A DNA stretch of 64,000 nucleotides, from the NCBI GenBank assembly GCA_030654175.1, contig JAURXZ010000042.1, positions 186,001 through 250,000 of the forward strand, in the 5' to 3' direction. Each line of letters starts with the position of its first letter. The stretch's first letter is position 1. The position numbers and the translations under genes are program-made. Under the pieces are notes generated by a model that was given only the letters and a program-made list of their open reading frames with translations, had not been told where the DNA came from and ran no database searches. The DNA comes from Bacteroidia bacterium (GTDB taxonomy: Bacteria; Bacteroidota; Bacteroidia; 2-12-FULL-35-15). Below, one piece after another: positions 1-64,000 of the stretch.

Positions 1-771
1 CGTTTACTCAATGGTCAAGGCGCCAATGCACCCTTAAAAAATGTTGTGGACATTATGCCAATGGAAACCGATACATTGGAATTTAACGCCAATGTAGAAG
101 GCGATTGGTTTTTTCACTGTCATATTCTCTACCATATGATGAGTGGTATGGGCAGAGTATTTACTTATGAAAATCAAGCTCCAAATCCTTTAATAACAAA
201 TCCTAAATTGGCTCAACGTAAACTATTTGCAGACGACCGTAAATTTCATTTTATGGCAGACAACGATTTTGCTACCAACGGAAACGATGGAATGGCAATG
301 TTACAAAACACTCGTTGGAGCATAGGTTCAGAATGGCGTTTAGGCTACAATGATATGCACGGCTATGAAACCGAAACACATATAGGACGATACATTGGAA
401 AAATGCAATGGCTGATGCCGTTTATTGGTTTTGATTGGCGTTACAGAAAAATGGGAATTGATGAACAAGAAGAAAATTTATTCGGACAAGTAAATAAAAA
501 AGACAACAGAACTGCTGTAAGTTTAGGGTTTATGTACACGCTTCCAATGTTGGTGAATTTTCAGGCAGAAGTGTATCACGATGGAATTGTTCGACTTTCT
601 TTAATGCGAGAAGATATACCGATTACGAAAAGAATAAGAGCTGGTTTTATGGTAAATACAGACAAAGAATTTATGGTTGACTTGCGTTATATCATAAATA
701 GAAATATGGGGATTAGAACACACTACGATAGCGATATGGGATTTGGAGTTGGACTGACATTAAATTATTAA
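1..771 (+). CDS. Multicopper oxidase, C-terminal part (CopA-like), 5' truncated by window edge
   Basis: The frame is open from base 1, so the gene begins outside the window. The motif HCHILYHMMSGM (about residues 39-50 of the visible part) is the classic C-terminal type 1/type 3 copper-binding signature of multicopper oxidases, which oxidise Cu(I) or other substrates with O2. After it come about 200 residues rich in alternating aromatic and polar residues (WRLGYNDMHGYETETHIGRY) that end in GLTLNY, a terminal aromatic typical of outer-membrane beta-strands. The tail therefore looks like a CopB-type barrel domain fused to the oxidase. Copper resistance is the likely role, inferred from the family. 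Confidence 0.85.
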   Translation, partial: RLLNGQGANAPLKNVVDIMPMETDTLEFNANVEGDWFFHCHILYHMMSGMGRVFTYENQAPNPLITNPKLAQRKLFADDRKFHFMADNDFATNGNDGMAMLQNTRWSIGSEWRLGYNDMHGYETETHIGRYIGKMQWLMPFIGFDWRYRKMGIDEQEENLFGQVNKKDNRTAVSLGFMYTLPMLVNFQAEVYHDGIVRLSLMREDIPITKRIRAGFMVNTDKEFMVDLRYIINRNMGIRTHYDSDMGFGVGLTLNY

Positions 772-1163
772 TTGCTACCCAATTTGCAAGCACATTGCCA
801 AAGCCCCACAAAGCCAACACGCAGACCAAAGCTTTGTCAAAGAGCTTGCAAAGCCAACGCAAGACAAAATTGTTTTAAAAAATTTACCGACCCTTCAAAA
901 AAATAAAAAACGCAACGCACAACCCAACAGACAATGACACTGACACTGAATCTCAACAATCACAATGGTTTACAAGGACAGACGACAAGAACCACTGGCT
1001 ATAACAGCACCTACAAGCAAGCAGGGGTTTCGTGCTTCGTATGACAGGAAAGTGCTAAATTTAAAGTTCAGTTCTTCGTATGAAGTTTAGTGCTAAAAAT
1101 CCCTGCCTGCGTGTAGCTGCAAACCGTTATAGGGCATTTTAGGACAACGACAACAAAATTGAA
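772..1163. other. Non-coding gap with low-complexity CAAAGCCAAC repeats
   Basis: No convincing reading frame. From about 790 to 870 the sequence repeats imperfect CAAAGCCAAC-like units, then becomes A/C-rich. The gap also holds the long palindrome listed separately at 998-1134. This make-up is typical of accessory DNA between laterally acquired genes in Bacteroidota (inference). Confidence 0.4.
998..1134. repeat. Long imperfect palindrome, attC-like
   Basis: The left arm GGCTATAACAGCACCTACA pairs with the right arm, which reads TGTAGCTGCAAACCGTTATAG before GGGC. Inner arms GCAGGG and CCCTGC continue the stem. The loop carries two direct copies of a CTTCGTATGA...AGTGCTAAA unit (about 1036-1058 and 1074-1097). 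An imperfect palindrome of about 135 bp with TAAC/GTTA ends and an unpaired CAAACC segment resembles integron attC sites or related Bacteroidota intergenic repeats. The right-end GTTATAG does not match the canonical GTTRRRY exactly, so attC is only a hypothesis. Confidence 0.5.
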
Positions 1164-1709
1164 ATGGAAGGCAGAGACGATATCATTCCCAATTACAAAG
1201 ACATCAATGATTTTCTTAGTTCTATTCCTTCAAATTACAAGACAAAAAACCCAAATTTCTTTTGCCTAAGACTAAAAGAGAACGAAGGCTCAATCAGCAA
1301 TTACAAACCGCCCTTTCGTAAAGACTTTTATTTCATTGCCTTAGTTTCAAATGCGGGCAAAACAAAAATAACTTATGACAACACGAATGTTACCAAACTT
1401 AATTCTTTCCTTGTCTTTCAATCACCCGGACTGCTTTATAGTTTTTACAGAGACAATTCGGCAAACGGTTATTTGATTTATTTCAAAAAAGAATGTTTTT
1501 CATTTTTTAAACCCGACTTTGAAAAGGAGTTTCCATTCTTCAATATTCTGCATACCAATTTTTTTAAGCTGAATGAAGCGAAGTTTCAGGAGTTTGCTCC
1601 CCATTTTGAAGAAGTATTTTCCGCATACGAAAACACGAATGACAATCAACATAAAGTTGCTTCAATAAAACTTCTTGCTTTGTTGTATTGTAAGCTCCCC
1701 AAAAATTAG
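1164..1709 (+). pseudogene. AraC-family regulator, N-terminal ligand domain, interrupted by IS3 element
   Basis: About 175 residues resemble the N-terminal cupin-like sensing domain common in Bacteroidota AraC regulators (FYFIALVSNAGKTKITYD, FLVFQSPGLLYSF). The last codons, CKLPKN, are supplied by the terminal inverted repeat of the IS element that begins at about 1689, so the protein loses its helix-turn-helix domain. Downstream of the IS (after 2937) no frame encodes a recognisable AraC DNA-binding domain, so the 3' half is deleted or was never adjacent. Probably non-functional. Confidence 0.7.
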
Positions 1710-1756
1710 GACTATTTGTTAGTAGAAAAAAAACTAATAAATTAACCTAATCAAAA

Positions 1757-2023
1757 ATGAAGAAAAAAAGATTCAGCCCAGAACAAATTGCCGCAATTCT
1801 TAAAGAGTTTGATAACGGCAAATCAGTAATTGAAATAGTAAGAGATCATGGCGTTAGTAAAGCGGCGTTTTACAAGTGGCGCGAGCGTTATGGCGGAATG
1901 AACTCTGATGAGCTAAAGAAAATGAAGTCTCTTGAAGAGGAAAACCGTCGCTTAAAGCATATGTACGCTGAATTAGCTTTGGATTTAAAATTAGCAAAAG
2001 AGATCATCGAAAAAAAGCTTTAA
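1757..2023 (+). CDS. IS3-family transposase OrfA (helix-turn-helix)
   Basis: The 88-residue protein opens [17 protein letters not shown], the usual start of the HTH_Tnp_1 domain, with the recognition helix near [15 protein letters not shown] (about residues 34-48). A leucine-rich coiled coil follows. It binds the IS ends. An A7 tract at 2010-2016 just before the stop lies where orfB is open in the -1 frame, so a -1 ribosomal frameshift producing OrfAB is likely, as is known for IS3 elements. Confidence 0.93.
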
Positions 2024-2043
2024 AGCCTTGCGTAAAAAAACAG

Positions 2044-2916
2044 ATGGCTACTGAAATATGTAGTGAAGGAACTTACAGCATCAGTAGGGCGTGCAAGATT
2101 TTGAACCTTGGTAAAGCAACAGTTTATTATAAAACTAAAAAAGACGATACATTAGTCATGAATGAGTTACGTTTAAAAGCTGATTTACATCCACGTGAAG
2201 GATTTTGGAAAGCTTTTGGGCGTATACGTCTTGAAGGAAATATTTGGAATCATAAACGAGTACATAGAATTTATAAAGCCATGCATTTAAATATCCGTAG
2301 AAAAGGAAAAAGACGTTTGCCTGCAAGAACTAAGGAAACACTTATGGTGCCTGCGTATATAAACCACACCTGGTCAATTGATTTTATGCACGATGCTTTA
2401 ACGAATGGAAGGAAGTTTAAAACATTTAATGTCATTGATGATTATAACCGTGAGGTACTTCATATAGAAATTGATCATTCACTCAAGAGCAACTCGATCG
2501 TGTGGGTGCTTAACAGATTAATTAAACAAAGAACAAAACCCCATACAATACGAATGGATAATGGTCCTGAATTTATTGCTGGATTAACCGAAGAATGGAG
2601 TAAGATGCACAAGATCAACTTTCACTATATCCAACCCGGCAAACCAACGCAAAATGCGTTTATAGAAAGATTTAATGGTACATACAGAAGAAATGTATTG
2701 GATGCATATTTGTTCAAGGATCTTAACGAGGCAAGAGAAATTACAGAAGAATTTATGAATGATTATAATAATCACCGACCCCATGACAGTCTTGGAGGAT
2801 TGTCTCCAATAATGTTTAAACAAAAAAACCTTGCAAAGCAAGATTCTGTAAAGAATCTTGCTTTGCAAGGTTCAACTAGTATTAATAATTTAATAAAAAA
2901 GTCTACTTTTGAATAG
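2044..2916 (+). CDS. IS3-family transposase OrfB (DDE integrase domain)
   Basis: The 290-residue protein has an HTH_21-like N-terminus ([19 protein letters not shown]) and an rve integrase core. The acidic triad is visible as D in WSIDFMHD (about 114), D in RMDNGPEF (about 176), and E in [13 protein letters not shown] (about 212). The frame is open upstream of the ATG to the A7 tract in orfA, which fits production mainly as an OrfAB fusion. The last codons run through a 20-bp hairpin described separately. Confidence 0.93.
2827..2872 (+). repeat. 20-bp perfect hairpin inside the 3' end of orfB
   Basis: Arms 2827-2846 and 2853-2872 are exact reverse complements (AACCTTGCAAAGCAAGATTC) with loop TGTAAA. 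The hairpin encodes part of the OrfB tail ([16 protein letters not shown]). No T-run follows, so it is not a standard terminator. Confidence 0.85.
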
Positions 2917-3110
2917 TCCAATTATGGGGAGCTTACATTTATTAGTGTCAATATTGACGTATATACGTCAAGTTTTAAAAACTGGCATAGAGAACTCAGG
3001 ATAATAGGGCTAATAATTACGCAAACTGTTTAATTTCCATGAAAGCCTTTAATTTTCTGATTCGGCCAAAATCATCAATAAAGTTCGATAATTTCAATCC
3101 ATAGGGTACA

Positions 3111-3149
3111 AAGAGAGACAAGCTTTACAGTTTTGTCTCTCTTTTTTTT
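3111..3149 (+). terminator. Intrinsic terminator (GAGACAAGC...TTTGTCTC then T8)
   Basis: AAGAGAGACAA pairs with TTGTCTCTCTT around a short loop and runs into eight T. Just upstream, around 3083-3110, the sequence GTTCGATAATTTCAATCC...GGGTACA vaguely recalls a decayed tRNA 3' end, but no cloverleaf can be drawn. The rest of 2938-3365 shows no gene. Confidence 0.7.
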
Positions 3150-3365
3150 GCCGAAACTTTGACCAGAGGTATGCGGTTTTGGTGTGCGGAAAATTCACTG
3201 TTTTATCTGATCCGTTTTATCTCCTGCACATGTCCCTTTGTCTAACTTAGCGCACATAATTCAAGAAATTACTTTTTTGAATCTGATGCAAAAATATTTT
3301 GGGGTGTTTCCAAGCTCAAAATTTTTTACTTCTTTAAATGATTTTTATGCCTAACATTAGCCATT

Positions 3366-4064
3366 ATGATAGATTTATCTCATACCGCAAATCAAATTCA
3401 TTATGTCACGAATTTTCAAGACCTTGTTTCCACGCCTTTTCATGGAGAAATTAATGCGATTTGCTGGACTCGTAAACTAATAGGTGATTTTTCTGAGATT
3501 GCTAATAAGATAGAACTAAACAGAAATCTAGCTGCACTTGATGAGGATGAGCTTTTTGAACTTCAGTTGAGTGAACAAGGGCAGCTTGCTCGTGAATTTC
3601 TTTTAAATGACTTGAAGGTGTTGGAAGCTCATGGCGCGTCTCCAATCCTAAATCTGATCAAGTGCTATGAGAGAGATGATACCCACCCCTTTTTCCCAAC
3701 CGATGTTTATTCTTTTCATGTAGATCGCTCTCCAATACCAATCGATACTTTTTTATGCACTTACTATGGCGAGTCGAGTGAAATCTTGCCAAATTCACAA
3801 GCTAAACAAAAAGTGCTTGTTCCCGAAATACGTGATAAACTCAAAAAAATATATCGTGGAGCAGATGAAGGGTTTGAATCATTTTTAAGTGAACATTTCT
3901 TTGATCTACATTATCTGCCTAAACCTGAGGCACACCCTATCAGCTTAGGTCTAGGTCACTTATGGAGGTTGGCGGTTGATCATCCTGAAAGCAAAGTTCT
4001 TCCTTGTCTTCACCGTGCACCAAAGGAAAAAAATGGACAGAACCGGTTGTTGATGATCTGTTGA
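3366..4064 (+). CDS. DUF1826-like protein of unknown function
   Basis: The 232-residue protein has spaced motifs that match my memory of DUF1826: CWTRKL near the N-terminus, the FHVDRSPIPIDTFLCTYYG block (about 117-135), and a closing CLHRAPKEKNGQNRLLMIC. The conserved H-x-D and later H may bind metal (inference). It is flanked by IS and recombinase debris, and codon use looks foreign to the housekeeping block, so it may be a cargo gene. Function unknown. Confidence 0.6.
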   Translation: MIDLSHTANQIHYVTNFQDLVSTPFHGEINAICWTRKLIGDFSEIANKIELNRNLAALDEDELFELQLSEQGQLAREFLLNDLKVLEAHGASPILNLIKCYERDDTHPFFPTDVYSFHVDRSPIPIDTFLCTYYGESSEILPNSQAKQKVLVPEIRDKLKKIYRGADEGFESFLSEHFFDLHYLPKPEAHPISLGLGHLWRLAVDHPESKVLPCLHRAPKEKNGQNRLLMIC

Positions 4065-4188
4065 ATGCAAAGTGTGATCAGACTTGGAGCCTGTTATTAA
4101 AGATTGGCTGTTCAATTTTATCACATATAATAAATCACACTTTCAATTATTATAACAAATCATTTCATCCTGTGACCATTGCGGACAT

Positions 4189-4213
4189 ATCGGTTCAAGT
4201 CCGATCCCGGGTA
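4189..4213 (+). tRNA. tRNA 3'-end fragment (T-arm plus acceptor 3' strand)
   Basis: ATCGG-TTCAAGT-CCGAT forms a perfect 5-bp T-stem with a canonical 7-nt T-loop, followed by CCCGGGT and a discriminator A. No matching 5' acceptor strand (ACCCGGG) or D-arm lies upstream, so this is a fragment and not a gene. Such 3' pieces are left where integrases recombine into tRNA genes. A serine-recombinase remnant lies immediately downstream on the other strand. Confidence 0.6.
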
Positions 4214-4220
4214 CAGTGAA

Positions 4221-4256
4221 GCAGAAAAGGCTACGATAATCTCGTAGCCTTTCTGC
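4221..4256 (+). terminator. Hairpin downstream of the tRNA fragment
   Basis: GCAGAAAAGGCTACG pairs with CGTAGCCTTTCTGC (one bulged A) around ATAATCT. It was probably the terminator of the former tRNA unit. It is itself nested within the outer inverted repeat GGTACAGTGAA (4210-4220) and TTCACTGTACC (4278-4288). Confidence 0.55.
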
Positions 4257-4264
4257 ATTTCCCC

Positions 4265-4513
4265 TTAGTCTTTTCGTTTCACTGTACCGAAGCGAATGAA
4301 GAATGAGTTCTGCTTCAAGTGCAAAGTTAATCCTTCCTTGCAAGGATATTTACAATGGTAAAAATGGTGCTTTATACCGCTTCCTCCTGTTGAGGCACTT
4401 CCACATAATCTGCCGCCACATTGTCGGCATTTCAAAAAGCCCCTTAATCCTTGCTTATATGCAGGAATAATAATTCTTCCGCAATAAATTAACCTACCAA
4501 AAACTCCTATTGG
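4265..4513 (-). pseudogene. Large serine recombinase C-terminal remnant (zinc beta-ribbon)
   Basis: The minus strand is open for 83 codons without a start. Read from 4513 down it gives GRLIYCGRIIIPAYK, the usual 'NPxYxGxxxxP' stretch of large serine recombinases, then LRGFLKCRQCGGRLCGSAS and HHFYHCKYPC, the recombinase zinc beta-ribbon with its cysteine pairs. The linker between these blocks is shorter than in intact relatives and the whole catalytic N-terminus is gone, so the gene is a relic. Its 3' end abuts the tRNA fragment and an 11-bp inverted repeat, the expected place for an attachment site. Confidence 0.75.
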
Positions 4514-4524
4514 CTATGTTTATC

Positions 4525-4540
4525 ATTTCGTTAACGAAAT
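4525..4540. promoter_or_regulatory. 16-bp perfect palindrome upstream of the histidine kinase
   Basis: ATTTCGTTAACGAAAT is a perfect palindrome about 30 bp upstream of a promoter-like TAACTTTG. The position suits an operator. The binding protein is unknown. Confidence 0.4.
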
Positions 4541-4567
4541 CAAACATGTGATTTGAATTTTTAAAAA

Positions 4568-4575
4568 TAACTTTG
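4568..4575 (+). promoter_or_regulatory. Candidate -7 element TAACTTTG for the kinase operon
   Basis: It matches the Bacteroidota consensus TAnnTTTG. Transcription would then begin near 4582, which argues that translation starts at ATG 4617 and not at the upstream TTG 4584. A correctly spaced -33 TTTG is not clear. Confidence 0.4.
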
Positions 4576-4616
4576 AAAAGGAATTGAAATTGAGATTAAG
4601 AGTATATAATTTTCCC

Positions 4617-7367
4617 ATGAGTAATTTGAAGTTTATGGAAACAGCAAGTGGTCCTGTGATCGATGAATTGTCAATAACTAAACATATAAAGAATTCTCCT
4701 TCTTACTTTATGTTTTTTATTGACCTTAATGGAAATATTATAACCTGGAATGAAGCAGCGGAGAAGATCTCCGGGTACTCAGAAAAGGATGTTATAGGAA
4801 AGCAGTTATCAATTTTTTATAAGGAAGAAAACGTAAAAGCGGCTTACACTGCAATTAAAACTGTGCATAAAACAGGATTTTGTGAAAACATAGGTTGGCG
4901 TGTCAAAAAAGATGGGGAGTATTTTTGGGTAAGCGAAACTATTATTCGTCTTGCCGGAAATAATTCTGAAAACGGTTTTTTAGTAATCATCAGAGAGTTG
5001 AAAAAATCTCAGGAAACTGAAGAAATTGCTCATCGATGGCAATATATGTTTGAGCATTCTGATTGGCCATTTGCTATAGTACTTCCCGACAAGAATACGT
5101 TTGAGTTGGTAAATCCTGCTTTCGCTAAAATGTATGGGTACAGAGTAGATGAACTAACAGGCAAACCCATTACACTAATTATGCATCCTGAATCGTTACC
5201 AAAACTTGCTGAAAATATTGATATACTTAAAAAGGAAGGACATCACCTATATGAAACGAAACACATTCGTAAAGATGGAACTTCGTTTCCTGTGAACCTT
5301 GATGCAACAGCTATAAGGGATGATTCCGGCAATGTGCAGCAGATATTAGTTAGCGTGAGGGATATTTCAGATTTTGAAGAAATCCAGAAAGCTTCCAATG
5401 TTAATGAAGAAAAATTCCAACAGCTATTTGAGCAGGCTTCTGATGGAATTTTTATTGCAGATTTAAATGGTCACTATACAAATGTGAATACGGCAGGCTG
5501 CCAAATGTTAGGATTCACCAAAGAGGAAATTATTGGAAAAACCATTATGGATGTGCTGCGCGAAGAGGATCTCCCAAGGCTCCAGAAACAAAAAGAATTT
5601 CTCATGAAGCCGGGTCAGAGCAGGACGAACGAATGGTTTTTGAAAAAAAAGGATGGCACTCTTATACAAACCGAAATAAGCACAAAAATACTCCCAAATG
5701 GTCAGTGGCAGGCTTTTGTGAGAGATATCTCCGAGCGAAAAAAGACCCAGGAAATCCTGATCCGTTCCGAAAAAAAATTTCGCGGACTCCTGGAGCAATA
5801 TCAGGATGCAATTATTATTGTTGACAAGCACGGAACAATAGAATTTGTAAACAATCAATTTAAAAGTAAATTCGGTTACGACCCAGGAGAAGTAATTGGC
5901 AAACCTTTGGAACTACTCCTGCCCGAGCGTTTTAAGATGAAACATGTTGGTCATAGAATAAAGTACATGGCCCATCCGGTTTCAAGACCGATGGGCTTAG
6001 GGCTTGATCTTTTTGCGCAGCGTAAAGATGGAACTGAATTCCCTGTTGACATTTCACTGGTTCCGTTTGAAACTGAAAAGGGAATGGTTTTTACTGCTTT
6101 TGTCAGGGATCTCTCTGATAGAAAGCGATACGAAGCACAACAAAAATTCTTAGCCGACACAAGCGTATTGCTTTCTGAGAATATCGATTTTGATAAGCGA
6201 CTTGTTAATATGGTAAATCTGTGCATACCCTTCCTGGCCGACTATGCTATACTTTATATAAGTGAAAAAAATCGGTTTATTCCAAAAGTAAGCTTGCACG
6301 TGGAAAAATCGCGGATGGAAGATCTTAAATCATTAGCTTCATCGCTATTTTTAAAGCCGGAAATTTTACCGTATAGAGCTGGGGCCATAACAGAAACCAT
6401 GGAACCCTTGCACATTGAAAATGTTACCGAGTTTTTTCTGCAAACGATTACCCCTGGCGAAGATGAGTTTAAAATGTTTTATGCGCTGAATCCTAAAGCA
6501 CTTCTCTTTGTTCCTTTAGTTGCGCGAGAGAGAATAATCGGTGTCTTTGTTTTGGTTATGTCTCCTTCGGAAAGAAAATTTTCTGAGGACGATATTACAT
6601 TCATTAAACTTGTAGGGTACAGAATGAGCTTATCCATAGATAATAGTAACCTGTATCATGAGGCACAACAGGCCATCAGGGAAAGAGAAGATGTCCTTTC
6701 AATTGTATCGCATGATTTACGAAACCCATTATCGGCCATAAAAAGTGGTTTTCAATTAATAAACACATTTGCAAAAGCGAACGAACATGAAAAATTAAAT
6801 AAATTAGTTTCAACGTTAACCGAGGCTTCAAATTTTATGGAGCGATTAATAAACGACCTTCTTGATTTTTCAAAAATTCAGCAGGGGGTTTTGCCGGTAA
6901 AATTGGAGGAAGTGTCGGTAAAAAAACTAATCGAAGATGTTATACAATCAGTTATTACAAAAGCGAAGGAAAAATCCATTGATCTGACATACAAAATACC
7001 TGAAAATGATTCCATGTTGATCTGCGATCCTTATCGAATAAAACAAGTGCTTAACAATCTCATAGGAAATGCCATAAAATTTACGCCCGAAAAAGGAAAA
7101 ATTGTTTTATCAGTGAAAGATCAAATGGAAAATTTTTATTTTTCGGTTTCCGATAGTGGCCCGGGAATTCCTGAAAACAACCTCCCTCATATCTTTGAGC
7201 GATATTGGCAGGAAAAAAAAACTGCACACTTGGGAACCGGATTAGGTTTGTTCATTTCAAAGGGAATTGTAGATGCTCATAATGGAAGGATATGGGCAGA
7301 AAGCAAAATTGGGCAGGGGTCTGAATTTCAATTTGAAATCTCCAAAAAATTAAAAATTGAATTATGA
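4617..7367 (+). CDS. Sensor histidine kinase with four PAS domains and a GAF domain
   Basis: About 916 residues from ATG 4617 (a TTG at 4584 would add 11). No membrane segment is seen, so it is probably cytoplasmic. Four PAS repeats lie in tandem (each with a 'G.I...N.A.....GY...E..G' pattern, ending near VSVRDIS, FVRDISERK and FVRDLSDRK). A GAF-like domain follows (about 510-690), then HisKA with the phospho-acceptor H in SHDLRNPLSAIKSG, then HATPase_c with N-box NLIGNAIKF, G1 DSGPGIP and G2 GTGLGLFISKG. Its stop overlaps the start of the next gene, a receiver protein that is its likely partner. The signal sensed is unknown. Confidence 0.92.
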   Translation: MSNLKFMETASGPVIDELSITKHIKNSPSYFMFFIDLNGNIITWNEAAEKISGYSEKDVIGKQLSIFYKEENVKAAYTAIKTVHKTGFCENIGWRVKKDGEYFWVSETIIRLAGNNSENGFLVIIRELKKSQETEEIAHRWQYMFEHSDWPFAIVLPDKNTFELVNPAFAKMYGYRVDELTGKPITLIMHPESLPKLAENIDILKKEGHHLYETKHIRKDGTSFPVNLDATAIRDDSGNVQQILVSVRDISDFEEIQKASNVNEEKFQQLFEQASDGIFIADLNGHYTNVNTAGCQMLGFTKEEIIGKTIMDVLREEDLPRLQKQKEFLMKPGQSRTNEWFLKKKDGTLIQTEISTKILPNGQWQAFVRDISERKKTQEILIRSEKKFRGLLEQYQDAIIIVDKHGTIEFVNNQFKSKFGYDPGEVIGKPLELLLPERFKMKHVGHRIKYMAHPVSRPMGLGLDLFAQRKDGTEFPVDISLVPFETEKGMVFTAFVRDLSDRKRYEAQQKFLADTSVLLSENIDFDKRLVNMVNLCIPFLADYAILYISEKNRFIPKVSLHVEKSRMEDLKSLASSLFLKPEILPYRAGAITETMEPLHIENVTEFFLQTITPGEDEFKMFYALNPKALLFVPLVARERIIGVFVLVMSPSERKFSEDDITFIKLVGYRMSLSIDNSNLYHEAQQAIREREDVLSIVSHDLRNPLSAIKSGFQLINTFAKANEHEKLNKLVSTLTEASNFMERLINDLLDFSKIQQGVLPVKLEEVSVKKLIEDVIQSVITKAKEKSIDLTYKIPENDSMLICDPYRIKQVLNNLIGNAIKFTPEKGKIVLSVKDQMENFYFSVSDSGPGIPENNLPHIFERYWQEKKTAHLGTGLGLFISKGIVDAHNGRIWAESKIGQGSEFQFEISKKLKIEL

Positions 7368-7735
7368 AACATGATACTATTCTTATTTGCGATGATGACC
7401 AGTTTGTTCTTAAAATGCTTTGTTTTTTTCTGGAGGCTGAAGGATTGATTGTAGAGACAGCCATGAGTACAGATGAAATATATCGCAAAATTGAAAGCAA
7501 TAAACCGTCCTTGATCTTTTTAGACCTAAATATCCCGGAAGATGGCGGAGAATCCGTTGTTCAGAATTTGCGAAGCCGCAATGAAACCAAAAATATTCCC
7601 ATTATTTTATTTTCTGGAAAAGAGAACCTGCCGGAAATTACAGCGAAACTCAAAGTGGACGGCTTTCTGCGAAAACCGTTTGAAAATGAGACTCTTATTG
7701 CAATTGTTAATAAGTTTATCTATCATAGCATTTGA
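7364..7735 (+). CDS. Stand-alone response regulator receiver protein
   Basis: The 123-residue protein is a single CheY-like receiver: acidic pocket ICDDDQ, phospho-acceptor D in LIFLDLNIPEDGG (about 52), S in ILFSGKE, and K in FLRKPFE. No DNA-binding output domain is present, so it probably acts by protein-protein contact or in a phosphorelay. The start overlaps the kinase stop by 4 bp (ATGA), which implies translational coupling. Confidence 0.93.
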   Translation: MKHDTILICDDDQFVLKMLCFFLEAEGLIVETAMSTDEIYRKIESNKPSLIFLDLNIPEDGGESVVQNLRSRNETKNIPIILFSGKENLPEITAKLKVDGFLRKPFENETLIAIVNKFIYHSI

Positions 7736-7882
7736 GGAATAGTTGAATAAGTTGATTCCTGCGGGGGATCCTATTTTGAGGAAATTCTTTCATAGAAAGA
7801 GCTAGTTAATATTAGGATTTATTAAACATCAACCATTGGGGCGAGTCTTTGTAGTAAGGGTAACTTTGTTATTTATAGATTT

Positions 7883-7985
7883 AGCTCAGTTGGCTTTTGT
7901 AACAAGTAACCATATAATTCCCAAATCCGGGCAAAGTCCCTTGTATCTTCAAGGATTTCGTTCATATTTGGTCTGGAAGCGGTAC
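7883..7985 (+). pseudogene. Possible decayed tRNA (Thr-like)
   Basis: The sequence has a D-arm-like TTTAGCTCAGTTGG, then CTTTTGTAACAAG, which resembles an anticodon arm with TGT, then a degenerate stretch and a 3' region, before a strong terminator at 7994-8030. The acceptor stem does not pair and spacing is wrong, so it cannot be a working tRNA. Chance similarity is possible. Confidence 0.3.
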
Positions 7986-7993
7986 TTAGAAAG

Positions 7994-8030
7994 AAACCCT
8001 TGATAAATTCTCATTTATCAAGGGTTTTTT
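7994..8030 (+). terminator. Strong intrinsic terminator
   Basis: AAACCCTTGATAAA pairs exactly with TTTATCAAGGGTTT around TTCTCA and continues into T-rich sequence. It lies downstream of the kinase/receiver operon and a tRNA-like relic. It could serve either. Confidence 0.8.
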
Positions 8031-8155
8031 GTTTTATAAAATGTCAGTATTATTTAAATCCTATATTTTGATCCTATTCTCTTTCAAGTCCTGATAAATA
8101 AATTCTTATTTTTATAAAATAAAGTCCCCTTTAATAAAAGCATGCCTGAGAAGAA

Positions 8156-8755
8156 ATGAAAAAAATAAAAGAATTTGATTCCACGCTTTTTCAAGAGGAA
8201 CTTCAGAAAAGAATTAGCATACCTGTAGGCGAGTTTGAAAAGTTTTTTGAATTATGGGAATTCAAACATTTTAAACGAAATGAATTTATTTTGAAGGCAG
8301 GAGAAATTCCAAAATTTTCCATTTTTGTTTTAAAAGGTTGCCTGCGACAATATATTGTGAATGAAAAAGGAGAGGAATCTATTGTTTATTTTGCTGAAGA
8401 AAGGCACTGGATAGGCGACCTGCCCTGCATGAGAAGTAAAACCATATCAAATTTCAATTTTCAAGCTATAGAAGAATGCGAGTTGCTTACCATCAACGCA
8501 GATAACTGGGAACAGGCCTTCGCTAAATTTCCCTGGTGGACAGAGGCGCATTTAACGGGTTATCAAAAATGGGCTAGTATGTTGCAGCAACAAATGGCTG
8601 ATTTACACACTAAAACAGGCGAAATAAGGTACCTAAACTTACTTAAAGCTAAACCCGCTTTATTTCAGCGTGTGCCTCAGCATTTCATCGCATCCTACCT
8701 TGGCATCAGCCCGGAGACATTGAGCCGGATCCGTAAAAAAATATTCAACATCTGA
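8156..8755 (+). CDS. Crp/Fnr-family transcriptional regulator
   Basis: The 199-residue protein has a cyclic-nucleotide-binding-like beta-roll at the N-terminus (FILKAGEIPKFSIFVLKGCLRQY, about 43-65) and a short C-terminal helix-turn-helix (HFIASYLGISPETLSRIRKK, about 177-196). It lacks the N-terminal Fnr cysteine cluster and a typical cAMP pocket, so it belongs to the Bacteroidota 'Crp/Fnr-like' group with unknown effector. A TTGAC-N4-GTCAA box lies 6 bp after its stop, ahead of the next two genes, which are the likely targets. Confidence 0.9.
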   Translation: MKKIKEFDSTLFQEELQKRISIPVGEFEKFFELWEFKHFKRNEFILKAGEIPKFSIFVLKGCLRQYIVNEKGEESIVYFAEERHWIGDLPCMRSKTISNFNFQAIEECELLTINADNWEQAFAKFPWWTEAHLTGYQKWASMLQQQMADLHTKTGEIRYLNLLKAKPALFQRVPQHFIASYLGISPETLSRIRKKIFNI

Positions 8756-8760
8756 ATTTC

Positions 8761-8774
8761 TTGACTTTAGTCAA
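8761..8774. promoter_or_regulatory. Crp/Fnr-type operator TTGAC-TTTA-GTCAA
   Basis: Perfect inverted half-sites TTGAC and GTCAA are separated by 4 bp, the classic spacing of Fnr/Crp boxes. The box sits just upstream of the -33 element of the following promoter, where an activator would contact RNA polymerase. The adjacent upstream gene encodes a Crp/Fnr regulator. Confidence 0.65.
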
Positions 8775-8776
8775 CG

Positions 8777-8805
8777 TTTTGTAATTACTCCTTCCTGTAG
8801 TTTTG
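8777..8805 (+). promoter_or_regulatory. Promoter: -33 TTTTG, -7 TAGTTTTG
   Basis: TTTTG at 8777-8781 and TAGTTTTG at 8798-8805 match the Bacteroidota TTTG / TAnnTTTG consensus, though the spacing is slightly short. The start codon at 8846 lies about 40 bp downstream. Confidence 0.6.
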
Positions 8806-8845
8806 TGCCATAATTATTTGTTAATCAATTTAAAAAACAAAAAAA

Positions 8846-9121
8846 ATGGCAACAACAATCATCAATTCGCACAAAGTAGAAAACTTTGCAAAATGGAAAC
8901 AAGGTTTTGACGCAGGCGCAGCTATGCGTGAGCAGGCTGGAATTAAAATCAAAGGCGTCTATCAATCAGTGGACGACCAAAATTCAATTACCGTTATTTC
9001 TGAAGTTCCTAATCCTGAAATGGCAAAAGCCATATTGTCGGCTCCCGGAATGAAAGAAGCAATGGAAAAAAGTGGTGTTATATCCGTCCCCGAAATCAAA
9101 ATTTTAAATCAAGCGATCTAA
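8846..9121 (+). CDS. Small dimeric alpha-beta-barrel-like protein (DUF3764-like), cytoplasmic copy
   Basis: The 91-residue protein has no signal peptide. The block KWKQGFDAGAAMREQAGIK (about 17-35) and a following 'ITVISEVPNPEMAKAIL' strand-helix pair look like a ferredoxin-like/ABM fold. The next gene is a diverged paralogue. It is the first gene after a Crp/Fnr box and promoter. No catalytic residue can be named and the function is unknown. Confidence 0.8.
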   Translation: MATTIINSHKVENFAKWKQGFDAGAAMREQAGIKIKGVYQSVDDQNSITVISEVPNPEMAKAILSAPGMKEAMEKSGVISVPEIKILNQAI

Positions 9122-9141
9122 ATCATCTAAAGGAAAAAAAT

Positions 9142-9492
9142 ATGAAAAGTGCAAAAAAAATAATTATTGCAGCAACGTTATCCTTAGTTATGGCAGTTAC
9201 ACTGGCATTTACCCCTTTTAAAAATGGTAAAGTAATTATGATAATTACTCTTGAAGTAAAAAGTTTTACTGATTGGAAAAAAGGCTTTGATGCAGGTGCA
9301 CCCATTCGTGAAAAAGCCGGTATCAAAGTATTGAGTGTTTGCAGCTCGATAGAAAATGAAAATCAAATAACTGTAATTGAAGAGGCAGAAAGCGCACAAG
9401 CTGCGCATGATTTTTTAGCACTTTTAAAGTCCAAACAAAAAGAGGGTGACTTGTCCAAATTGGATATTAAACTATACGATAAAGCAGAATAA
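9142..9492 (+). CDS. Small DUF3764-like protein with signal peptide, paralogue of the preceding gene
   Basis: The 116-residue protein has an N-terminal hydrophobic segment after KK (IIIAATLSLVMAVTLAF), so it is probably exported or membrane-anchored. The core DWKKGFDAGAPIREKAGIK is clearly homologous to the upstream gene's KWKQGFDAGAAMREQAGIK. The two start codons are separated by one gene length and a 20-bp gap, so this is a tandem duplication with one copy retargeted to the envelope. Confidence 0.8.
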   Translation: MKSAKKIIIAATLSLVMAVTLAFTPFKNGKVIMIITLEVKSFTDWKKGFDAGAPIREKAGIKVLSVCSSIENENQITVIEEAESAQAAHDFLALLKSKQKEGDLSKLDIKLYDKAE

Positions 9493-9602
9493 GATCAATC
9501 TTTTTTCTCCTGATTTCAGGAGATGCCCCCTACAGACCCAAACCTGAGCATCCTTTGTAATTTTAAAAATTTTGCTCACATTTGGCTATAGGTAAACACC
9601 AA

Positions 9603-9636
9603 CAGAGACAAGCCTTATCGCTTGTCTCTGTTTTTT
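9603..9636 (+). terminator. Intrinsic terminator
   Basis: CAGAGACAAGC pairs with GCTTGTCTCTG around CTTATC, followed by T6. Its stem resembles the terminator at 3111-3149 (GAGACAAGC/TTGTCTC), which hints at a shared repeat origin. It ends the two-gene Crp/Fnr-box operon. Confidence 0.8.
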
Positions 9637-9962
9637 AGTGCCATCCCTTTTCCAGCCATAAAAAAATCCCTTCTTACCTTCTTAATTGCTATTCATTAAA
9701 AAACTGCTAGCCTTTCTCTAATTGCTTGGCCTATAAACAAGCCTATCCATTCATGTGATTTCCCTTTTTTTATTCTGCTTAAAAAATTCACAATTTGTAT
9801 GAAGTGTCTATTTGTTTTTGACATCAATCAATACGAACAGTGCTTACTATCATATGGAAATGGTTCTAAAATATGGACTTTTGATAATATCATTTCTTCC
9901 ATTCAAAAACTATGTTGGATTGCAGATCTAATAGTATGTAAAAAATCAAATAGAAAAAACAC
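9637..9962. other. AT-rich gap without a clear feature
   Basis: A 57-codon frame (9799-9972) overlaps the next start but has no recognisable similarity. I see no repeat or RNA here. Confidence 0.3.
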
Positions 9963-11354
9963 ATGGAAATAGTAATAATAATCCTGCAAATTATCGCTGG
10001 TGTTTTAGGTGGTTTGACAGCGTTAATGAGCCTTTCACTTTTCATGCAATTTCAATGGCCGGCACCGGCTTTTTGGATCTTAAAAATATACACCTCAGCA
10101 TTGTCGCCTTTATTTGCTTTGTTAGGTGTATTGTGCACAACTGCAGGACTTACAACAGGTTCTATCTTCATCAGTTTAATCGGAATTTATAACATGTTTG
10201 TTTTTTCTATACATGTATTCAGGATCACTCGCCCTCCTGCCTCTTCAAGCAATTTTGAAAAGGCTTTCGGGGCGAATTGGAAAAACCGTATAAGTAGCAA
10301 ACAAAAAAATCATTTTCTTCAAACACGCTTCCTATTAAGGTTACCTGTTGTTCCGGATCCACGCCTGGAACAAAACATTCCATTTGCAACTATTCCCGGC
10401 ACCAACCAACAACTTTTGTGCGACATTTGGCAACCTCCGCCTGCCATTGCGCCTTCAGGTTTAGCTTTTATTTACATGCACGGCAGTGCATGGTATATGC
10501 TTGATAAAGACCTGGGTACCCGTCCGTTTTTTAGTCATTTGACTGCCCAGGGGCATGTGATCATGGATGTGGCTTACCGGCTAGCCCCTGAAACGGATAT
10601 GATGGGAATGGTGAACGATGTAAAACGCGCCATTGTTTGGATGAAAGAAAATGTAAAAACTTACAAAGTGGATCCAAAAAAAATTGTGGTGGGTGGTGGT
10701 TCTGCGGGAGGACAACTTGCTTTAATGACTGCCTACACCGCCCACAATGCACAGTTTACACCACCGGAACTGCAAGGAAAGGACTTCAGCGTACGCGCAG
10801 TGATTTCCCTATATGGCCCCACCGATCTAAAAGCAATGTATTACCACACTAATCAACACCTTACCACCCGGTCCACACCAGGCCAACCCAAAAAAAAGGC
10901 CCCCACCAAAATGCCCGAGTGGGTAAAAAAAAGTATGGGGAAAGATTATTATCGCCTGAAATTTGACAAAGGCTTTGTAAATGCAGGCGCTTTTGCCCCG
11001 CTAATGGGTGGCCATCCGGATGAGCATCCTGACGCTTATGCTCTTTTCTCACCAGTTTCGCATGTACATTCGGGCTGTCCGCCCACTCTGCTGATACATG
11101 GCGAACATGACCTGATGGCCCCGGCAAAAACCACCCATTTTTTGCATTCTCGTTTGGCGGAAGAAAAGGTACCGGCAGTCTTGCATATTTTACCACAAAC
11201 CGATCATGCTTTTGACCTCATATTGCCCAAAATAAATCCCTCGGCACATAACGCAATTTATGATGTAGAACGTTTTTTGGCACTGCAAGTTAAAACCTTA
11301 AAAACCGGTAAGAAGGTTGCTAAAGAAGTTGAAGAATATCAATTAGACTATTAA
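9963..11354 (+). CDS. Membrane-anchored alpha/beta hydrolase (esterase/lipase, HSL-like)
   Basis: The 463-residue protein begins with three or four hydrophobic segments (residues 1-90), then an alpha/beta-hydrolase-3 domain. The oxyanion motif is YMHGSAWY (about 171-178), the nucleophile lies in VGGGSAGGQLAL (about 241-252), Asp in LLIHGEHDLMAP, and His in PQTDHAFDL. It is an ester hydrolase of unknown substrate facing one side of the membrane. The next gene, 17 bp downstream, is a DUF998-like membrane protein, so the two probably form an operon. Confidence 0.88.
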   Translation: MEIVIIILQIIAGVLGGLTALMSLSLFMQFQWPAPAFWILKIYTSALSPLFALLGVLCTTAGLTTGSIFISLIGIYNMFVFSIHVFRITRPPASSSNFEKAFGANWKNRISSKQKNHFLQTRFLLRLPVVPDPRLEQNIPFATIPGTNQQLLCDIWQPPPAIAPSGLAFIYMHGSAWYMLDKDLGTRPFFSHLTAQGHVIMDVAYRLAPETDMMGMVNDVKRAIVWMKENVKTYKVDPKKIVVGGGSAGGQLALMTAYTAHNAQFTPPELQGKDFSVRAVISLYGPTDLKAMYYHTNQHLTTRSTPGQPKKKAPTKMPEWVKKSMGKDYYRLKFDKGFVNAGAFAPLMGGHPDEHPDAYALFSPVSHVHSGCPPTLLIHGEHDLMAPAKTTHFLHSRLAEEKVPAVLHILPQTDHAFDLILPKINPSAHNAIYDVERFLALQVKTLKTGKKVAKEVEEYQLDY

Positions 11355-11371
11355 CAATAAATGAAGATGCT

Positions 11372-12463
11372 ATGCCTGTAACTTTAGAATACACGAGAAA
11401 AAAAGTACAAACACAAAAGAAGCTTGGCCAGGCGAGATGGCAGCGGATAACCCTGCTTAGCATACTTGGTTACGAGGCAGCAGGTTGCTTATCGGGCGGA
11501 AGCCTTCTTATTGCAGAACCAGATGGCAGATTAATGGACATGCCTGTTGACATTATGAATGGAGTATTCAGTAATTTCTTGATTCCCGGCATCATCCTCT
11601 TTGGACTAGGAATACTGAATACTGTTGCCTTTATTGCGGTTCTTCGAAGGGCTACATACGCTTGGATAGCCGCTGGCCTTGCCTTAGCGGGTTTAATTGT
11701 ATGGTTTTGGGTCGAAATCGTCATTCTACAAGGTCTTCATTGGTTACATGCCATGTGGGGGCTCCCGGTAATTGTGGGCGGCTTGGTGGCTATCCCGCTG
11801 ATTCCTGACCGGCAAATCACAATACCGAAAGTCCTGCTCTTTTGCGGTATGCTCTCTTCGCTTTATTATGTTGCCATAAACATCTTTGTTCCTTTGCAGT
11901 GGGAGGAATACAGCATCGTTTCCCAAACGGTAAGTGAGCTGTCGGCAATAAATGCGCCAACACGGCCTTTATGGGTGGGTCTATGCTTCCTTTATGTTTT
12001 CCTTTTTGTTGGCTTTGGGTGGGGTGTCCTTAAATCGGCAGAAGGTAAGCGCCCCCTGCGCATTATGGGGATTTTAATCATCGTTTACAGTGTTTTTAAC
12101 CTTTACTGGCCCCCCATGCACTTACGTGGAAACGAACCTACACTGACCGATGCCTTGCACATTGCCTGGGCAATGATAACGCTTCTCTTTATGATGCTTA
12201 TGATGGGATTTGGAGCAGCGGCCTTAGGAAAACGTTTCCGCCTCTTTACCATCGCTACTTTTGTTGTTTTTATAGTGTTTGGAGTGTTGATAGGTGTGGA
12301 GGCTCCGGGTATCCCCGCAAGTTTACCCACACCAAGGATAGGGATCTGGGAACGTATCAATATAGGTGCTTTTATGTTATGGGTTATGGTGTTTGCCGCT
12401 GCTCTGTTACGAAGGGAAAAGTTGCGGGGCGCAATTAAAAGCAGCGATGCACACAGTATGTAG
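11372..12463 (+). CDS. Polytopic membrane protein with DUF998-like C-terminal half
   Basis: The 363-residue protein has about 10-11 predicted hydrophobic helices. The N-terminal four-helix part (residues 25-150) is unassigned. The C-terminal half (about 155-355) carries the DUF998 signature SQTVSELSAINAPTRPLW and HLRGNEPTLTDALHI. It is co-directional with the upstream esterase. Role unknown. Confidence 0.8.
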   Translation: MPVTLEYTRKKVQTQKKLGQARWQRITLLSILGYEAAGCLSGGSLLIAEPDGRLMDMPVDIMNGVFSNFLIPGIILFGLGILNTVAFIAVLRRATYAWIAAGLALAGLIVWFWVEIVILQGLHWLHAMWGLPVIVGGLVAIPLIPDRQITIPKVLLFCGMLSSLYYVAINIFVPLQWEEYSIVSQTVSELSAINAPTRPLWVGLCFLYVFLFVGFGWGVLKSAEGKRPLRIMGILIIVYSVFNLYWPPMHLRGNEPTLTDALHIAWAMITLLFMMLMMGFGAAALGKRFRLFTIATFVVFIVFGVLIGVEAPGIPASLPTPRIGIWERINIGAFMLWVMVFAAALLRREKLRGAIKSSDAHSM

Positions 12464-12523
12464 TGCAACTATTTTAGAACGAGACACAATGACGAAATGC
12501 ACCGTGATTTGAGATTGCTTTGC

Positions 12524-12543
12524 ACATCCCAATTAAGGGATGT
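12524..12543. terminator. Weak hairpin between convergent genes
   Basis: ACATCCC pairs with GGGATGT around AATTAA in the gap between the convergent DUF998 and esterase genes. No T-run follows on either strand. Confidence 0.3.
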
Positions 12544-12598
12544 ATGAATATTGTCGAATCAATTAAAAAATAAATTAAACAGGCTCTTAAATGTCAAC

Positions 12599-13306
12599 TC
12601 ATTTTCCACTAAGCCATTTTATTAAATCGGCAATCATAGCATTACTGATAGTATGCCCTTCGGGATATTCCCGGTATGTTGAATTAACACCTAATTCCTT
12701 CAGATAAGAATTACTCTCTTTGGCATAATGAATACCCAGAACATTATCATTTGTACCATGGGAGATGAATACATTTAATTGTTTTAATTGTGCTACCGGT
12801 TTTATTAATGGTTTTACTTCCTCAAGCAATCTGCCGCTCAATACGGCAATTCCTTTTATTTTATCAGGACTCGTTAAACCAACACTATACGACATAATGG
12901 CTCCCTGGCTGAAACCACATAAATAAACCTGTTTACTATCAAACTTATATTTCTCTTTTAAATGATCTATGAATTGAAGAATAAGGATCCTGCTTTTTTC
13001 AGCTTTTTCTTTATTGATAACCGGTTTCCCGGTAGAAAAATCTACTTCATACCAGGCATAACTGTCCGTGGCAACCTCAAAAGGTGCCCGGGCAGATATC
13101 ACCATAAAATTTTCAGGTAACTGACCAGCAAAAGAAAACAGATCTTTTTCGTTACTTCCCACACCATGTAACAAGATCAGTAATGGTGTTTGTCCGTTTT
13201 CTATTTTAGGATGTTTCACCAAATAATGCAATGGACTTTTAACATCTTTTTCGGTAAAATTCATTGTACTAAAAATTATTAAAAATGATAAGAGGGTTGT
13301 TTTCAT
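12599..13306 (-). CDS. Phospholipase/carboxylesterase family hydrolase (YpfH-like), secreted
   Basis: The 235-residue protein has an N-terminal signal-like segment (LLSFLIIFSTMNF). It carries LLHGVGSNEKDL, nucleophile motif CGFSQGAIM, Asp in SHGTNDNVLG and His in PEGHTISNAM, the triad of the Abhydrolase_2 family. It probably cleaves small acyl esters in the periplasm. It starts 3 bp after the dioxygenase gene, so the two form an operon. Confidence 0.88.
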   Translation of the reverse strand: MKTTLLSFLIIFSTMNFTEKDVKSPLHYLVKHPKIENGQTPLLILLHGVGSNEKDLFSFAGQLPENFMVISARAPFEVATDSYAWYEVDFSTGKPVINKEKAEKSRILILQFIDHLKEKYKFDSKQVYLCGFSQGAIMSYSVGLTSPDKIKGIAVLSGRLLEEVKPLIKPVAQLKQLNVFISHGTNDNVLGIHYAKESNSYLKELGVNSTYREYPEGHTISNAMIADLIKWLSGK

Positions 13307-13309
13307 AAA

Positions 13310-14194
13310 TTAATCTATTTTTAAAGAGGTCATCGTTAAAGAGCCGGCCACCGCTTTATCATTAAAGATCGTTACTTTTTCGTTTTTTTCTTTTAATGCA
13401 AGGCTATAGATCAAAGGCAGGTAATGCTCCGGGCTTGGAATTGCCAGGTCAAAGGCTTTACCCTGAGATTTAAAATTAATTAGCGGCTGATGCTCATCTG
13501 TTAAGATATATTTTTTCATTTTTTCGTTGGCTTCAATTGCCCAATCATAACCATACGCATCTGTATTTAGTTTATCCCAGGCCACCATTCCTAAATTGTG
13601 AACCATATTTCCGCTGCCCACGATCAGTATACCTTTTTTACGCAGTGATGCTAATTCTTTTGCCAAGTCATAATGATATTGAGCTCCCTGTGTATAATCT
13701 ATACTCATTTGTATTACAGGGACATCTGCTTTAGGGTATAAATGCTTTACAACCGACCATGCTCCATGATCCAGACCCCATTTCTCATCCAATCCAACTT
13801 GTGTTTTTTTGATAATGTTTTTTGTTTCATTTGCTAATTCGGGACTACCGGGCGCAGGATATTCAACATCGAACAAAGCCTTGGGGAAACCTCCAAAATC
13901 ATGGATAGTGCGTGGCTTATCCATGGCGGTTACAAAGGTTCCTTTTGTTTCCCAATGAGCAGAGATAACCAAAATTGCTTTTGGTGTTGGAATGCCTTTT
14001 CCAATGTTTCTAAAACCTGTTACAAATTCATTTTCCTCAATGGCATTCATTGGGCTGCCATGTCCTAAAAACAAAACCGGCATTTTTTCTGTTCGAGTTA
14101 ATTCCTGAGTGATTGTTTCTAATGCTTTAAGTTTCATGGCTGCAAGAGCTAAGGGTGATAAGGTTATTATTTTTAAAAAATCTGATCTTTTCAT
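13310..14194 (-). CDS. LigB/DODA-type extradiol dioxygenase (YgiD-like)
   Basis: The 294-residue protein has an N-terminal hydrophobic leader (about 1-25) not usual for cytoplasmic YgiD. The core shows the zinc/iron ligand histidines of 4,5-DOPA extradiol dioxygenases: LFLGHGSPMNAI, VISAHWETKG, HDFGGFP and the DHGAWSVVKHLYP block. It opens catechol-type rings such as DOPA. The pairing with an esterase downstream suggests use on ester-linked phenolics (inference). A Crp/Fnr gene lies upstream in the same direction. Confidence 0.88.
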   Translation of the reverse strand: MKRSDFLKIITLSPLALAAMKLKALETITQELTRTEKMPVLFLGHGSPMNAIEENEFVTGFRNIGKGIPTPKAILVISAHWETKGTFVTAMDKPRTIHDFGGFPKALFDVEYPAPGSPELANETKNIIKKTQVGLDEKWGLDHGAWSVVKHLYPKADVPVIQMSIDYTQGAQYHYDLAKELASLRKKGILIVGSGNMVHNLGMVAWDKLNTDAYGYDWAIEANEKMKKYILTDEHQPLINFKSQGKAFDLAIPSPEHYLPLIYSLALKEKNEKVTIFNDKAVAGSLTMTSLKID

Positions 14195-14424
14195 TTTTTA
14201 TTTAAAGTAAAATTAGTTTTTTACTTCAGTACAAAGTTCGGTAGTTTATTACTTCTCCTGATTCACATAGGTTAATAAATTTCTCTTCTTCATTAATATT
14301 GTGATTATTTAACAAACTTAGATCGGCATATTTTCAATTTCAAACTCTCCCGCGCATCCTTTTACTGTAAAGGATTTCGGTTAATTCCGAATAATTAAAT
14401 AAAATTTATATTTTTTGAAACAGA

Positions 14425-15009
14425 CTACTTACGTGCTTTTTCTTTACGGATCCTACTAAGAGATTGTGGTTTGATGCCCAGATAAGAAGCAATAAGGTAT
14501 TGAGGAATACGCTGAACGAAGTCCGGGTGAGATTTGGAAAACTCCAGGTATCTCTTTTCTGCATCCTCACTATTTGTTTTAGCAAGTCTATACTGAACCG
14601 ATACATAAGCATTTTGTATTAATACTCTGAAAAAACGATCAAAACAAGGTATACTATCACAGGCTGTTTGAAAATTCGATTTATTTAAAGCAAGTACTTT
14701 GGTTGCTTCAAGGGTTTCTATCGTATAAATTGCTTTTCGGGAAGAGAAAAAACTGTACAGATCAGAGATCCAATATCCTTCTAATGCAAACTGAACTGCA
14801 TGTTTATCGTCTTTTTGATCGGTAATATAAGAGTAACACGAACCTTGCTCAATAAAATAAATATCATTACATACATGTCCCTCCTCGATCAGGAAATCCT
14901 TTTTATCATACGATTTCTCAAGCATCAATTTTGAAAATTGATCAAACTCACTATCTGTAATAGTTTGGCCAATTGTTTTTTCAATATTTGATCGTAATGC
15001 GGATTTCAT
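14425..15009 (-). CDS. Crp/Fnr-family transcriptional regulator
   Basis: The 194-residue protein has the same architecture as the Crp/Fnr gene at 8156: a cNMP-like beta-roll (FLIEEGHVCNDIYFIEQGSCYSY) and a short C-terminal HTH (YLIASYLGIKPQSLSRIRK). The effector-site residues are not conserved. It may regulate the dioxygenase/esterase pair about 230 bp downstream. No clean TTGAC-N4-GTCAA box is visible there. Confidence 0.9.
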   Translation of the reverse strand: MKSALRSNIEKTIGQTITDSEFDQFSKLMLEKSYDKKDFLIEEGHVCNDIYFIEQGSCYSYITDQKDDKHAVQFALEGYWISDLYSFFSSRKAIYTIETLEATKVLALNKSNFQTACDSIPCFDRFFRVLIQNAYVSVQYRLAKTNSEDAEKRYLEFSKSHPDFVQRIPQYLIASYLGIKPQSLSRIRKEKARK

Positions 15010-15245
15010 ATATAATGTAAAGGTAAGGGTTAAAATAGAACAAGGAAATAATCCATGGAGGGTACATTAGTATTTGAATCCTTTAAATTGAAACAAATTA
15101 TTTTATACAAATTGGAAGGAGAGCAACTAGAATTCCCATTATTGTTTCGGATGATTGCAAAAAAAAACAGATCAAATAAAATAACGGAGAATAAAAATAT
15201 TACAAATTACTAAACTAGTATAGGGCATAATAACGATTAACGGGC

Positions 15246-16127
15246 TTACTTCCAGCAATCAGTAATTGTTTGCCGTGATTTTGAATTTGCAATTTGAGTA
15301 GCCCCGTAAAAGGCAAGGATGGTTCTTGTCCAATTATAATGGTCGTAATAAGTGTTGCTTTTATAATTTACTTTCACAGGCTGCCCAACTGCTATTACCG
15401 GTATACGATTCCCTTCTGCCCCATTGTTCTCATCGAAATAAACCACAAAAACAGAGTTATTTGTTTTGCACCAGTTAATAAGATTGCTGCAATTGTTTTT
15501 TAACCAGTTGTCGCCTTGCCAGATACTGCCATCGTGCATATCATGATTTAAGTTTGGAGAAATACAAACCACTCTTTCGAGTGAAGAAAAGCTGGAAGGG
15601 AAATCACTCCATCTTTTATTTGCAGATGATGGAACATTGGAGAAACATTGCGTTGGATTATGACGCTCAACGTATGATCCGGAATAACATACTTTACTGC
15701 CGATGGAGGGCAGACCTTCGCTATACCACGAAAAACTTTTACCTTTCGCTTTTAATTGAGTATAGAGATTTGCAATTCCAAAAGGAGCACCAACAATACA
15801 ATCATTGTTGTATTTTCCATTTTTTGTTCCTGCAAAGAATGCTATATAATTAGGATAGGATGGATAACCTAAACCATGGGAGTTTGTAAAAAGCGTTCCC
15901 TTCGAAATAAGAGAATTGATAAAAGGTGCTGCTGAAGAACCTATGATCTGAGAATAATTTTTATTCTCAAACCAAACAAAAATTATATGAGCAGGCGCAG
16001 GGAAGGCAGCCAGTTCATCATCAATGATCAGCGTTTTCTTATGATCTATTTCAGAGTCTATAATGAACTCTTCTTTTTGGCATGCTGAAAATACAACTAC
16101 TCCCAGCAAAAAAATTATCTTTTTCAT
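15246..16127 (-). CDS. Phosphoesterase-family (acid phosphatase-like) lipoprotein
   Basis: The 293-residue protein starts with a lipoprotein signal (FLLGVVVFSAC, Cys about 16), so it is envelope-bound. The core matches the phosphoesterase/acid phosphatase family (PF04185): IFVWFENKNYSQI near the start, SYPNYIAFFAGT, SPNLNHDMHDG and VVYFDENNG with metal-ligand acidic residues and histidines. The substrate is probably a phosphomonoester or phospholipid. It stands alone, with 236 and 378 bp gaps either side. Confidence 0.85.
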   Translation of the reverse strand: MKKIIFLLGVVVFSACQKEEFIIDSEIDHKKTLIIDDELAAFPAPAHIIFVWFENKNYSQIIGSSAAPFINSLISKGTLFTNSHGLGYPSYPNYIAFFAGTKNGKYNNDCIVGAPFGIANLYTQLKAKGKSFSWYSEGLPSIGSKVCYSGSYVERHNPTQCFSNVPSSANKRWSDFPSSFSSLERVVCISPNLNHDMHDGSIWQGDNWLKNNCSNLINWCKTNNSVFVVYFDENNGAEGNRIPVIAVGQPVKVNYKSNTYYDHYNWTRTILAFYGATQIANSKSRQTITDCWK

Positions 16128-16292
16128 GATACATGGATTTTACATATCAAAAATAATTCACTTCATTGCAAAAGGCTATGATTGCAAGCATGGCTGTGAA
16201 TTGAAGCAGTTGATAGTTGACAATACATTGCCGAACTTTAATCAATGCTCGTTTTCATTGTATTGAAGAAAGGGATCTTTTTTTCACTTAAT

Positions 16293-16460
16293 AGACTTTA
16301 TATATGATAAAATACATTATAATGTTTACAACGAAATTGAGGGTTAAAATGCTTATGTACAATTTTCTCGAAAAGCTCGAAAAGACCATGCGCGCAATCA
16401 TTTCGAGCCTATCAAGAAATTGAGCCTGATTAGCATAAATAATTAACTTATTTAAAGTCT
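16293..16460. repeat. MITE-like palindromic element, copy 1
   Basis: A 168-bp unit bounded by inverted ends AGACTTTATATATG and TAACTTATTTAAAGTCT. The interior (TTTACAACGAAATTGAGGGT, TTCTCGA..., CATGCGCGCA) is shared with the copy at 40075-40244. The inner hairpin is degraded in this copy. Confidence 0.8.
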
Positions 16461-16505
16461 AATGAGTATGAATATTTTGGAATATTGACAAAAAAAAGCA
16501 AAAAA

Positions 16506-17489
16506 CTATTTAAAAAACTGCTCAGCAGTAATTATATTAATGTCTTTTTTCTGAGAAGGGTTTATCTCAATTTCATAGGAAGAAAATGATGAACCCGAAT
16601 TTGATAGCTCTTGCGTCATTTTAAAAAATTTATTGTTATTTTTTAATTCTACAAAGTTGATCTCATTCAAAAAACCGCCTTTCACTTTATTATCCAGGAA
16701 TGTTCTTACAGTGTCCCAATTGGTTCCGTAATATACTTTTAAAAAATACTCCCCATCAGGTATGTTGTTCATTTTAAAAGAGCTCCCTATATTCATATAT
16801 TGATTGCGAATGGTCCTCTTTGTTTTTTTATTTTCTACCAGGCACACGATTGCCTCCGATTCACGGCTGTTGTGAATGTTAATATTGTTTTTGCTATACT
16901 CATTCGCTATTTCTTCGCCAAAAAAAACAGAATATGGAGAGTCGAAATCCCCGATCATCGGCATTACACTTTTTTCTTCCTCAGCCATAGGTTGCTGATT
17001 AATCACGTTCAATGATCCACTATTGGTTACGTTTAATGCTTCTGTTTTCCTGTCGGAATAGGAGATTATAAAATAAAGTAAAAGCAGGGCGATGCCAATA
17101 CTTAAGGGTATTTGATAATTCTCGGTTTTATCGTGTTTAGGCGCCTTTGTTTTTCGCGTTGTATGGTTCTGCTGTTGCGACTGAGATTGTGCCTGTTGTT
17201 GCGCGTATTGATAGGCATTTCCGGTATATTGGGTATAGGGTCGTTGTCGGGGATTAGAATTTGTATTTCCAGCCGACAATTTCAGATCATATCTTTTACG
17301 TTTTTCAGGATTTGATAAAATAGTATATGCTTGCTGTATTTCTTTAAAATTCTCTTCTGCAGTTTTGCTATTGGGGTTCTTATCGGGATGGTATTTTTTT
17401 GCAAGTGTACGATAAGCAATTTTCAGCTCATCGGAACTGGCAGTATTACTTACCCCAAGCAATATGTAATAATTTTTCTGTTGCATCAT
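16506..17489 (-). CDS. DnaJ-domain membrane protein
   Basis: The 327-residue protein has an N-terminal J domain (about 1-70) with the HPD motif in KYHPDKN, so it can stimulate Hsp70/DnaK ATPase. A Q/S/T-rich linker (about 72-115) leads to a single membrane helix ([18 protein letters not shown], about 127-144). The C-terminal 180 residues are unassigned. It is not canonical DnaJ because G/F and zinc-finger domains are missing. The next gene upstream begins 38 bp away. Confidence 0.88.
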
Positions 17490-17526
17490 TTCAACGGCTA
17501 AATAGCTATGCTTCTAAATGTTTTTG

Positions 17527-19221
17527 TTAAAACATAGCACGCATTTGAGTTTTCGTTTTTTGCAGATTGATATTGGTATTTTTAGGATATTTCACAGCAA
17601 AAGAAAAGGCTATTTTTTTAACATCACCCGGTTGCAAGGTATATTTCCATGCGTATTTTCCTGTTTTCGGATCATATTCCCCCTTTGATGTTTCAAGGGC
17701 TTCCACAGTTATGTCGCTTTGCGTTGAAACAGGTAACTGATCCTCAATATCAATTTGTACAGGTGTTTTCCGGTTATTTTTTACAACCATTTCATAAGCA
17801 AATGTTTCTTTGGTAGTATTTCCAAACATTTTTTTTGTGCAGTATTCTTTTACCTTACTTCGTGTAACCAGCACTTTATTGTCACGCCCAAGCGACAGAT
17901 CCAATGTATCGTCAGCACTTCGGGTATAGATGTAAGACTGACCAACATATATACCGGCATAATAAACATTAGCAGGCCCTTCAACCAGATCAAGATCTTC
18001 CCAGCCTGTTATTCGCGCCAATAAAAATGCATCCCTCACCAATTTCGGAACGCTGAAATGCTGAAAAGTAGCAGGCAGCTTATATTCTGTAACATCCACG
18101 ATATAAGGCTTTGAATCAGCGGGAATAGAATAATTTATTTTAATATCAAACTCGGCACTTAACTCCGAAACCTGTATTTCTTCAAACTGTATCGCTTTTA
18201 CAACTTTACTGTCCTCCGTTTTTTTTGAAGCTATTGATTGAATTTCCATTGATGAAGGGGCGTTTTGAATATACCCTTGGTTTGATTGAGAAACAATAGA
18301 TGAATTTGAGTAACCATAGGAGCCCTTGTTTTTATAGTTTGCTCCGGAATAATAATCAAGGTTCCATGCCGACAAAATAGGTTTTGCGGCACTTTGGGAA
18401 GGGTCGGCTGTAGATAGTTTAATTTTAATATCGTTCCAATCCACACCTGTATTATTAAACACCTTAGCTCTGTATTTTAATTCAATCGGTTGATTAACAT
18501 CTTCTGCAAGTAGATCATAGCTGGGAGCCCAGCCGGCATCAACAACGATATATTTTAAATTAATGGTAGTGGTGGTTTTCACTGCGGTAGAAAGAAGAAT
18601 AGATATTTCGGCAGAAGGTTGATTGTTTTTTGCATTCAGATCCATCAATTGCTGGTTGACCTTTAACAAAGATTCGTTTAACGGAATAACTTTTTTGTTT
18701 AACCTGGAAAGTTCAACATTAATTTCTTTTATCCGGCTTCTATAGAAATCAGCCGCTAATTTAAGTTCGGCTATTGCAACACCTTTTTCGTTACCTCCTA
18801 TAGCATCGTTTTTTAAGAGCATATTTTTCTCTGTTGTATAAGCATCTTTATCATTATTAATTTCTGTAATGGCATCGCTTAAAGTCGAAACAGAATCTTT
18901 TAATTGTTTTATCCTGCTTCCTTCTTTTTGATTTGCCATGTAATTGATAGCATCAGAAATGGCGAGTATCGATACATCACCGGTAGCGCTTACTTGTATA
19001 CTTTTTGCATTCAGCTTTGGCGATAGGCCAACAAAAACAATCTTATTTCTGCCCGCATTTAAAGTTACCTGTTTACTATGAGCAACTTCTGCACCATATA
19101 AATAAACAATTGCTGATTGAACAGGAGCGCTTACTTCTTGCGGCACTTCAATGTTTTGACCATATACACCAAAAGCCATCGGGGCTATCCATAAAAATAA
19201 CAGAAACTGATTTTTTTTCAT
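17527..19221 (-). CDS. DUF4139/DUF4140 (mucoidy inhibitor MuiA-like) secreted protein
   Basis: The preferred start at 19221 gives MKKNQFLLFLWIAPMAFGVYGQ, a signal peptide; an upstream ATG at 19233 adds four residues. A DUF4140 N-terminal domain (VQSAIVYLYGAEVAH, about 33-135) leads through a coiled coil (about 95-215) to a DUF4139 domain (LKYIVVDAGWAPSYDLL onward) that ends with NTNINLQKTKTQMRAMF. The protein is predicted to be periplasmic or cell-surface. Function is not established in this family. Confidence 0.88.
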   Translation of the reverse strand: MKKNQFLLFLWIAPMAFGVYGQNIEVPQEVSAPVQSAIVYLYGAEVAHSKQVTLNAGRNKIVFVGLSPKLNAKSIQVSATGDVSILAISDAINYMANQKEGSRIKQLKDSVSTLSDAITEINNDKDAYTTEKNMLLKNDAIGGNEKGVAIAELKLAADFYRSRIKEINVELSRLNKKVIPLNESLLKVNQQLMDLNAKNNQPSAEISILLSTAVKTTTTINLKYIVVDAGWAPSYDLLAEDVNQPIELKYRAKVFNNTGVDWNDIKIKLSTADPSQSAAKPILSAWNLDYYSGANYKNKGSYGYSNSSIVSQSNQGYIQNAPSSMEIQSIASKKTEDSKVVKAIQFEEIQVSELSAEFDIKINYSIPADSKPYIVDVTEYKLPATFQHFSVPKLVRDAFLLARITGWEDLDLVEGPANVYYAGIYVGQSYIYTRSADDTLDLSLGRDNKVLVTRSKVKEYCTKKMFGNTTKETFAYEMVVKNNRKTPVQIDIEDQLPVSTQSDITVEALETSKGEYDPKTGKYAWKYTLQPGDVKKIAFSFAVKYPKNTNINLQKTKTQMRAMF

Positions 19222-19233
19222 TTTAATAAACAC

Positions 19234-19602
19234 ATTAAATATTCAAATTTAGAGATCACAACTTTTTTATACTAATTCATTAAAAATACAAACAAAAAAA
19301 ACGATTTCCAATATTAATTTAAAATCTATAGTTTAAATCTACTTATATCAAACCGCTAACATATTGATAAAAAAAGGACATTCCGCCCTCACTTAAAATG
19401 GTAAGGTTTGAATCTCATGGATGTTAAAACAAATGCTGCATGACAATACAATTATATAAAACTATCCACTTAGGGCATATTAATACACAATTTTCATAGC
19501 TATAAAAAATCCTTATTCACCGAATTTTCAGCTAAATAACATTTTAGCCAGATTAATTTTGAAGATGATTTGTATTAGTAACCAATTAAGAAACAAAACA
19601 TA
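19234..19602. other. AT-rich intergenic gap between divergent genes
   Basis: The gap contains the promoter regions of two divergent genes. I see no repeat, RNA or clear TAnnTTTG element. Confidence 0.3.
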
Positions 19603-20079
19603 ATGAAAGAAACAGAAGAAAAATTGCTTTCAAAAGACAGCGCTAATCCAATAAAGGAAAATATAAAACAAATATCCGGATAAATCTTGCTCATAGACGA
19701 TGAAAAATATGAAAAGGAATTACTGAAATTGGCTTTACTTAAAAAAAATTGGGATGTTGAAGTGGAATACTTTATGGATCCTGAAATTGCGCTTGAATAT
19801 CTAAAAAAAACTAAAGATGAAATATTCATTATTATTTCGGATATGAATATGCCCAAAATGTCCGGACTTGACTTAAAAAAAGCCATAGACATTGATGAAG
19901 CTCTAAGAAAAAGAACAATACCATTTATATTTTCAAGTGCTTTGGAAGAAAAAACTCAAGTAGCTGAAGCTTATGAATATCGTGTGCAAGGTTATTTCAA
20001 AAAACCGATGACTTTAGATAAGCAAGCAGAAATGCTGGACATTATTATAAAGTATTGGATAATCTGCAAGCATCCTTAA
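19603..20079 (+). pseudogene. Response regulator receiver protein with in-frame stop
   Basis: From ATG 19603 the frame encodes 26 residues (ending KENIKQISG), meets TAA at 19681-19683, then continues in the same frame as ILLIDDEKYEKELLKLAL, a complete CheY-like receiver with phospho-site D in IIISDMNMPKMSG and K in YFKKPM. Restoring a sense codon at 19681 gives SGxILLIDDE, as expected for an intact N-terminus. A TTG restart at 19687 would begin one residue inside strand beta-1. The gene is a recent nonsense mutant, a sequencing error, or uses the TTG. Confidence 0.7.
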
Positions 20080-20187
20080 AAACAGAGCATACAAGGCATA
20101 TTAAATGGCTTGAATCTATTTTGAGGAATATCAAAATAAAGGATAAGAAAACTTTTCAAAAAGATATTTTAAAAAAGAAAAAACAAA

Positions 20188-21018
20188 TCAAAAACTCACA
20201 TGCTTTGATTTCACAGCCTTTCCAAAAAAATTCAATGCCGCTTTATCAAAATTTTCAGGGGAATCAGTTGTATAAAACTCAACAGAGCCCCCTTTCGTGG
20301 ATTTTTGCTCTATTTCAACATGGCGTTTTAAATAATCAATTAAACTTTCAGCTACAATTTCGCCTTGGGAAAGAAGTGTAATGTTTGGTGGTAAATATTT
20401 CTTTATTTTATTTATCAGTAAAGGGTAATGGGTGCAGCCCAAAATGATGGTATCTATATTTTTATCTTTCGACAAAAGGGAATTAATATTTTTTTGAATA
20501 AAAAAATCGGCTCCTTCATTCTCGAACTCATTGTTCTCTACCAATGGAACCCACATAGGACAGGCTTCCTGAACCACTTTTAGTTGAGGATAAAACTTTG
20601 CAATTTCAATGGGATAGGAATCGGATGCTATTGTTCCCGAAGTACCCAGCACTCCAACATGTCCTGTTTTGGTGTAATTGCCAACTATTTCTGTTGTAGG
20701 TCGGATTACTCCCAATACTCTTCTATCAGGTGCAATTAAAGGCAGATCTTTTTGTTGTATAGTGCGTAATGCTTTTGCAGATGCAGTATTGCAGGCTAGT
20801 ATTACCAACTCGCATCCCATCGAAAATAACTGCTGAACACTCTCCAGCGTGTATTGATATACCGTTTCGAAGGAACGTGTACCGTAAGGTGCGCGGGCGT
20901 TGTCACCTAAATAAATATAATCATATTCAGGCAATTGTTTTACGATCTCCTTTAATACAGTAAGTCCACCGTAGCCGGAATCAAATACGCCTATTGGTTT
21001 TTTTTTAAGATCGTGCAC
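20188..21018 (-). CDS. murI: Glutamate racemase
   Basis: The 276-residue enzyme converts L- to D-glutamate for peptidoglycan. The two catalytic cysteines are visible in LACNTAS (Cys76) and ILGCTHYP (about 195), with the GVFDSGYGGLTVL substrate loop at residues 10-22 and GDNARAPYG at 38-46. Length is typical. It is the last gene of the ompH-bamA-uppS group, in the order usual for Bacteroidota. Confidence 0.97.
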   Translation of the reverse strand: MHDLKKKPIGVFDSGYGGLTVLKEIVKQLPEYDYIYLGDNARAPYGTRSFETVYQYTLESVQQLFSMGCELVILACNTASAKALRTIQQKDLPLIAPDRRVLGVIRPTTEIVGNYTKTGHVGVLGTSGTIASDSYPIEIAKFYPQLKVVQEACPMWVPLVENNEFENEGADFFIQKNINSLLSKDKNIDTIILGCTHYPLLINKIKKYLPPNITLLSQGEIVAESLIDYLKRHVEIEQKSTKGGSVEFYTTDSPENFDKAALNFFGKAVKSKHVSF

Positions 21019-21325
21019 GTTAATTAATTTGATAATTTTTAAAACTTGTTGAATTCGTCAATCATGAAATTTTAATTTTAATACCTATACTTAATATGTT
21101 TTAGTTCGCAGTTAAAATTTATGGTGTTAAGTTTTAACAACATAGAGACATAGCTTTAAAATGCGATAAAAAGACATAGGCTCAGCTTTAACATAGACTA
21201 TGTGAAAAATTAAATTTTCTATAATACCTTTTTCCCTATGGTTCTATGTGGTAATATTTAAACGAATATATTAAGTAATGGTATTAATTCAAAAAGACTT
21301 CAACTAACAATCAGCTGAAAAATAA
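21019..21325. other. Intergenic gap with CATAG/CTATG-rich segment
   Basis: Short motifs ACATAGA and CTATGTG recur in both orientations between about 21140 and 21250 (for example CATAGACTATG). This forms a loose inverted repeat. No RNA or gene is recognised. Confidence 0.3.
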
Positions 21326-21359
21326 AAAGCCTCGCCCCGAATACTCGTGGTGAGGCTTT
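21326..21359 (-). terminator. Intrinsic terminator after ompH
   Basis: AAAGCCTC and GAGGCTTT form the stem. In the minus direction the stem is followed by T-rich sequence. It lies 19 bp past the ompH stop. Confidence 0.75.
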
Positions 21360-21377
21360 CTATTTTCAGACAAAATA

Positions 21378-21908
21378 TTATTTTTTAGGAGCTGGCTCCG
21401 GAGTAATTCCAAGTTTTTTAACAACCAATGAAAGGATATCATCAGCAGGCTCAAAATACAATACAAGACCGGTGCTTGTATCCAATGCATATCTGTAACC
21501 ATTTTCTTTTGCTACCTGATCAATTGCTTTTTTTGCTTTATCATAAACAGGCTTTGAAAGCTCAGCAGTTTTTTTCTGATAGTCTGCTTGTGCTTGTTGT
21601 TGGAATTCCTGAATACGGGTATTTAGATCATTCAACTCTTTTTCTTTTGAAGCACGTACCACCTCAGCAAGGTCTTTTGATTTTTCCTGAAATTCAGCAT
21701 ATTTAGTTTGTAACTCAGTTTGCATTGCAGTTACTTGTTGTTCTAATTGCTTTGCATACGCTTGTACACCTTGTTGTGCAACTTTTGATTCAGGCATAAT
21801 GCTGATTAACGAATCTAAATTAACATGCGCTATTTTTTGTGCATCAGCGGTAAATGAACATGCCATCATTACAACTCCAATAACAGCTTGTTTTACGATA
21901 TTCTTCAT
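21378..21908 (-). CDS. OmpH/Skp-family periplasmic chaperone
   Basis: The 176-residue protein has a signal peptide (AVIGVVMMACSFTADAQ). AHVNLDSLISIMPE is the conserved start of the OmpH fold, and the long charged helices (about 50-120) form the Skp 'tentacles'. C-terminal strands follow (YALDTSTGLVLYF). It holds unfolded outer-membrane proteins in the periplasm. A paralogue lies 39 bp upstream and bamA beyond that, matching the functional chain. Confidence 0.92.
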   Translation of the reverse strand: MKNIVKQAVIGVVMMACSFTADAQKIAHVNLDSLISIMPESKVAQQGVQAYAKQLEQQVTAMQTELQTKYAEFQEKSKDLAEVVRASKEKELNDLNTRIQEFQQQAQADYQKKTAELSKPVYDKAKKAIDQVAKENGYRYALDTSTGLVLYFEPADDILSLVVKKLGITPEPAPKK

Positions 21909-21947
21909 AGTATTTGTTTTTAGTTTTTGATTGATTTATTTATGGTA

Positions 21948-22499
21948 TTATTTTTTAGTTCCTGTTGTTTTGGTTCCGGTACCTGTGGTAGCATAACCCA
22001 TTTGTTTTAATACTTCTTCGCTTTTATCAAGTTTCGAACTTGCATAAAGCATTGTCAGATCACTTGATTTATCGAATATTATTGAATAAGTGCCTTTATC
22101 TGCAACCGCCTTTACAGCGCTGTACACTTTATCCTGAATAGGTTTTACTAACTCCTGGCGTTTTTTAAACAATTCACCATCTACCCCAAAGCGAAGTTTT
22201 TGCAACTCTTTAGCTTCTTTTTCTTTTGCAACAATATCTCCTTCTCTTTTCTTTTTCATATCTTCAGTAAGCAAAATCTGCTCTGCCTGATATGCTTTGT
22301 ACATCTTATCAATTTCAGCATACTTCGCTTCAATTTCCTTTTGCCACTGAACGGATATTTTATCCAAATCGGCTTGTGCGGCCTTATATTCAGGTATCTG
22401 ACCTAAAATGTATTCAGTGTCAACGTATGCAAATTTTTGTGCAAATGTAACAACATTTGTTGCAAGTACTATACCTACTATCAGAATTAACTTTTTCAT
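21948..22499 (-). CDS. OmpH/Skp-family periplasmic chaperone, second copy
   Basis: The 183-residue protein has a signal peptide (LILIVGIVLATNVVTFAQ) and FAYVDTEYILGQIPEY at the fold start. Charged coiled-coil helices run from about 45 to 120. The tail is Thr/Gly/Lys-rich (TTGTGTKTTGTKK). It is paralogous to the adjacent gene and lies between it and bamA. Confidence 0.92.
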   Translation of the reverse strand: MKKLILIVGIVLATNVVTFAQKFAYVDTEYILGQIPEYKAAQADLDKISVQWQKEIEAKYAEIDKMYKAYQAEQILLTEDMKKKREGDIVAKEKEAKELQKLRFGVDGELFKKRQELVKPIQDKVYSAVKAVADKGTYSIIFDKSSDLTMLYASSKLDKSEEVLKQMGYATTGTGTKTTGTKK

Positions 22500-22739
22500 C
22501 TTATTTAAAATTTAGAGGGTTAAATTAATGGTTCTGTTCAACGTTTATTAAAATCTGTTATTCTCCAAAATCTTTAATTTCCTTGCCATCTATTTTAGAA
22601 TAGCGTGGCGAATTTAGGAATTTATTATATAACTATTAAGAATTAGGGAAATTTAACAAATACAGTTTTTCTATCTCTGATTTCGGATTGCCAAAATTTC
22701 GGATTGAATCCACAATCAAAAATTCGCAGTCCACAATGG

Positions 22740-25292
22740 TTATAACTCACCAATTGCTGCTCCGATAGTAAAGTGGAACTGGCCTTTTTGCATACCTAAA
22801 TTTGAAGGTACATCATCCAGTCTCCAGCCATAATCAAAGCCAAGTAATCCAAACATTGGTAAAAACACTCTCACCCCAACACCTGCCGACCGTTTTACGT
22901 TAAACGGATCAAAATCTTTTGTTTTTGTCCATGAATTACCTGCTTCAGCAAAACCAAGCACATAAATTGTAGCCTGTGGATTAAGTGTTACCGGGAAACG
23001 CAATTCCATGGCATATTTTGTAATAAATGCAGCTCCTGTCCTTTCAGATAACGATTGATCATCATAACCTCTCAACGCAATAATTTCTCTTCCATCCAAT
23101 GCGTATCCGGTTAATCCGCTACCACCTAAATAAAAACGTTCAAAAGGCGATATTCCCACTCTGGCATCATAAGAAGTTAAGAACCCAAATCCTGCTGACG
23201 TACGCAATATCAAATTGCGTGCCTCTTTACCTTCTGTCCCTCTTTTATTGGTTATTGGGGTAAAGAACTTAGCTGTAAATTTATATTTTTGATACTCTAC
23301 AAATTTATAACGCTGCTGATCGGTCATTAACGGGCTTGCATAATCCTTATTATTAAAAACCGAATACGGTGGAGTGAACTGGCCGGTTAGCGCCAATTGT
23401 GAGCCACGTGTTTCAAAAATCGGTTTATCAATTGAGTTACGTTGTACCGTTACTTTGTAATAGATATTGTTTGAATATCCTTTGCTGAACGAAAAAATAG
23501 AGTTGAAATTATTCAATGTATAATACTGGTAATTCAACTCCTGGTACAAGGTAAAATAATCGTCAGGTTTTTTTAAACGTTTACCCAATCCTACCGAAAC
23601 ACCAAAAATATCAAGTGATTGACGCAATGGGTTAACTATTTTCTCTCCGTTTGATTTTGCATTTCTCGACTGGCCATTTGATTGTACCGAATAATAGGCC
23701 GTTACACTTAAAGAGTTTGGTTTTTTACCACCTAACCAAGGCTCAGTAAAGGAAATATTATAGGATTGAAAATACAATCCGTTTGATTGAGCACGAACAC
23801 TTAATCGTTGTCCGTCACCTGAAGGCAGTGGTCTCCAGGCTTCGCTTTTGAAAAAATTCTTTCCCGAAAAATTGTTGAAGGAGATACCCAATGTTCCAAC
23901 TACGCGTCCTCCACCGTAACCACCCGAAAGTTCGATCTGGTCGGAAGGTTTTTCTTCCACTGTGTATTCAATATCCACTGTACCTGTAGCAGGGTTTGGC
24001 GTGGGAACAACATTCATTTTTTCAGGATCGAAATAACCTAACTGCGACAATTCGCGCTGCGTACGGATAATATCTGATCTGCGGAATAATTGGCCTGGTT
24101 TAGTGCGGATCTCACGTAAAATAACACGGTCGTTGGTTTTTGTATTTCCAACAACAGTTACTTTATTGATGGTAGCTTGCTTGCCTTCATATATGCGCAT
24201 TTCAAGATCGATCGAATCATTGGTAACCATTATTTCAACAGGCGTTACGTTAAAAAATAAATAACCATCATCCATGTATAATGAACTGATGTCGTTACCG
24301 TTTGGATTCATGAATAATTTGGCATCTAATTGAGACTGGTCATAAATATCTCCTTTTTTAACCCCGAATACATTGTTCAGATCTTTGGTTGAATATTTAC
24401 TATTGCCCACCCAGTTAATATTTCTAAAATAATATCTGCCACCTTCATTAACAGCCAGGTCAATATTTACACGGTTACTTTCAACTCTGTACATAGTATC
24501 CTTCACAATTTTGGCATCGCGGAATCCTTTCTCATTGTATTTTGCTAAAAATGCTTTTTTATCCTTTTCGTAATTATCTTCGTCAAACTTGCCTGAATTA
24601 AATGGATTCCACCAGCGTCTGCGTTTGGTTTCTTTGAACGTTCTGCGCAATTTCCAGGTCTCAATAGAATTGTTTCCGGTAATATTAATGTCTTTGATGC
24701 GTATTTTATCTTTTTTGGTAACCTCAATCAACAGGATGATGCTATTGTCAAGTTTTTCATCCTTTTCCTTTTTAATATCAACCTTCACATCCATATACCC
24801 TTTGTTAACAAAGAATTCTTTCACTTTAACCTGGGTAGATGATATTAAGCCATCGGTTACCACTTTACCTTTTATCAATTTGATCTTTTCACGCACATCA
24901 TCCGCTTCACTTTTTGTCATTCCTTTAAGAGAAAACTTAGATAATCGGGGACGCTCCAGCACCTCAATATTTATAAAAATAGTGGAGCCCTGAATTTTGG
25001 AAGCAGTGATATTTACATCTTCGAAAAGACCTTGTTTCCAAAGGTTTTCAATAGCAGTAGAAAATTTATCGCCAGGGACCTGCACTTTATCACCCACACT
25101 TAGTCCGGATAATAAGGTGAGTACATTTTGATCTAAATGGGCGGCTCCTGTTACGGTAATACCGCCAATTTCATATTCTTTAGGAGCAGAAAAATCAATT
25201 TTTGTGGAATCCGGACCGCCAAGAGTAACTTGTGCCTTTAAAGTAATGGTAAGAATTGAAACGTAAAACAGAACTGCTAATTTTTTATACAT
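22740..25292 (-). CDS. bamA: Outer-membrane protein assembly factor BamA
   Basis: The 850-residue protein has a signal peptide, five POTRA-type repeats (about 35-435, for example YEIGGITVTGAAHLD and ATINKVTVVGNTKTNDRVILREI) and a C-terminal 16-strand barrel. The conserved VRGF/Y-type motif appears as ALRGYDD in lid loop 6, and the chain ends FHFTIGAAIGEL. It inserts beta-barrels into the outer membrane. The uppS and ompH neighbours are as in other Bacteroidota. Confidence 0.97.
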   Translation of the reverse strand: MYKKLAVLFYVSILTITLKAQVTLGGPDSTKIDFSAPKEYEIGGITVTGAAHLDQNVLTLLSGLSVGDKVQVPGDKFSTAIENLWKQGLFEDVNITASKIQGSTIFINIEVLERPRLSKFSLKGMTKSEADDVREKIKLIKGKVVTDGLISSTQVKVKEFFVNKGYMDVKVDIKKEKDEKLDNSIILLIEVTKKDKIRIKDINITGNNSIETWKLRRTFKETKRRRWWNPFNSGKFDEDNYEKDKKAFLAKYNEKGFRDAKIVKDTMYRVESNRVNIDLAVNEGGRYYFRNINWVGNSKYSTKDLNNVFGVKKGDIYDQSQLDAKLFMNPNGNDISSLYMDDGYLFFNVTPVEIMVTNDSIDLEMRIYEGKQATINKVTVVGNTKTNDRVILREIRTKPGQLFRRSDIIRTQRELSQLGYFDPEKMNVVPTPNPATGTVDIEYTVEEKPSDQIELSGGYGGGRVVGTLGISFNNFSGKNFFKSEAWRPLPSGDGQRLSVRAQSNGLYFQSYNISFTEPWLGGKKPNSLSVTAYYSVQSNGQSRNAKSNGEKIVNPLRQSLDIFGVSVGLGKRLKKPDDYFTLYQELNYQYYTLNNFNSIFSFSKGYSNNIYYKVTVQRNSIDKPIFETRGSQLALTGQFTPPYSVFNNKDYASPLMTDQQRYKFVEYQKYKFTAKFFTPITNKRGTEGKEARNLILRTSAGFGFLTSYDARVGISPFERFYLGGSGLTGYALDGREIIALRGYDDQSLSERTGAAFITKYAMELRFPVTLNPQATIYVLGFAEAGNSWTKTKDFDPFNVKRSAGVGVRVFLPMFGLLGFDYGWRLDDVPSNLGMQKGQFHFTIGAAIGEL

Positions 25293-25393
25293 TATACTAC
25301 GAATTTACTGAGTTACGGATAACGAATCGTTACGAATTTACGAAACTGTATTTGCTATTGCCTATTGCTTAAATTGTTTAATTGTAAAATTGT

Positions 25394-26134
25394 TTAAACC
25401 AATTGCTCACTGGTTTTTCCAAATCTGCGTTCACGGTTTTGATAATCAAGTATTGCTTCAAATAGATCTTCTTTTCTGAAATCGGGCCAAAGTTTATCTG
25501 TAAAATAAAGTTCGGAATAGGCCAGCTGCCAAAGTAAAAAGTTACTAATACGGTGTTCTCCGCTGGTACGGATCATTAGTTCCGGATCAGGTATATTGGC
25601 GGTGCATAAATGTTGTGCAATGGTATCTTCATTTATTTCGGATGCGGAAAGCGTTTTATCTTCTACTTTCTGAGCGATCTCCTTTACTGCATTTATTATC
25701 TCCCAACGTGAACTATAGCTCAAAGCAAGCACCAGGGTCATTCGGGAATTATTTTTTGTATTTTCAATAGCTTCCTGTAATTCGTTGTAACAATCGGGTG
25801 GCAAACTTTTCAGATCACCAATTGCTTGCAAGCGGATGCTGTTTTTATTAAGTGTTGCTGTTTCAGCATTTATGGTATACACAAGCAGTTGCATCAATGC
25901 AATAACCTCTTCTTTTGGCCGGTTCCAGTTTTCGGTAGAAAAGGCATACATGGTAAGGTATTTTATGCCAATTTCAGCGGCAGCTTCCACAGTATCCCGA
26001 ACCGATTTAACGCCATTTTCGTGACCAAAAATACGTTGTTCTCCTTGCTGCTTTGCCCATCTTCCATTGCCATCCATAATGATAGCAATATGCTCAGGTA
26101 ATTTTGCAGGGTTAATTTTTTCTTTTAAGCTCAT
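25394..26134 (-). CDS. uppS: Isoprenyl (undecaprenyl) diphosphate synthase
   Basis: The 246-residue cis-prenyltransferase has the catalytic Asp in IIMDGNGRWA (D21), the pyrophosphate/Mg motifs HENGVKSVRDTVE and FSTENWNRP, and the terminal RTSGEHRISNFLLWQLAYSE block. It makes the lipid carrier for peptidoglycan and surface polysaccharides. It is 102 bp upstream of bamA. Confidence 0.97.
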   Translation of the reverse strand: MSLKEKINPAKLPEHIAIIMDGNGRWAKQQGEQRIFGHENGVKSVRDTVEAAAEIGIKYLTMYAFSTENWNRPKEEVIALMQLLVYTINAETATLNKNSIRLQAIGDLKSLPPDCYNELQEAIENTKNNSRMTLVLALSYSSRWEIINAVKEIAQKVEDKTLSASEINEDTIAQHLCTANIPDPELMIRTSGEHRISNFLLWQLAYSELYFTDKLWPDFRKEDLFEAILDYQNRERRFGKTSEQLV

Positions 26135-26289
26135 TGCACTACTATAACGAATCTATACTAATTACGAATCTGTGTTTGTTAAAAATGATTACACCGATTA
26201 TGAAAATGATTTCACCGATGTTGTTAAATTGCTATTGCTAAATTGTTTTACTTGCCTACTGTAAAATTGATAAATTGTTAAATTGCCCA

Positions 26290-27135
26290 CTAATTATTTA
26301 CTCCGGGGCATTTTGGTCTTTTTTGTTTTAATTTTACTGTTATCGCTATTCCGGAAAATATATACCAGTCCTTAGTTGTAGGGTTGCCTCTTTGGCGGCC
26401 TACATTACTAAAGTTAGGATCAGTACCAATACTCGGGTCGGACAACTGGGCTGTGGTTGCTCCCCGTTTAGCAGCCAATATAGCCGGATCATAATATCGT
26501 TTGCTTACATCATCCAAATAATCGGTAAATGTTTTACGGACTCCCCATTCGATGGAAATTCCGATATTTTTAGATAAATTAGCTTTTACACCAATACCAA
26601 ATGGGATGGACACATCCACCAGTTTGTATTTTCTTTTTGTAGCACCATTCGGGAGGCCTTGTCCTTCCGTACCAAGCGGCTGAAGATCAACCCAATTATT
26701 ATTGATCTGAGCCTGGGGATTGAATTTAAATCCAGCCAATCCAAAAAACACGTAAGGAGAAAATAATTGATCATCATCTCCGATCGCATAATTCAAAAAA
26801 TTAAACTCCAATTGTGCTGATAACTCAGCTATGGTGGATTTAAAATGCAAATTACGCTGATGCTGTGCGGGGGAATTGGAGAAAGAATCCTGCCCTTCAA
26901 TAGAGCCAAAAAAGGCATTTGCTCTTGCTGCTAAACGTGGATTAAAATTGTGACGAAAAACAATGCCTCCTGCAGGTTTTGTAAATTGATTGAAGTGCCC
27001 AAGCGGATTTAAATCCCCAATATAGTAGGAACCGCCTAAGAACACTCCTATTTCAGAACTTTTTTTCTTAGGCTGTGCATGCCCTGTAAGTGCTGAAAAT
27101 AGTGCAATAATTAATATGGAAAAATGTCTTTTCAA
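26290..27135 (-). CDS. DUF6089 outer-membrane protein (PorG-like)
   Basis: The 281-residue protein has a signal peptide (SILIIALFSALTGHAQ). EIGVFLGGSYYIGDLNP (about 27-43) is the DUF6089 start, followed by alternating beta-strands and the FTDYLDDVSKRYYDP motif. The family includes PorG of the type IX secretion system, an outer-membrane component. The genomic place between uppS and nadK is the usual one. T9SS cargo genes at 35-42 kb fit. Confidence 0.85.
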   Translation of the reverse strand: MKRHFSILIIALFSALTGHAQPKKKSSEIGVFLGGSYYIGDLNPLGHFNQFTKPAGGIVFRHNFNPRLAARANAFFGSIEGQDSFSNSPAQHQRNLHFKSTIAELSAQLEFNFLNYAIGDDDQLFSPYVFFGLAGFKFNPQAQINNNWVDLQPLGTEGQGLPNGATKRKYKLVDVSIPFGIGVKANLSKNIGISIEWGVRKTFTDYLDDVSKRYYDPAILAAKRGATTAQLSDPSIGTDPNFSNVGRQRGNPTTKDWYIFSGIAITVKLKQKRPKCPGVNN

Positions 27136-27337
27136 TTTCTAAACAAATTCATTAATTGATTTGTTGCAATATACATACCTAAGGTATTCTGCATATAGCC
27201 ATTTTTTGAGCAATTACAGGCAAATATAATGGAATTTTGCTTATTTGAAGGTGTTAAAATTAGTTAATTCACCCCATAACGTATTTATGCTTGAATATTG
27301 CTCAAATATTGATTTTTTACCTTTTAAATTATGTTCG

Positions 27338-27453
27338 TTTGGGCGTTTCCCCTTTCTTAAAGAAGAAAGGGGGCGGGCTTTACGCTTCAATCTACCCTTC
27401 CGCCTATTGGCGGAAGGGTAGGATTTACGCTGCAATCCCTAACGCGCATTTTC
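27338..27453 (+). repeat. Dispersed palindromic repeat family, copy A
   Basis: The element begins TTTGGGCGTTTCCC, continues GGGCGGGCTTTACGCTTC, and ends GGATTTACGCTGCAATCC then CTAACGC. Two variable hairpins separate these blocks (CCCTTTCTT.../AAGAAAGGG and CCCTTCCGCC/GGCGGAAGGG). Related copies are at 27608 and 37728. Confidence 0.85.
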
Positions 27454-27607
27454 AAATGAATCGAGATTATGCCATGATTAAGATTATAAAAAAAACAATT
27501 CCCCTAAAGCGTAATACCTTGATTTTACCCCTTAAACCAAACACATAAGTTCATAAAAACCAGCTAACTAACCATATTTTATTGTAAATAAAAAATGCTA
27601 AAACTAT

Positions 27608-27707
27608 TGAAAATGCGCGTTAGGGATTGCAGCGTAAATCCTTTTCTGTTTAGAAAAGATTGAAGCGCAAAGCCCGGCCTTTCTCTTTTAAGAAAGGAAC
27701 GCCCAAA
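27608..27707 (-). repeat. Dispersed palindromic repeat family, copy B (inverted)
   Basis: Minus-strand reading gives the same TTTGGGCG...GGGCTTTGCGCTTC...GGATTTACGCTGCAATCC blocks, with different internal hairpins. It faces copy A, and the shared GCGCATTTTCA ends make a larger inverted repeat across 27338-27707. Confidence 0.85.
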
Positions 27708-27772
27708 TGAGTAATACTCTTTAAAAAAAAGTGAACGCCCAAATCAACTTAATAAATAACATTAGTAATACT

Positions 27773-28651
27773 TTAGTTGCGCTTATCCAGGCCCCAAAGT
27801 AGTTTATTTCGGATGGTATTGAAGAAATTCTGATTCTCAAGTTTTATCAGATTTAAATAAAAATCTGCCTTTTTAAGAGTAAGTTCAATGGAAGAATCGA
27901 TGATTTCGCTACGTGAATCGAGTGAAGCAAGGTAGTGGCTACTCCGCCCCTCCACTTTAAGTTTGATCACATTGTTATCAGAAATAACCAATGGGCGCAC
28001 ATTTAAATTGTGAGGTGCAATAGGAGTAATTACAAAATTTTGTGATCCGGGCATAACCAATGGTCCTCCACAACTTAAGGAATAAGCGGTGGATCCGGTA
28101 GGTGTGGCTATTATAAGGCCATCGGCAAAGTAAGAGTTAAGGTAATCGCCATTGATGTAGGTATGAATGGTGATCATGGAAGAACTATCCTTTTTAAAGA
28201 TCGTTAACTCATTTAAAGCATAATTTACTTCGCCAAACAAATTATTGGGCGCTGTAACACTCAATAAGGAACGTTGTTCGATGCTGAATTTTTTATGCAT
28301 CACAGCTTCAATTGCATCGTATATTTCGTTTTTTGCAACATTTGCCAAAAAGCCTAAACGACCTGTATTTATGCCCAAAACAGGGATCCCGGAATTGCGC
28401 ACATAAGTTAATGTTTCTAAAAAAGTACCATCACCGCCAAGGCTTAACATGCAGTCGGTATCCTTACTTAAATCGGCATGAGAATTGAAGGTTTTAACAG
28501 CACCATTGATCTGGATCTTTTGCTGCAGAAACTTATAAAACGGCTCATAGATAAGTATTTCGGTTTTATATTCATTGAGTTTATCAAACAACAACTGAAT
28601 ATGTTCCGAAATATTTTCATTATTAGAACGACCGTAAATAGCTACTTTCAT
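27773..28651 (-). CDS. nadK: NAD kinase
   Basis: The 292-residue enzyme phosphorylates NAD to NADP. It has GGDGTFLETL (residues 72-81) with catalytic Asp, PVLGINTGRLGFLANV, the ELTIFKKDSSSMITI strand, and the SPTGSTAYSLSCGGPLV-type block (ATPTGSTAYSLSCGGPLVMP). Typical length. It lies in the conserved porG-uppS-bamA block. Confidence 0.97.
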   Translation of the reverse strand: MKVAIYGRSNNENISEHIQLLFDKLNEYKTEILIYEPFYKFLQQKIQINGAVKTFNSHADLSKDTDCMLSLGGDGTFLETLTYVRNSGIPVLGINTGRLGFLANVAKNEIYDAIEAVMHKKFSIEQRSLLSVTAPNNLFGEVNYALNELTIFKKDSSSMITIHTYINGDYLNSYFADGLIIATPTGSTAYSLSCGGPLVMPGSQNFVITPIAPHNLNVRPLVISDNNVIKLKVEGRSSHYLASLDSRSEIIDSSIELTLKKADFYLNLIKLENQNFFNTIRNKLLWGLDKRN

Positions 28652-28661
28652 TTTAAAATTT

Positions 28662-28796
28662 CTACGAATTACGAATTTTTAACGAATTACGAATCTGTGG
28701 GTATTCCCAATTAATTTACCTAACGAAAAATTTATAAAGCGGAATCACAAGAAATAGAAAGCTAATTGGTAATTCGCTAAAATTCGTAATTCGTAG
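28662..28796. repeat. Inverted repeat (TACGAATTACGAAT family)
   Basis: Arms 28662-28679 (CTACGAATTACGAATTTT) and 28779-28796 are exact reverse complements, 99 bp apart. Related units lie at 25311-25341, 26150-26170 and 29473-29632. Confidence 0.7.
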
Positions 28797-28803
28797 GGCT
28801 CTT

Positions 28804-29466
28804 CTAAATATTTATATAATTCATAAAGGAATCAAAACGGTTTTTCATATCATCAGAAAATTCGCTTTGGTGGAATGATGCTTTAACAGTATAATTATAA
28901 CGGTTAAACGTTTGTAATATGCCTGAAATATCGGTTTTGTTGACCTTTACGGTTACTTCGATCCTGGTGGATTCGGGAAGCGAATTTAAGTAACAACTCA
29001 ATATTTTGCCATCATTACCTTCAACGATCTGTGCAATTTGCGACAATGAATAATCCAATTCATTCATCTCAAGTACTATGATACCACCGGGTTCGCGTGT
29101 AGCAGCAAGTATTGAAAATTGTTGTAATAAACTTGTTAATGGTATTAAGCCTAAATAATTTTCATTTTCATCCAGTACCGGCAATACGGTAAGTTTCATA
29201 TTCGAGAACATTTTAATGACCTCGTACACATGCTGATTTTCCTTTACAAATGGACGAATGAGTGATAGTTTGTGCTTCCCTATTTCCTCATCTGTAATAT
29301 TCAGATCTAAAATATCGGTATCGGAAATAAGTCCCAAATACTCATGGTTATTCACAATGGGAAGGTGAGACACCTTAAATTCATCCATCCAGTTGATTAC
29401 CATCAAACCGGTATCGGAAGTTTTAAGAGGTGGCACCTCATCTGTTATTAGGTCTTTTGCTAACAT
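28804..29466 (-). CDS. CBS-domain protein
   Basis: The 220-residue protein has two CBS motifs in residues 1-120 (LITDEVPPLKTSDTGLMVINWMDEF; FVKENQHVYEVIKMFSNMKLTVLPVLD). CBS pairs bind adenine nucleotides. The C-terminal part (about 125-215; GGIIVLEMNELDYSLSQIAQIVE) resembles an ACT-type regulatory domain. Adjacent to nadK in Bacteroidota, it may sense nucleotides. The partner is unknown. Confidence 0.88.
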   Translation of the reverse strand: MLAKDLITDEVPPLKTSDTGLMVINWMDEFKVSHLPIVNNHEYLGLISDTDILDLNITDEEIGKHKLSLIRPFVKENQHVYEVIKMFSNMKLTVLPVLDENENYLGLIPLTSLLQQFSILAATREPGGIIVLEMNELDYSLSQIAQIVEGNDGKILSCYLNSLPESTRIEVTVKVNKTDISGILQTFNRYNYTVKASFHQSEFSDDMKNRFDSFMNYINI

Positions 29467-29676
29467 ATTTTTGGTTACGAATAAACGAATGCTTACTAAT
29501 TTACGAATAGTATGATTATTAATAAACGAATCATTAATTAATTTATTGGTTACGGAATAAACGAAAGTTTAAAATTTGTGATTTTGTAGGCTATTTTCGC
29601 AAATTCGCAAAGATTCGTTATTTGTAACCATACAAACTTACAAATTTTTTAGCTTTACACTTTATTTATGAAAGCT

Positions 29677-30405
29677 ATGGATACAAAGTTAAGTGTAAAT
29701 ATCAATAAAATTGCAACATTACGCAATTCTCGTGGCGGAAATGTTCCTGATCTGTTAAAAGTAGCCCTGGATTGCGAACGATTTGGCGCTCAAGGCATTA
29801 CGGTTCACCCCCGCCCTGATGAACGACACATCCGGTATAAAGATGTAAGAGATCTGAAGCCTTTGCTTAGTACCGAATTTAATATTGAAGGAAATCCGCG
29901 TGAACAAAAGTTCATCGACTTGGTATTGGAGGTAAAACCTGCCCAGGTAACGCTTGTGCCGGACACTTTAGGACAGGTAACATCCGACCATGGCTGGGAT
30001 ACAATTACCCATAAAGAGTATTTAAAAGATATTATTTCACTTTTTAATACTGCCGGGATACGCACCTCCATTTTTGTGGACGCGGACCTGAAAATGATAG
30101 AAGGAGCCAAAGAAACCGGTACGGATCGTATAGAGTTATATACCGAAGAGTATGCGAAACAATATCCTGTTAACCCTGAAAAAGCGATTAAACCTTATTC
30201 GATAGCATCAAAACGAGCCAAAGAATTAGGATTAGGAATAAATGCAGGACATGATCTTAGTTTAGAAAATCTTAATTATTTTGCCCAACATGTTGAAGGA
30301 TTATTGGAGGTTTCCATTGGCCACGCATTAATAACGGATGCTTTGTATTTTGGATTGGAAAATACGATACAGCTTTATTTGAGGAAGCTCAGCAATACCC
30401 TTTAG
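29677..30405 (+). CDS. pdxJ: Pyridoxine 5'-phosphate synthase
   Basis: About 242 residues from ATG 29677; an upstream ATG at 29668 would add three. The enzyme condenses 1-deoxyxylulose 5-phosphate with 3-amino-2-oxopropyl phosphate in vitamin B6 synthesis. [16 protein letters not shown] and [14 protein letters not shown] at the start, and [11 protein letters not shown] with [10 protein letters not shown] near the end, are the PdxJ signatures. Confidence 0.96.
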
Positions 30406-30425
30406 TTCAATATCACATTTAATTT

Positions 30426-31202
30426 ATGAAACTATTTTATAGAAAATCCGGACAAGGGCAACCGCTCATCATATTGCACGGCTTATTCGGACAAAATGAT
30501 AACTGGGGCACGCTGGGCAGACAATTTGCTGAGCAGGGTTTTGAAGTTTACCTTGTTGACCTCCGTAATCATGGGCTTTCGCCACATAGTGATGTTTGGA
30601 ATTACCAGGTGATGAGTGATGATATCCTGGAACTTATTAACGATAATAATTTACAACATGTTATTTTAATGGGGCACTCCATGGGTGGCAAAGTGGCTAT
30701 GCAATTTGCGATACAACACCCGGAATTGCTGGATAAATTAATTGTGGTTGATATTGCCCCCAAATACTATCCTCCGCATAATTTGGATGTGCTGAACGCT
30801 TTAAATGCAGTTGACTTCAGCATTGTGAAAAGCAGAAAAGAAGTAGAAAATATTTTATCAGAAACCCTTAGCGATTTTGGCACTAAACAATTTCTTTTAA
30901 AAAATATTTATTGGAAAGAAGACACTGAACTTGACTGGCGTTTTAATTTAAAAGTAATTACCCCGCTGATCGAAAACGTTGGTGAAGCAACACCAAATGA
31001 TACTCCTTGCGCCACACCAACACTTTTTATCAGAGGCGAAAAATCGAACTATATTTTGGATGAGGATTTAAATTTGATCCATGACATTTTCCCAAACAGC
31101 CAATTAGAAACCATTGCCGGTGCACCTCATTGGGTGCATGCAGAAAAACCAAAAGAGTTTTTTGAATGTGTGATGGGGTTTATTAAAAATGCAAATTTAT
31201 AA
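30426..31202 (+). CDS. Alpha/beta hydrolase (YbfF-like esterase)
   Basis: The 258-residue cytoplasmic hydrolase has HGLFGQNDNWG (oxyanion region), nucleophile in LMGHSMGGKVAM (about Ser 86), Asp in FIRGEKSNYILDEDL, and His in APHWVHAEKP. It matches the YbfF family of acyl-CoA-type or small-ester esterases. The start is 20 bp after pdxJ, so they are probably co-transcribed. Substrate unknown. Confidence 0.88.
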   Translation: MKLFYRKSGQGQPLIILHGLFGQNDNWGTLGRQFAEQGFEVYLVDLRNHGLSPHSDVWNYQVMSDDILELINDNNLQHVILMGHSMGGKVAMQFAIQHPELLDKLIVVDIAPKYYPPHNLDVLNALNAVDFSIVKSRKEVENILSETLSDFGTKQFLLKNIYWKEDTELDWRFNLKVITPLIENVGEATPNDTPCATPTLFIRGEKSNYILDEDLNLIHDIFPNSQLETIAGAPHWVHAEKPKEFFECVMGFIKNANL

Positions 31203-31306
31203 TAAAATACCTCGGCACTCTTTTTAACCAAATATCACATTAAAGAGTTCAAAAAATTTATTTATACTTAAAATAGTGGAAAGGTTAAGGAATGGGACAA
31301 ACACTG

Positions 31307-31843
31307 TTACTCTTCAGAGCCGCCTTTAATTACTTCCCCTTCGCTGGTAAGGGTCTTTGACAAATCACCACCCTTGGGTTTTATAGTTTGCCCGGGTTCT
31401 TCAATTTCATTTTGTGTTTCAGAAATTACTTCCTCTTTACTCGTGACCGGTTTTGAGATCCCCCCAACCTGGCGTTTCACACTTTGTCCGGGCTTATCAA
31501 TTTCGTTTTGTATTTCATTTTGAATTTCAGAGATCACTTCGCCTTCGCTGGTAATTGTTTTTGAGATATCGCCAACCTGATTCTTCATGCTGTGGCTTAT
31601 ATTATCAATTTCATTTTGCATTTGTGAAGTATGCTTTTCTATATCTTCTCTGATGCCACTTGTGCTTCTTTGAATTTCATTTTGGATCTGGGCTTTCGCA
31701 TCATTGATCTCCCTTAACCCCTTCCCTATCCCTTTCGCTAATCCGGGCAGTTTATCGGAGCCAAAAAGCATTATTATCACTAATACGATGATAAATACTT
31801 CACCTCCACCAAGGTTTAAAAATAAGAGAATTGAGCTGATCAT
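31307..31843 (-). CDS. tatA: Twin-arginine translocase subunit TatA with extended repetitive tail
   Basis: The first 60 residues are canonical TatA: transmembrane helix ending FGSDKLPGLAKGIGKGLRE, the conserved amphipathic helix. The remaining 120 residues are charged and repetitive, with at least three copies of a VGxISKTxTSEGEVISE-like unit linked by QNEI motifs. Canonical TatA is 70-90 residues, so this tail doubles it. Minus-strand terminator 31883-31912 separates it from secDF. Confidence 0.88.
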   Translation of the reverse strand: MISSILLFLNLGGGEVFIIVLVIIMLFGSDKLPGLAKGIGKGLREINDAKAQIQNEIQRSTSGIREDIEKHTSQMQNEIDNISHSMKNQVGDISKTITSEGEVISEIQNEIQNEIDKPGQSVKRQVGGISKPVTSKEEVISETQNEIEEPGQTIKPKGGDLSKTLTSEGEVIKGGSEE

Positions 31844-31882
31844 TTTATAACACTATTTATTACCACAAAGTTAAGCAAAAAA

Positions 31883-31912
31883 AAGCCCGATGAATAAATA
31901 TTCATCGGGCTT
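31883..31912 (-). terminator. Intrinsic terminator after secDF
   Basis: AAGCCCGATGAAT and its complement ATTCATCGGGCTT form a 13-bp stem. In the minus direction it is followed by eight or more T (the A-run on the plus strand). Confidence 0.85.
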
Positions 31913-31936
31913 AAAATAATTATCAATTATCAAGGA

Positions 31937-34900
31937 TTATGCAATTTCCTTAACATCATCTTTATCTCTCTCTAAATCAATTACAACAGGAGTTGCAATA
32001 CAAATAGATGAATACGTACCAATTACGATACCAATTAACAATGCAAAAGAGAACCCTCTGATGGTTTCGCCACCAAAAATGAAGATCGCCAACAATACAA
32101 AGAAGATGGTTAATGATGTATTGATAGTACGGCTTAATGTACTGTTCAACGCGTAGTTGATCACTTTTACTCTTTCCGCCTTATCTAACTCTGTTTTATT
32201 ACGTTCTGTTAAATATTCACGGATCCTGTCAAATACAACCACAGTGTCGGTCATTGAGTAACTCATTACCGTTAAAATAGCGGCAATAAAATCTTGCGTG
32301 ATCTCCAATGAGAAAGGTAAAATGCCATCAAAAATAATGTAAACAGAAAGTACAATAAGCACATCATGGAACAAAGCCACTACCGCACCTAAACCATACG
32401 TCCATTTTTTGAATCGTATGAAAATGAACACGAACATAACCAAACAGGACAATAATACCGCCCAGACTGCTTTGGATCTGATATCGCGTGATACCGTTTC
32501 TCCCACTTTCTGAGAACTCATCACCTCATATTTAATATCAAGTTTTTTTAACCCTTCGTTCAATTTAGCTTCCACTTTTGCTTCCGCTTCATCAGTAGCG
32601 TCCGCAATTAAATACGTAGTGGTGATGCGTTGCTGAGTACTTTCACCATAGGTTTTTACTTCAGGTGCTTCTCCAAAACTTTCCGTTAATACTTTACGTA
32701 CATCTTCGGTTGGTTTTGTTTCATCAAAACGAACCACATAAGAACGTCCACCTTTAAAATCAACTCCTAAGCTAAAACCACCTTTTTGTACATAAGAAAA
32801 TATACCTAAGGCAATCACTGCGGCTGAGAATATATAGTACATCTTACGTTTACCAACAAAATCAATATTGATCTTTTTGAAAGCGTTCTCCGTATATTTA
32901 TTTCCGAAAGAAATTGCTTTGTTTTTTCCTAACCAACGATCAAACACTAAACGTGTAATGAAGATAGCACAGAATAAAGAAGAAATAATACCAATGATCA
33001 AGGTAGTTGCGAAACCTTGTAAAGGTCCTGTACCGAATACATACAATATGATACCAAGTAATAAAGTGGTAACGTGAGAATCGATAACGGAGGACATTGC
33101 ATTGCTATACCCTTCTTTAATTGCAAGAGCAGTACTTTTTCCTAATCTCAACTCCTCCCGTACCCTTTCAAAAATAAGGATGTTCGCATCCACCGACATG
33201 GCTATTGTTAATACGATACCAGCAATCCCCGGCAATGTTAATACTGCACCAAATGATGCGAGGATACCTACCACAAACAAGTTATTGATGATCATTGCAA
33301 GATCGGCAACCCAACCAGCTTTGCTATAATAGAAGCCCATAAACAATAGCACTAATATCAATGCAATAATTGTTGAGAACAATCCTTTTGAAACCGCTTC
33401 AGCACCAAGTGTAGGCCCTACAACGCTTTCTTCCACAATACGAGCAGGTGCAGGTAATTTACCGGCTTTTAAAATATTGATCAAATCGTCTGCTTCTTCA
33501 ATACTGAAGTTACCGGTGATAGAAGATGTTCCTCCTGCAATTTCGCCTTGTACTGTAGGGAATGAATAAACACTGTTATCAAGTACGATAGCAATTGATT
33601 TACCAATATTATCTTTTGTTAAATGTTTCCATGCAATAGCCGCATCAGATGTCATGCTCATTGAAATTTGAGGCGAGCCTGAACCTTGCTGATCAAACAC
33701 TTTACGCGCTTCAGTTATGATATCACCCGAAAGGGCAGCTTTACCTCTTTCTCTCGAACCATCTATCGCAACTAACTGTACAGTGGTTTCTTCCTTATCA
33801 ACAGCTTTAAATGTCCAGAAAAAACGGGTGTATGGTTTGAAAATTGATTTTATTTTCTGCATTCTTAAATAGGCATTTATCTTACCTGTATCAGCAATAG
33901 CAGCATAACCAATTACCGGCCCCATGCCTAAAGTTGACTGGCCTTTATCATCACGGCCTATTGCAGGGCTTAATACTGCAAAAAGCGGATTTTCTTTTCT
34001 CAATCTCGCCATTGTATCGGCTTTGGTTTCGCCAATTTTTTTGGTTGTATCAGTTGAGGTACCTAATTGTGCTGATAGTGATGTTGAAGTGTCCTTTTTT
34101 GATGCCAGAATGGTATCATTTTTTGCAAGGGTAGTTGCTTTCGGAGCTGAAGCTTTTACTTTCTCTGCTACAGCAAGAGAATCTGTTTCAACAGAATCAG
34201 CAACAGGACTTAAGATCTCTTTTAAACGTGTATTTGCCTGCTCTAATAATGGATAAATATCTTTATTATCAAATGTTTCCCAGAACTCTAAATTTGCAGT
34301 TCCCTGCAATAATTTACGAACACGTTTTTTGTCAGTAACACCCGGTAACTCAATTAAAATACGACCGGATGAAGCCAAACGTTGAATGTTTGGCTGTGTT
34401 ACACCAAATTTATCAATACGGGCACGTAGAGTATTTTCCGAAGTAGCAATTGCATCTTCAACTCTTTCCTGCAAAAACTTCAACACCTCTTCATCAGGAG
34501 TATTAAAATCAATTTTGCCTTTCAACTCAATTGTTTGAAAATTGATGGCCAGTTTTGCATTTGGGTTAATTTTTTTGAACTCTTCACCAAAAATGATCAC
34601 AAAACTCTTAGGGTCTTTCTTTTGTCTTTCAACAGCCTGAGAAAGTGCTTTTGTAAAAGTAGGATCATTGCTGTTATTAGATAGTCCGCGGATGATATCT
34701 GCAACAGAAACTTCCAACGTAACATTCATACCTCCTTTTAAATCAAGTCCAAGATTTAACTGACGTTTTTTTACTTCCTCGTATGTATACTGGGTAATGA
34801 AGATATCATACACCGGTTTTTTCTTCAAAGAATCCAGGTAATAGTTCTTTTTAGCATTGAATAAATAATCCAAATATGTTTTTTGCTCAGATGGATTATC

Positions 34901-35068
34901 TGATTCTTTCTTTGCTGCTTCAGCAGCCTCAGGGCTTGCTACATAGTTTTTGGCAAATTCTTCAGCATCGTTTTCGATACCGGCCGCAACCCATGTAAAC
35001 ATTAAATAATAAGCACAGGCGAGTGCCAGTAAAATTGCAAATAGCCTAATTGCACCTTTGTTTTTCAT
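31937..35068 (-). CDS. secDF: SecD-SecF fusion protein translocase subunit
   Basis: The 1043-residue fusion has an N-terminal TM helix (LFAILLALACAYYLMFTW), a SecD periplasmic P1 domain (LNLGLDLKGGMNVTLEV), and six TM helices near 600-740. The SecF half starts at about 770 with LGVDFKGGRSYVVRF. Both halves have the RND fold (MSVDANILIFERVREELRLGK; YSMTDTVVVFDRIREYLTER). A 130-residue low-complexity insert (about 275-370) is rich in Ala, Ser, Thr and Asp. It uses proton motive force to complete Sec export. Confidence 0.96.
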   Translation of the reverse strand: MKNKGAIRLFAILLALACAYYLMFTWVAAGIENDAEEFAKNYVASPEAAEAAKKESDNPSEQKTYLDYLFNAKKNYYLDSLKKKPVYDIFITQYTYEEVKKRQLNLGLDLKGGMNVTLEVSVADIIRGLSNNSNDPTFTKALSQAVERQKKDPKSFVIIFGEEFKKINPNAKLAINFQTIELKGKIDFNTPDEEVLKFLQERVEDAIATSENTLRARIDKFGVTQPNIQRLASSGRILIELPGVTDKKRVRKLLQGTANLEFWETFDNKDIYPLLEQANTRLKEILSPVADSVETDSLAVAEKVKASAPKATTLAKNDTILASKKDTSTSLSAQLGTSTDTTKKIGETKADTMARLRKENPLFAVLSPAIGRDDKGQSTLGMGPVIGYAAIADTGKINAYLRMQKIKSIFKPYTRFFWTFKAVDKEETTVQLVAIDGSRERGKAALSGDIITEARKVFDQQGSGSPQISMSMTSDAAIAWKHLTKDNIGKSIAIVLDNSVYSFPTVQGEIAGGTSSITGNFSIEEADDLINILKAGKLPAPARIVEESVVGPTLGAEAVSKGLFSTIIALILVLLFMGFYYSKAGWVADLAMIINNLFVVGILASFGAVLTLPGIAGIVLTIAMSVDANILIFERVREELRLGKSTALAIKEGYSNAMSSVIDSHVTTLLLGIILYVFGTGPLQGFATTLIIGIISSLFCAIFITRLVFDRWLGKNKAISFGNKYTENAFKKINIDFVGKRKMYYIFSAAVIALGIFSYVQKGGFSLGVDFKGGRSYVVRFDETKPTEDVRKVLTESFGEAPEVKTYGESTQQRITTTYLIADATDEAEAKVEAKLNEGLKKLDIKYEVMSSQKVGETVSRDIRSKAVWAVLLSCLVMFVFIFIRFKKWTYGLGAVVALFHDVLIVLSVYIIFDGILPFSLEITQDFIAAILTVMSYSMTDTVVVFDRIREYLTERNKTELDKAERVKVINYALNSTLSRTINTSLTIFFVLLAIFIFGGETIRGFSFALLIGIVIGTYSSICIATPVVIDLERDKDDVKEIA

Positions 35069-35098
35069 AGTAATTTATTATTTTTAAAAATACGGGTG

Positions 35099-35106
35099 CA
35101 AATATA
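35099..35106 (-). promoter_or_regulatory. Candidate -7 element TATATTTG upstream of secDF
   Basis: Read on the minus strand, it matches TAnnTTTG. It lies 31 bp upstream of the start codon. No well-spaced -33 TTTG is visible. Confidence 0.4.
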
Positions 35107-35313
35107 GAATAATAATTAATTCCCATACCTATCAGGGCAATTTAATAATGAATATGCTTGAATCGCCCTTTGTTTTAGGCTTTAAGCACCTTTTTTAGTA
35201 TATTTGTGGTCAAAACCACCCAAATTACGAAAAAGCAAAAGTTGTATTCGTAATTTGATATTCGTTTTTGAAGAATTTAATATCAGTCCAGGGCTTCGTT
35301 TTTTCGTATTGTC

Positions 35314-35360
35314 GGTCATTCCGGACTTGTTTCGGAATCTCAGAGATGCTGAAACAAGCT
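35314..35360 (+). repeat. Truncated GTCATTCCGG... palindrome
   Basis: GTCATTCCGGACTTGTTTCG followed by GAATCTCAGAGATGCTGAAACAAG is one arm and loop of a widespread intergenic palindrome. When translated it gives VIPDLFRNL, a familiar spurious peptide. The second arm stops after GAAACAAG. It explains a spurious 64-codon frame here. Confidence 0.6.
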
Positions 35361-35414
35361 TATCAGATTTTACACCGATTATGATTAAATATCAGTAGTT
35401 TATCCATTATCCCT

Positions 35415-37697
35415 ATGAAATCGATCCGTTTTTCATTGATCCTCCTTTGTTTTTTGTTCATCAGGTCGTTTGCTGATGCTCAGCCTTTTTTTCAATGGAA
35501 TGATAGTATCCGGGTTAAAATTGACGGAGCTTTTACTGCAAACCCATGGGCTGGAGGATTAAATTTTATACAGGCATCCAACATTGATCTGAATTCTGAT
35601 GGCATCAAAGACCTTTTTATTTTTGATCGTACCGGTAACAAAGTGCGTACTTTTATTAATAAGGGTACCGCCAATACTGTTGATTTTAAATATGATCCAC
35701 AATACGAAGCCAAATTCCCGAAACTACACGACTGGGCACTGTTAGCTGACTATAACTGTGATGGCAAAGAAGATATTTTCAGCTATTCTGATGTAGGTGG
35801 AGGATTCAAAGTATATAAAAACACCTCCAGTATTTCCAGCGGACTGGAATTTACGCTGGTAACCATGTTGCAGTATTCGGTGTTCAACCCTCCAGGTGGC
35901 TCCCCTATCAATTTATATGTAAGTTCTGTAGATATTCCTGCCATTACCGATATTGATAATGATGGAGACCTGGATATCGTAACCTTTGCTATTACAGGCA
36001 CTTACATGGAGTACCACCAAAACAAAAGCATGGAACTATACGGCACCTGCGATAGTTTAAAATTTGAAATGAAAAACCGGTGCTGGGGATATGCGGCCGA
36101 AAACTCATTTAGCAATGGTTATACATTGAACGATACCTGTTTCGGAAATGTTGTTAATCCCGGAATTATTGCCTACAATGATGAAGAACGCTCCGCTGAC
36201 CGGCATTCGGGCTCCTGTTTACTTTGCCTGGATCTGGATGGCGACAATGATAAAGACCTGGTTACAGGGGATATATCTTTTAACAATCTAACCATGTTAA
36301 CCAACGGAGGTACACCAACAGCGGGCAGTATGGTTGCCATTGATGCTGCTTTCCCTTCTAACAATTCGAGCACAACACCGGTTGATCTGAATATTTTCCC
36401 CTGCGGTTATTATGTTGATGTAAATTTTGATGGCATGAAAGATCTGATCGTTAGTCCGAATGCACCTAATGCTTCCGAAGACTTTAATAGCGTGGTTTAT
36501 TACAAAAATGCAGGAACCAACAGCTTTCCTGACTTCCAGTTTCAACAATCCAATTTATTACAGGATAATATGATCGAAGTAGGAGAAGGCGCCTACCCTG
36601 TATTTTTCGATTATGATAACGATGGGCTGAAAGATCTTTTTATTGGTGATTATGGTTATTTTGGTGCTACAGGCTTTAAGCATAAAATAGCACAATTTAA
36701 AAATACAGGCACTGCAAGCCTCCCTGAATTTGATCTGATCACCCGCGATTACGCAGGTATGAGTTCCCTCGGAATAACCAATATGATTCCTGCATTTGGT
36801 GACCTGGATGGGGATGCGGATGCCGATATGATAGTTGGAGGATATGACGGAAAAATGCATTATTTCCAAAACATTGCATTACCGGGCGCTGCAGCCGATT
36901 TTGTTTTATCACAACCTAATTTAAGAAATTCGAGCAATCGCACCATAGATGTGGGGGATTTTGCCGTGCCGCAAATTGTGGATATGGATGCTGATGGTAA
37001 AAACGACCTGGTAATTGGCGGCAGAAACGGGAAACTTGCCTATTATCATCATATTGGGAGCGCTACAGCTACCCTACCTTTATTGGATTCTATCACACAT
37101 TTTTTAGGGAACGTAAAAGTAAATTTACCCGGATATGTTACCGGATACAGCTATCCATTTGTTTTTAAACAAAATGGCGTTACCAAATTATTGGTTGGTG
37201 AGGAAAGTGGATATATTCGGCTTTACGATAATATTGATGGAAACCTTTCAGGTGCATTTTCATTGGTAGATTCTACTTATGAGGACATTTTCCAAGGCAC
37301 CCGCACCGCACCAAACGGAGCTGATATTAATAACGATGGGTTTATGGATCTGATAGTAGGGAATTATCAAGGTGGTGTTTCCTATTACAAAGGCCGGTCA
37401 ACTCCAACATTGGTAACTAATTTTGCGAATTTTATTCAATGGAATTTTGATCTGTTCCCAAATCCTGCTGATAATACCGTTAATATAAAAATCAGAAATG
37501 ATAATAACAGTGCTTATACCCTTGAGTTATATACTATAATGGGTCAGTTGATCAGTTCGCAAAAAATAATTAATAACAGCATTGTATTGAACACACAGGG
37601 TTTGGCACAAGGGATTTACATTTGTAAAGTATCGGAACTAAGCGTTAATGGCGTTAAAGGTGCTGAACAAATTAAGCGGATCGTTATAAGGCATTAG
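35415..37697 (+). CDS. Secreted FG-GAP/VCBS repeat protein with T9SS type A sorting domain
   Basis: The 760-residue protein has a signal peptide (LILLCFLFIRSFADAQ). At least eight FG-GAP-like repeats follow (patterns such as DLNSDGIKDLFIFDR, DLDGDNDKDLVTGD, DYDNDGLKDLFIGDYG), with DxDxDGxxD calcium-binding loops that build a beta-propeller. A C-terminal Por-type sorting domain begins at FDLFPNPADNTVNIK and ends KRIVIRH. T9SS should secrete it to the cell surface. Role unknown, perhaps adhesion. Confidence 0.92.
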   Translation: MKSIRFSLILLCFLFIRSFADAQPFFQWNDSIRVKIDGAFTANPWAGGLNFIQASNIDLNSDGIKDLFIFDRTGNKVRTFINKGTANTVDFKYDPQYEAKFPKLHDWALLADYNCDGKEDIFSYSDVGGGFKVYKNTSSISSGLEFTLVTMLQYSVFNPPGGSPINLYVSSVDIPAITDIDNDGDLDIVTFAITGTYMEYHQNKSMELYGTCDSLKFEMKNRCWGYAAENSFSNGYTLNDTCFGNVVNPGIIAYNDEERSADRHSGSCLLCLDLDGDNDKDLVTGDISFNNLTMLTNGGTPTAGSMVAIDAAFPSNNSSTTPVDLNIFPCGYYVDVNFDGMKDLIVSPNAPNASEDFNSVVYYKNAGTNSFPDFQFQQSNLLQDNMIEVGEGAYPVFFDYDNDGLKDLFIGDYGYFGATGFKHKIAQFKNTGTASLPEFDLITRDYAGMSSLGITNMIPAFGDLDGDADADMIVGGYDGKMHYFQNIALPGAAADFVLSQPNLRNSSNRTIDVGDFAVPQIVDMDADGKNDLVIGGRNGKLAYYHHIGSATATLPLLDSITHFLGNVKVNLPGYVTGYSYPFVFKQNGVTKLLVGEESGYIRLYDNIDGNLSGAFSLVDSTYEDIFQGTRTAPNGADINNDGFMDLIVGNYQGGVSYYKGRSTPTLVTNFANFIQWNFDLFPNPADNTVNIKIRNDNNSAYTLELYTIMGQLISSQKIINNSIVLNTQGLAQGIYICKVSELSVNGVKGAEQIKRIVIRH

Positions 37698-37727
37698 ACT
37701 TTAATGTAGCTTTGGAGTTGTTTTAAT

Positions 37728-37869
37728 TTGGGCGTTTCCCTTTTTTTACATCAGCCTTCCTCTCCTGCTGGAGAGGGAGGCTGATGTAAAAAGGGGCGGG
37801 CTTTACGCTTCAATCTTCCCTACCGCCTATTGGCGTTAGGGAAGGATTTACGCTGCAATCCCTAACGCA
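37728..37869 (+). repeat. Dispersed palindromic repeat family, copy C
   Basis: It has the same blocks as copies A and B: TTTGGGCGTTTCCC, GGGCGGGCTTTACGCTTC, GGATTTACGCTGCAATCC. The first hairpin slot holds a 50-bp near-perfect stem (37743-37792, TACATCAGCC.../...GGCTGATGTA) unlike that in copy A, so the slot varies while the flanks stay constant. Confidence 0.85.
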
Positions 37870-37917
37870 GCTTTTACGCTTTGCGAGAGTTTTACACCTG
37901 GTAAAAAAAATATTTTA

Positions 37918-40011
37918 ATGAGCATTTTAAAATCGATTGCAGTTTTATTTTTAGTCACATTTTTAAATTCTGTGGTTTCCGGCCAGTCTTTAACACCGGT
38001 TCCTTCCTTTGGAAGCAATCCGGGTAATTTATCTATGTTTACCTATGTCCCTGTGGGGATTTCAGGATCGGTGCCTGTGGTTATTGCTATGCATGGCTGT
38101 TCGCAGAGTGCGAGTATATATGCTGTAGAATCGGGCTGGAATAAATTGGCGGACAGGCATAAGTTTATTATGATATATCCCGAGCAGGTGAGTGCTAATA
38201 ACAGCAGCAAGTGTTTTAACTGGTTTGAAGCGGCCGACCAAAGTAAAAACCAGGGGGAAGCGCTCTCCATCAAACAGATGGCAGATTACATCCAGTTGAA
38301 TTACTCTATCGATCCGGCTAAAATTTTTGTTACCGGTTTATCGGCCGGTGCGGGAATGACAAGTGTAATGTTAGCAGCCTATCCCGAAGTATTTAACAAA
38401 GGGGCTATTATGGCGGGAATACCTTATAAAGCTTCATCATCAGCTTCCACAGCATCCTTTGCTATGGGTGGATACATAGTAAAAACGCCAGCACAATGGG
38501 GTACTTTGGTAAGAAATGAAAACCCTTCTTATACAGGGCCTTTCCCCGATGTAGCCATATTTCATGGTTCTGCCGACCTAACTGTAAATATTATAAATGC
38601 TGCAGAGCTTATCGACCAATGGACTGACCTGAACAATGCAGATCAAACAGCAGATGCAACCAATAGCGCATTTCAGGGAAATACTTCTGTTGAGCAAAAA
38701 ATATACAAGGACAACCTAAATAATCCGGTAGTTTATTATTATAAAATCACAGGGATGGGCCATGGCATTTCAGTGAATACCGGTCCCTGCCCAAAACAAG
38801 GAGGGACCACGGGCACTTATACGCTCGAAAAAAATTTCCATTCTACCTATTGGGCTGCAGATTTTTTTGACCTGATAACGGATCCTTACCCTATCTCAGG
38901 AGCAATACAAGTTGCACAAAATGCGACTAATATTGTTTACAGTGTTGTAAACACAAGTGGTTCCACTTACTCATGGACAGTACCTTCCGGAGCAATCATT
39001 GTTAGCGGACAGGGCAGCAATTCCATCCTTGTTAATTTTGGGACAAGCAGTGGATCTATTTCTGTGGAAGAGACCACAAGTGGCAGCTGCAAAAATGATA
39101 TTGCAAGCTTGTATGTAACCGTAGGATATCTTGTTACTGTTTCTCAAACATCTTTTATCGCTTGTAATGGTGGAGCAACTGCGGCTCTTTCTGCTGTCGC
39201 AACAGGCGGAACAGGGGCGTATACGTATAACTGGTCTTCAGGTGGCGGAACGAGTTCTGTTGCAAGTGGCCTGGCTGCCGGTGTTTACACGGTAACGGTT
39301 ACTGACAATGCCGCTGTTGTGGTTACATCATCAGGCTTTACAATTAATGAGCCTGCCGTAATTTCCGGGAACCAAACAATAACGCTATGTGAGGGAGAAA
39401 CCATAACTATTGGTTCAAATACCTATAACACAACCAATACCTACATCGACACACTCATAGCTGCAAATAGCTGCGATAGTATATTGACCACAAACCTGAC
39501 GGTTTATACATCAAGTTCTGCTACTTTGAACTTAGGCGGGAACGATACGTTGTGCAGCTTTGAAGGTGCATTTGCACTATCGGGTGGAAGCCCGGTGAAT
39601 GGGGTTTATAGCGGCCCTGGTGTTACTAACGGAAGCTTTAATCCCGGTACAGCAACAATAGGGTGGAATAATATAATGTATACCGTAATGGATGGGAATA
39701 ATTGTTCTAAAACTTTATACGATTCCATATATGTTAATTCATGCATTACAACCGGCTTATCAGGTGATATTGATATTTCGAAAAATAGATTTGTTTACCC
39801 GAATCCCGCAAATGATGTGGTTACAGTATCTGTAAAGGGACCGGATCAATTTGAACTGCATTTATACAACTCAATTGGTGCATTAATTTTCAACAAACAA
39901 TTCCATACGAATGTTGCTACTATAGATGTTCACAGTTTGCAGCCCGGATTGTATCTCATGATGATGAAAACGAAAGAAGGAGTGCTCACTCAAAAAATCA
40001 TCAAGAATTAA
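37918..40011 (+). CDS. Secreted PHB-depolymerase-family esterase with SprB-like repeat and T9SS sorting domain
   Basis: The 697-residue protein has a signal peptide (VLFLVTFLNSVVSGQ). The esterase domain (about 25-320) has MHGCSQSA, nucleophile motif VTGLSAGAGM, Asp in FHGSADLTV and His in GMGHGIS. A PKD-like region (about 330-400) and a SprB-type repeat (VSQTSFIACNGG... to AAGVYTVTVTDN, about 405-460) follow, then a Por sorting domain (YPNPANDVVTVS to TQKIIKN). It is probably a secreted polyester or feruloyl-type esterase. Confidence 0.9.
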   Translation: MSILKSIAVLFLVTFLNSVVSGQSLTPVPSFGSNPGNLSMFTYVPVGISGSVPVVIAMHGCSQSASIYAVESGWNKLADRHKFIMIYPEQVSANNSSKCFNWFEAADQSKNQGEALSIKQMADYIQLNYSIDPAKIFVTGLSAGAGMTSVMLAAYPEVFNKGAIMAGIPYKASSSASTASFAMGGYIVKTPAQWGTLVRNENPSYTGPFPDVAIFHGSADLTVNIINAAELIDQWTDLNNADQTADATNSAFQGNTSVEQKIYKDNLNNPVVYYYKITGMGHGISVNTGPCPKQGGTTGTYTLEKNFHSTYWAADFFDLITDPYPISGAIQVAQNATNIVYSVVNTSGSTYSWTVPSGAIIVSGQGSNSILVNFGTSSGSISVEETTSGSCKNDIASLYVTVGYLVTVSQTSFIACNGGATAALSAVATGGTGAYTYNWSSGGGTSSVASGLAAGVYTVTVTDNAAVVVTSSGFTINEPAVISGNQTITLCEGETITIGSNTYNTTNTYIDTLIAANSCDSILTTNLTVYTSSSATLNLGGNDTLCSFEGAFALSGGSPVNGVYSGPGVTNGSFNPGTATIGWNNIMYTVMDGNNCSKTLYDSIYVNSCITTGLSGDIDISKNRFVYPNPANDVVTVSVKGPDQFELHLYNSIGALIFNKQFHTNVATIDVHSLQPGLYLMMMKTKEGVLTQKIIKN

Positions 40012-40074
40012 ATGCCTTTCAATCTTTTTTAAGAGAATGAAATCCTACCCACTATTTAAACTTCTATTGACATT

Positions 40075-40244
40075 AAACTTTATATAAGTTAAAATTCATT
40101 GTAACGTTTACAACGAAATTGAGGGTTAAAATGCTTACACACAATTTTTCTCGACAAGCTCGCAATGAACCATGCGCGCAGTCATTTCGAGCTTGTCGAG
40201 AAAGTGCGACTGATTACAATTATGATTTAACTTATATAAAGTCT
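40075..40244. repeat. MITE-like palindromic element, copy 2
   Basis: A 170-bp unit with terminal inverted repeats AAACTTTATATAAGTTAAA (40075-40093) and the complement at 40226-40244 (18 of 19 match), plus a perfect inner 16-bp stem (40147-40162 with 40188-40203, TTTCTCGACAAGCTCG). It is homologous to copy 1 at 16293. No transposase is encoded. Confidence 0.85.
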
Positions 40245-40245
40245 G

Positions 40246-40827
40246 TTATTTACTAAGGATATTCCTTTTATAAACCCAGTATATCCCTTTAACATTTGCT
40301 TCCCATTTAGGGATAATAATTACAAGAATAATTTCTTCTATTAAGTCGAGTGCAGTGACAATTGCCGCGGCATAAAACAAAAAATATAGAGGCTCAGGAA
40401 AAAAAAACAGCAGAACCAGGAATGTTCCCTGCAATATCGCAGCAACTTTAGCTAAATAGGTATGGAAACTTGAAATTTTGTGGTATTTGATCAGGGCAAA
40501 AACTGTCTGGAACAGAAATAATATAAATAAAATTATAAAAATCACCCTGTTATCATATATAAACCGGGCCTTAAAAACAAAAACGCCAATTATTGCTGCA
40601 ACAATAGTCAGGTCATCAGCAATAGAATCGAGTTTGGATCCGAAAACACTTGTTATCCTGAACATCCTGGCAAGAACCCCATCAATAAGGTCAGTAAAAA
40701 AACTTATGGCAAGCATCCATTTAAACAGATCCAAATTGTTGTTGAAAATTAAAAATACCAGTACAGGAGCCACAAGAAGCCTATACATTGTAATCCCATT
40801 TACGATATAATAGCCTGGTTTCCGCAT
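40246..40827 (-). CDS. CDP-alcohol phosphatidyltransferase-family protein
   Basis: The 193-residue protein has about five TM helices and the family active site D-L-I-D-G-x2-A-R-x8-G-x3-D-x3-D at residues 46-71 (DLIDGVLARMFRITSVFGSK, then LDSIADD). It joins a CDP-activated lipid to an alcohol headgroup in the membrane. Headgroup undetermined; phosphatidylglycerophosphate- or cardiolipin-type reactions are possible. Confidence 0.9.
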   Translation of the reverse strand: MRKPGYYIVNGITMYRLLVAPVLVFLIFNNNLDLFKWMLAISFFTDLIDGVLARMFRITSVFGSKLDSIADDLTIVAAIIGVFVFKARFIYDNRVIFIILFILFLFQTVFALIKYHKISSFHTYLAKVAAILQGTFLVLLFFFPEPLYFLFYAAAIVTALDLIEEIILVIIIPKWEANVKGIYWVYKRNILSK

Positions 40828-41073
40828 ATAAAGTTTTGATAAATTATTATACCAATCAAACTAATGAGGTGAAATGTCAATTGAGAAACAGTAGCTGTTT
40901 TTCTTTTTTTAATCAAAAGGCGATCTGACAAAAGCACCGTTTTTATTGGTATTATTGAAAACAATTGGGGTATTGTTTACTATCTGCTGCAAAAAAAGCA
41001 CATTCCGGGCATCATTTTCCTCATAAATGAGCATAAAAAGCCGGGAATAGTATTTTAAACTACTAAGGTGATT

Positions 41074-41159
41074 GAATCATTTTTGGGGTGCTGTTTACAG
41101 CTGAGAATATACCCATAGAACCTGATGCAGACAATACTGACGCAGGGACATAAAGATTC
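41074..41159 (+). ncRNA. TPP riboswitch aptamer (THI element), orphan
   Basis: The conserved core GGGGTGC (41085-41091), CTGAGA (41101-41106), ATACCC (41109-41114), GAACCTGAT (41118-41126) and CAGGGA (41143-41148) is the THI-element signature in the correct order and spacing. P1 can form from GAATC...TTT (41074-41084) and AAAGATTC (41152-41159). An intrinsic terminator follows at 41163-41191. The nearest downstream gene is on the other strand, so there is no thiamine gene for it to control in cis. Confidence 0.85.
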
Positions 41160-41162
41160 CTT

Positions 41163-41191
41163 AAGGCCCCTGATGAAGGGGCCTTTTTTTT
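41163..41191 (+). terminator. Intrinsic terminator of the riboswitch leader
   Basis: AAGGCCCC pairs with GGGGCCTT around TGATGAA and leads into eight T on the plus strand, so it ends plus-strand transcription. It comes immediately after the TPP aptamer. Confidence 0.88.
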
Positions 41192-41211
41192 GATAATAAA
41201 ATATCAAAATT

Positions 41212-42006
41212 TTAAAAATCTTGCTTTATGATCTTTTTTGAGATAACCTGATCATCAAAATAAACCTGAACAAAATATGCCCCTGGCTTTAGGTTGGACA
41301 AATTAAGCTGATTATTTATTGGAGTTACTTCCTCTTGAACAATACTACCAAGCAAATCGACCAACACTATTTTTTCAATTTTGCTTACCGAAGAAAAATA
41401 AATAGAATTCTGTGCCGGATTCGGATAAGCAGTAAAGGTGTTTTTATTATTGTGATCATTTATTGCAGTGGGCAGCACTTGCTGTGCACAAAGGTTATCT
41501 ATGGCCACTTCAAAGCCCATTATCTCTATAGTATTTATAAGTCCTTTAATTTCAACATGTATGCCCGTGGAAAGAGTCGTGTATGTATAAACCACACCGG
41601 AGGGCAAAACACTAAGGCCTGCTCCATTTACATTAAAGGCATTAACATCGGCAGGGGTAGAAGCATAACTTATATCAAATGATATTTTCCGATTTGTGAA
41701 TGATAAACCGGTAAAATCAATTTGAACATACACATCCCCCAGCCATAATAAATTTCCTGAAAAATTTGAATTATAAGCATTCCATGCTACAGATGTATCT
41801 ATCGTTACCGTAGGAATTGGAGGGGTATATTGTGAAATGTTAACAAATTTACTCCTGAAGTCAATCCCGCTGCTTGAATAAAAAGGACTGCCGTAAGATG
41901 TTTGGGCAATGTTGTCATAAATTGTTGTATCTTGAAAATTAGCACAAATCTGAGCATACATGAAGTTACTTGAAAGTAACAAACCGATTAGTAGTAGTTT
42001 TTTCAT
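41212..42006 (-). CDS. Secreted protein with T9SS type A sorting domain
   Basis: The 264-residue protein has a signal peptide (LLLIGLLLSSNFMYAQ) and an unassigned beta-rich middle (about 17-185) that recalls a carbohydrate-binding-like sandwich, then a Por sorting domain (FTAYPNPAQNSIYFSS to SKKIIKQDF). It lies convergent to the TPP riboswitch: any readthrough of the riboswitch would be antisense to its 3' end. Function unknown. Confidence 0.85.
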   Translation of the reverse strand: MKKLLLIGLLLSSNFMYAQICANFQDTTIYDNIAQTSYGSPFYSSSGIDFRSKFVNISQYTPPIPTVTIDTSVAWNAYNSNFSGNLLWLGDVYVQIDFTGLSFTNRKISFDISYASTPADVNAFNVNGAGLSVLPSGVVYTYTTLSTGIHVEIKGLINTIEIMGFEVAIDNLCAQQVLPTAINDHNNKNTFTAYPNPAQNSIYFSSVSKIEKIVLVDLLGSIVQEEVTPINNQLNLSNLKPGAYFVQVYFDDQVISKKIIKQDF

Positions 42007-42092
42007 GTGATGGAGCTTTAAGGTTTACTTTTGATCTATTTTTAACCTAGATGCCAAGAAGCCTGTTATAGTTGCACCAGAAAAAGCTAAAA

Positions 42093-43343
42093 TTAATTCA
42101 AACTATCATTTTTTGTTTTTTCCATCCGAATGACTTGAGCCAGTGATTTTAAAGCCCTGTCATGTTTTTTAACAAAAGGATTATTCAAATCCCAAACGTA
42201 GCCTGCAAGTACAGAGCAAATTTGTTTTTTAATTTCAGGATCGGGGTTTTCAGAAAAAAAGATATCATGCAGATCACCTTCATACCATGCTGAAACATAA
42301 GAGCGAAAGGTATTGATACCCTGCATCATGTGTTCAGTATAATCAACCTGCCAATCAACCTGTTCGCCTCTTAAAAAGCTTCCCACTAACTTTCCTGCTT
42401 TGTTTCCTGATTCCATTGCAAAAGTAACTCCGGATGAAAATACAGGATCAAGAAATTCTGTTGCATTACCACAAAGAACAAAACCATCACCATACAATTG
42501 TTTGGTTGAAATTGCATATCCTTCAATAGTGCGTGGTTCAAAAATCATTTCGGCATTTCCGAAACGATCTTGCGTATTACTGTCGGATGCAATAATGGCT
42601 TTCATTCTTTCTGTTGCATTTTCGGGGAAATCTTTAAAAAATTCCGGATCGGCAACAAAACCAACAGAGGTGATACCATTTGAAAAAGGAATGATCCATA
42701 TCCATGTACGTTTTTGATGGACAACCACTGTTATTCTGTTTCCATCAATACCTTCGGGCCGTTTTAAATCGCGAAAATGAGTAAAATGTGTTTTACGGGG
42801 ATCGAAAGCGGAGGGTTTATCCAGGTTGAACATGCGCGGAATAACCCGCCCATAGCCACTTGCATCAACAATAAATTTAGCCTCGATCTGTTTTTTGTTG
42901 CCATCTTTATCAACTACAGTAGTTATAGATCGTGTGCCATTAAATTTAATATCAATAACAGAAGTTTGTTCCTCTACTTCAACACCCATAGATGCAACAG
43001 TAGAAGACAAAACCTGGTCGAACTGAGCACGGGGAACCTGCCATGTCCAGGTCCAGCCTTTACTAAATTGTTCTGAAAAATTAAAATCACAAATCTCGTT
43101 TCCTCTGACAAATTTTGCTCCGAATTTTTCCTGAAAACCTACTTTTTTAACTGCGTCCAACAATTTAGCCTCTTCCAAATGGTCCATCACTCTAGGTAAT
43201 AAACTTTCTCCAATTACAAAGCGTGGAAATTTTTCTTTCTCAACTACTTTTACCTTAAACCCCTGCTGATGAATTATTGAGCTTGCTATAGATCCTGCCG
43301 GCCCTGCACCGATTACAAGCACATCTACTTTTTCTGTTTGCAT
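42093..43343 (-). CDS. Halogenase-like FAD-dependent oxidoreductase
   Basis: The 416-residue protein has a GxGxxG FAD site (VIGAGPAGSIA, residues 10-20), the KFPRFVIGESLLPR block (38-51), and WIWIIP at 214-219, the WxWxIP motif linked with flavin-dependent halogenases. It closes with LCGNATEFLDPVFSSGVTFA (second FAD motif). It either halogenates the aryl head of the pigment, as chlorine is known in some flexirubins, or acts as an oxygenase. An O-methyltransferase starts 10 bp upstream in the same operon. Confidence 0.85.
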   Translation of the reverse strand: MQTEKVDVLVIGAGPAGSIASSIIHQQGFKVKVVEKEKFPRFVIGESLLPRVMDHLEEAKLLDAVKKVGFQEKFGAKFVRGNEICDFNFSEQFSKGWTWTWQVPRAQFDQVLSSTVASMGVEVEEQTSVIDIKFNGTRSITTVVDKDGNKKQIEAKFIVDASGYGRVIPRMFNLDKPSAFDPRKTHFTHFRDLKRPEGIDGNRITVVVHQKRTWIWIIPFSNGITSVGFVADPEFFKDFPENATERMKAIIASDSNTQDRFGNAEMIFEPRTIEGYAISTKQLYGDGFVLCGNATEFLDPVFSSGVTFAMESGNKAGKLVGSFLRGEQVDWQVDYTEHMMQGINTFRSYVSAWYEGDLHDIFFSENPDPEIKKQICSVLAGYVWDLNNPFVKKHDRALKSLAQVIRMEKTKNDSLN

Positions 43344-43353
43344 TATTATTGTA

Positions 43354-44424
43354 TTATTTTATTTTTTTACATTTTAATAAGGTATGACTCACCCCTACAT
43401 TTTTTATCGTTTCTTCCACCTGAAGTCCGGCAGATTCTATTAATTTTAAAAACACTTTCGAGTCGTACATCTGGCTATTACCATTAGCCATAGTGGTGAA
43501 ATAGAGTGAGGTCATCTGCAAACAAAATGAAGCGGCTTCAAAACGTTGCAGGTCCCAAAAGGGTTCTAAAATATAAATATATCCGTTGTCGTTTACTGCA
43601 TCATTACAACGTTTTAAGATTGAAATAATTTGTTCGTCTGAAAAACAATCTAAAAACTGACTCATCCAAATTGCATCAAATCCTTTGGGAAATGGAAGTG
43701 TTTCATCCAAAATATTTGCATGATAAAATGAAACTCTATTTGTAAATCCAAGGGCATCAATATTTTTTTTCGCCATATTAGCCTGCCCGGGTAAATCCAT
43801 GATGGTAACATGCACATCGCTATCGTGTTTAACACTTGCAATCGCCCATTTGCCGGTATTTCCACCAATGTCAAGCAATGTTTTGGGTTTGTTGCTATAA
43901 ACACGGGGTAATACTTCGGGAAAAGAATCGTCAGAATAATAATGATCAAAAGCAAACCAGCTTTTTTGAACATCGGGTTCCAGGTGGGCCAAAGCCTCAT
44001 AAATTGTTTTCCATGAACCAAAAACTTTTAAGCCTTCGGGAGTACCGTTTTTTATACTCTTCTCTAAACTAAACGTCCCTTCATAACAAACATCATGAGT
44101 AAAGTCCATATTTACACGCGTTAATTTATCATGCAAGATAAAGTAAGCCGTTTTTGTGATCGTATATTTTTCATTATTATTTAAAAGCAATCCAATCCCA
44201 AGGCCTGCTTCCATTAAAACTCTCACACCATAGTATGGTAATTTTAATTTAGTACTAACCTCTTCAATAGTAGTACCTTCATTACCGGCATTTTCTATTG
44301 TTGTTAAAATTTCACAGTTGCGCAAGGCTCTTGTTGCCTGAAAAACAACCGGTGCAAAGGCAATCCATTGTGCATATTCTTTGGCTTGAAGGGCTGTTTT
44401 GTTATCTTTTGTATAAAAATTCAT
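43354..44424 (-). CDS. SAM-dependent O-methyltransferase (winged-helix dimer type)
   Basis: Preferred start at 44424 (MNFYTKDNK); an upstream start at 44454 adds ten residues without similarity. The N-terminal winged-helix dimerisation domain (about 10-95) is typical of plant-type O-methyltransferases. The Rossmann fold has the SAM motif LLDIGGNTGKWAI (about 183-195). It probably methylates the phenolic hydroxyl of the pigment. It is divergently arranged with the tyrosine ammonia-lyase. Confidence 0.88.
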   Translation of the reverse strand: MNFYTKDNKTALQAKEYAQWIAFAPVVFQATRALRNCEILTTIENAGNEGTTIEEVSTKLKLPYYGVRVLMEAGLGIGLLLNNNEKYTITKTAYFILHDKLTRVNMDFTHDVCYEGTFSLEKSIKNGTPEGLKVFGSWKTIYEALAHLEPDVQKSWFAFDHYYSDDSFPEVLPRVYSNKPKTLLDIGGNTGKWAIASVKHDSDVHVTIMDLPGQANMAKKNIDALGFTNRVSFYHANILDETLPFPKGFDAIWMSQFLDCFSDEQIISILKRCNDAVNDNGYIYILEPFWDLQRFEAASFCLQMTSLYFTTMANGNSQMYDSKVFLKLIESAGLQVEETIKNVGVSHTLLKCKKIK

Positions 44425-44457
44425 CTGTTGGATTTTAAGAAACAAATGTAACATATT

Positions 44458-44564
44458 AAGTTAAAAGAAAAGAAAGTCAAAAGTCAAAAGGGCAATCTTA
44501 ATTCACCTGGTTCAAAAGCAATCTATTTTTTCTTTTGACTTTTAACTTTCTTCTCTTTTAACTT
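44458..44564. repeat. 33-bp near-perfect inverted repeat between the divergent pigment operons
   Basis: AAGTTAAAAG...TCAAAAG at 44458-44490 and its complement at 44532-44564 match at 31 of 33 positions, separated by 41 bp. It occupies the divergent promoter region of the methyltransferase and ammonia-lyase. Confidence 0.8.
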
Positions 44565-44608
44565 TTGTTTATATATTCGCATTGAGTTATTTTTTAAAAA
44601 TTGTTAGT

Positions 44609-46153
44609 ATGCAAAAAAACGTTGCCATTATTAAGGTTGGATCGGAAATATTAAATTACAAAAACTGTTATGAAGTATTGATCAATAACAGTAAAATTGA
44701 ACTGGATGATGCAGCATTAAAAAACGTGTATGAAAGTTTTTATTTTTTAAAAGAATTCATAAAAGATAAGTTGATTTATGGTATTAATACGGGATTTGGC
44801 CCAATGGCCCAATACAAAATAAGTAATGAAGACCAAATTCAACTACAATATAATTTAATACGAAGTCACTGTTCGGGTAGCGGAAATCCAATAGCAGTTT
44901 TAAATGTTAAAGCCCTAATGCTTGCAAGGTTAAGCAGCCTGATGCGCGGCTATTCAGGGGTACATCCGGACGCAGTTATTTTATTAAAAGAACTGATCAA
45001 TAGGGATATTTGCCCTGTTATCTACGAACATGGCGGATTAGGCGCCAGCGGTGACCTTGTTCAATTGGCTCACCTCGCTTTAACACTGATTGGTGAAGGG
45101 GAAGTACATTATAAAGGCGAAATTATTGAAACGGATAAAGCATTTAAAATTGAGGGATTAAAACCACTTGAAGTTCATATCAGAGAAGGATTGGCTTTGA
45201 TGAATGGAACATCAGCCATGTGCGGAGTTGGATTGGTAAACCTGATACACGCCAGAAACCTTGTAAAACTAACTGTTGCAGCCTCCAGCATGATCGTGGA
45301 GATGGTGGAATCATACGATGATCATTTTTCCAATGAATTGAATTCTGTAAAACACCATCCCGGTCAAAACCATATAGCGAAGGCCATGCAGGCGTTTTTG
45401 GCAGATAGTCAATTAATTAAAAAACGCGAAAAACATCTGTACGATAATCCGATAAAAGAAAATATATTAAAGGATAAGGTGCAGGAATATTATTCGATAC
45501 GCTGTGTTCCGCAAATAGTAGGGCCCATTGAGGATACAATAAATTATGCGGAGCAGGTTATTATAAATGAAATTAATTCGGTGAATGATAACCCGATAAT
45601 AGATTATAAAAATAAAAATGTTTTTCACGGTGGTAATTTCCATGGCGATTATGCGTCCCTGGAAATGGACAAACTAAAAATTGCGATCACAAAACTTTCT
45701 ATGCTTTGCGAACGGCAGCTTAACTTTTTACTCAATGATAAATTAAATGGCAAACTTCCTCCGTTTGTAAACCTTGGAGTTCTTGGTTTAAACCTGGGAA
45801 TACAAGGCATCCAGTTTACGGCCACATCCACCACTGCCGAAAATCAAACATTATGTTTCCCTATGTATGTGCATAGCATACCAAGCAATAACGACAACCA
45901 AGATATTGTAAGTATGGGGACAAATGCCGCACTAATTGCGCAAAAAGTAATTTTCAATACCTATGAAGTAATTGCTATCGAGTTTTTAGCGATTATACAG
46001 GCAATTGATTATTTGAAAGTACAAGGTAAGATTTCAAAAAATGCTTTAAACTATTATACTGAACTCAGAGGCCTGGTGCCGGTATTTGAGAAGGATAGTG
46101 TACGGTATAAGGAGCAGGCGAGAATTGTTGAGTACCTCAGAAAAAGTATATAA
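44609..46153 (+). CDS. Tyrosine ammonia-lyase (HAL/PAL family) of the flexirubin cluster
   Basis: 514 residues from ATG 44609; a TTG at 44582 would add nine. The MIO cofactor triad is ASG at 146-148 in GGLGASGDLVQLAHLAL. The substrate selectivity pair is SH at 86-87 in NLIRSHCSG. It closely resembles the Flavobacterium johnsoniae tyrosine ammonia-lyase as I recall it (INTGFGPMAQY, IREGLALMNGTSAM, FHGGNFHGDYASLEMDKLKI). It makes 4-coumarate, the starter unit of flexirubin. First gene of the plus-strand operon. Confidence 0.92.
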   Translation: MQKNVAIIKVGSEILNYKNCYEVLINNSKIELDDAALKNVYESFYFLKEFIKDKLIYGINTGFGPMAQYKISNEDQIQLQYNLIRSHCSGSGNPIAVLNVKALMLARLSSLMRGYSGVHPDAVILLKELINRDICPVIYEHGGLGASGDLVQLAHLALTLIGEGEVHYKGEIIETDKAFKIEGLKPLEVHIREGLALMNGTSAMCGVGLVNLIHARNLVKLTVAASSMIVEMVESYDDHFSNELNSVKHHPGQNHIAKAMQAFLADSQLIKKREKHLYDNPIKENILKDKVQEYYSIRCVPQIVGPIEDTINYAEQVIINEINSVNDNPIIDYKNKNVFHGGNFHGDYASLEMDKLKIAITKLSMLCERQLNFLLNDKLNGKLPPFVNLGVLGLNLGIQGIQFTATSTTAENQTLCFPMYVHSIPSNNDNQDIVSMGTNAALIAQKVIFNTYEVIAIEFLAIIQAIDYLKVQGKISKNALNYYTELRGLVPVFEKDSVRYKEQARIVEYLRKSI

Positions 46154-46213
46154 ATAATTATTGGAAATAAATCCTAGATTTACCAAATCATAACCAACCT
46201 TAAATCCCTATTT

Positions 46214-47827
46214 ATGAAAAAAATAATACTAAATTTTTTAATGTTAACACCGCTTTTAGTGTTTGGACAGGTGAAATTATCCCCAGACTTTAAAGTTTCA
46301 ACCTCAACACCTTTTCCTGTTGTGGATGCGCCAAGCAAAGAATATGTGGGAATGGGAAATGGTACTACTATTTCTGTTAAAACCCGTGGAGAATTGGTAA
46401 TTATCCAGAAGTTTGACGTGAAAACAATGAAAGAAGTACAAAGAAATGAATATGAAGACTTTCCTAAATACACAAAAATTCAGAGTTTATTAAAAGTGGG
46501 AGACCGCCTGTATTATGTTTTCGAGGCATTTAATAAAAAAGAGAAAACCTTCTCTGTTTATTCCCGAGAAATTGATACAGAAAAAGGGAGTTTTAAAGAA
46601 ATCAAGACATTATTTACAACCAAAGGTGATGTAGCACCGACAGGATATAAGGCTGCAGGCGGATTTTGGGGCATTGGGGCGTTACCGAAATTTGATGTGA
46701 TCTCCTCCTTTGATGGTTCTAAGATTTTGATCCAGTATAGAAACAGGCCTGAATCCAAAAATGATTCGAAAAATTACGATGAATTAGGCTTTTATGTGTT
46801 TGATAATACATTTACTAAATTATGGGGCAAGGAAGTGAAAATGCCGCATACAGAGAAGGAAATGAATAATTTAGCTTATGCCATTAATAAAGAAGGTATA
46901 GTATATATGTTGTCAAGAATTAATGCTACCAAATCATTTGAGGTGATTACCGTATCAGGGACTGAAGGACTTAAAAACAAACAATTACCTGTACAAAAAG
47001 ACCTGTCTTTTGATAAATTCGATTTAAGAGAAAGCGCAAATGGAAACATTATCGCAGCCGGATATTATGCTAATGGAACTGAAACTAAAGTAGATTGGAC
47101 AGGTACAATGTCATTTAGCAGAAATATAAATGGAATTTATGTTTTTGAAATTGCAAAAGATGGAAGTATCGTCAGAGATAATGATTATCCTTTTTCAATA
47201 GAGTTGATCAAAAAATATTTGTCCAACAGACAGAAAGGAAAAGCTGATGCAAAAGAAGATGCCGGGACAGCGGGAATTAATGACTTAGTGCTTAGAAACT
47301 TTGTTTTGAATGACGATGGCAGCATGGTGATCATCGGAGAAATTAATTATACAAAGCAAGAATTTTGGTTTACAAGTATGGAAATGGTGACGCATTTCGG
47401 AGATATAGTAGCAACAAAAATTGATGCGAGCGGAAAATTGGTTTGGGCAGAGAAAATGCCAAAGAATCAGGCCGTTTTACAAAGTAACATTTCTGATTTA
47501 GGTAGCTTAGGAATATCCTACGTTCAGGGCAAAGGGGCTCATTATATTTTATTTGTTGATAACAGAAAAAACGCTACACTTAAAATGGATCAACCGGCAG
47601 AACCACATAAAGGTGGATTTGGTGGTTTTTTAACAGCCTATAAAATTGATGATGCCACCGGCAAAATTGATAAACATTCTATCCTTGATCTAACAAATAT
47701 TGAAGGATTAAAAGCATATCAATTCAATGTGAATAGGATATTTGAAGCCATGGATAAAATTTTTATGCTTGAGGTATACATCAAGGATAAACAAGATATG
47801 ATGGTTAAAATGGCGCTTACCAAATAG
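46214..47827 (+). CDS. Secreted protein of unknown function
   Basis: The 537-residue protein has a signal peptide (IILNFLMLTPLLVFGQ). Repeating strand patterns such as 'YYVFEAFNKKEKTFSVYSREID', 'GNIIAAGYYANG' and 'GSMVIIGEINYTKQEFW' suggest a beta-propeller (inference). No sorting domain is seen. It sits between the ammonia-lyase and ketoreductase but flexirubin clusters usually do not have this gene. It has its own 60-bp leader. I do not recognise the family. Confidence 0.75.
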   Translation: MKKIILNFLMLTPLLVFGQVKLSPDFKVSTSTPFPVVDAPSKEYVGMGNGTTISVKTRGELVIIQKFDVKTMKEVQRNEYEDFPKYTKIQSLLKVGDRLYYVFEAFNKKEKTFSVYSREIDTEKGSFKEIKTLFTTKGDVAPTGYKAAGGFWGIGALPKFDVISSFDGSKILIQYRNRPESKNDSKNYDELGFYVFDNTFTKLWGKEVKMPHTEKEMNNLAYAINKEGIVYMLSRINATKSFEVITVSGTEGLKNKQLPVQKDLSFDKFDLRESANGNIIAAGYYANGTETKVDWTGTMSFSRNINGIYVFEIAKDGSIVRDNDYPFSIELIKKYLSNRQKGKADAKEDAGTAGINDLVLRNFVLNDDGSMVIIGEINYTKQEFWFTSMEMVTHFGDIVATKIDASGKLVWAEKMPKNQAVLQSNISDLGSLGISYVQGKGAHYILFVDNRKNATLKMDQPAEPHKGGFGGFLTAYKIDDATGKIDKHSILDLTNIEGLKAYQFNVNRIFEAMDKIFMLEVYIKDKQDMMVKMALTK

Positions 47828-47953
47828 TAGTAATAGATCAGATAGATAACGCAATTCGCTTATAGAATAAAGAATTAATCGTTTAATTTTATTTCCCTTC
47901 AAAATTTAAACGTTTTGGAGTTTAAAAGGAATATCATTAGACGATTTTTTTTG

Positions 47954-47961
47954 TAAATTTG
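47954..47961 (+). promoter_or_regulatory. Candidate -7 element TAAATTTG before the ketoreductase
   Basis: It matches TAnnTTTG and lies 20 bp before the ATG at 47982. This suggests that the main fatty-acid-like part of the cluster has its own promoter. Confidence 0.45.
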
Positions 47962-47981
47962 TAATTAATCAAATTTTAACC

Positions 47982-48716
47982 ATGTTAAAATACGCATTAG
48001 TAACCGGAGGCTCACGTGGAATTGGAAAGGCGATATGCTTAGAATTGGCCGATATGGGTTTCAATATTTTAGTAAATTACCAGTCGAATCTTGAAGAAGC
48101 CAATAAAACGCTTGAATTAATTAAAAGCAAGGGTGTTGATGTGGAGCTGATGAAATTTGATGTTTCCAAACAAATTGAGGTGGATGAAGTGTTGGGAAAA
48201 TGGATGGAAAGCAATAAAGAAAGCAAAGTTTTGGAAGTTTTGGTGAACAATGCCGGAATACGAAAAGATAGTCTTTTAATGTGGATGAGTAACTCTGACT
48301 GGCACTCAGTAATGGATATAGCGGTAGATGGTTTTTTTAACGTGACCCGCTTAGTTGTAAAAGATATGCTGATAAAAAAATACGGCCGTATCATCAGCGT
48401 TGTTTCACTTTCGGGATTAAAAGGATTGCCGGGGCAAACAAATTACTCCGCTTCAAAAGCTGCTGTAATAGGCGCTACCAAAGCATTGGCACAAGAAGTT
48501 GGACGCAGAGGAATCACTGTAAATGCAGTTGCTCCCGGCTTTATAAAAACAGACATGACCCAGGATTTGAACGAAAAAGATTTTAAAGCTTTAATACCAA
48601 TGTCGCGTTTCGGAGAACCACAAGAAGTTGCAGATGTTGTAGGGTGGCTGGCTTCAAAGAAATCATCGTATGTTTCGGGACAGGTCATTTCAGTGAACGG
48701 AGGCTTGTACTCATAA
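47982..48716 (+). CDS. 3-oxoacyl-ACP reductase (FabG-like SDR)
   Basis: The 244-residue SDR has the NADPH motif TGGSRGIG (8-15), NNAG at 89-92, and the triad S142, Y155 and K159 (NYSASKAA). It reduces the beta-keto group after each condensation on the polyene chain. The start follows a TAnnTTTG-like promoter and the stop is followed by an inverted repeat, then a ketosynthase. Confidence 0.93.
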   Translation: MLKYALVTGGSRGIGKAICLELADMGFNILVNYQSNLEEANKTLELIKSKGVDVELMKFDVSKQIEVDEVLGKWMESNKESKVLEVLVNNAGIRKDSLLMWMSNSDWHSVMDIAVDGFFNVTRLVVKDMLIKKYGRIISVVSLSGLKGLPGQTNYSASKAAVIGATKALAQEVGRRGITVNAVAPGFIKTDMTQDLNEKDFKALIPMSRFGEPQEVADVVGWLASKKSSYVSGQVISVNGGLYS

Positions 48717-48720
48717 TAAA

Positions 48721-48775
48721 TTAGATGTTGGATATTAGATGTTGGACATCTAACGTCTAATTTCCAACATCTAAA
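48721..48775 (+). repeat. Hairpin between fabG-like and ketosynthase genes
   Basis: TTAGATGTTGGA at about 48721 pairs with TCCAACATCTAA at its end, with an inner TTAGATGTT/ATCTAACGTCTAA pair. There is no T-run, so transcription may continue. It could tune stability of the operon mRNA (inference). Confidence 0.65.
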
Positions 48776-48788
48776 TACTAAAAATAAA

Positions 48789-50009
48789 ATGAGAAGAGTT
48801 GTTATTACAGGTATGGGAATTTGGTCGTGCTTAGGTAGTAACCTGGATGATGTCAGAGATTCTTTGTTTAAGGGTAAATCAGGAATTATATTGGATCCGG
48901 AACGTAAGTCTTTTGGCTATCGTTCGGGCTTAACAGGCAAAGTAGAAAAACCGGAATTAAAAGGTTTGCTTGATCGAAGAGCTCGTATTCAGCTTTCCGA
49001 ACAGGCAGAATATGCTTACCTTTCAACACTGGAAGCAACCAAAAATGCCGGAATGGACATTGATTGGCTGGACAAAAATGAAACTGGTATTTTATTTGGA
49101 AATGATAGTTCAGCAAAAGCGGTAACAGAAGCAACAGACATCGTCCGACTAAAAAAGGATACGACATTAATTGGTTCAGGTTCCATTTTTCAATCGATGA
49201 ATTGTACTGTAACAATGAACCTTTCAACGATCTTTAAACTAAAAGGAATTAACTTTACAATTAGTGCTGCCTGCGCAAGTGGCTCCCACTCTATTGGATT
49301 AGGATATTTAATGATAAAATGGGGCTTGCAAAATCATGTTATTTGTGGTGGGGCGCAAGAGATAAATCCATTTGCTTTTGGTAGTTTTGATGGCTTAAGT
49401 GCATTCTCCATCCGTGAAAAAGAACCTGCAAAAGCATCCCGTCCTTTTGATAGAGACAGGGACGGCTTAGTTCCCGGTGGCGGAGCTGCAACACTGATCT
49501 TAGAAGATTACGAAACTGCTGTAAAACGCGGTGCTAATATTTTAGCTGAAGTTATTGGTTATGGTTTTTCTTCGAATGGGGAACATATTTCTAATTCGAA
49601 TGTTGATGGTCAGGTACGTTCTTTAACAATGGCATTAAAGGATGCGAATATCAAAGAAAACGAAATTGATTATATTAATGCCCATGCCACATCAACAATA
49701 GGTGGTGATAGCGCAGAAGCACTTGCTATCAATGAAGTTTTTGGTAACTCAAAACCTTTGGTAAGTTCAACAAAATCTATGACAGGACACGAATGCTGGA
49801 TGGCCGGTGCAAGTGAAATTGTTTATTCGATGTTGATGATGCAAAATGATTTTGTAGCACCAAATATTAACTTTGAAAACCCGGATGAAGCATCCGCCAA
49901 ACTGAATATTGCAACAAAAACCACTGATAAAAAAATTGATACTTTTTTAAGTAACTCTTTCGGATTTGGAGGAACGAATTCAACCTTAATAATAAAAAAA
50001 ATAAAATAA
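48789..50009 (+). CDS. Beta-ketoacyl-ACP synthase (FabF-like), first
   Basis: The 406-residue KS has an intact C-H-H triad: Cys162 in SAACASGSHSIG, His in INAHATSTIGGDS (about 300), and His in STKSMTGHECW (about 334). It performs decarboxylative condensation with malonyl-ACP in polyene elongation. An ACP starts 13 bp downstream. Confidence 0.94.
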   Translation: MRRVVITGMGIWSCLGSNLDDVRDSLFKGKSGIILDPERKSFGYRSGLTGKVEKPELKGLLDRRARIQLSEQAEYAYLSTLEATKNAGMDIDWLDKNETGILFGNDSSAKAVTEATDIVRLKKDTTLIGSGSIFQSMNCTVTMNLSTIFKLKGINFTISAACASGSHSIGLGYLMIKWGLQNHVICGGAQEINPFAFGSFDGLSAFSIREKEPAKASRPFDRDRDGLVPGGGAATLILEDYETAVKRGANILAEVIGYGFSSNGEHISNSNVDGQVRSLTMALKDANIKENEIDYINAHATSTIGGDSAEALAINEVFGNSKPLVSSTKSMTGHECWMAGASEIVYSMLMMQNDFVAPNINFENPDEASAKLNIATKTTDKKIDTFLSNSFGFGGTNSTLIIKKIK

Positions 50010-50022
50010 GTTTAAATAAGCT

Positions 50023-50280
50023 ATGACAAAAGAAGAAATTATTTCAACAGTACAAGGTTTTTTAGTGAAGGAATTTGAAGTTGATCCCACTCTAATTACA
50101 CCGGAAGCAAACCTTCGTACTACGCTGGATCTAGACAGTCTGGATTATGTTGATCTCGTTGTTGTTATTGAAAGTAACCTTGGTTTTAAAGTAGTTGGTG
50201 AAGATTTTATTAATATTCACACGTTCCAGGATTTTTATGACTACTGCCACACTAAAGTAAGTCAAAAAGAAGTAGCCTAA
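50023..50280 (+). CDS. Acyl carrier protein, first
   Basis: The 85-residue four-helix ACP has the phosphopantetheine Ser39 in TTLDLDSLDYVDLV. It carries the growing pigment chain. Immediately after the first KS. Confidence 0.94.
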   Translation: MTKEEIISTVQGFLVKEFEVDPTLITPEANLRTTLDLDSLDYVDLVVVIESNLGFKVVGEDFINIHTFQDFYDYCHTKVSQKEVA

Positions 50281-50359
50281 TCAATTTGAAAATGTGCTAA
50301 TTTGAAGATGTGCTAATTAAATTTTCAAATTATCAAATTAATGAACTATCAAATTAATA
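50281..50359. repeat. AT-rich direct and inverted repeat after ACP
   Basis: GAAAATGTGCTAATTT and GAAGATGTGCTAATTA are adjacent direct repeats. AATTTGAAAAT has an inverted partner ATTTTCAAATT. No T-run. It is like the other intraoperonic palindromes here. Confidence 0.6.
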
Positions 50360-51268
50360 ATGTCGGATAATAAGAAATGGGAAGGTAAAAATAAGGGAGG
50401 CGTTAGAGGACAGAAGTTTTTTGTTTTTATACTAAATTTTTTCGGGCTACAAATCGCATATTTTTTTTTGCGGTTTGTAGCTTTTTATTTTTTCATCACC
50501 GCTAAATCAACAAAAACCTCATTAAAATATTTCAGGGAAATCCTTGGCTACACAGGATGGAAAGCCTATAAGGCTACCTACCAGAATTATTATATTTTCG
50601 GGCAAACGCTATTAGACAAAGTTGCGCTCCTTGCAGGAATGCGAAATAAATTTACCATCATACACGAAGGCCATGATGATAATTTAGTACAACTGAAAAA
50701 CCTGAATAAAGGAAGTATTTTATTAAGCGCCCATATTGGAAACTGGGAAATAGCCGGCCAAATGCTTGAAATATTAGATGCAAAATTTAATATTCTGATC
50801 TATGATAATGAGGCAGAAAAAATGAAAGCATACATGGGTGAAGTGATGAAGAAAAAAAACTTTAACATCATCGCTATCAAAGACGGAGAAATGGGGCATT
50901 TAATAGAACTTCACAAAGCATTTAGCAATAATGAATGGGTAGTGATGCATGGAGATCGTTACCTGCCGGGCACCCCAACTATTGAAAAAACGTTTATGGG
51001 TAAAAAGGCTAAATTTCCGCGCGGGCCTTTTATTATGGCAGCAAAATTTGGGGTACCAATAACCATTGTTTTCGCAGTAAAGGAAACCAAAAGCCTGTAC
51101 CATTTTTTTGCCAAAAAATCAATCGAAGTAAAACGCGCACGCACCGAACAAGAAGTAGAACAAGCAGTAAATGAAATTTCGGACAAATACATCAAAGAAT
51201 TAGAAGAGATGGTAAAAAGATATCCAACTCAATGGTTTAATTTTTATGATTTTTGGTCGGAAAATTAA
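50360..51268 (+). CDS. Lysophospholipid/lipid A-type acyltransferase (LpxL-like)
   Basis: The 302-residue protein has an N-terminal TM helix (about 25-47) and the acyltransferase HX4E signature in SAHIGNWEIAGQ (about 119-130), followed by MHGDRYLPGT and FPRGPFIMAAKFGVP. In aryl-polyene clusters such enzymes esterify the polyene to a lipid or dialkylresorcinol acceptor (known from family context). It could attach the flexirubin acyl group. Confidence 0.88.
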   Translation: MSDNKKWEGKNKGGVRGQKFFVFILNFFGLQIAYFFLRFVAFYFFITAKSTKTSLKYFREILGYTGWKAYKATYQNYYIFGQTLLDKVALLAGMRNKFTIIHEGHDDNLVQLKNLNKGSILLSAHIGNWEIAGQMLEILDAKFNILIYDNEAEKMKAYMGEVMKKKNFNIIAIKDGEMGHLIELHKAFSNNEWVVMHGDRYLPGTPTIEKTFMGKKAKFPRGPFIMAAKFGVPITIVFAVKETKSLYHFFAKKSIEVKRARTEQEVEQAVNEISDKYIKELEEMVKRYPTQWFNFYDFWSEN

Positions 51269-51314
51269 TTTTTATTCTTAATAATTGTGTAGTTTTATTA
51301 AAAACTGATGTATG

Positions 51315-51483
51315 ACCCTGACAGGGTTTCAAACCCTGTTAGGGGTAGTTTAGCGCACACTTACAGGATGTTTTTCTCTTTAAAATTTTGATTAAAAAAG
51401 TAGTTCAAAAGGATTTATATAATTTATGTAGAGTGACTTATTGCTTCGAAAACCCCTAACAGGGTTTGAAACCCTGTCAGGGT
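51315..51483. repeat. 32-bp perfect inverted repeat
   Basis: 51315-51346 (ACCCTGACAGGGTTTCAAAC...) and 51452-51483 are exact complements, 105 bp apart. Each arm is itself nearly palindromic (ACAGGGTTT/AAACCCTGT). It fills the 245-bp gap between the acyltransferase and hotdog-fold genes. No transposase inside. Confidence 0.85.
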
Positions 51484-51563
51484 AAGTCAAAAAACAAAAA
51501 AAATTGTGACATTTGCCCGGCATACCAATATTTAATAATAGTGAATACGGACAAGATATTTTT

Positions 51564-52010
51564 ATGAAAACAGTATTAGTACCTAAAGAACACATTACAG
51601 ATTATATCCCACAGAGAGCCCCTGTGGTAATGATCGATACATTAAACTATTGTGAAGGCGCTATTACAAAAACAAATTTTGAAATCAGAAAAGATAATAT
51701 TTTTGTAAAAGATGGACTATTTCATGAACCCGGAATAATTGAAAATATTGCGCAAACGGCTGCTGTTAAGGCTGGATATGAGGTTAAAAAGAACGGGGCT
51801 GAACCTTTAGTCGGTTTTATCGGGGCGATCAAAGATCTGGCAATTTATAAACTTCCTGAAATTGGAGATGTTATAGAAACAACTGTGATTATAAAAATGG
51901 AGGTAATGGGAATAACTTTAGTTGAAGGGGTTTCCTTTTGTAATGGAAATAAAATAGCAAGTTGCGAAATGAAAATTTTTATTCAAAAACCAGATCAAAC
52001 AAATGAATAA
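51564..52010 (+). CDS. Hotdog-fold 3-hydroxyacyl-ACP dehydratase-like protein
   Basis: About 148 residues from the preferred ATG 51564; a start at 51513 adds 17 unlike residues. The fold core has IPQRAPVVMIDTLNYCEG and FHEPGIIENIAQTAAVKAGYEV, matching the FabZ/FabA-like family of aryl-polyene clusters, although the catalytic His and GH(F)P motif are replaced by FHEPG. It probably dehydrates hydroxyacyl-ACP to the conjugated enoyl. The following thioesterase start overlaps by 8 bp. Confidence 0.8.
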   Translation: MKTVLVPKEHITDYIPQRAPVVMIDTLNYCEGAITKTNFEIRKDNIFVKDGLFHEPGIIENIAQTAAVKAGYEVKKNGAEPLVGFIGAIKDLAIYKLPEIGDVIETTVIIKMEVMGITLVEGVSFCNGNKIASCEMKIFIQKPDQTNE

Positions 52011-52425
52011 AACACTGAGCAGTATAACTGAGGTTGTGATACGCTTTAGTGAATGTGATGCTTTACAAATGGTTTGGCATGGCAATTATGTGAAATATTT
52101 TGAGGATGGAAGAGAAGATTTTGGAAAAAAATTCGGGTTAAGTTACTGGAATATTTATGAAAAAACCGGACTTGCCGTTCCCTTGGTTCATGTAGAATGT
52201 GATTTTAAAAAAATGGTTGGGTTTGGTGAAACAATAACTGTGGAAACAACCATGATTGATGATCCCGCGTCAAAAATAATATTCGAGTATGCTATTTTTA
52301 ATGATAAAAAAGAGCTTGTTTGTAAAGGCAAAACAATACAGGTTTTTTTGAATATGGATAAAAAAGAACTCCTCATAACAATGCCCCATTTTTTTGAAGA
52401 GTGGAAAAAAAAATATCTTAAATAA
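52003..52425 (+). CDS. Acyl-CoA/acyl-ACP thioesterase (4HBT hotdog)
   Basis: The 140-residue hotdog protein has VIRFSECDALQMVWHGNYVKYFEDGRE, where Asp in the DALQMVWHGNY motif is the 4HBT catalytic residue. It hydrolyses acyl thioesters. It overlaps the preceding gene by 8 bp, implying translational coupling, and a KS follows directly. It may release the pigment acyl chain or edit stalled intermediates. Confidence 0.9.
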   Translation: MNKTLSSITEVVIRFSECDALQMVWHGNYVKYFEDGREDFGKKFGLSYWNIYEKTGLAVPLVHVECDFKKMVGFGETITVETTMIDDPASKIIFEYAIFNDKKELVCKGKTIQVFLNMDKKELLITMPHFFEEWKKKYLK

Positions 52426-52426
52426 C

Positions 52427-53551
52427 ATGATAACCTATTTAGGAGCGAATAACATTATTAGCCCTTTAGGCTTTACAACGGCACAGAACCTTGAAGCGCT
52501 GGCGCGAGGTGAAGTGGCTGTAAAGAAACAACAATTTCATTTTTCTGAATCTATTTTTTGCTGTTCTAAAATTGAAGACTCAACACTTAACAGTTATTTT
52601 TCTGCTATTTCAAACATTACTACTTATACGAATTTGGAGAAAATGTGCATCCTTTCTATTCAGGATGTAGTTCAACAATCGGGTATAGACTTAAAGAACA
52701 AAGAAAATTTACTTATTATTTCTACAACTAAAGGAAATATAGATGTGCTGGAAGGTGTCTATAAAAACATGGATAGCAATCGTGCATATTTGCCAGTTTT
52801 CGCAAAAACAGTTGGCAACTATTTTGGATGTGCAATAACACCCTTGGTAGTTTCAAATGCATGTATATCGGGCTTATTAGCGATAATTGCAGGAAAGCGT
52901 TTGATTGAAAATGGGAATTACAAAAACATTATTGTATGTGGTGCCGACATCGTTTCGGAGTTTACATTGTCCGGCTTTAAATCTTTTAATGCCCTGAGCG
53001 ATGAGCCTAGCAAACCTTTTGATAAAAACCGCACAGGTATTAATTTAGGTGAAGCCGCATCCGGTATTTTATTAAGTTCGGATGAAATAAGTTCCATTAA
53101 AATTTCTGCAGGAAATTCAGCAAATGATGCGAATCATATTTCGGGACCTTCACGCAATGGTGATGGTTTATTTAATGCGGTAACAAAAACTTTAGAAGAT
53201 TCAAAAACTGAAACAGTGGATTTTATTTCTGCTCACGGTACAGCCACTGAATTTAATGATGAAATGGAATCGGTTGCGTTTTCACGCGCCAAGCTTGACC
53301 ATTTGCCATTAAATAGCCTGAAAGGTTATTATGGCCATACATTAGGTGCGGCAGGTGTTTTGGAGAGTGTAATTGCTATCAACTCCTTAGCTTCAAATAC
53401 TTTAATTAAATCAATGGGATTTGAATTGCAAGGAACAAGCCATGAATTGAATGTGATAAAAAAAACAGAACAAAAAACAATAAACAGTTGTTTAAAAACC
53501 GCATCAGGCTTTGGAGGATGCAATGCCGCAGCAATATTCGAAAAAGTATGA
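52427..53551 (+). CDS. Beta-ketoacyl-ACP synthase, second
   Basis: 374 residues from the preferred ATG 52427, which sits one base past the upstream stop. Triad intact: Cys146 in VVSNACISGLLA, His in FISAHGTATEFND, His in LKGYYGHTLGAAG. N-terminus is short for a KS. It is coupled to the following gene by an ATGA overlap (stop 53549-53551, start 53548). Confidence 0.92.
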   Translation: MITYLGANNIISPLGFTTAQNLEALARGEVAVKKQQFHFSESIFCCSKIEDSTLNSYFSAISNITTYTNLEKMCILSIQDVVQQSGIDLKNKENLLIISTTKGNIDVLEGVYKNMDSNRAYLPVFAKTVGNYFGCAITPLVVSNACISGLLAIIAGKRLIENGNYKNIIVCGADIVSEFTLSGFKSFNALSDEPSKPFDKNRTGINLGEAASGILLSSDEISSIKISAGNSANDANHISGPSRNGDGLFNAVTKTLEDSKTETVDFISAHGTATEFNDEMESVAFSRAKLDHLPLNSLKGYYGHTLGAAGVLESVIAINSLASNTLIKSMGFELQGTSHELNVIKKTEQKTINSCLKTASGFGGCNAAAIFEKV

Positions 53552-54192
53552 TCATGGAAGCAACCATCGTATCCTATTGTAAAATAAAAAACAATACCGT
53601 TTGGGTAAACGGTGAAAAAATTAATATTGATAATAATTCAGTCGATTTTTCAGCATTTTTAGTAAATTTATACAGACAGATGAATTTAAATTATCCTAAG
53701 TTTTTTAAAATGGATAATTTATGCAAACTAGGAATTTTAGCGGCCGAAATGGTGATACAAAATAATTCAAAATCAGAGAATTTCGAAAAAGATAAAGTGG
53801 CTATTTTTCTTGCTAACAATTCTTCCAGCATTGAAACAGACAGAAATCATATAAAAACAATTGTAAATAAAAACGATTACTTTCCAAGCCCTGCTGTATT
53901 TGTATACACACTGCCAAACATTATTATTGGTGAAATAGCGATAAAACATAAGTTTACAGGGGAAAATGCATTCTTTGTTTCCGAAACATTTGATGCAAAT
54001 TTCATGCACACTTATGCTTCAATAGCTTTACAAAGCCGCCATACAACAGATGCTGTTTGCGGCTGGATAAATGTTGATGGAAATGAGTATGAAGCGTTTA
54101 TGTATTATATAGAAAAAAAGAATTTAAACAAGGCAGGAAATGGATTAAATACGCATCATACCGCTGAAATGATCTACAAACTTTACAACTAA
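53548..54192 (+). CDS. Short ketosynthase-like protein without visible catalytic Cys
   Basis: About 214 residues from ATG 53548, the ATGA overlap with the preceding KS. VAIFLANNSSSIETD and FPSPAVFVYTLPNIIIGEIAIKHKFTGENAFFV follow the N-terminal thiolase half of KS proteins as in flexirubin clusters, but the C-terminal half and a TACxS motif are missing. It may form a non-catalytic partner of a KS (inference). Confidence 0.75.
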   Translation: MIMEATIVSYCKIKNNTVWVNGEKINIDNNSVDFSAFLVNLYRQMNLNYPKFFKMDNLCKLGILAAEMVIQNNSKSENFEKDKVAIFLANNSSSIETDRNHIKTIVNKNDYFPSPAVFVYTLPNIIIGEIAIKHKFTGENAFFVSETFDANFMHTYASIALQSRHTTDAVCGWINVDGNEYEAFMYYIEKKNLNKAGNGLNTHHTAEMIYKLYN

Positions 54193-54205
54193 AAAAAACA
54201 TATAA

Positions 54206-54460
54206 ATGAGCAATTTAATCGAAACCTTAAAAGCACAGATCATCGAGCAATTAAATTTAGCCGAACTTAAACCTGAAGATATTGACCCGAATGCTCCTTT
54301 GTTTGGTGATGGTTTAGGATTAGATTCTATTGATGCACTTGAACTGATCGTTCTTTTAGAAAAACATCATGGCATTAAAATTCAAGATCCTAAAGATGCG
54401 AAAGCAATTTTCGCTTCCCTGCAATCAATGGCTGATTATATAATTGCAAACAAAAAATAA
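54206..54460 (+). CDS. Acyl carrier protein, second
   Basis: The 84-residue ACP has phosphopantetheine Ser41 in DGLGLDSIDALELIV. The extended linker KLADPKDAKAIFASLQ after helix II differs from the first ACP, so it may serve a different KS or be specialised for the starter unit. Confidence 0.93.
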   Translation: MSNLIETLKAQIIEQLNLAELKPEDIDPNAPLFGDGLGLDSIDALELIVLLEKHHGIKIQDPKDAKAIFASLQSMADYIIANKK

Positions 54461-54468
54461 CAAAAAAA

Positions 54469-54509
54469 AGCCTTTACCTATATCCCTGAAAGGGTATATC
54501 GGTGAGGCC
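54469..54509 (+). repeat. Hairpin between ACP2 and the third ketosynthase
   Basis: GCCTTTACC...GGTGAGGC encloses TATACCC-type arms around CTGAA (TATATCCCTGAAAGGGTATA). No T-run, so it is probably an mRNA structure and not a terminator. Confidence 0.65.
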
Positions 54510-54518
54510 TAATAAACA

Positions 54519-55709
54519 ATGTCTACCAAGGTTTATATAACAGGAATGGGTATTATTTCTGCGATCGGTGATTCGGTTGAGGAAACCTTGCAGTCCTTAT
54601 CTGATAGTAAAACAGGGATTGGAAAAATAAATTATCTTGAAACTTTTCATAAGGACACGTTTGTTGTTGGCGAAGTAAAACATAGCAATAACGAGTTGAT
54701 TGAAATTGCAGGAATCGGCAATTATAACAGAACAACTCTTCTTGGATATATAGCTGCAAGAGAAGCTTTAAAAAAGGCATCCATCAATGACATTAAAGAG
54801 GCTAGGACAGGATTTGTTTCGGCCACAACCATTGCAGGTATGTGTACCACTGAATTACTTTATAAAGATTTTTTGGAAGGAAGGAACAACACTAATTTTA
54901 TTGACAGCCACTTTTGCGGGGTCAGTACAAATGATATTGCAAAGCATTTAGGTATCATTGACTATGTAACTACAATCAGCACAGCGTGCTCATCTGCTGC
55001 AAATGCAATTATGCTGGGCGCGCGCTTGATCAAAAATAATATTCTCGATCGGGTTGTGGTTGGGGGCGTTGATCCTCTTTCTAAATTTACATTGAATGGA
55101 TTCAATACCCTCATGATATTGGATAAAGAATGGTGCAAACCTTTTGATGAAAACAGGAAAGGCTTAAATTTAGGCGAAGGCGCAGCCTATTTAGTTTTGG
55201 AATCCGAAAAACTGGTGAAAGAAAAAAATAAAAATATTCTCGCACAGTTACTTGGATACGGAAATGCGAATGACGCTTATCATCAAACAGCTTCATCGCC
55301 CGAAGGACATGGCGCTTTGCTGGCAATGCAAAACGCGTTTAAAGTAGCCGGAATCCATCCTGATGCCATTGATTATATTAACGCACATGGTACAGGAACT
55401 CCGAATAATGACTCATCGGAAGGTATTGCGATGCAAACTTTATTCAATAACAATGTTCCTAAATTCAGCTCAACAAAAGCATTTACAGGGCATACACTAG
55501 CTGCAGCCGCGGCCATCGAAGCAGTAATTTCAATATTAGCGATACGGAACAGCATGATTTTTCCATGTTTAAACAGAAGCACTCAAATGAGCGATTTAAC
55601 AATAACTCCTGTTAATACATTAGAAAAAAACATTCCTGTAAATTATGTACTCTCCAATTCCTTTGGATTTGGTGGGAATTGCTCTTCTTTAATTTTTAGC
55701 AAAAATTAA
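54519..55709 (+). CDS. Beta-ketoacyl-ACP synthase, third
   Basis: The 396-residue KS has Cys157 in ISTACSSAANAIM, His in INAHGTGTPNNDS and His in STKAFTGHTLAAAAAIE. It starts 58 bp after ACP2 and ends one base before the Cys-less KS-like gene. This is the gene order of the aryl-polyene ApeO-ApeC pair, in which KS and chain-length-factor-like subunits form a heterodimer. Confidence 0.94.
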   Translation: MSTKVYITGMGIISAIGDSVEETLQSLSDSKTGIGKINYLETFHKDTFVVGEVKHSNNELIEIAGIGNYNRTTLLGYIAAREALKKASINDIKEARTGFVSATTIAGMCTTELLYKDFLEGRNNTNFIDSHFCGVSTNDIAKHLGIIDYVTTISTACSSAANAIMLGARLIKNNILDRVVVGGVDPLSKFTLNGFNTLMILDKEWCKPFDENRKGLNLGEGAAYLVLESEKLVKEKNKNILAQLLGYGNANDAYHQTASSPEGHGALLAMQNAFKVAGIHPDAIDYINAHGTGTPNNDSSEGIAMQTLFNNNVPKFSSTKAFTGHTLAAAAAIEAVISILAIRNSMIFPCLNRSTQMSDLTITPVNTLEKNIPVNYVLSNSFGFGGNCSSLIFSKN

Positions 55710-55710
55710 T

Positions 55711-56769
55711 ATGACAGCATATATAAACGGATTATCCTGCATTTCCCATCACAATACAATTGATGAAAATTATTTTTTTGAAAATTTATCTACTCAACCT
55801 CCAAGCAACAAGTTGTTGGCCACTGAACCTGTTTATAAAGAATATATTTCTGCCGCATCAATGAGAAGGATGTCCCATATTATTAAAATGGGACTTACTG
55901 CAGGATTAATGAGTATGAAAAAAGCAGGATCAGAAAAGCCTGATGCTATTATAATAGGCACCGGAATTGGCTGTTATGAAGACACCGACACATTCCTGCG
56001 TTCGATGTCAGATAACAACGAACAACTTCTAACTCCAACGGCTTTTATTCAATCAACACACAATACGGTTGGCGGCCAATTAGCGTTAACCACTAAATGC
56101 AATGGAACTAATTTCACTTATGTTCATCAAAACCTATCGTTTGAATACGCCTTGCTTGATAGCATGATGTTACTGAATGAAAACGAAGCAACAACTGTTT
56201 TAGTTGGCGCTATTGATGAAATTACTCCTTCATTGTTTGAATTGTTTTACAGAACGGACCGAATAAAAAAAACGGAAGACTTACAATCCATTTGGAATAG
56301 CACAAGTAAAGGTTACAGCCTGGGAGAAGGAGCGGCTTTTTTTAATATCAGCTCCACTGCAACTCCAACTACTCAGGCGAAAATAACCGGAGTAAAATGT
56401 AAACAACATATTGAGAATGCTGATGAATTAATACAAGAAACTGATCTTTTTTTAAGGAGTTGCGGATTGCAAATAAATCAGATAAGCCTTGTTTTAAGCG
56501 GCAATTGTGGTGATGAACAGATGGACAAAAAAATATCTGAATTTAATAAAAAGATAAATTTACCGATCGGCTACTTTAAAACTTTATGCGGTGAATATTT
56601 TACAGCGAGTGGTTTTGCAATGTGGTTAGCTGCTACTATCATTAAAAAACAGGTTGTTCCCCAGGCCATTTTGCCGGATAGTCAGATCGTATCCAACATC
56701 CAACATATACTTATTGTTAACCATTACCATGATAAGGAATATTCACTAATGTGTGTTTCGGTATGTTAA
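55711..56769 (+). CDS. Chain-length-factor-like ketosynthase (Gln in place of Cys)
   Basis: The 352-residue KS homologue has Gln140 (TYVHQNLSFEYALLD) at the position of the catalytic Cys. Replacement of Cys by Gln is characteristic of chain-length factors. His motifs are also eroded. With the adjacent third KS it probably forms an ApeO-ApeC-like heterodimer and sets polyene length. It overlaps the next gene by 19 bp. Confidence 0.88.
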   Translation: MTAYINGLSCISHHNTIDENYFFENLSTQPPSNKLLATEPVYKEYISAASMRRMSHIIKMGLTAGLMSMKKAGSEKPDAIIIGTGIGCYEDTDTFLRSMSDNNEQLLTPTAFIQSTHNTVGGQLALTTKCNGTNFTYVHQNLSFEYALLDSMMLLNENEATTVLVGAIDEITPSLFELFYRTDRIKKTEDLQSIWNSTSKGYSLGEGAAFFNISSTATPTTQAKITGVKCKQHIENADELIQETDLFLRSCGLQINQISLVLSGNCGDEQMDKKISEFNKKINLPIGYFKTLCGEYFTASGFAMWLAATIIKKQVVPQAILPDSQIVSNIQHILIVNHYHDKEYSLMCVSVC

Positions 56770-57536
56770 ACCATAGAACTACCCTTCTTTTGTTTACAGC
56801 ACTGTGGATAGTGATGATCGGTTTAAGTTTTATTTATACCATTCATTCGTATTGGTTTGTTATTTCAATGCTCTTTTTTTTAAGTATTGAATTTTATGGT
56901 GCGTATTTTGTAGACTCTGGTTTTCATATTAATACAATAAGTTCTGTAAACACCAATGAAAAGGTTGTTGCATTGACTTTTGACGATGGGCCCGTGCAGC
57001 AGCGAACTGAAAAAGTATTGGATGTTTTAGATAAATTTAATGCAAAAGCAACTTTTTTTTGCATCGGAAATCGAATAACAGGGAATGAAATTTTATTAAA
57101 GAAAATAGACGAAGCAGGGCATTTAATTGGTAATCACAGCTATTCACATTCAAACCTGTTTGATCTAAAGAATACTAAACAAATGTTAAAGGATCTGCAA
57201 TCAGGAAATGAAGAAATAAAAAAAGTAATTGGAAAGGCCCCATTATTTTTCAGGCCACCTTTTGGTGTTACTACTCCTTCTTTAGCAAAAGCATGCAGGA
57301 GATTAAATTTTGATGTGATTGGTTGGAATATCCGCTCACTTGACACAACTATAAAAAACAAACAAAAAGTAGTTGAGCGTGTTATAAAACGCATTAAACC
57401 AGGCTCCATATTGTTATTTCATGATACTGTGGATGGCGTTGAGCTTGTTCTTGAGGATGTACTGATCTATTTAAAAAATAATAATTACAAGGTGGTTGAA
57501 TTAGACCAACTAATACAAAAAAAAGCATATGCCTAA
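56763..57536 (+). CDS. Polysaccharide deacetylase (NodB domain), membrane-anchored
   Basis: About 257 residues from ATG 56763, or 261 from ATG 56751. Two N-terminal hydrophobic segments (about 10-50) anchor it. The NodB domain begins with TFDDGP (catalytic Asp 78-79 in the 261-residue count), with metal ligands H129 and H133 in NHSYSH and RPPFGVT. It is a zinc-dependent deacetylase, a recurring gene in flexirubin clusters, but its role in pigment synthesis is unknown. Confidence 0.92.
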   Translation: MLNHRTTLLLFTALWIVMIGLSFIYTIHSYWFVISMLFFLSIEFYGAYFVDSGFHINTISSVNTNEKVVALTFDDGPVQQRTEKVLDVLDKFNAKATFFCIGNRITGNEILLKKIDEAGHLIGNHSYSHSNLFDLKNTKQMLKDLQSGNEEIKKVIGKAPLFFRPPFGVTTPSLAKACRRLNFDVIGWNIRSLDTTIKNKQKVVERVIKRIKPGSILLFHDTVDGVELVLEDVLIYLKNNNYKVVELDQLIQKKAYA

Positions 57537-58161
57537 GTTCATACTATATATAATGCTTCTTTGTGCATCACCTATGACGCTTGCGCAGACTGCATACAAA
57601 ACGGTGAAAGACACGATTCTGCTTAAAAGCAAAATCGACAATATGTCAAAACAAACCAATAGCATCGAAAGCGATTTTGTACAGGTAAAAAACCTAAGCA
57701 TGTTATCAGAAAAAATTACCAGCAAAGGGCATTTTTGGTTTCAGAAACAAAATAATTTGCGCTGGGAATATTCAGAACCTTACAAATATACCATAGTCAT
57801 CAACAAAGATAAAATTTTGATCAAAGATGAGGGTAAGGTGAAAAAGTATGATATGAATTCGAATAAAGTATTTAAAGAAATAAATGATATCATGATATCC
57901 TGCGTTAATGGGGACATTTTAGGTTCTAATAAATTTAAGATAACGTATTTCGAAAATGATAAATTTTATAAATTAGAACTTAGTCCGAATGTAAAAGGGA
58001 TGAAGGAAAGCCTGAAACAAATAAATATGTATTTTGATAAAAATGTAAGCTCAGTGGTTAAACTAGATATGATAGAACCTGGTGATGATGCTACAACTAT
58101 TGATTTTAGTAATAAAAAGATAAATGCAACAATCACTCCTGAAAAATTTATGCTTAAGTAG
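57529..58161 (+). CDS. LolA-like outer-membrane lipoprotein carrier
   Basis: The 210-residue periplasmic protein has a signal peptide (FILYIMLLCASPMTLAQ). IESDFVQVKNLSML...GHFWFQKQNNLRWEY is the LolA start with a hydrophobic cup. It shuttles lipid-anchored molecules and in this cluster probably helps move the pigment to the outer membrane. It starts 8 bp inside the preceding gene and overlaps the next gene by 38 bp. Confidence 0.88.
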   Translation: MPKFILYIMLLCASPMTLAQTAYKTVKDTILLKSKIDNMSKQTNSIESDFVQVKNLSMLSEKITSKGHFWFQKQNNLRWEYSEPYKYTIVINKDKILIKDEGKVKKYDMNSNKVFKEINDIMISCVNGDILGSNKFKITYFENDKFYKLELSPNVKGMKESLKQINMYFDKNVSSVVKLDMIEPGDDATTIDFSNKKINATITPEKFMLK

Positions 58162-58777
58162 TTTGTTTATCACGTTAATAATTTCTTGTTCTCCAACACA
58201 TAATTATACCCTTAAAAGAACAGAACTTGTTACCGAATCAGATATTCATTCAATAATTAACAAAGACAACTCCCTGTTATACAAGGCAAAGATAAATTTG
58301 TATAATCACTATTACAGTGGATTAATAATACTTAAACAAACCAGCCCGGGCACTTCCCATTTAGTATTTATTACAGAATTAGGTATAAAAATGTTTGATT
58401 TTGAGATCAGGAACAACCAATTCAAATTAATATACGTATTTGAACCACTCAATAAACCTAACATTTTAAGGCTTCTTGAAAATGATCTCAAACTCATCCT
58501 TTTGCAAAATTTACTCAACCAAGAAGCAAAACTTTTTGAGCGAAATGATAACGATAAACGCATCTACCAAACAACAAACAATAAATTAAAAAATTATTAT
58601 TTCGTAAAGGCCAACACAAAAACTGTTGAGAAAACTATCGTTAAAGGGAAATTATTTATTAAAGAAAAAGTAGACTATATTTATAACGACAGCTTAATTG
58701 CAAAACAAATAAAATTAAAACATAAAGGAATTATTCGCTTAAAAATTGAATTAAATAAACTCTCAACGAATTTATAA
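58124..58777 (+). CDS. Lipoprotein of unknown function
   Basis: The 217-residue protein starts with a type II signal (LFITLIISC, Cys about 22). The rest is beta/alpha mixed without recognised motif, and similar lipoproteins are present in the same position in flexirubin and aryl-polyene clusters. It overlaps the LolA-like gene by 38 bp, so they are tightly coupled and may form a receptor-carrier pair like LolB-LolA (inference). Confidence 0.75.
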   Translation: MQQSLLKNLCLSSLFITLIISCSPTHNYTLKRTELVTESDIHSIINKDNSLLYKAKINLYNHYYSGLIILKQTSPGTSHLVFITELGIKMFDFEIRNNQFKLIYVFEPLNKPNILRLLENDLKLILLQNLLNQEAKLFERNDNDKRIYQTTNNKLKNYYFVKANTKTVEKTIVKGKLFIKEKVDYIYNDSLIAKQIKLKHKGIIRLKIELNKLSTNL

Positions 58778-58779
58778 TC

Positions 58780-59163
58780 ATGCAATACAACCTGCTTGAA
58801 AACTTTTATACTGAAATAACGTCTACATATAGTTCAGAAACCCCCTTTTCATTTAATTCTACAATAGAATTAAATCCGGAACATGAGATATATAAGGGCC
58901 ATTTCCCTCAAATTTCGGTAGCTCCCGGGGTTTGTTTAATCCAGGCCATTAAAGAAATTTTAATGACAAAACTTCAAAAAAAATTAACACTTACCGAAGG
59001 GAGTAATATAAAATTCTTAATCCTGATCAATCCAAAAGAAACGAAACAATTCCAGGTTGATTTTACCATAAAACGAACCGACCATATTCTTGATGTAAGT
59101 GCAAACTATTCAAACAATGCCAAAATATTTCTTAAGTTTAAGGGGAAGTTCAATATTGATTGA
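58780..59163 (+). CDS. FabZ-like 3-hydroxyacyl-ACP dehydratase
   Basis: The 127-residue hotdog protein has the FabZ/FabA signature HEIYKGHFPQISVAPGV, with catalytic His41. The usual paired Glu/Asp on the helix is not clear. It dehydrates the beta-hydroxyacyl-ACP to make each polyene double bond. Starts 3 bp after the lipoprotein. Confidence 0.9.
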   Translation: MQYNLLENFYTEITSTYSSETPFSFNSTIELNPEHEIYKGHFPQISVAPGVCLIQAIKEILMTKLQKKLTLTEGSNIKFLILINPKETKQFQVDFTIKRTDHILDVSANYSNNAKIFLKFKGKFNID

Positions 59164-59290
59164 TATCTTAATTTACTCAACTATTTAATTATTATTACCA
59201 ATACACTCAAACACAGCTTTTTGTCTTATTTTTGTGTTCTGAACCATCTCCAAAACCCAATAACACAAACTAAATCGAATTGTAATATAA

Positions 59291-60481
59291 ATGTTGCCGG
59301 TTCCTAAGTTAAATAATCGATTTGATGAGTTAAATTGTTGTGTAATTATTCCTACATACAACAATGAAAAAACCATTGTTAAAATAATTAATGACTCCTT
59401 AGAATATACCGATAAAATAATTGTTGTGAATGATGGCACAACAGATTCAACAGCTGAGCTTCTAAAGCTATACGAAACATCGATTATAATTATCCATCAA
59501 TCAAAAAATTATGGGAAAGGCATCGCATTACGCACAGCATTTAAAAAGGCTATAGAAATGGGCTACCGGTATGCGATCACAATTGATAGCGATGGCCAAC
59601 ATTTCCCTGCCGACTTCGTTTTATTTTTAGATAAAATTGAACAAGACCCTGATTCATTGATAATCGGAGCACGTAATATGAATTCTGAAAACGTACCGGG
59701 CGGCAGCAGTTTTGGAAATAAATTCTCTAACTTTTGGTTTTGGATCGAAACAGGCATTAAAATTCCCGATACACAATCCGGATTCCGATTATACCCCATT
59801 AGTCGGATGAAAAAACTAAACTATTTCACTTCACGCTTTGAATTTGAAATTGAAGTTATTGTTAAGGCTGCCTGGAAGGGAATACCGGTAATACCCTTAC
59901 CTATTCAGGTTTATTATGCCAAAGGAGATGAACGTGTGACTCACTTCCGTCCCGGAAAAGATTTCATGCGCATAAGTTTACTAAACACTTACTTCGTAAT
60001 TTTAGCATTTTTATGGTATCGTCCTATGCGATTTCTTCGAGGGCTTACACCCGAAAATATTAAAGCCTTTGTAAAAAAACATTTTTTTAATGAAAAAGAA
60101 TCTGTCACTAAAAAATCTTTATCAGTTTCAGTAGGAATTTTTTTCGGAATTGTCCCTATTTGGGGATACCAATTGGTTACAGCTATTGCAGTTGCCTATT
60201 TTTTAAAACTTAACAGAGCCATTGTGATCCTGGCTGCTAACATTAGTATTCCAATCATCCTGCCTGCCATATTGTATGGAAGTTTAAAAACAGGAGAACT
60301 AATAACCGGACAACAATCAACAATAACTTTAAAAAATATAAATCTCGAAAATATAAAATTAAACCTGTATGTTTATCTTACGGGGGCTTGTGTTTTATCC
60401 ATTGTTCTGGCAATAGTAATGGGGATTTCAACCTATTTAATTTTAAGTGTCATCAGAAATAACAAGAAAAAAACAACCTAG
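59291..60481 (+). CDS. Glycosyltransferase family 2 with C-terminal DUF2062 membrane domain
   Basis: The 396-residue protein has a GT-A domain: CVIIPTYNNEKTI (about 14-26), VVNDGTTDSTAE, DSDGQH (nucleotide-binding acidic site), and GARNMNSENVPGG. After about 260 residues comes a TM domain with the DUF2062 pattern VGIFFGIVPIWGYQ. GT2 plus DUF2062 proteins are recurrent in flexirubin clusters, but their acceptor is not known. Confidence 0.9.
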   Translation: MLPVPKLNNRFDELNCCVIIPTYNNEKTIVKIINDSLEYTDKIIVVNDGTTDSTAELLKLYETSIIIIHQSKNYGKGIALRTAFKKAIEMGYRYAITIDSDGQHFPADFVLFLDKIEQDPDSLIIGARNMNSENVPGGSSFGNKFSNFWFWIETGIKIPDTQSGFRLYPISRMKKLNYFTSRFEFEIEVIVKAAWKGIPVIPLPIQVYYAKGDERVTHFRPGKDFMRISLLNTYFVILAFLWYRPMRFLRGLTPENIKAFVKKHFFNEKESVTKKSLSVSVGIFFGIVPIWGYQLVTAIAVAYFLKLNRAIVILAANISIPIILPAILYGSLKTGELITGQQSTITLKNINLENIKLNLYVYLTGACVLSIVLAIVMGISTYLILSVIRNNKKKTT

Positions 60482-60488
60482 TTTATTC

Positions 60489-63400
60489 ATGATCGCATTA
60501 CGCATATATTTATTTTTTCAACGACACCGGGTCCTATTGTTCGCAATTGTAATTGCAGCATTACTTGCTACTACATACTTTGGAACAAAAATTAAATTAG
60601 AAGCTGATATAAATAAATTTATCCCAAAGGATAAAAAAATTGATGAGATCAATTTCGTTCTGCAGAATTTAAAAATAAAAGACAAGCTAGTCCTCACTAT
60701 TTATAATACCGACAGTACCAATAAAGAAACAAGCGACTTAATGCTTTGTGCAGATGCGCTAGCAGATACGCTTCAGGCAACACATGTCAATGGCTATATA
60801 AAAGAACTTACTTATAAAGTTTCTGATGATCTAATGGCGAAAGTCTATGATACATTTTATGATCATTTGCCAATTTTTTTAGAGGAAGCAGATTATCAAA
60901 AAATCGAAGGTTTTCTTAATCCGGACAGTTTAAAGGATATTATTAAAAATGACTACAAAACACTGCTCTCGCCATCAGGTGTTGTATTAGGGAAATTTAT
61001 TCGAAAAGATCCGATAAACCTAACCCCACTGGCATTAAAAAAGATACAAAATCTTCAGTTTGATGAAAACTTTGAAGTAAATGAAGGCTATATAATGACA
61101 AAGGATAAAAAAAATCTGATGCTTTTTATAAGCTCGGCTGTCCCATCAAATGACAATGCAAGAACCGAAACTTTTATCAACTCGTTGGATGGAATTATCA
61201 ATTCATTACAAAGCAAATTTAAAAATACGGTAACAATTGAATATTATGGTGCAGCCGCTGTATCACTTGGCAATGCAACTCAAATAAAACATGATTCCAT
61301 TTCCACATCAATAATTGCCTTAATCCTTATCATTGTGATCTTAGGATTTTTTTTCAAAAGGATACTTGTCGTATTTTACATTTTACTCCCCGTAGTTTTC
61401 GGTGCTTTATTTTCATTAACATTGCTGTATTTTCTTAAACAAGAAGTTTCAGCAATTGCGCTTGGTGCAGGATCTATAGTTCTGGGCATTGCTATAAACT
61501 ATTCCCTCCATTTTTTCACCCATTTTAAACACGAACAGTCTGTCCAAAAAGTAATTAAAGATCTTTCATTACCAATGCTCATCGGCTGCACCACAACTGT
61601 TGGAGCATTTTTAAGTTTACAATTCGCAAAATCTCAGGCTTTACATGATTTTGGGCTCTTTGCCGGATTTAGTCTTATCGGGGCAGTACTTTTTTCAATA
61701 ATTGTATTGCCACATTTATTGAAACTTCAAAAAAGCACTCAATTAAAATTAGATATCCCTACAAAAAAGACTTTTTTTGAACGTATTATATCATACCCAA
61801 TCGATAAAAACAAATCCATTGTTATTTCCACTTTTATTTTAACACTCGTTTTTGCATATACAGCCCGAAATGTAAGTTTTGAAAGCGATATGCTAAAGAT
61901 AAATTACCAAAGCGATCAATTAAAAAAAGCACAAGAGCATCTCGACAAAATAAATAATTTCTCTTTAAGCTCCGTTTATATTGTATCGAAAGGCAAGGAT
62001 TTAAACGAAGCTTTAAAATCGAATGAGATAGCTACTGCAAAACTTGAAAAACTAAAGAAAGAAGATCTCATCTCAAAATTTTCTTCAGTTAGTACAATAC
62101 TCATTTCCGATTCTCTACAGCAAATTCGAATTGATCGTTGGAATTCTTTTTGGTCTCAGAAAAAAAAAGATTCCCTGCAAAACCGCTTAGTTCAATACAG
62201 CAAAGTTTATAAATTTAAAGACAATGCATTTTCACAATTTTATGAGCAATTAAATAAAAATTTCCAACCGGTTCATTTATCCGCCTTAGATACACTAAAA
62301 AAATTAGTTGTAAACGATTGGGTCACTGAAAACAAAGACATCACAACTGTTGTAAGTTTAGTTAAAGTGGAACCGGATATTAAATCGAATGTTTACAAAG
62401 CATTTGCTGAAAACGCATCTATTGTTGTTTTTGATAAACAATATATGTCTTCACAGTTTGTTGAAATAATAAGTTCTGATTTCAATTTAATACTCATTAT
62501 AACCAGCCTGTTAGTGTTTGGCTTTATGCTCCTTTCACATGGCAGATTTGAATTAGCATTTATCAATTTCCTTCCAATGTTCATCAGTTGGCTTTGGATC
62601 TTAGGAATAATGGGCATATTGGGCTTGAAATTTAATATTATTAATATTATTATTTCAACATTTATTTTCGGTTTAGGAGACGACTATGCTATTTTTATAA
62701 TGAATGGATTAAGTCAGGAATATAAATTCGGAAGCAAAAATTTAAGCTCCTATAAAACTTCTATTTTTCTTTCTGTACTCACAACAACTATCGGCATTGG
62801 TGTACTGATTTTCGCACAGCATCCTGCATTAAAATCAATTGCCGTTATAACAATAATAGGCATGATCACCGTGTTGTTTGTCTCATTCATTGTTCAACCT
62901 TTATGTTATAATTTTTTAATATTAAATCGTAAAAAAAGAAAATTACTACCCTATACCGGATTAAACCTGCTTCTTACTTTTTTAGGCTTTTTATTTTTTA
63001 TGGTCGGTAGTTTATTTTTAACCATTTCCGGGCTTATATTATTTTCAATTGTCCCTGCACCATTAAAGAAAAAGAAGGTCATTTTTCATTATATGATCAT
63101 GTATATCTGCAGATTCATTATTTATATGTTTGTAAATGTGAAGAAAAAAATTATTAACCCACAAAATGAAACACTGGAGAAACCTGCGATCATTATCTGC
63201 AACCACCAATCGCATATTGATTTAGCCTTGACCTTAATGTTACATCCTAAAATAATTGTATTTACAAACGATTGGGTTTGGAACTCTATTTTTTATGGCA
63301 GAATAGTTAAAATGGCCGATTATTATCCTGCATCGCATGGATATGAAACTGCAATTGAAAAAGTAAGGAAATTAATGCAAGATGGTTATTCTGTTCTAAT

Positions 63401-64000
63401 ATTTCCCGAAGGTACACGGTCAACTTCAGGGGATATCCTTCGCTTCCATAAAGGTGCATTTTTCCTGGCAGAACAACTTAAGGTGGACATTCAACCTTTA
63501 CTAATACATGGGGCAGGAGATTGCGTTACAAAAGGGGATTTCCATTTTAAGGAAGGAGCATTAACTCTTAAATATTTATCACGTATAAAATCAGGTGACG
63601 AAACTTTTGGTGTTGGCTATAAGGAAAGATCGAAAAGCATTTGTAGTTTGATGCGAACTCAATATGAATTACTTAGGCAAGAACAAGAAACAGTTGATTA
63701 TTACAGATCCAGATTAGTAAAAAATTATATTTTTAAAGGCCCTGTTTTGGAGTGGTATTGCAAAATAAAAGTTGGACTGGAAAGTAATTATAAGTTGTTT
63801 GAAAGCTATTTGCCCAAAGAGGGTAAAATCATAGATGTTGGTTGTGGCTATGGCTTTTTACCTTTGATGCTGAGTTTTACAGGTAACAAACGGGAAATAG
63901 TAGGTATTGATTACGATGACGAAAAAATTGGGGTGGCCGCAAACTGTATTTCAAAATCTGATAAGGTTAATTTTGTTTGTGCCGATGTTACACAATATGA
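60489..64000 (+). CDS. MMPL transporter - acyltransferase - methyltransferase fusion, 3' end beyond window
   Basis: From ATG 60489 the frame is open to base 64000 without a stop, at least 1170 residues. Residues 1-870 hold two RND/MMPL halves, each a large periplasmic loop plus about five helices (for example GAGSIVLGIAINYSLHF and FGLGDDYAIFIMNG). PlsC-type acyltransferase follows at about 895-1080 (NHQSHID, HX4D; IFPEGTRS). A SAM-methyltransferase begins at about 1110 (DVGCGYGFLPL). The MMPL part should export the pigment, and the fused enzymes could acylate and methylate it. Confidence 0.9.
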   Translation, partial: MIALRIYLFFQRHRVLLFAIVIAALLATTYFGTKIKLEADINKFIPKDKKIDEINFVLQNLKIKDKLVLTIYNTDSTNKETSDLMLCADALADTLQATHVNGYIKELTYKVSDDLMAKVYDTFYDHLPIFLEEADYQKIEGFLNPDSLKDIIKNDYKTLLSPSGVVLGKFIRKDPINLTPLALKKIQNLQFDENFEVNEGYIMTKDKKNLMLFISSAVPSNDNARTETFINSLDGIINSLQSKFKNTVTIEYYGAAAVSLGNATQIKHDSISTSIIALILIIVILGFFFKRILVVFYILLPVVFGALFSLTLLYFLKQEVSAIALGAGSIVLGIAINYSLHFFTHFKHEQSVQKVIKDLSLPMLIGCTTTVGAFLSLQFAKSQALHDFGLFAGFSLIGAVLFSIIVLPHLLKLQKSTQLKLDIPTKKTFFERIISYPIDKNKSIVISTFILTLVFAYTARNVSFESDMLKINYQSDQLKKAQEHLDKINNFSLSSVYIVSKGKDLNEALKSNEIATAKLEKLKKEDLISKFSSVSTILISDSLQQIRIDRWNSFWSQKKKDSLQNRLVQYSKVYKFKDNAFSQFYEQLNKNFQPVHLSALDTLKKLVVNDWVTENKDITTVVSLVKVEPDIKSNVYKAFAENASIVVFDKQYMSSQFVEIISSDFNLILIITSLLVFGFMLLSHGRFELAFINFLPMFISWLWILGIMGILGLKFNIINIIISTFIFGLGDDYAIFIMNGLSQEYKFGSKNLSSYKTSIFLSVLTTTIGIGVLIFAQHPALKSIAVITIIGMITVLFVSFIVQPLCYNFLILNRKKRKLLPYTGLNLLLTFLGFLFFMVGSLFLTISGLILFSIVPAPLKKKKVIFHYMIMYICRFIIYMFVNVKKKIINPQNETLEKPAIIICNHQSHIDLALTLMLHPKIIVFTNDWVWNSIFYGRIVKMADYYPASHGYETAIEKVRKLMQDGYSVLIFPEGTRSTSGDILRFHKGAFFLAEQLKVDIQPLLIHGAGDCVTKGDFHFKEGALTLKYLSRIKSGDETFGVGYKERSKSICSLMRTQYELLRQEQETVDYYRSRLVKNYIFKGPVLEWYCKIKVGLESNYKLFESYLPKEGKIIDVGCGYGFLPLMLSFTGNKREIVGIDYDDEKIGVAANCISKSDKVNFVCADVTQY

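Follow-up and report, generated by a model that had tools for sequence, protein, structure and literature searches.

The region of interest lies in a 64-kb stretch of DNA (the window, meaning the whole stretch analysed here) from the genome designated G000, between a divergently oriented gene and a convergent one. It contains the following features:

40246-40827, minus strand: CDP-alcohol phosphatidyltransferase gene (PF01066), the divergent neighbour
41044-41065, plus strand: conserved, promoter-like upstream block (GGtAta.t..TTTAa), gapless in all five carriers described below
41074-41166, plus strand: TPP aptamer (THI element), full-length RF00059 match
41074-41083, plus strand: 5' strand of the extended P1 (GAATCATTTT), pairing with the GATTC side
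41150-41159, plus strand: 3' strand of the extended P1 (ATAAAGATTC), with changes in the P1 pairs
41163-41191, plus strand: intrinsic terminator hairpin and T tract, directly 3' of the aptamer
41212-42006, minus strand: convergent gene for a secreted protein with a T9SS C-terminal sorting domain (PF18962)

A cmscan search of the 64-kb window matched the RF00059 model from end to end (positions 1-105) at 41074-41166 of the plus strand, with a score of 64.9 bits (E-value 1.9e-10), the gathering threshold being 54.3. All conserved blocks of the aptamer were found, namely, GGGGTGC, GCTGAGA, TACCC, GAACCTGAT and CAGGGA. Given the full-length match above the gathering score, the aptamer is a member of the RF00059 class and a putative TPP binder. 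The terminator that follows (AAGGCCCC-TGATGA-AGGGGCCTT and then a run of T) fits the layout of a transcription-terminating riboswitch. The sequence-only reading had described a full plus-strand THI aptamer, an intrinsic terminator behind it and no plus-strand gene until 44.6 kb; the Rfam search and the terminator at 41163-41191 bear out the first two points, and the first plus-strand gene beyond is indeed an aromatic amino acid lyase gene at 44582. The latter is clustered with FAD-dependent halogenase-like and O-methyltransferase genes (42093-46153) in an arrangement that resembles an aryl pigment cluster. The convergent T9SS gene has no full-length homologue in 35 congeners, the weak matches being centred on the sorting domain.

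Relatives carrying the unit and the loci it occupies

When 36 genomes of the genus were searched at the DNA level with the intergenic region, four further copies were recovered, in G017 (90%), G022 (87%), G019 (82%) and G012 (81%). The recurring unit consists of an upstream block of ~40 nt, the aptamer and the terminator, and the similarity among carriers ceases at the terminator or shortly beyond it. The aptamers of the other four carriers score 60.2-64.0 bits with RF00059, and all five copies retain the TPP-recognition blocks. An extended covariance model scores the five carriers at 120-148 bits and no other TPP aptamer of the genus above 49; since these five copies also served to build the model, it is the gap rather than the height of the scores that counts as evidence. 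The four relatives are metagenome-assembled drafts, some of them highly fragmented.

Among 395 genomes of the class, the exact aptamer-plus-terminator pattern is absent from every other genus. Scanning of genome contigs returned four Bacteroidetes records, which correspond to the four relatives, and six matches outside Bacteroidia, four of which have readable downstream sequence, in each case with same-strand ORFs whose translations, judged by eye, resemble thiG/thiH, thiC/thi4 or a Thi-type ABC transporter. The plasmid search yielded only two Lacticaseibacillus matches covering 69 bases of the aptamer, and none of the viral contigs contained the aptamer-plus-terminator pattern. The aptamer core is 87.5% alike, over 64 nt, to a thiamine-transporter riboswitch of Dichelobacter.

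Across the five species, the unit occupies four unrelated loci. It is convergent with the T9SS gene in G000, with a trypsin-like gene in G017, where the copy lies at the end of a contig, and with an ABC ATPase gene in G022, so that three of the five copies aim at a convergent gene; the three genes are mutually unrelated. In the sibling species G012 and G019, the unit lies between tatA and a same-strand gene for a CPA2 antiporter, which starts about 130-200 nt past the terminator. The closest G000 matches of the neighbour genes of G017 and G022 are distant (≤36% identity), and the orthologues of the CDP-alcohol phosphatidyltransferase in G022 and G012 are located on contigs other than those carrying the unit. 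No thiamine synthesis or uptake gene is found downstream on the same strand in any of the five carriers, and none of the copies is thus arranged like a TPP riboswitch that controls such a gene in cis. The sequence-only reading had proposed a comparison of whether relatives keep the aptamer without such a gene; four congeners do.

A close orthologue of the antiporter is present only in G012 and G019 and was not found in G000, G017 and G022 (the latter two genomes being incomplete), and between terminator and antiporter the spacers of G012 and G019 show no recognisable similarity. The tatA-SecDF-VCBS genes are retained in the G000 window (31307-37697), with neither the unit nor the antiporter beside tatA. 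Gene loss in place, whereby an antiporter beside tatA would have been lost in G000, does not account for the pattern, because the G000 unit is located ~9 kb from tatA on the opposite strand and the loci in G017 and G022 differ. In G000, the unit is flanked by an AT-rich inverted pair of 22 nt (40829-40850 and 41193-41214; 86% complementary), which may be due to chance; it was considered as a candidate for the ends of a mobile element and rejected, no equivalent being seen in G022.

Selection on the unit and its predicted folding

In a SecDF tree, the carriers fall within one supported clade (96/89), in which G029 is the sole non-carrier; two changes are required, as would result from a single gain and a single loss. 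The identity of the unit to the G000 copy is well above that of the 4-fold sites of SecDF: 98% versus 71% in G017, 92% versus 49% in G022, 75% versus 43% in G012 and 76% versus 41% in G019, where the values for the unit come from an alignment made by hand and shift somewhat with other alignments. Furthermore, seven base pairs are altered on both sides, including four in P1, two in P3 and one in the terminator (C-G to T-A in G022). The P1 pair changes divide G000, G017 and G022 from G012 and G019, and, coming from five sequences, the compensatory changes represent few independent events.

The upstream block keeps a fixed spacing, from -41 to -20 relative to the GGGG core, in all five carriers, and its best 12-nt windows show an identity of 0.64 among four carriers, the highest value among 1000 shifts of the null being 0.58. 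A motif scan of this block for the canonical Bacteroidetes promoter, TTG/TAnnTTTG, came back empty, and another motif farther upstream, ATNATTTTC around -72, was not above the null without gaps (about 0.09).

The terminator dominates the predicted folding. Its hairpin has a mean pairing probability of 0.999 in G000, G017 and G022, 0.994 in G019 and 0.855 in G012. With the terminator forbidden, its 5' arm is unpaired in the best structure and has no alternative partner; equilibrium folding of the full-length RNA yields no stable antiterminator. The terminator is thus not visibly switchable in these predictions, which describe equilibrium and which kinetically regulated riboswitch terminators would escape. 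Because the GGGG of the core can pair transiently with the CCCC of the terminator in some truncated transcripts, kinetic switching may occur.

Possible functions of the unit

The occurrence in five species at four loci, together with the compensatory changes, is best fitted by a trans-acting small RNA, and the conserved upstream block and terminator are further comparative signs of the kind expected of a small RNA gene. We therefore favour, on comparative evidence and with a probability of about 0.55, an autonomous gene for a small RNA of ~115 nt that comprises the TPP aptamer and the terminator and would act in trans. We infer transcription of the unit, binding of TPP to the RNA and an action in trans. 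The promoter-like block would start a short RNA, in which the aptamer is closed by the extended P1 and which ends at the terminator with or without TPP; TPP might then act by stabilising this RNA or changing its fold, with effects on its stability or its activity on a trans partner, which could be an mRNA or a protein. A ligand-driven change of fold or stability has been proposed for the SAM-II small RNAs of Sinorhizobium meliloti (PMC9373788). A crude test of pairing between the unit and thiamine leaders gave energies inflated by the self-complementary aptamers on both sides, with a mononucleotide shuffle as the only control, so that no pairing can be read from it. The fuller evolutionary scenario, in which a riboswitch has turned into a dedicated trans-acting small RNA gene that is vertically kept, relocates and has no cis gene, is more tentative, and we would put it at somewhat under even odds.

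Among the alternatives, control in cis, with the terminator regulating a downstream gene in some species and the unit orphaned elsewhere by rearrangement, is unlikely. The same-strand antiporter gene shortly after the terminator allows for such control in G012 and G019, and outside Bacteroidia the same layout sits before thi genes; however, the dissimilar spacers in front of the antiporter, the lack of its orthologue in the other three carriers (two of them incomplete) and the strong constraint on the geneless copies, including the compensatory change in the terminator, all speak against it. Still less can be said for a TPP-controlled antisense RNA akin to AspocR of Listeria, one of the three readings offered from the sequence, which we consider very improbable. 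Although a convergent gene faces three of the five copies, these genes differ between genomes and share no conserved antisense target, that at 41212-42006 is genome-specific and probably a neighbour rather than a target of the unit, G012 and G019 have a same-strand gene and no adjoining convergent one, and a stable antiterminator is not predicted.

Another of these readings, a functionless relic left by a thiamine gene since lost, here widened to include a riboswitch gained horizontally, would be compatible with the canonical thiS-thiC riboswitch already present in the same genome and with the likeness of the core to that of Dichelobacter. A relic is disfavoured, because conservation of the unit across the clade is far above the neutral expectation and no carrier has a thi gene behind it; we regard this explanation as quite unlikely, in line with the earlier argument from the conserved core, which the excess over 4-fold sites and the compensatory changes reinforce. 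A similarly low probability attaches to a structured RNA, or an element for termination, that is conserved with its aptamer fold for a reason other than TPP sensing: the dominance of the terminator in folding would suit it, but P1-P5 are superfluous for a mere terminator and the TPP-recognition blocks are kept in every carrier. Of the three readings drawn from the sequence, it is thus the trans-acting small RNA that fits best.

The unit resembles the TPP riboswitches that precede thi genes in its fold, its core and the terminator right after P1, a layout also seen in the Spirochaetales, Thermovirga and Dichelobacter matches, but differs from them in its four loci and in lacking a thiamine gene or, outside G012 and G019, any same-strand gene. 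Barrick and Breaker (2007) noted a handful of apparently functional, high-scoring orphan aptamers that do not precede a related gene, and suggested that they are trans-acting antisense RNAs or were recently orphaned (PMC2258182); since then, such orphans have been taken for debris of rearrangements or for potential regulators in trans. The unit likewise has no related gene, but is conserved throughout a clade and relocates, which disfavours recent orphaning. In Listeria, the terminated SAM riboswitch RNA SreA acts as an ncRNA in trans and also controls an operon in cis, whereas in Rli55 and AspocR a B12 riboswitch determines whether a short or a long functional RNA is made (PMC8079631). The unit would share with SreA a terminated riboswitch RNA with a proposed trans role, but has no cis operon in three of the five genomes; with Rli55 and AspocR it has in common the link between riboswitch and ncRNA, but nothing is conserved past its terminator. 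The RZ and RA RNAs of S. meliloti are terminated SAM-II aptamer small RNAs, probably stabilised by their ligand (PMC9373788), yet they come from the metZ and metA mRNA leaders and are not independent genes, whereas the unit stands alone. No stand-alone small RNA of the TPP class turned up in searches of open-licence papers. A clade in which an aptamer is kept under selection at changing loci and without a thiamine gene makes the option of a trans regulator directly testable and, in the case of TPP, the unit would be a ligand-sensing small RNA gene rather than a by-product of a leader.

Other TPP aptamers and Flavo-1 RNA

The G000 genome contains three TPP matches in total. Apart from the unit at 41074, these are the canonical case, at C27:63618 upstream of thiS-thiC, and an aptamer with a degenerate core and a terminator (G000:C31:287668-287766; L003 1501-1599, minus strand), which is followed 174 nt downstream by a DoxX-like gene, and which precedes this and a DUF2267 gene instead of thiamine genes. 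In another family of the class, G053:C94 carries a TPP aptamer of 54.5 bits with an immediate terminator (L027 1501-1592, plus strand), which precedes a gene with an ORF6N domain instead of one for thiamine. Most of the remaining aptamers examined lie upstream of thiS/thiC or of a TonB-type receptor gene, the genes behind these other aptamers having been named by eye from translations. The layouts in C31 and G053, placed before non-thiamine genes, could mean that conversion to small RNA occurred more than once in the class.

The window also contains three matches to Flavo-1 RNA (RF01705), at 27367-27448 (minus strand), 27614-27683 (plus strand) and 37790-37876 (minus strand), which have GATTG.AGCG.AAA motifs in common. 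The density of five copies per 90 kb in this genome suggests a dispersed repeat rather than single small RNA genes.
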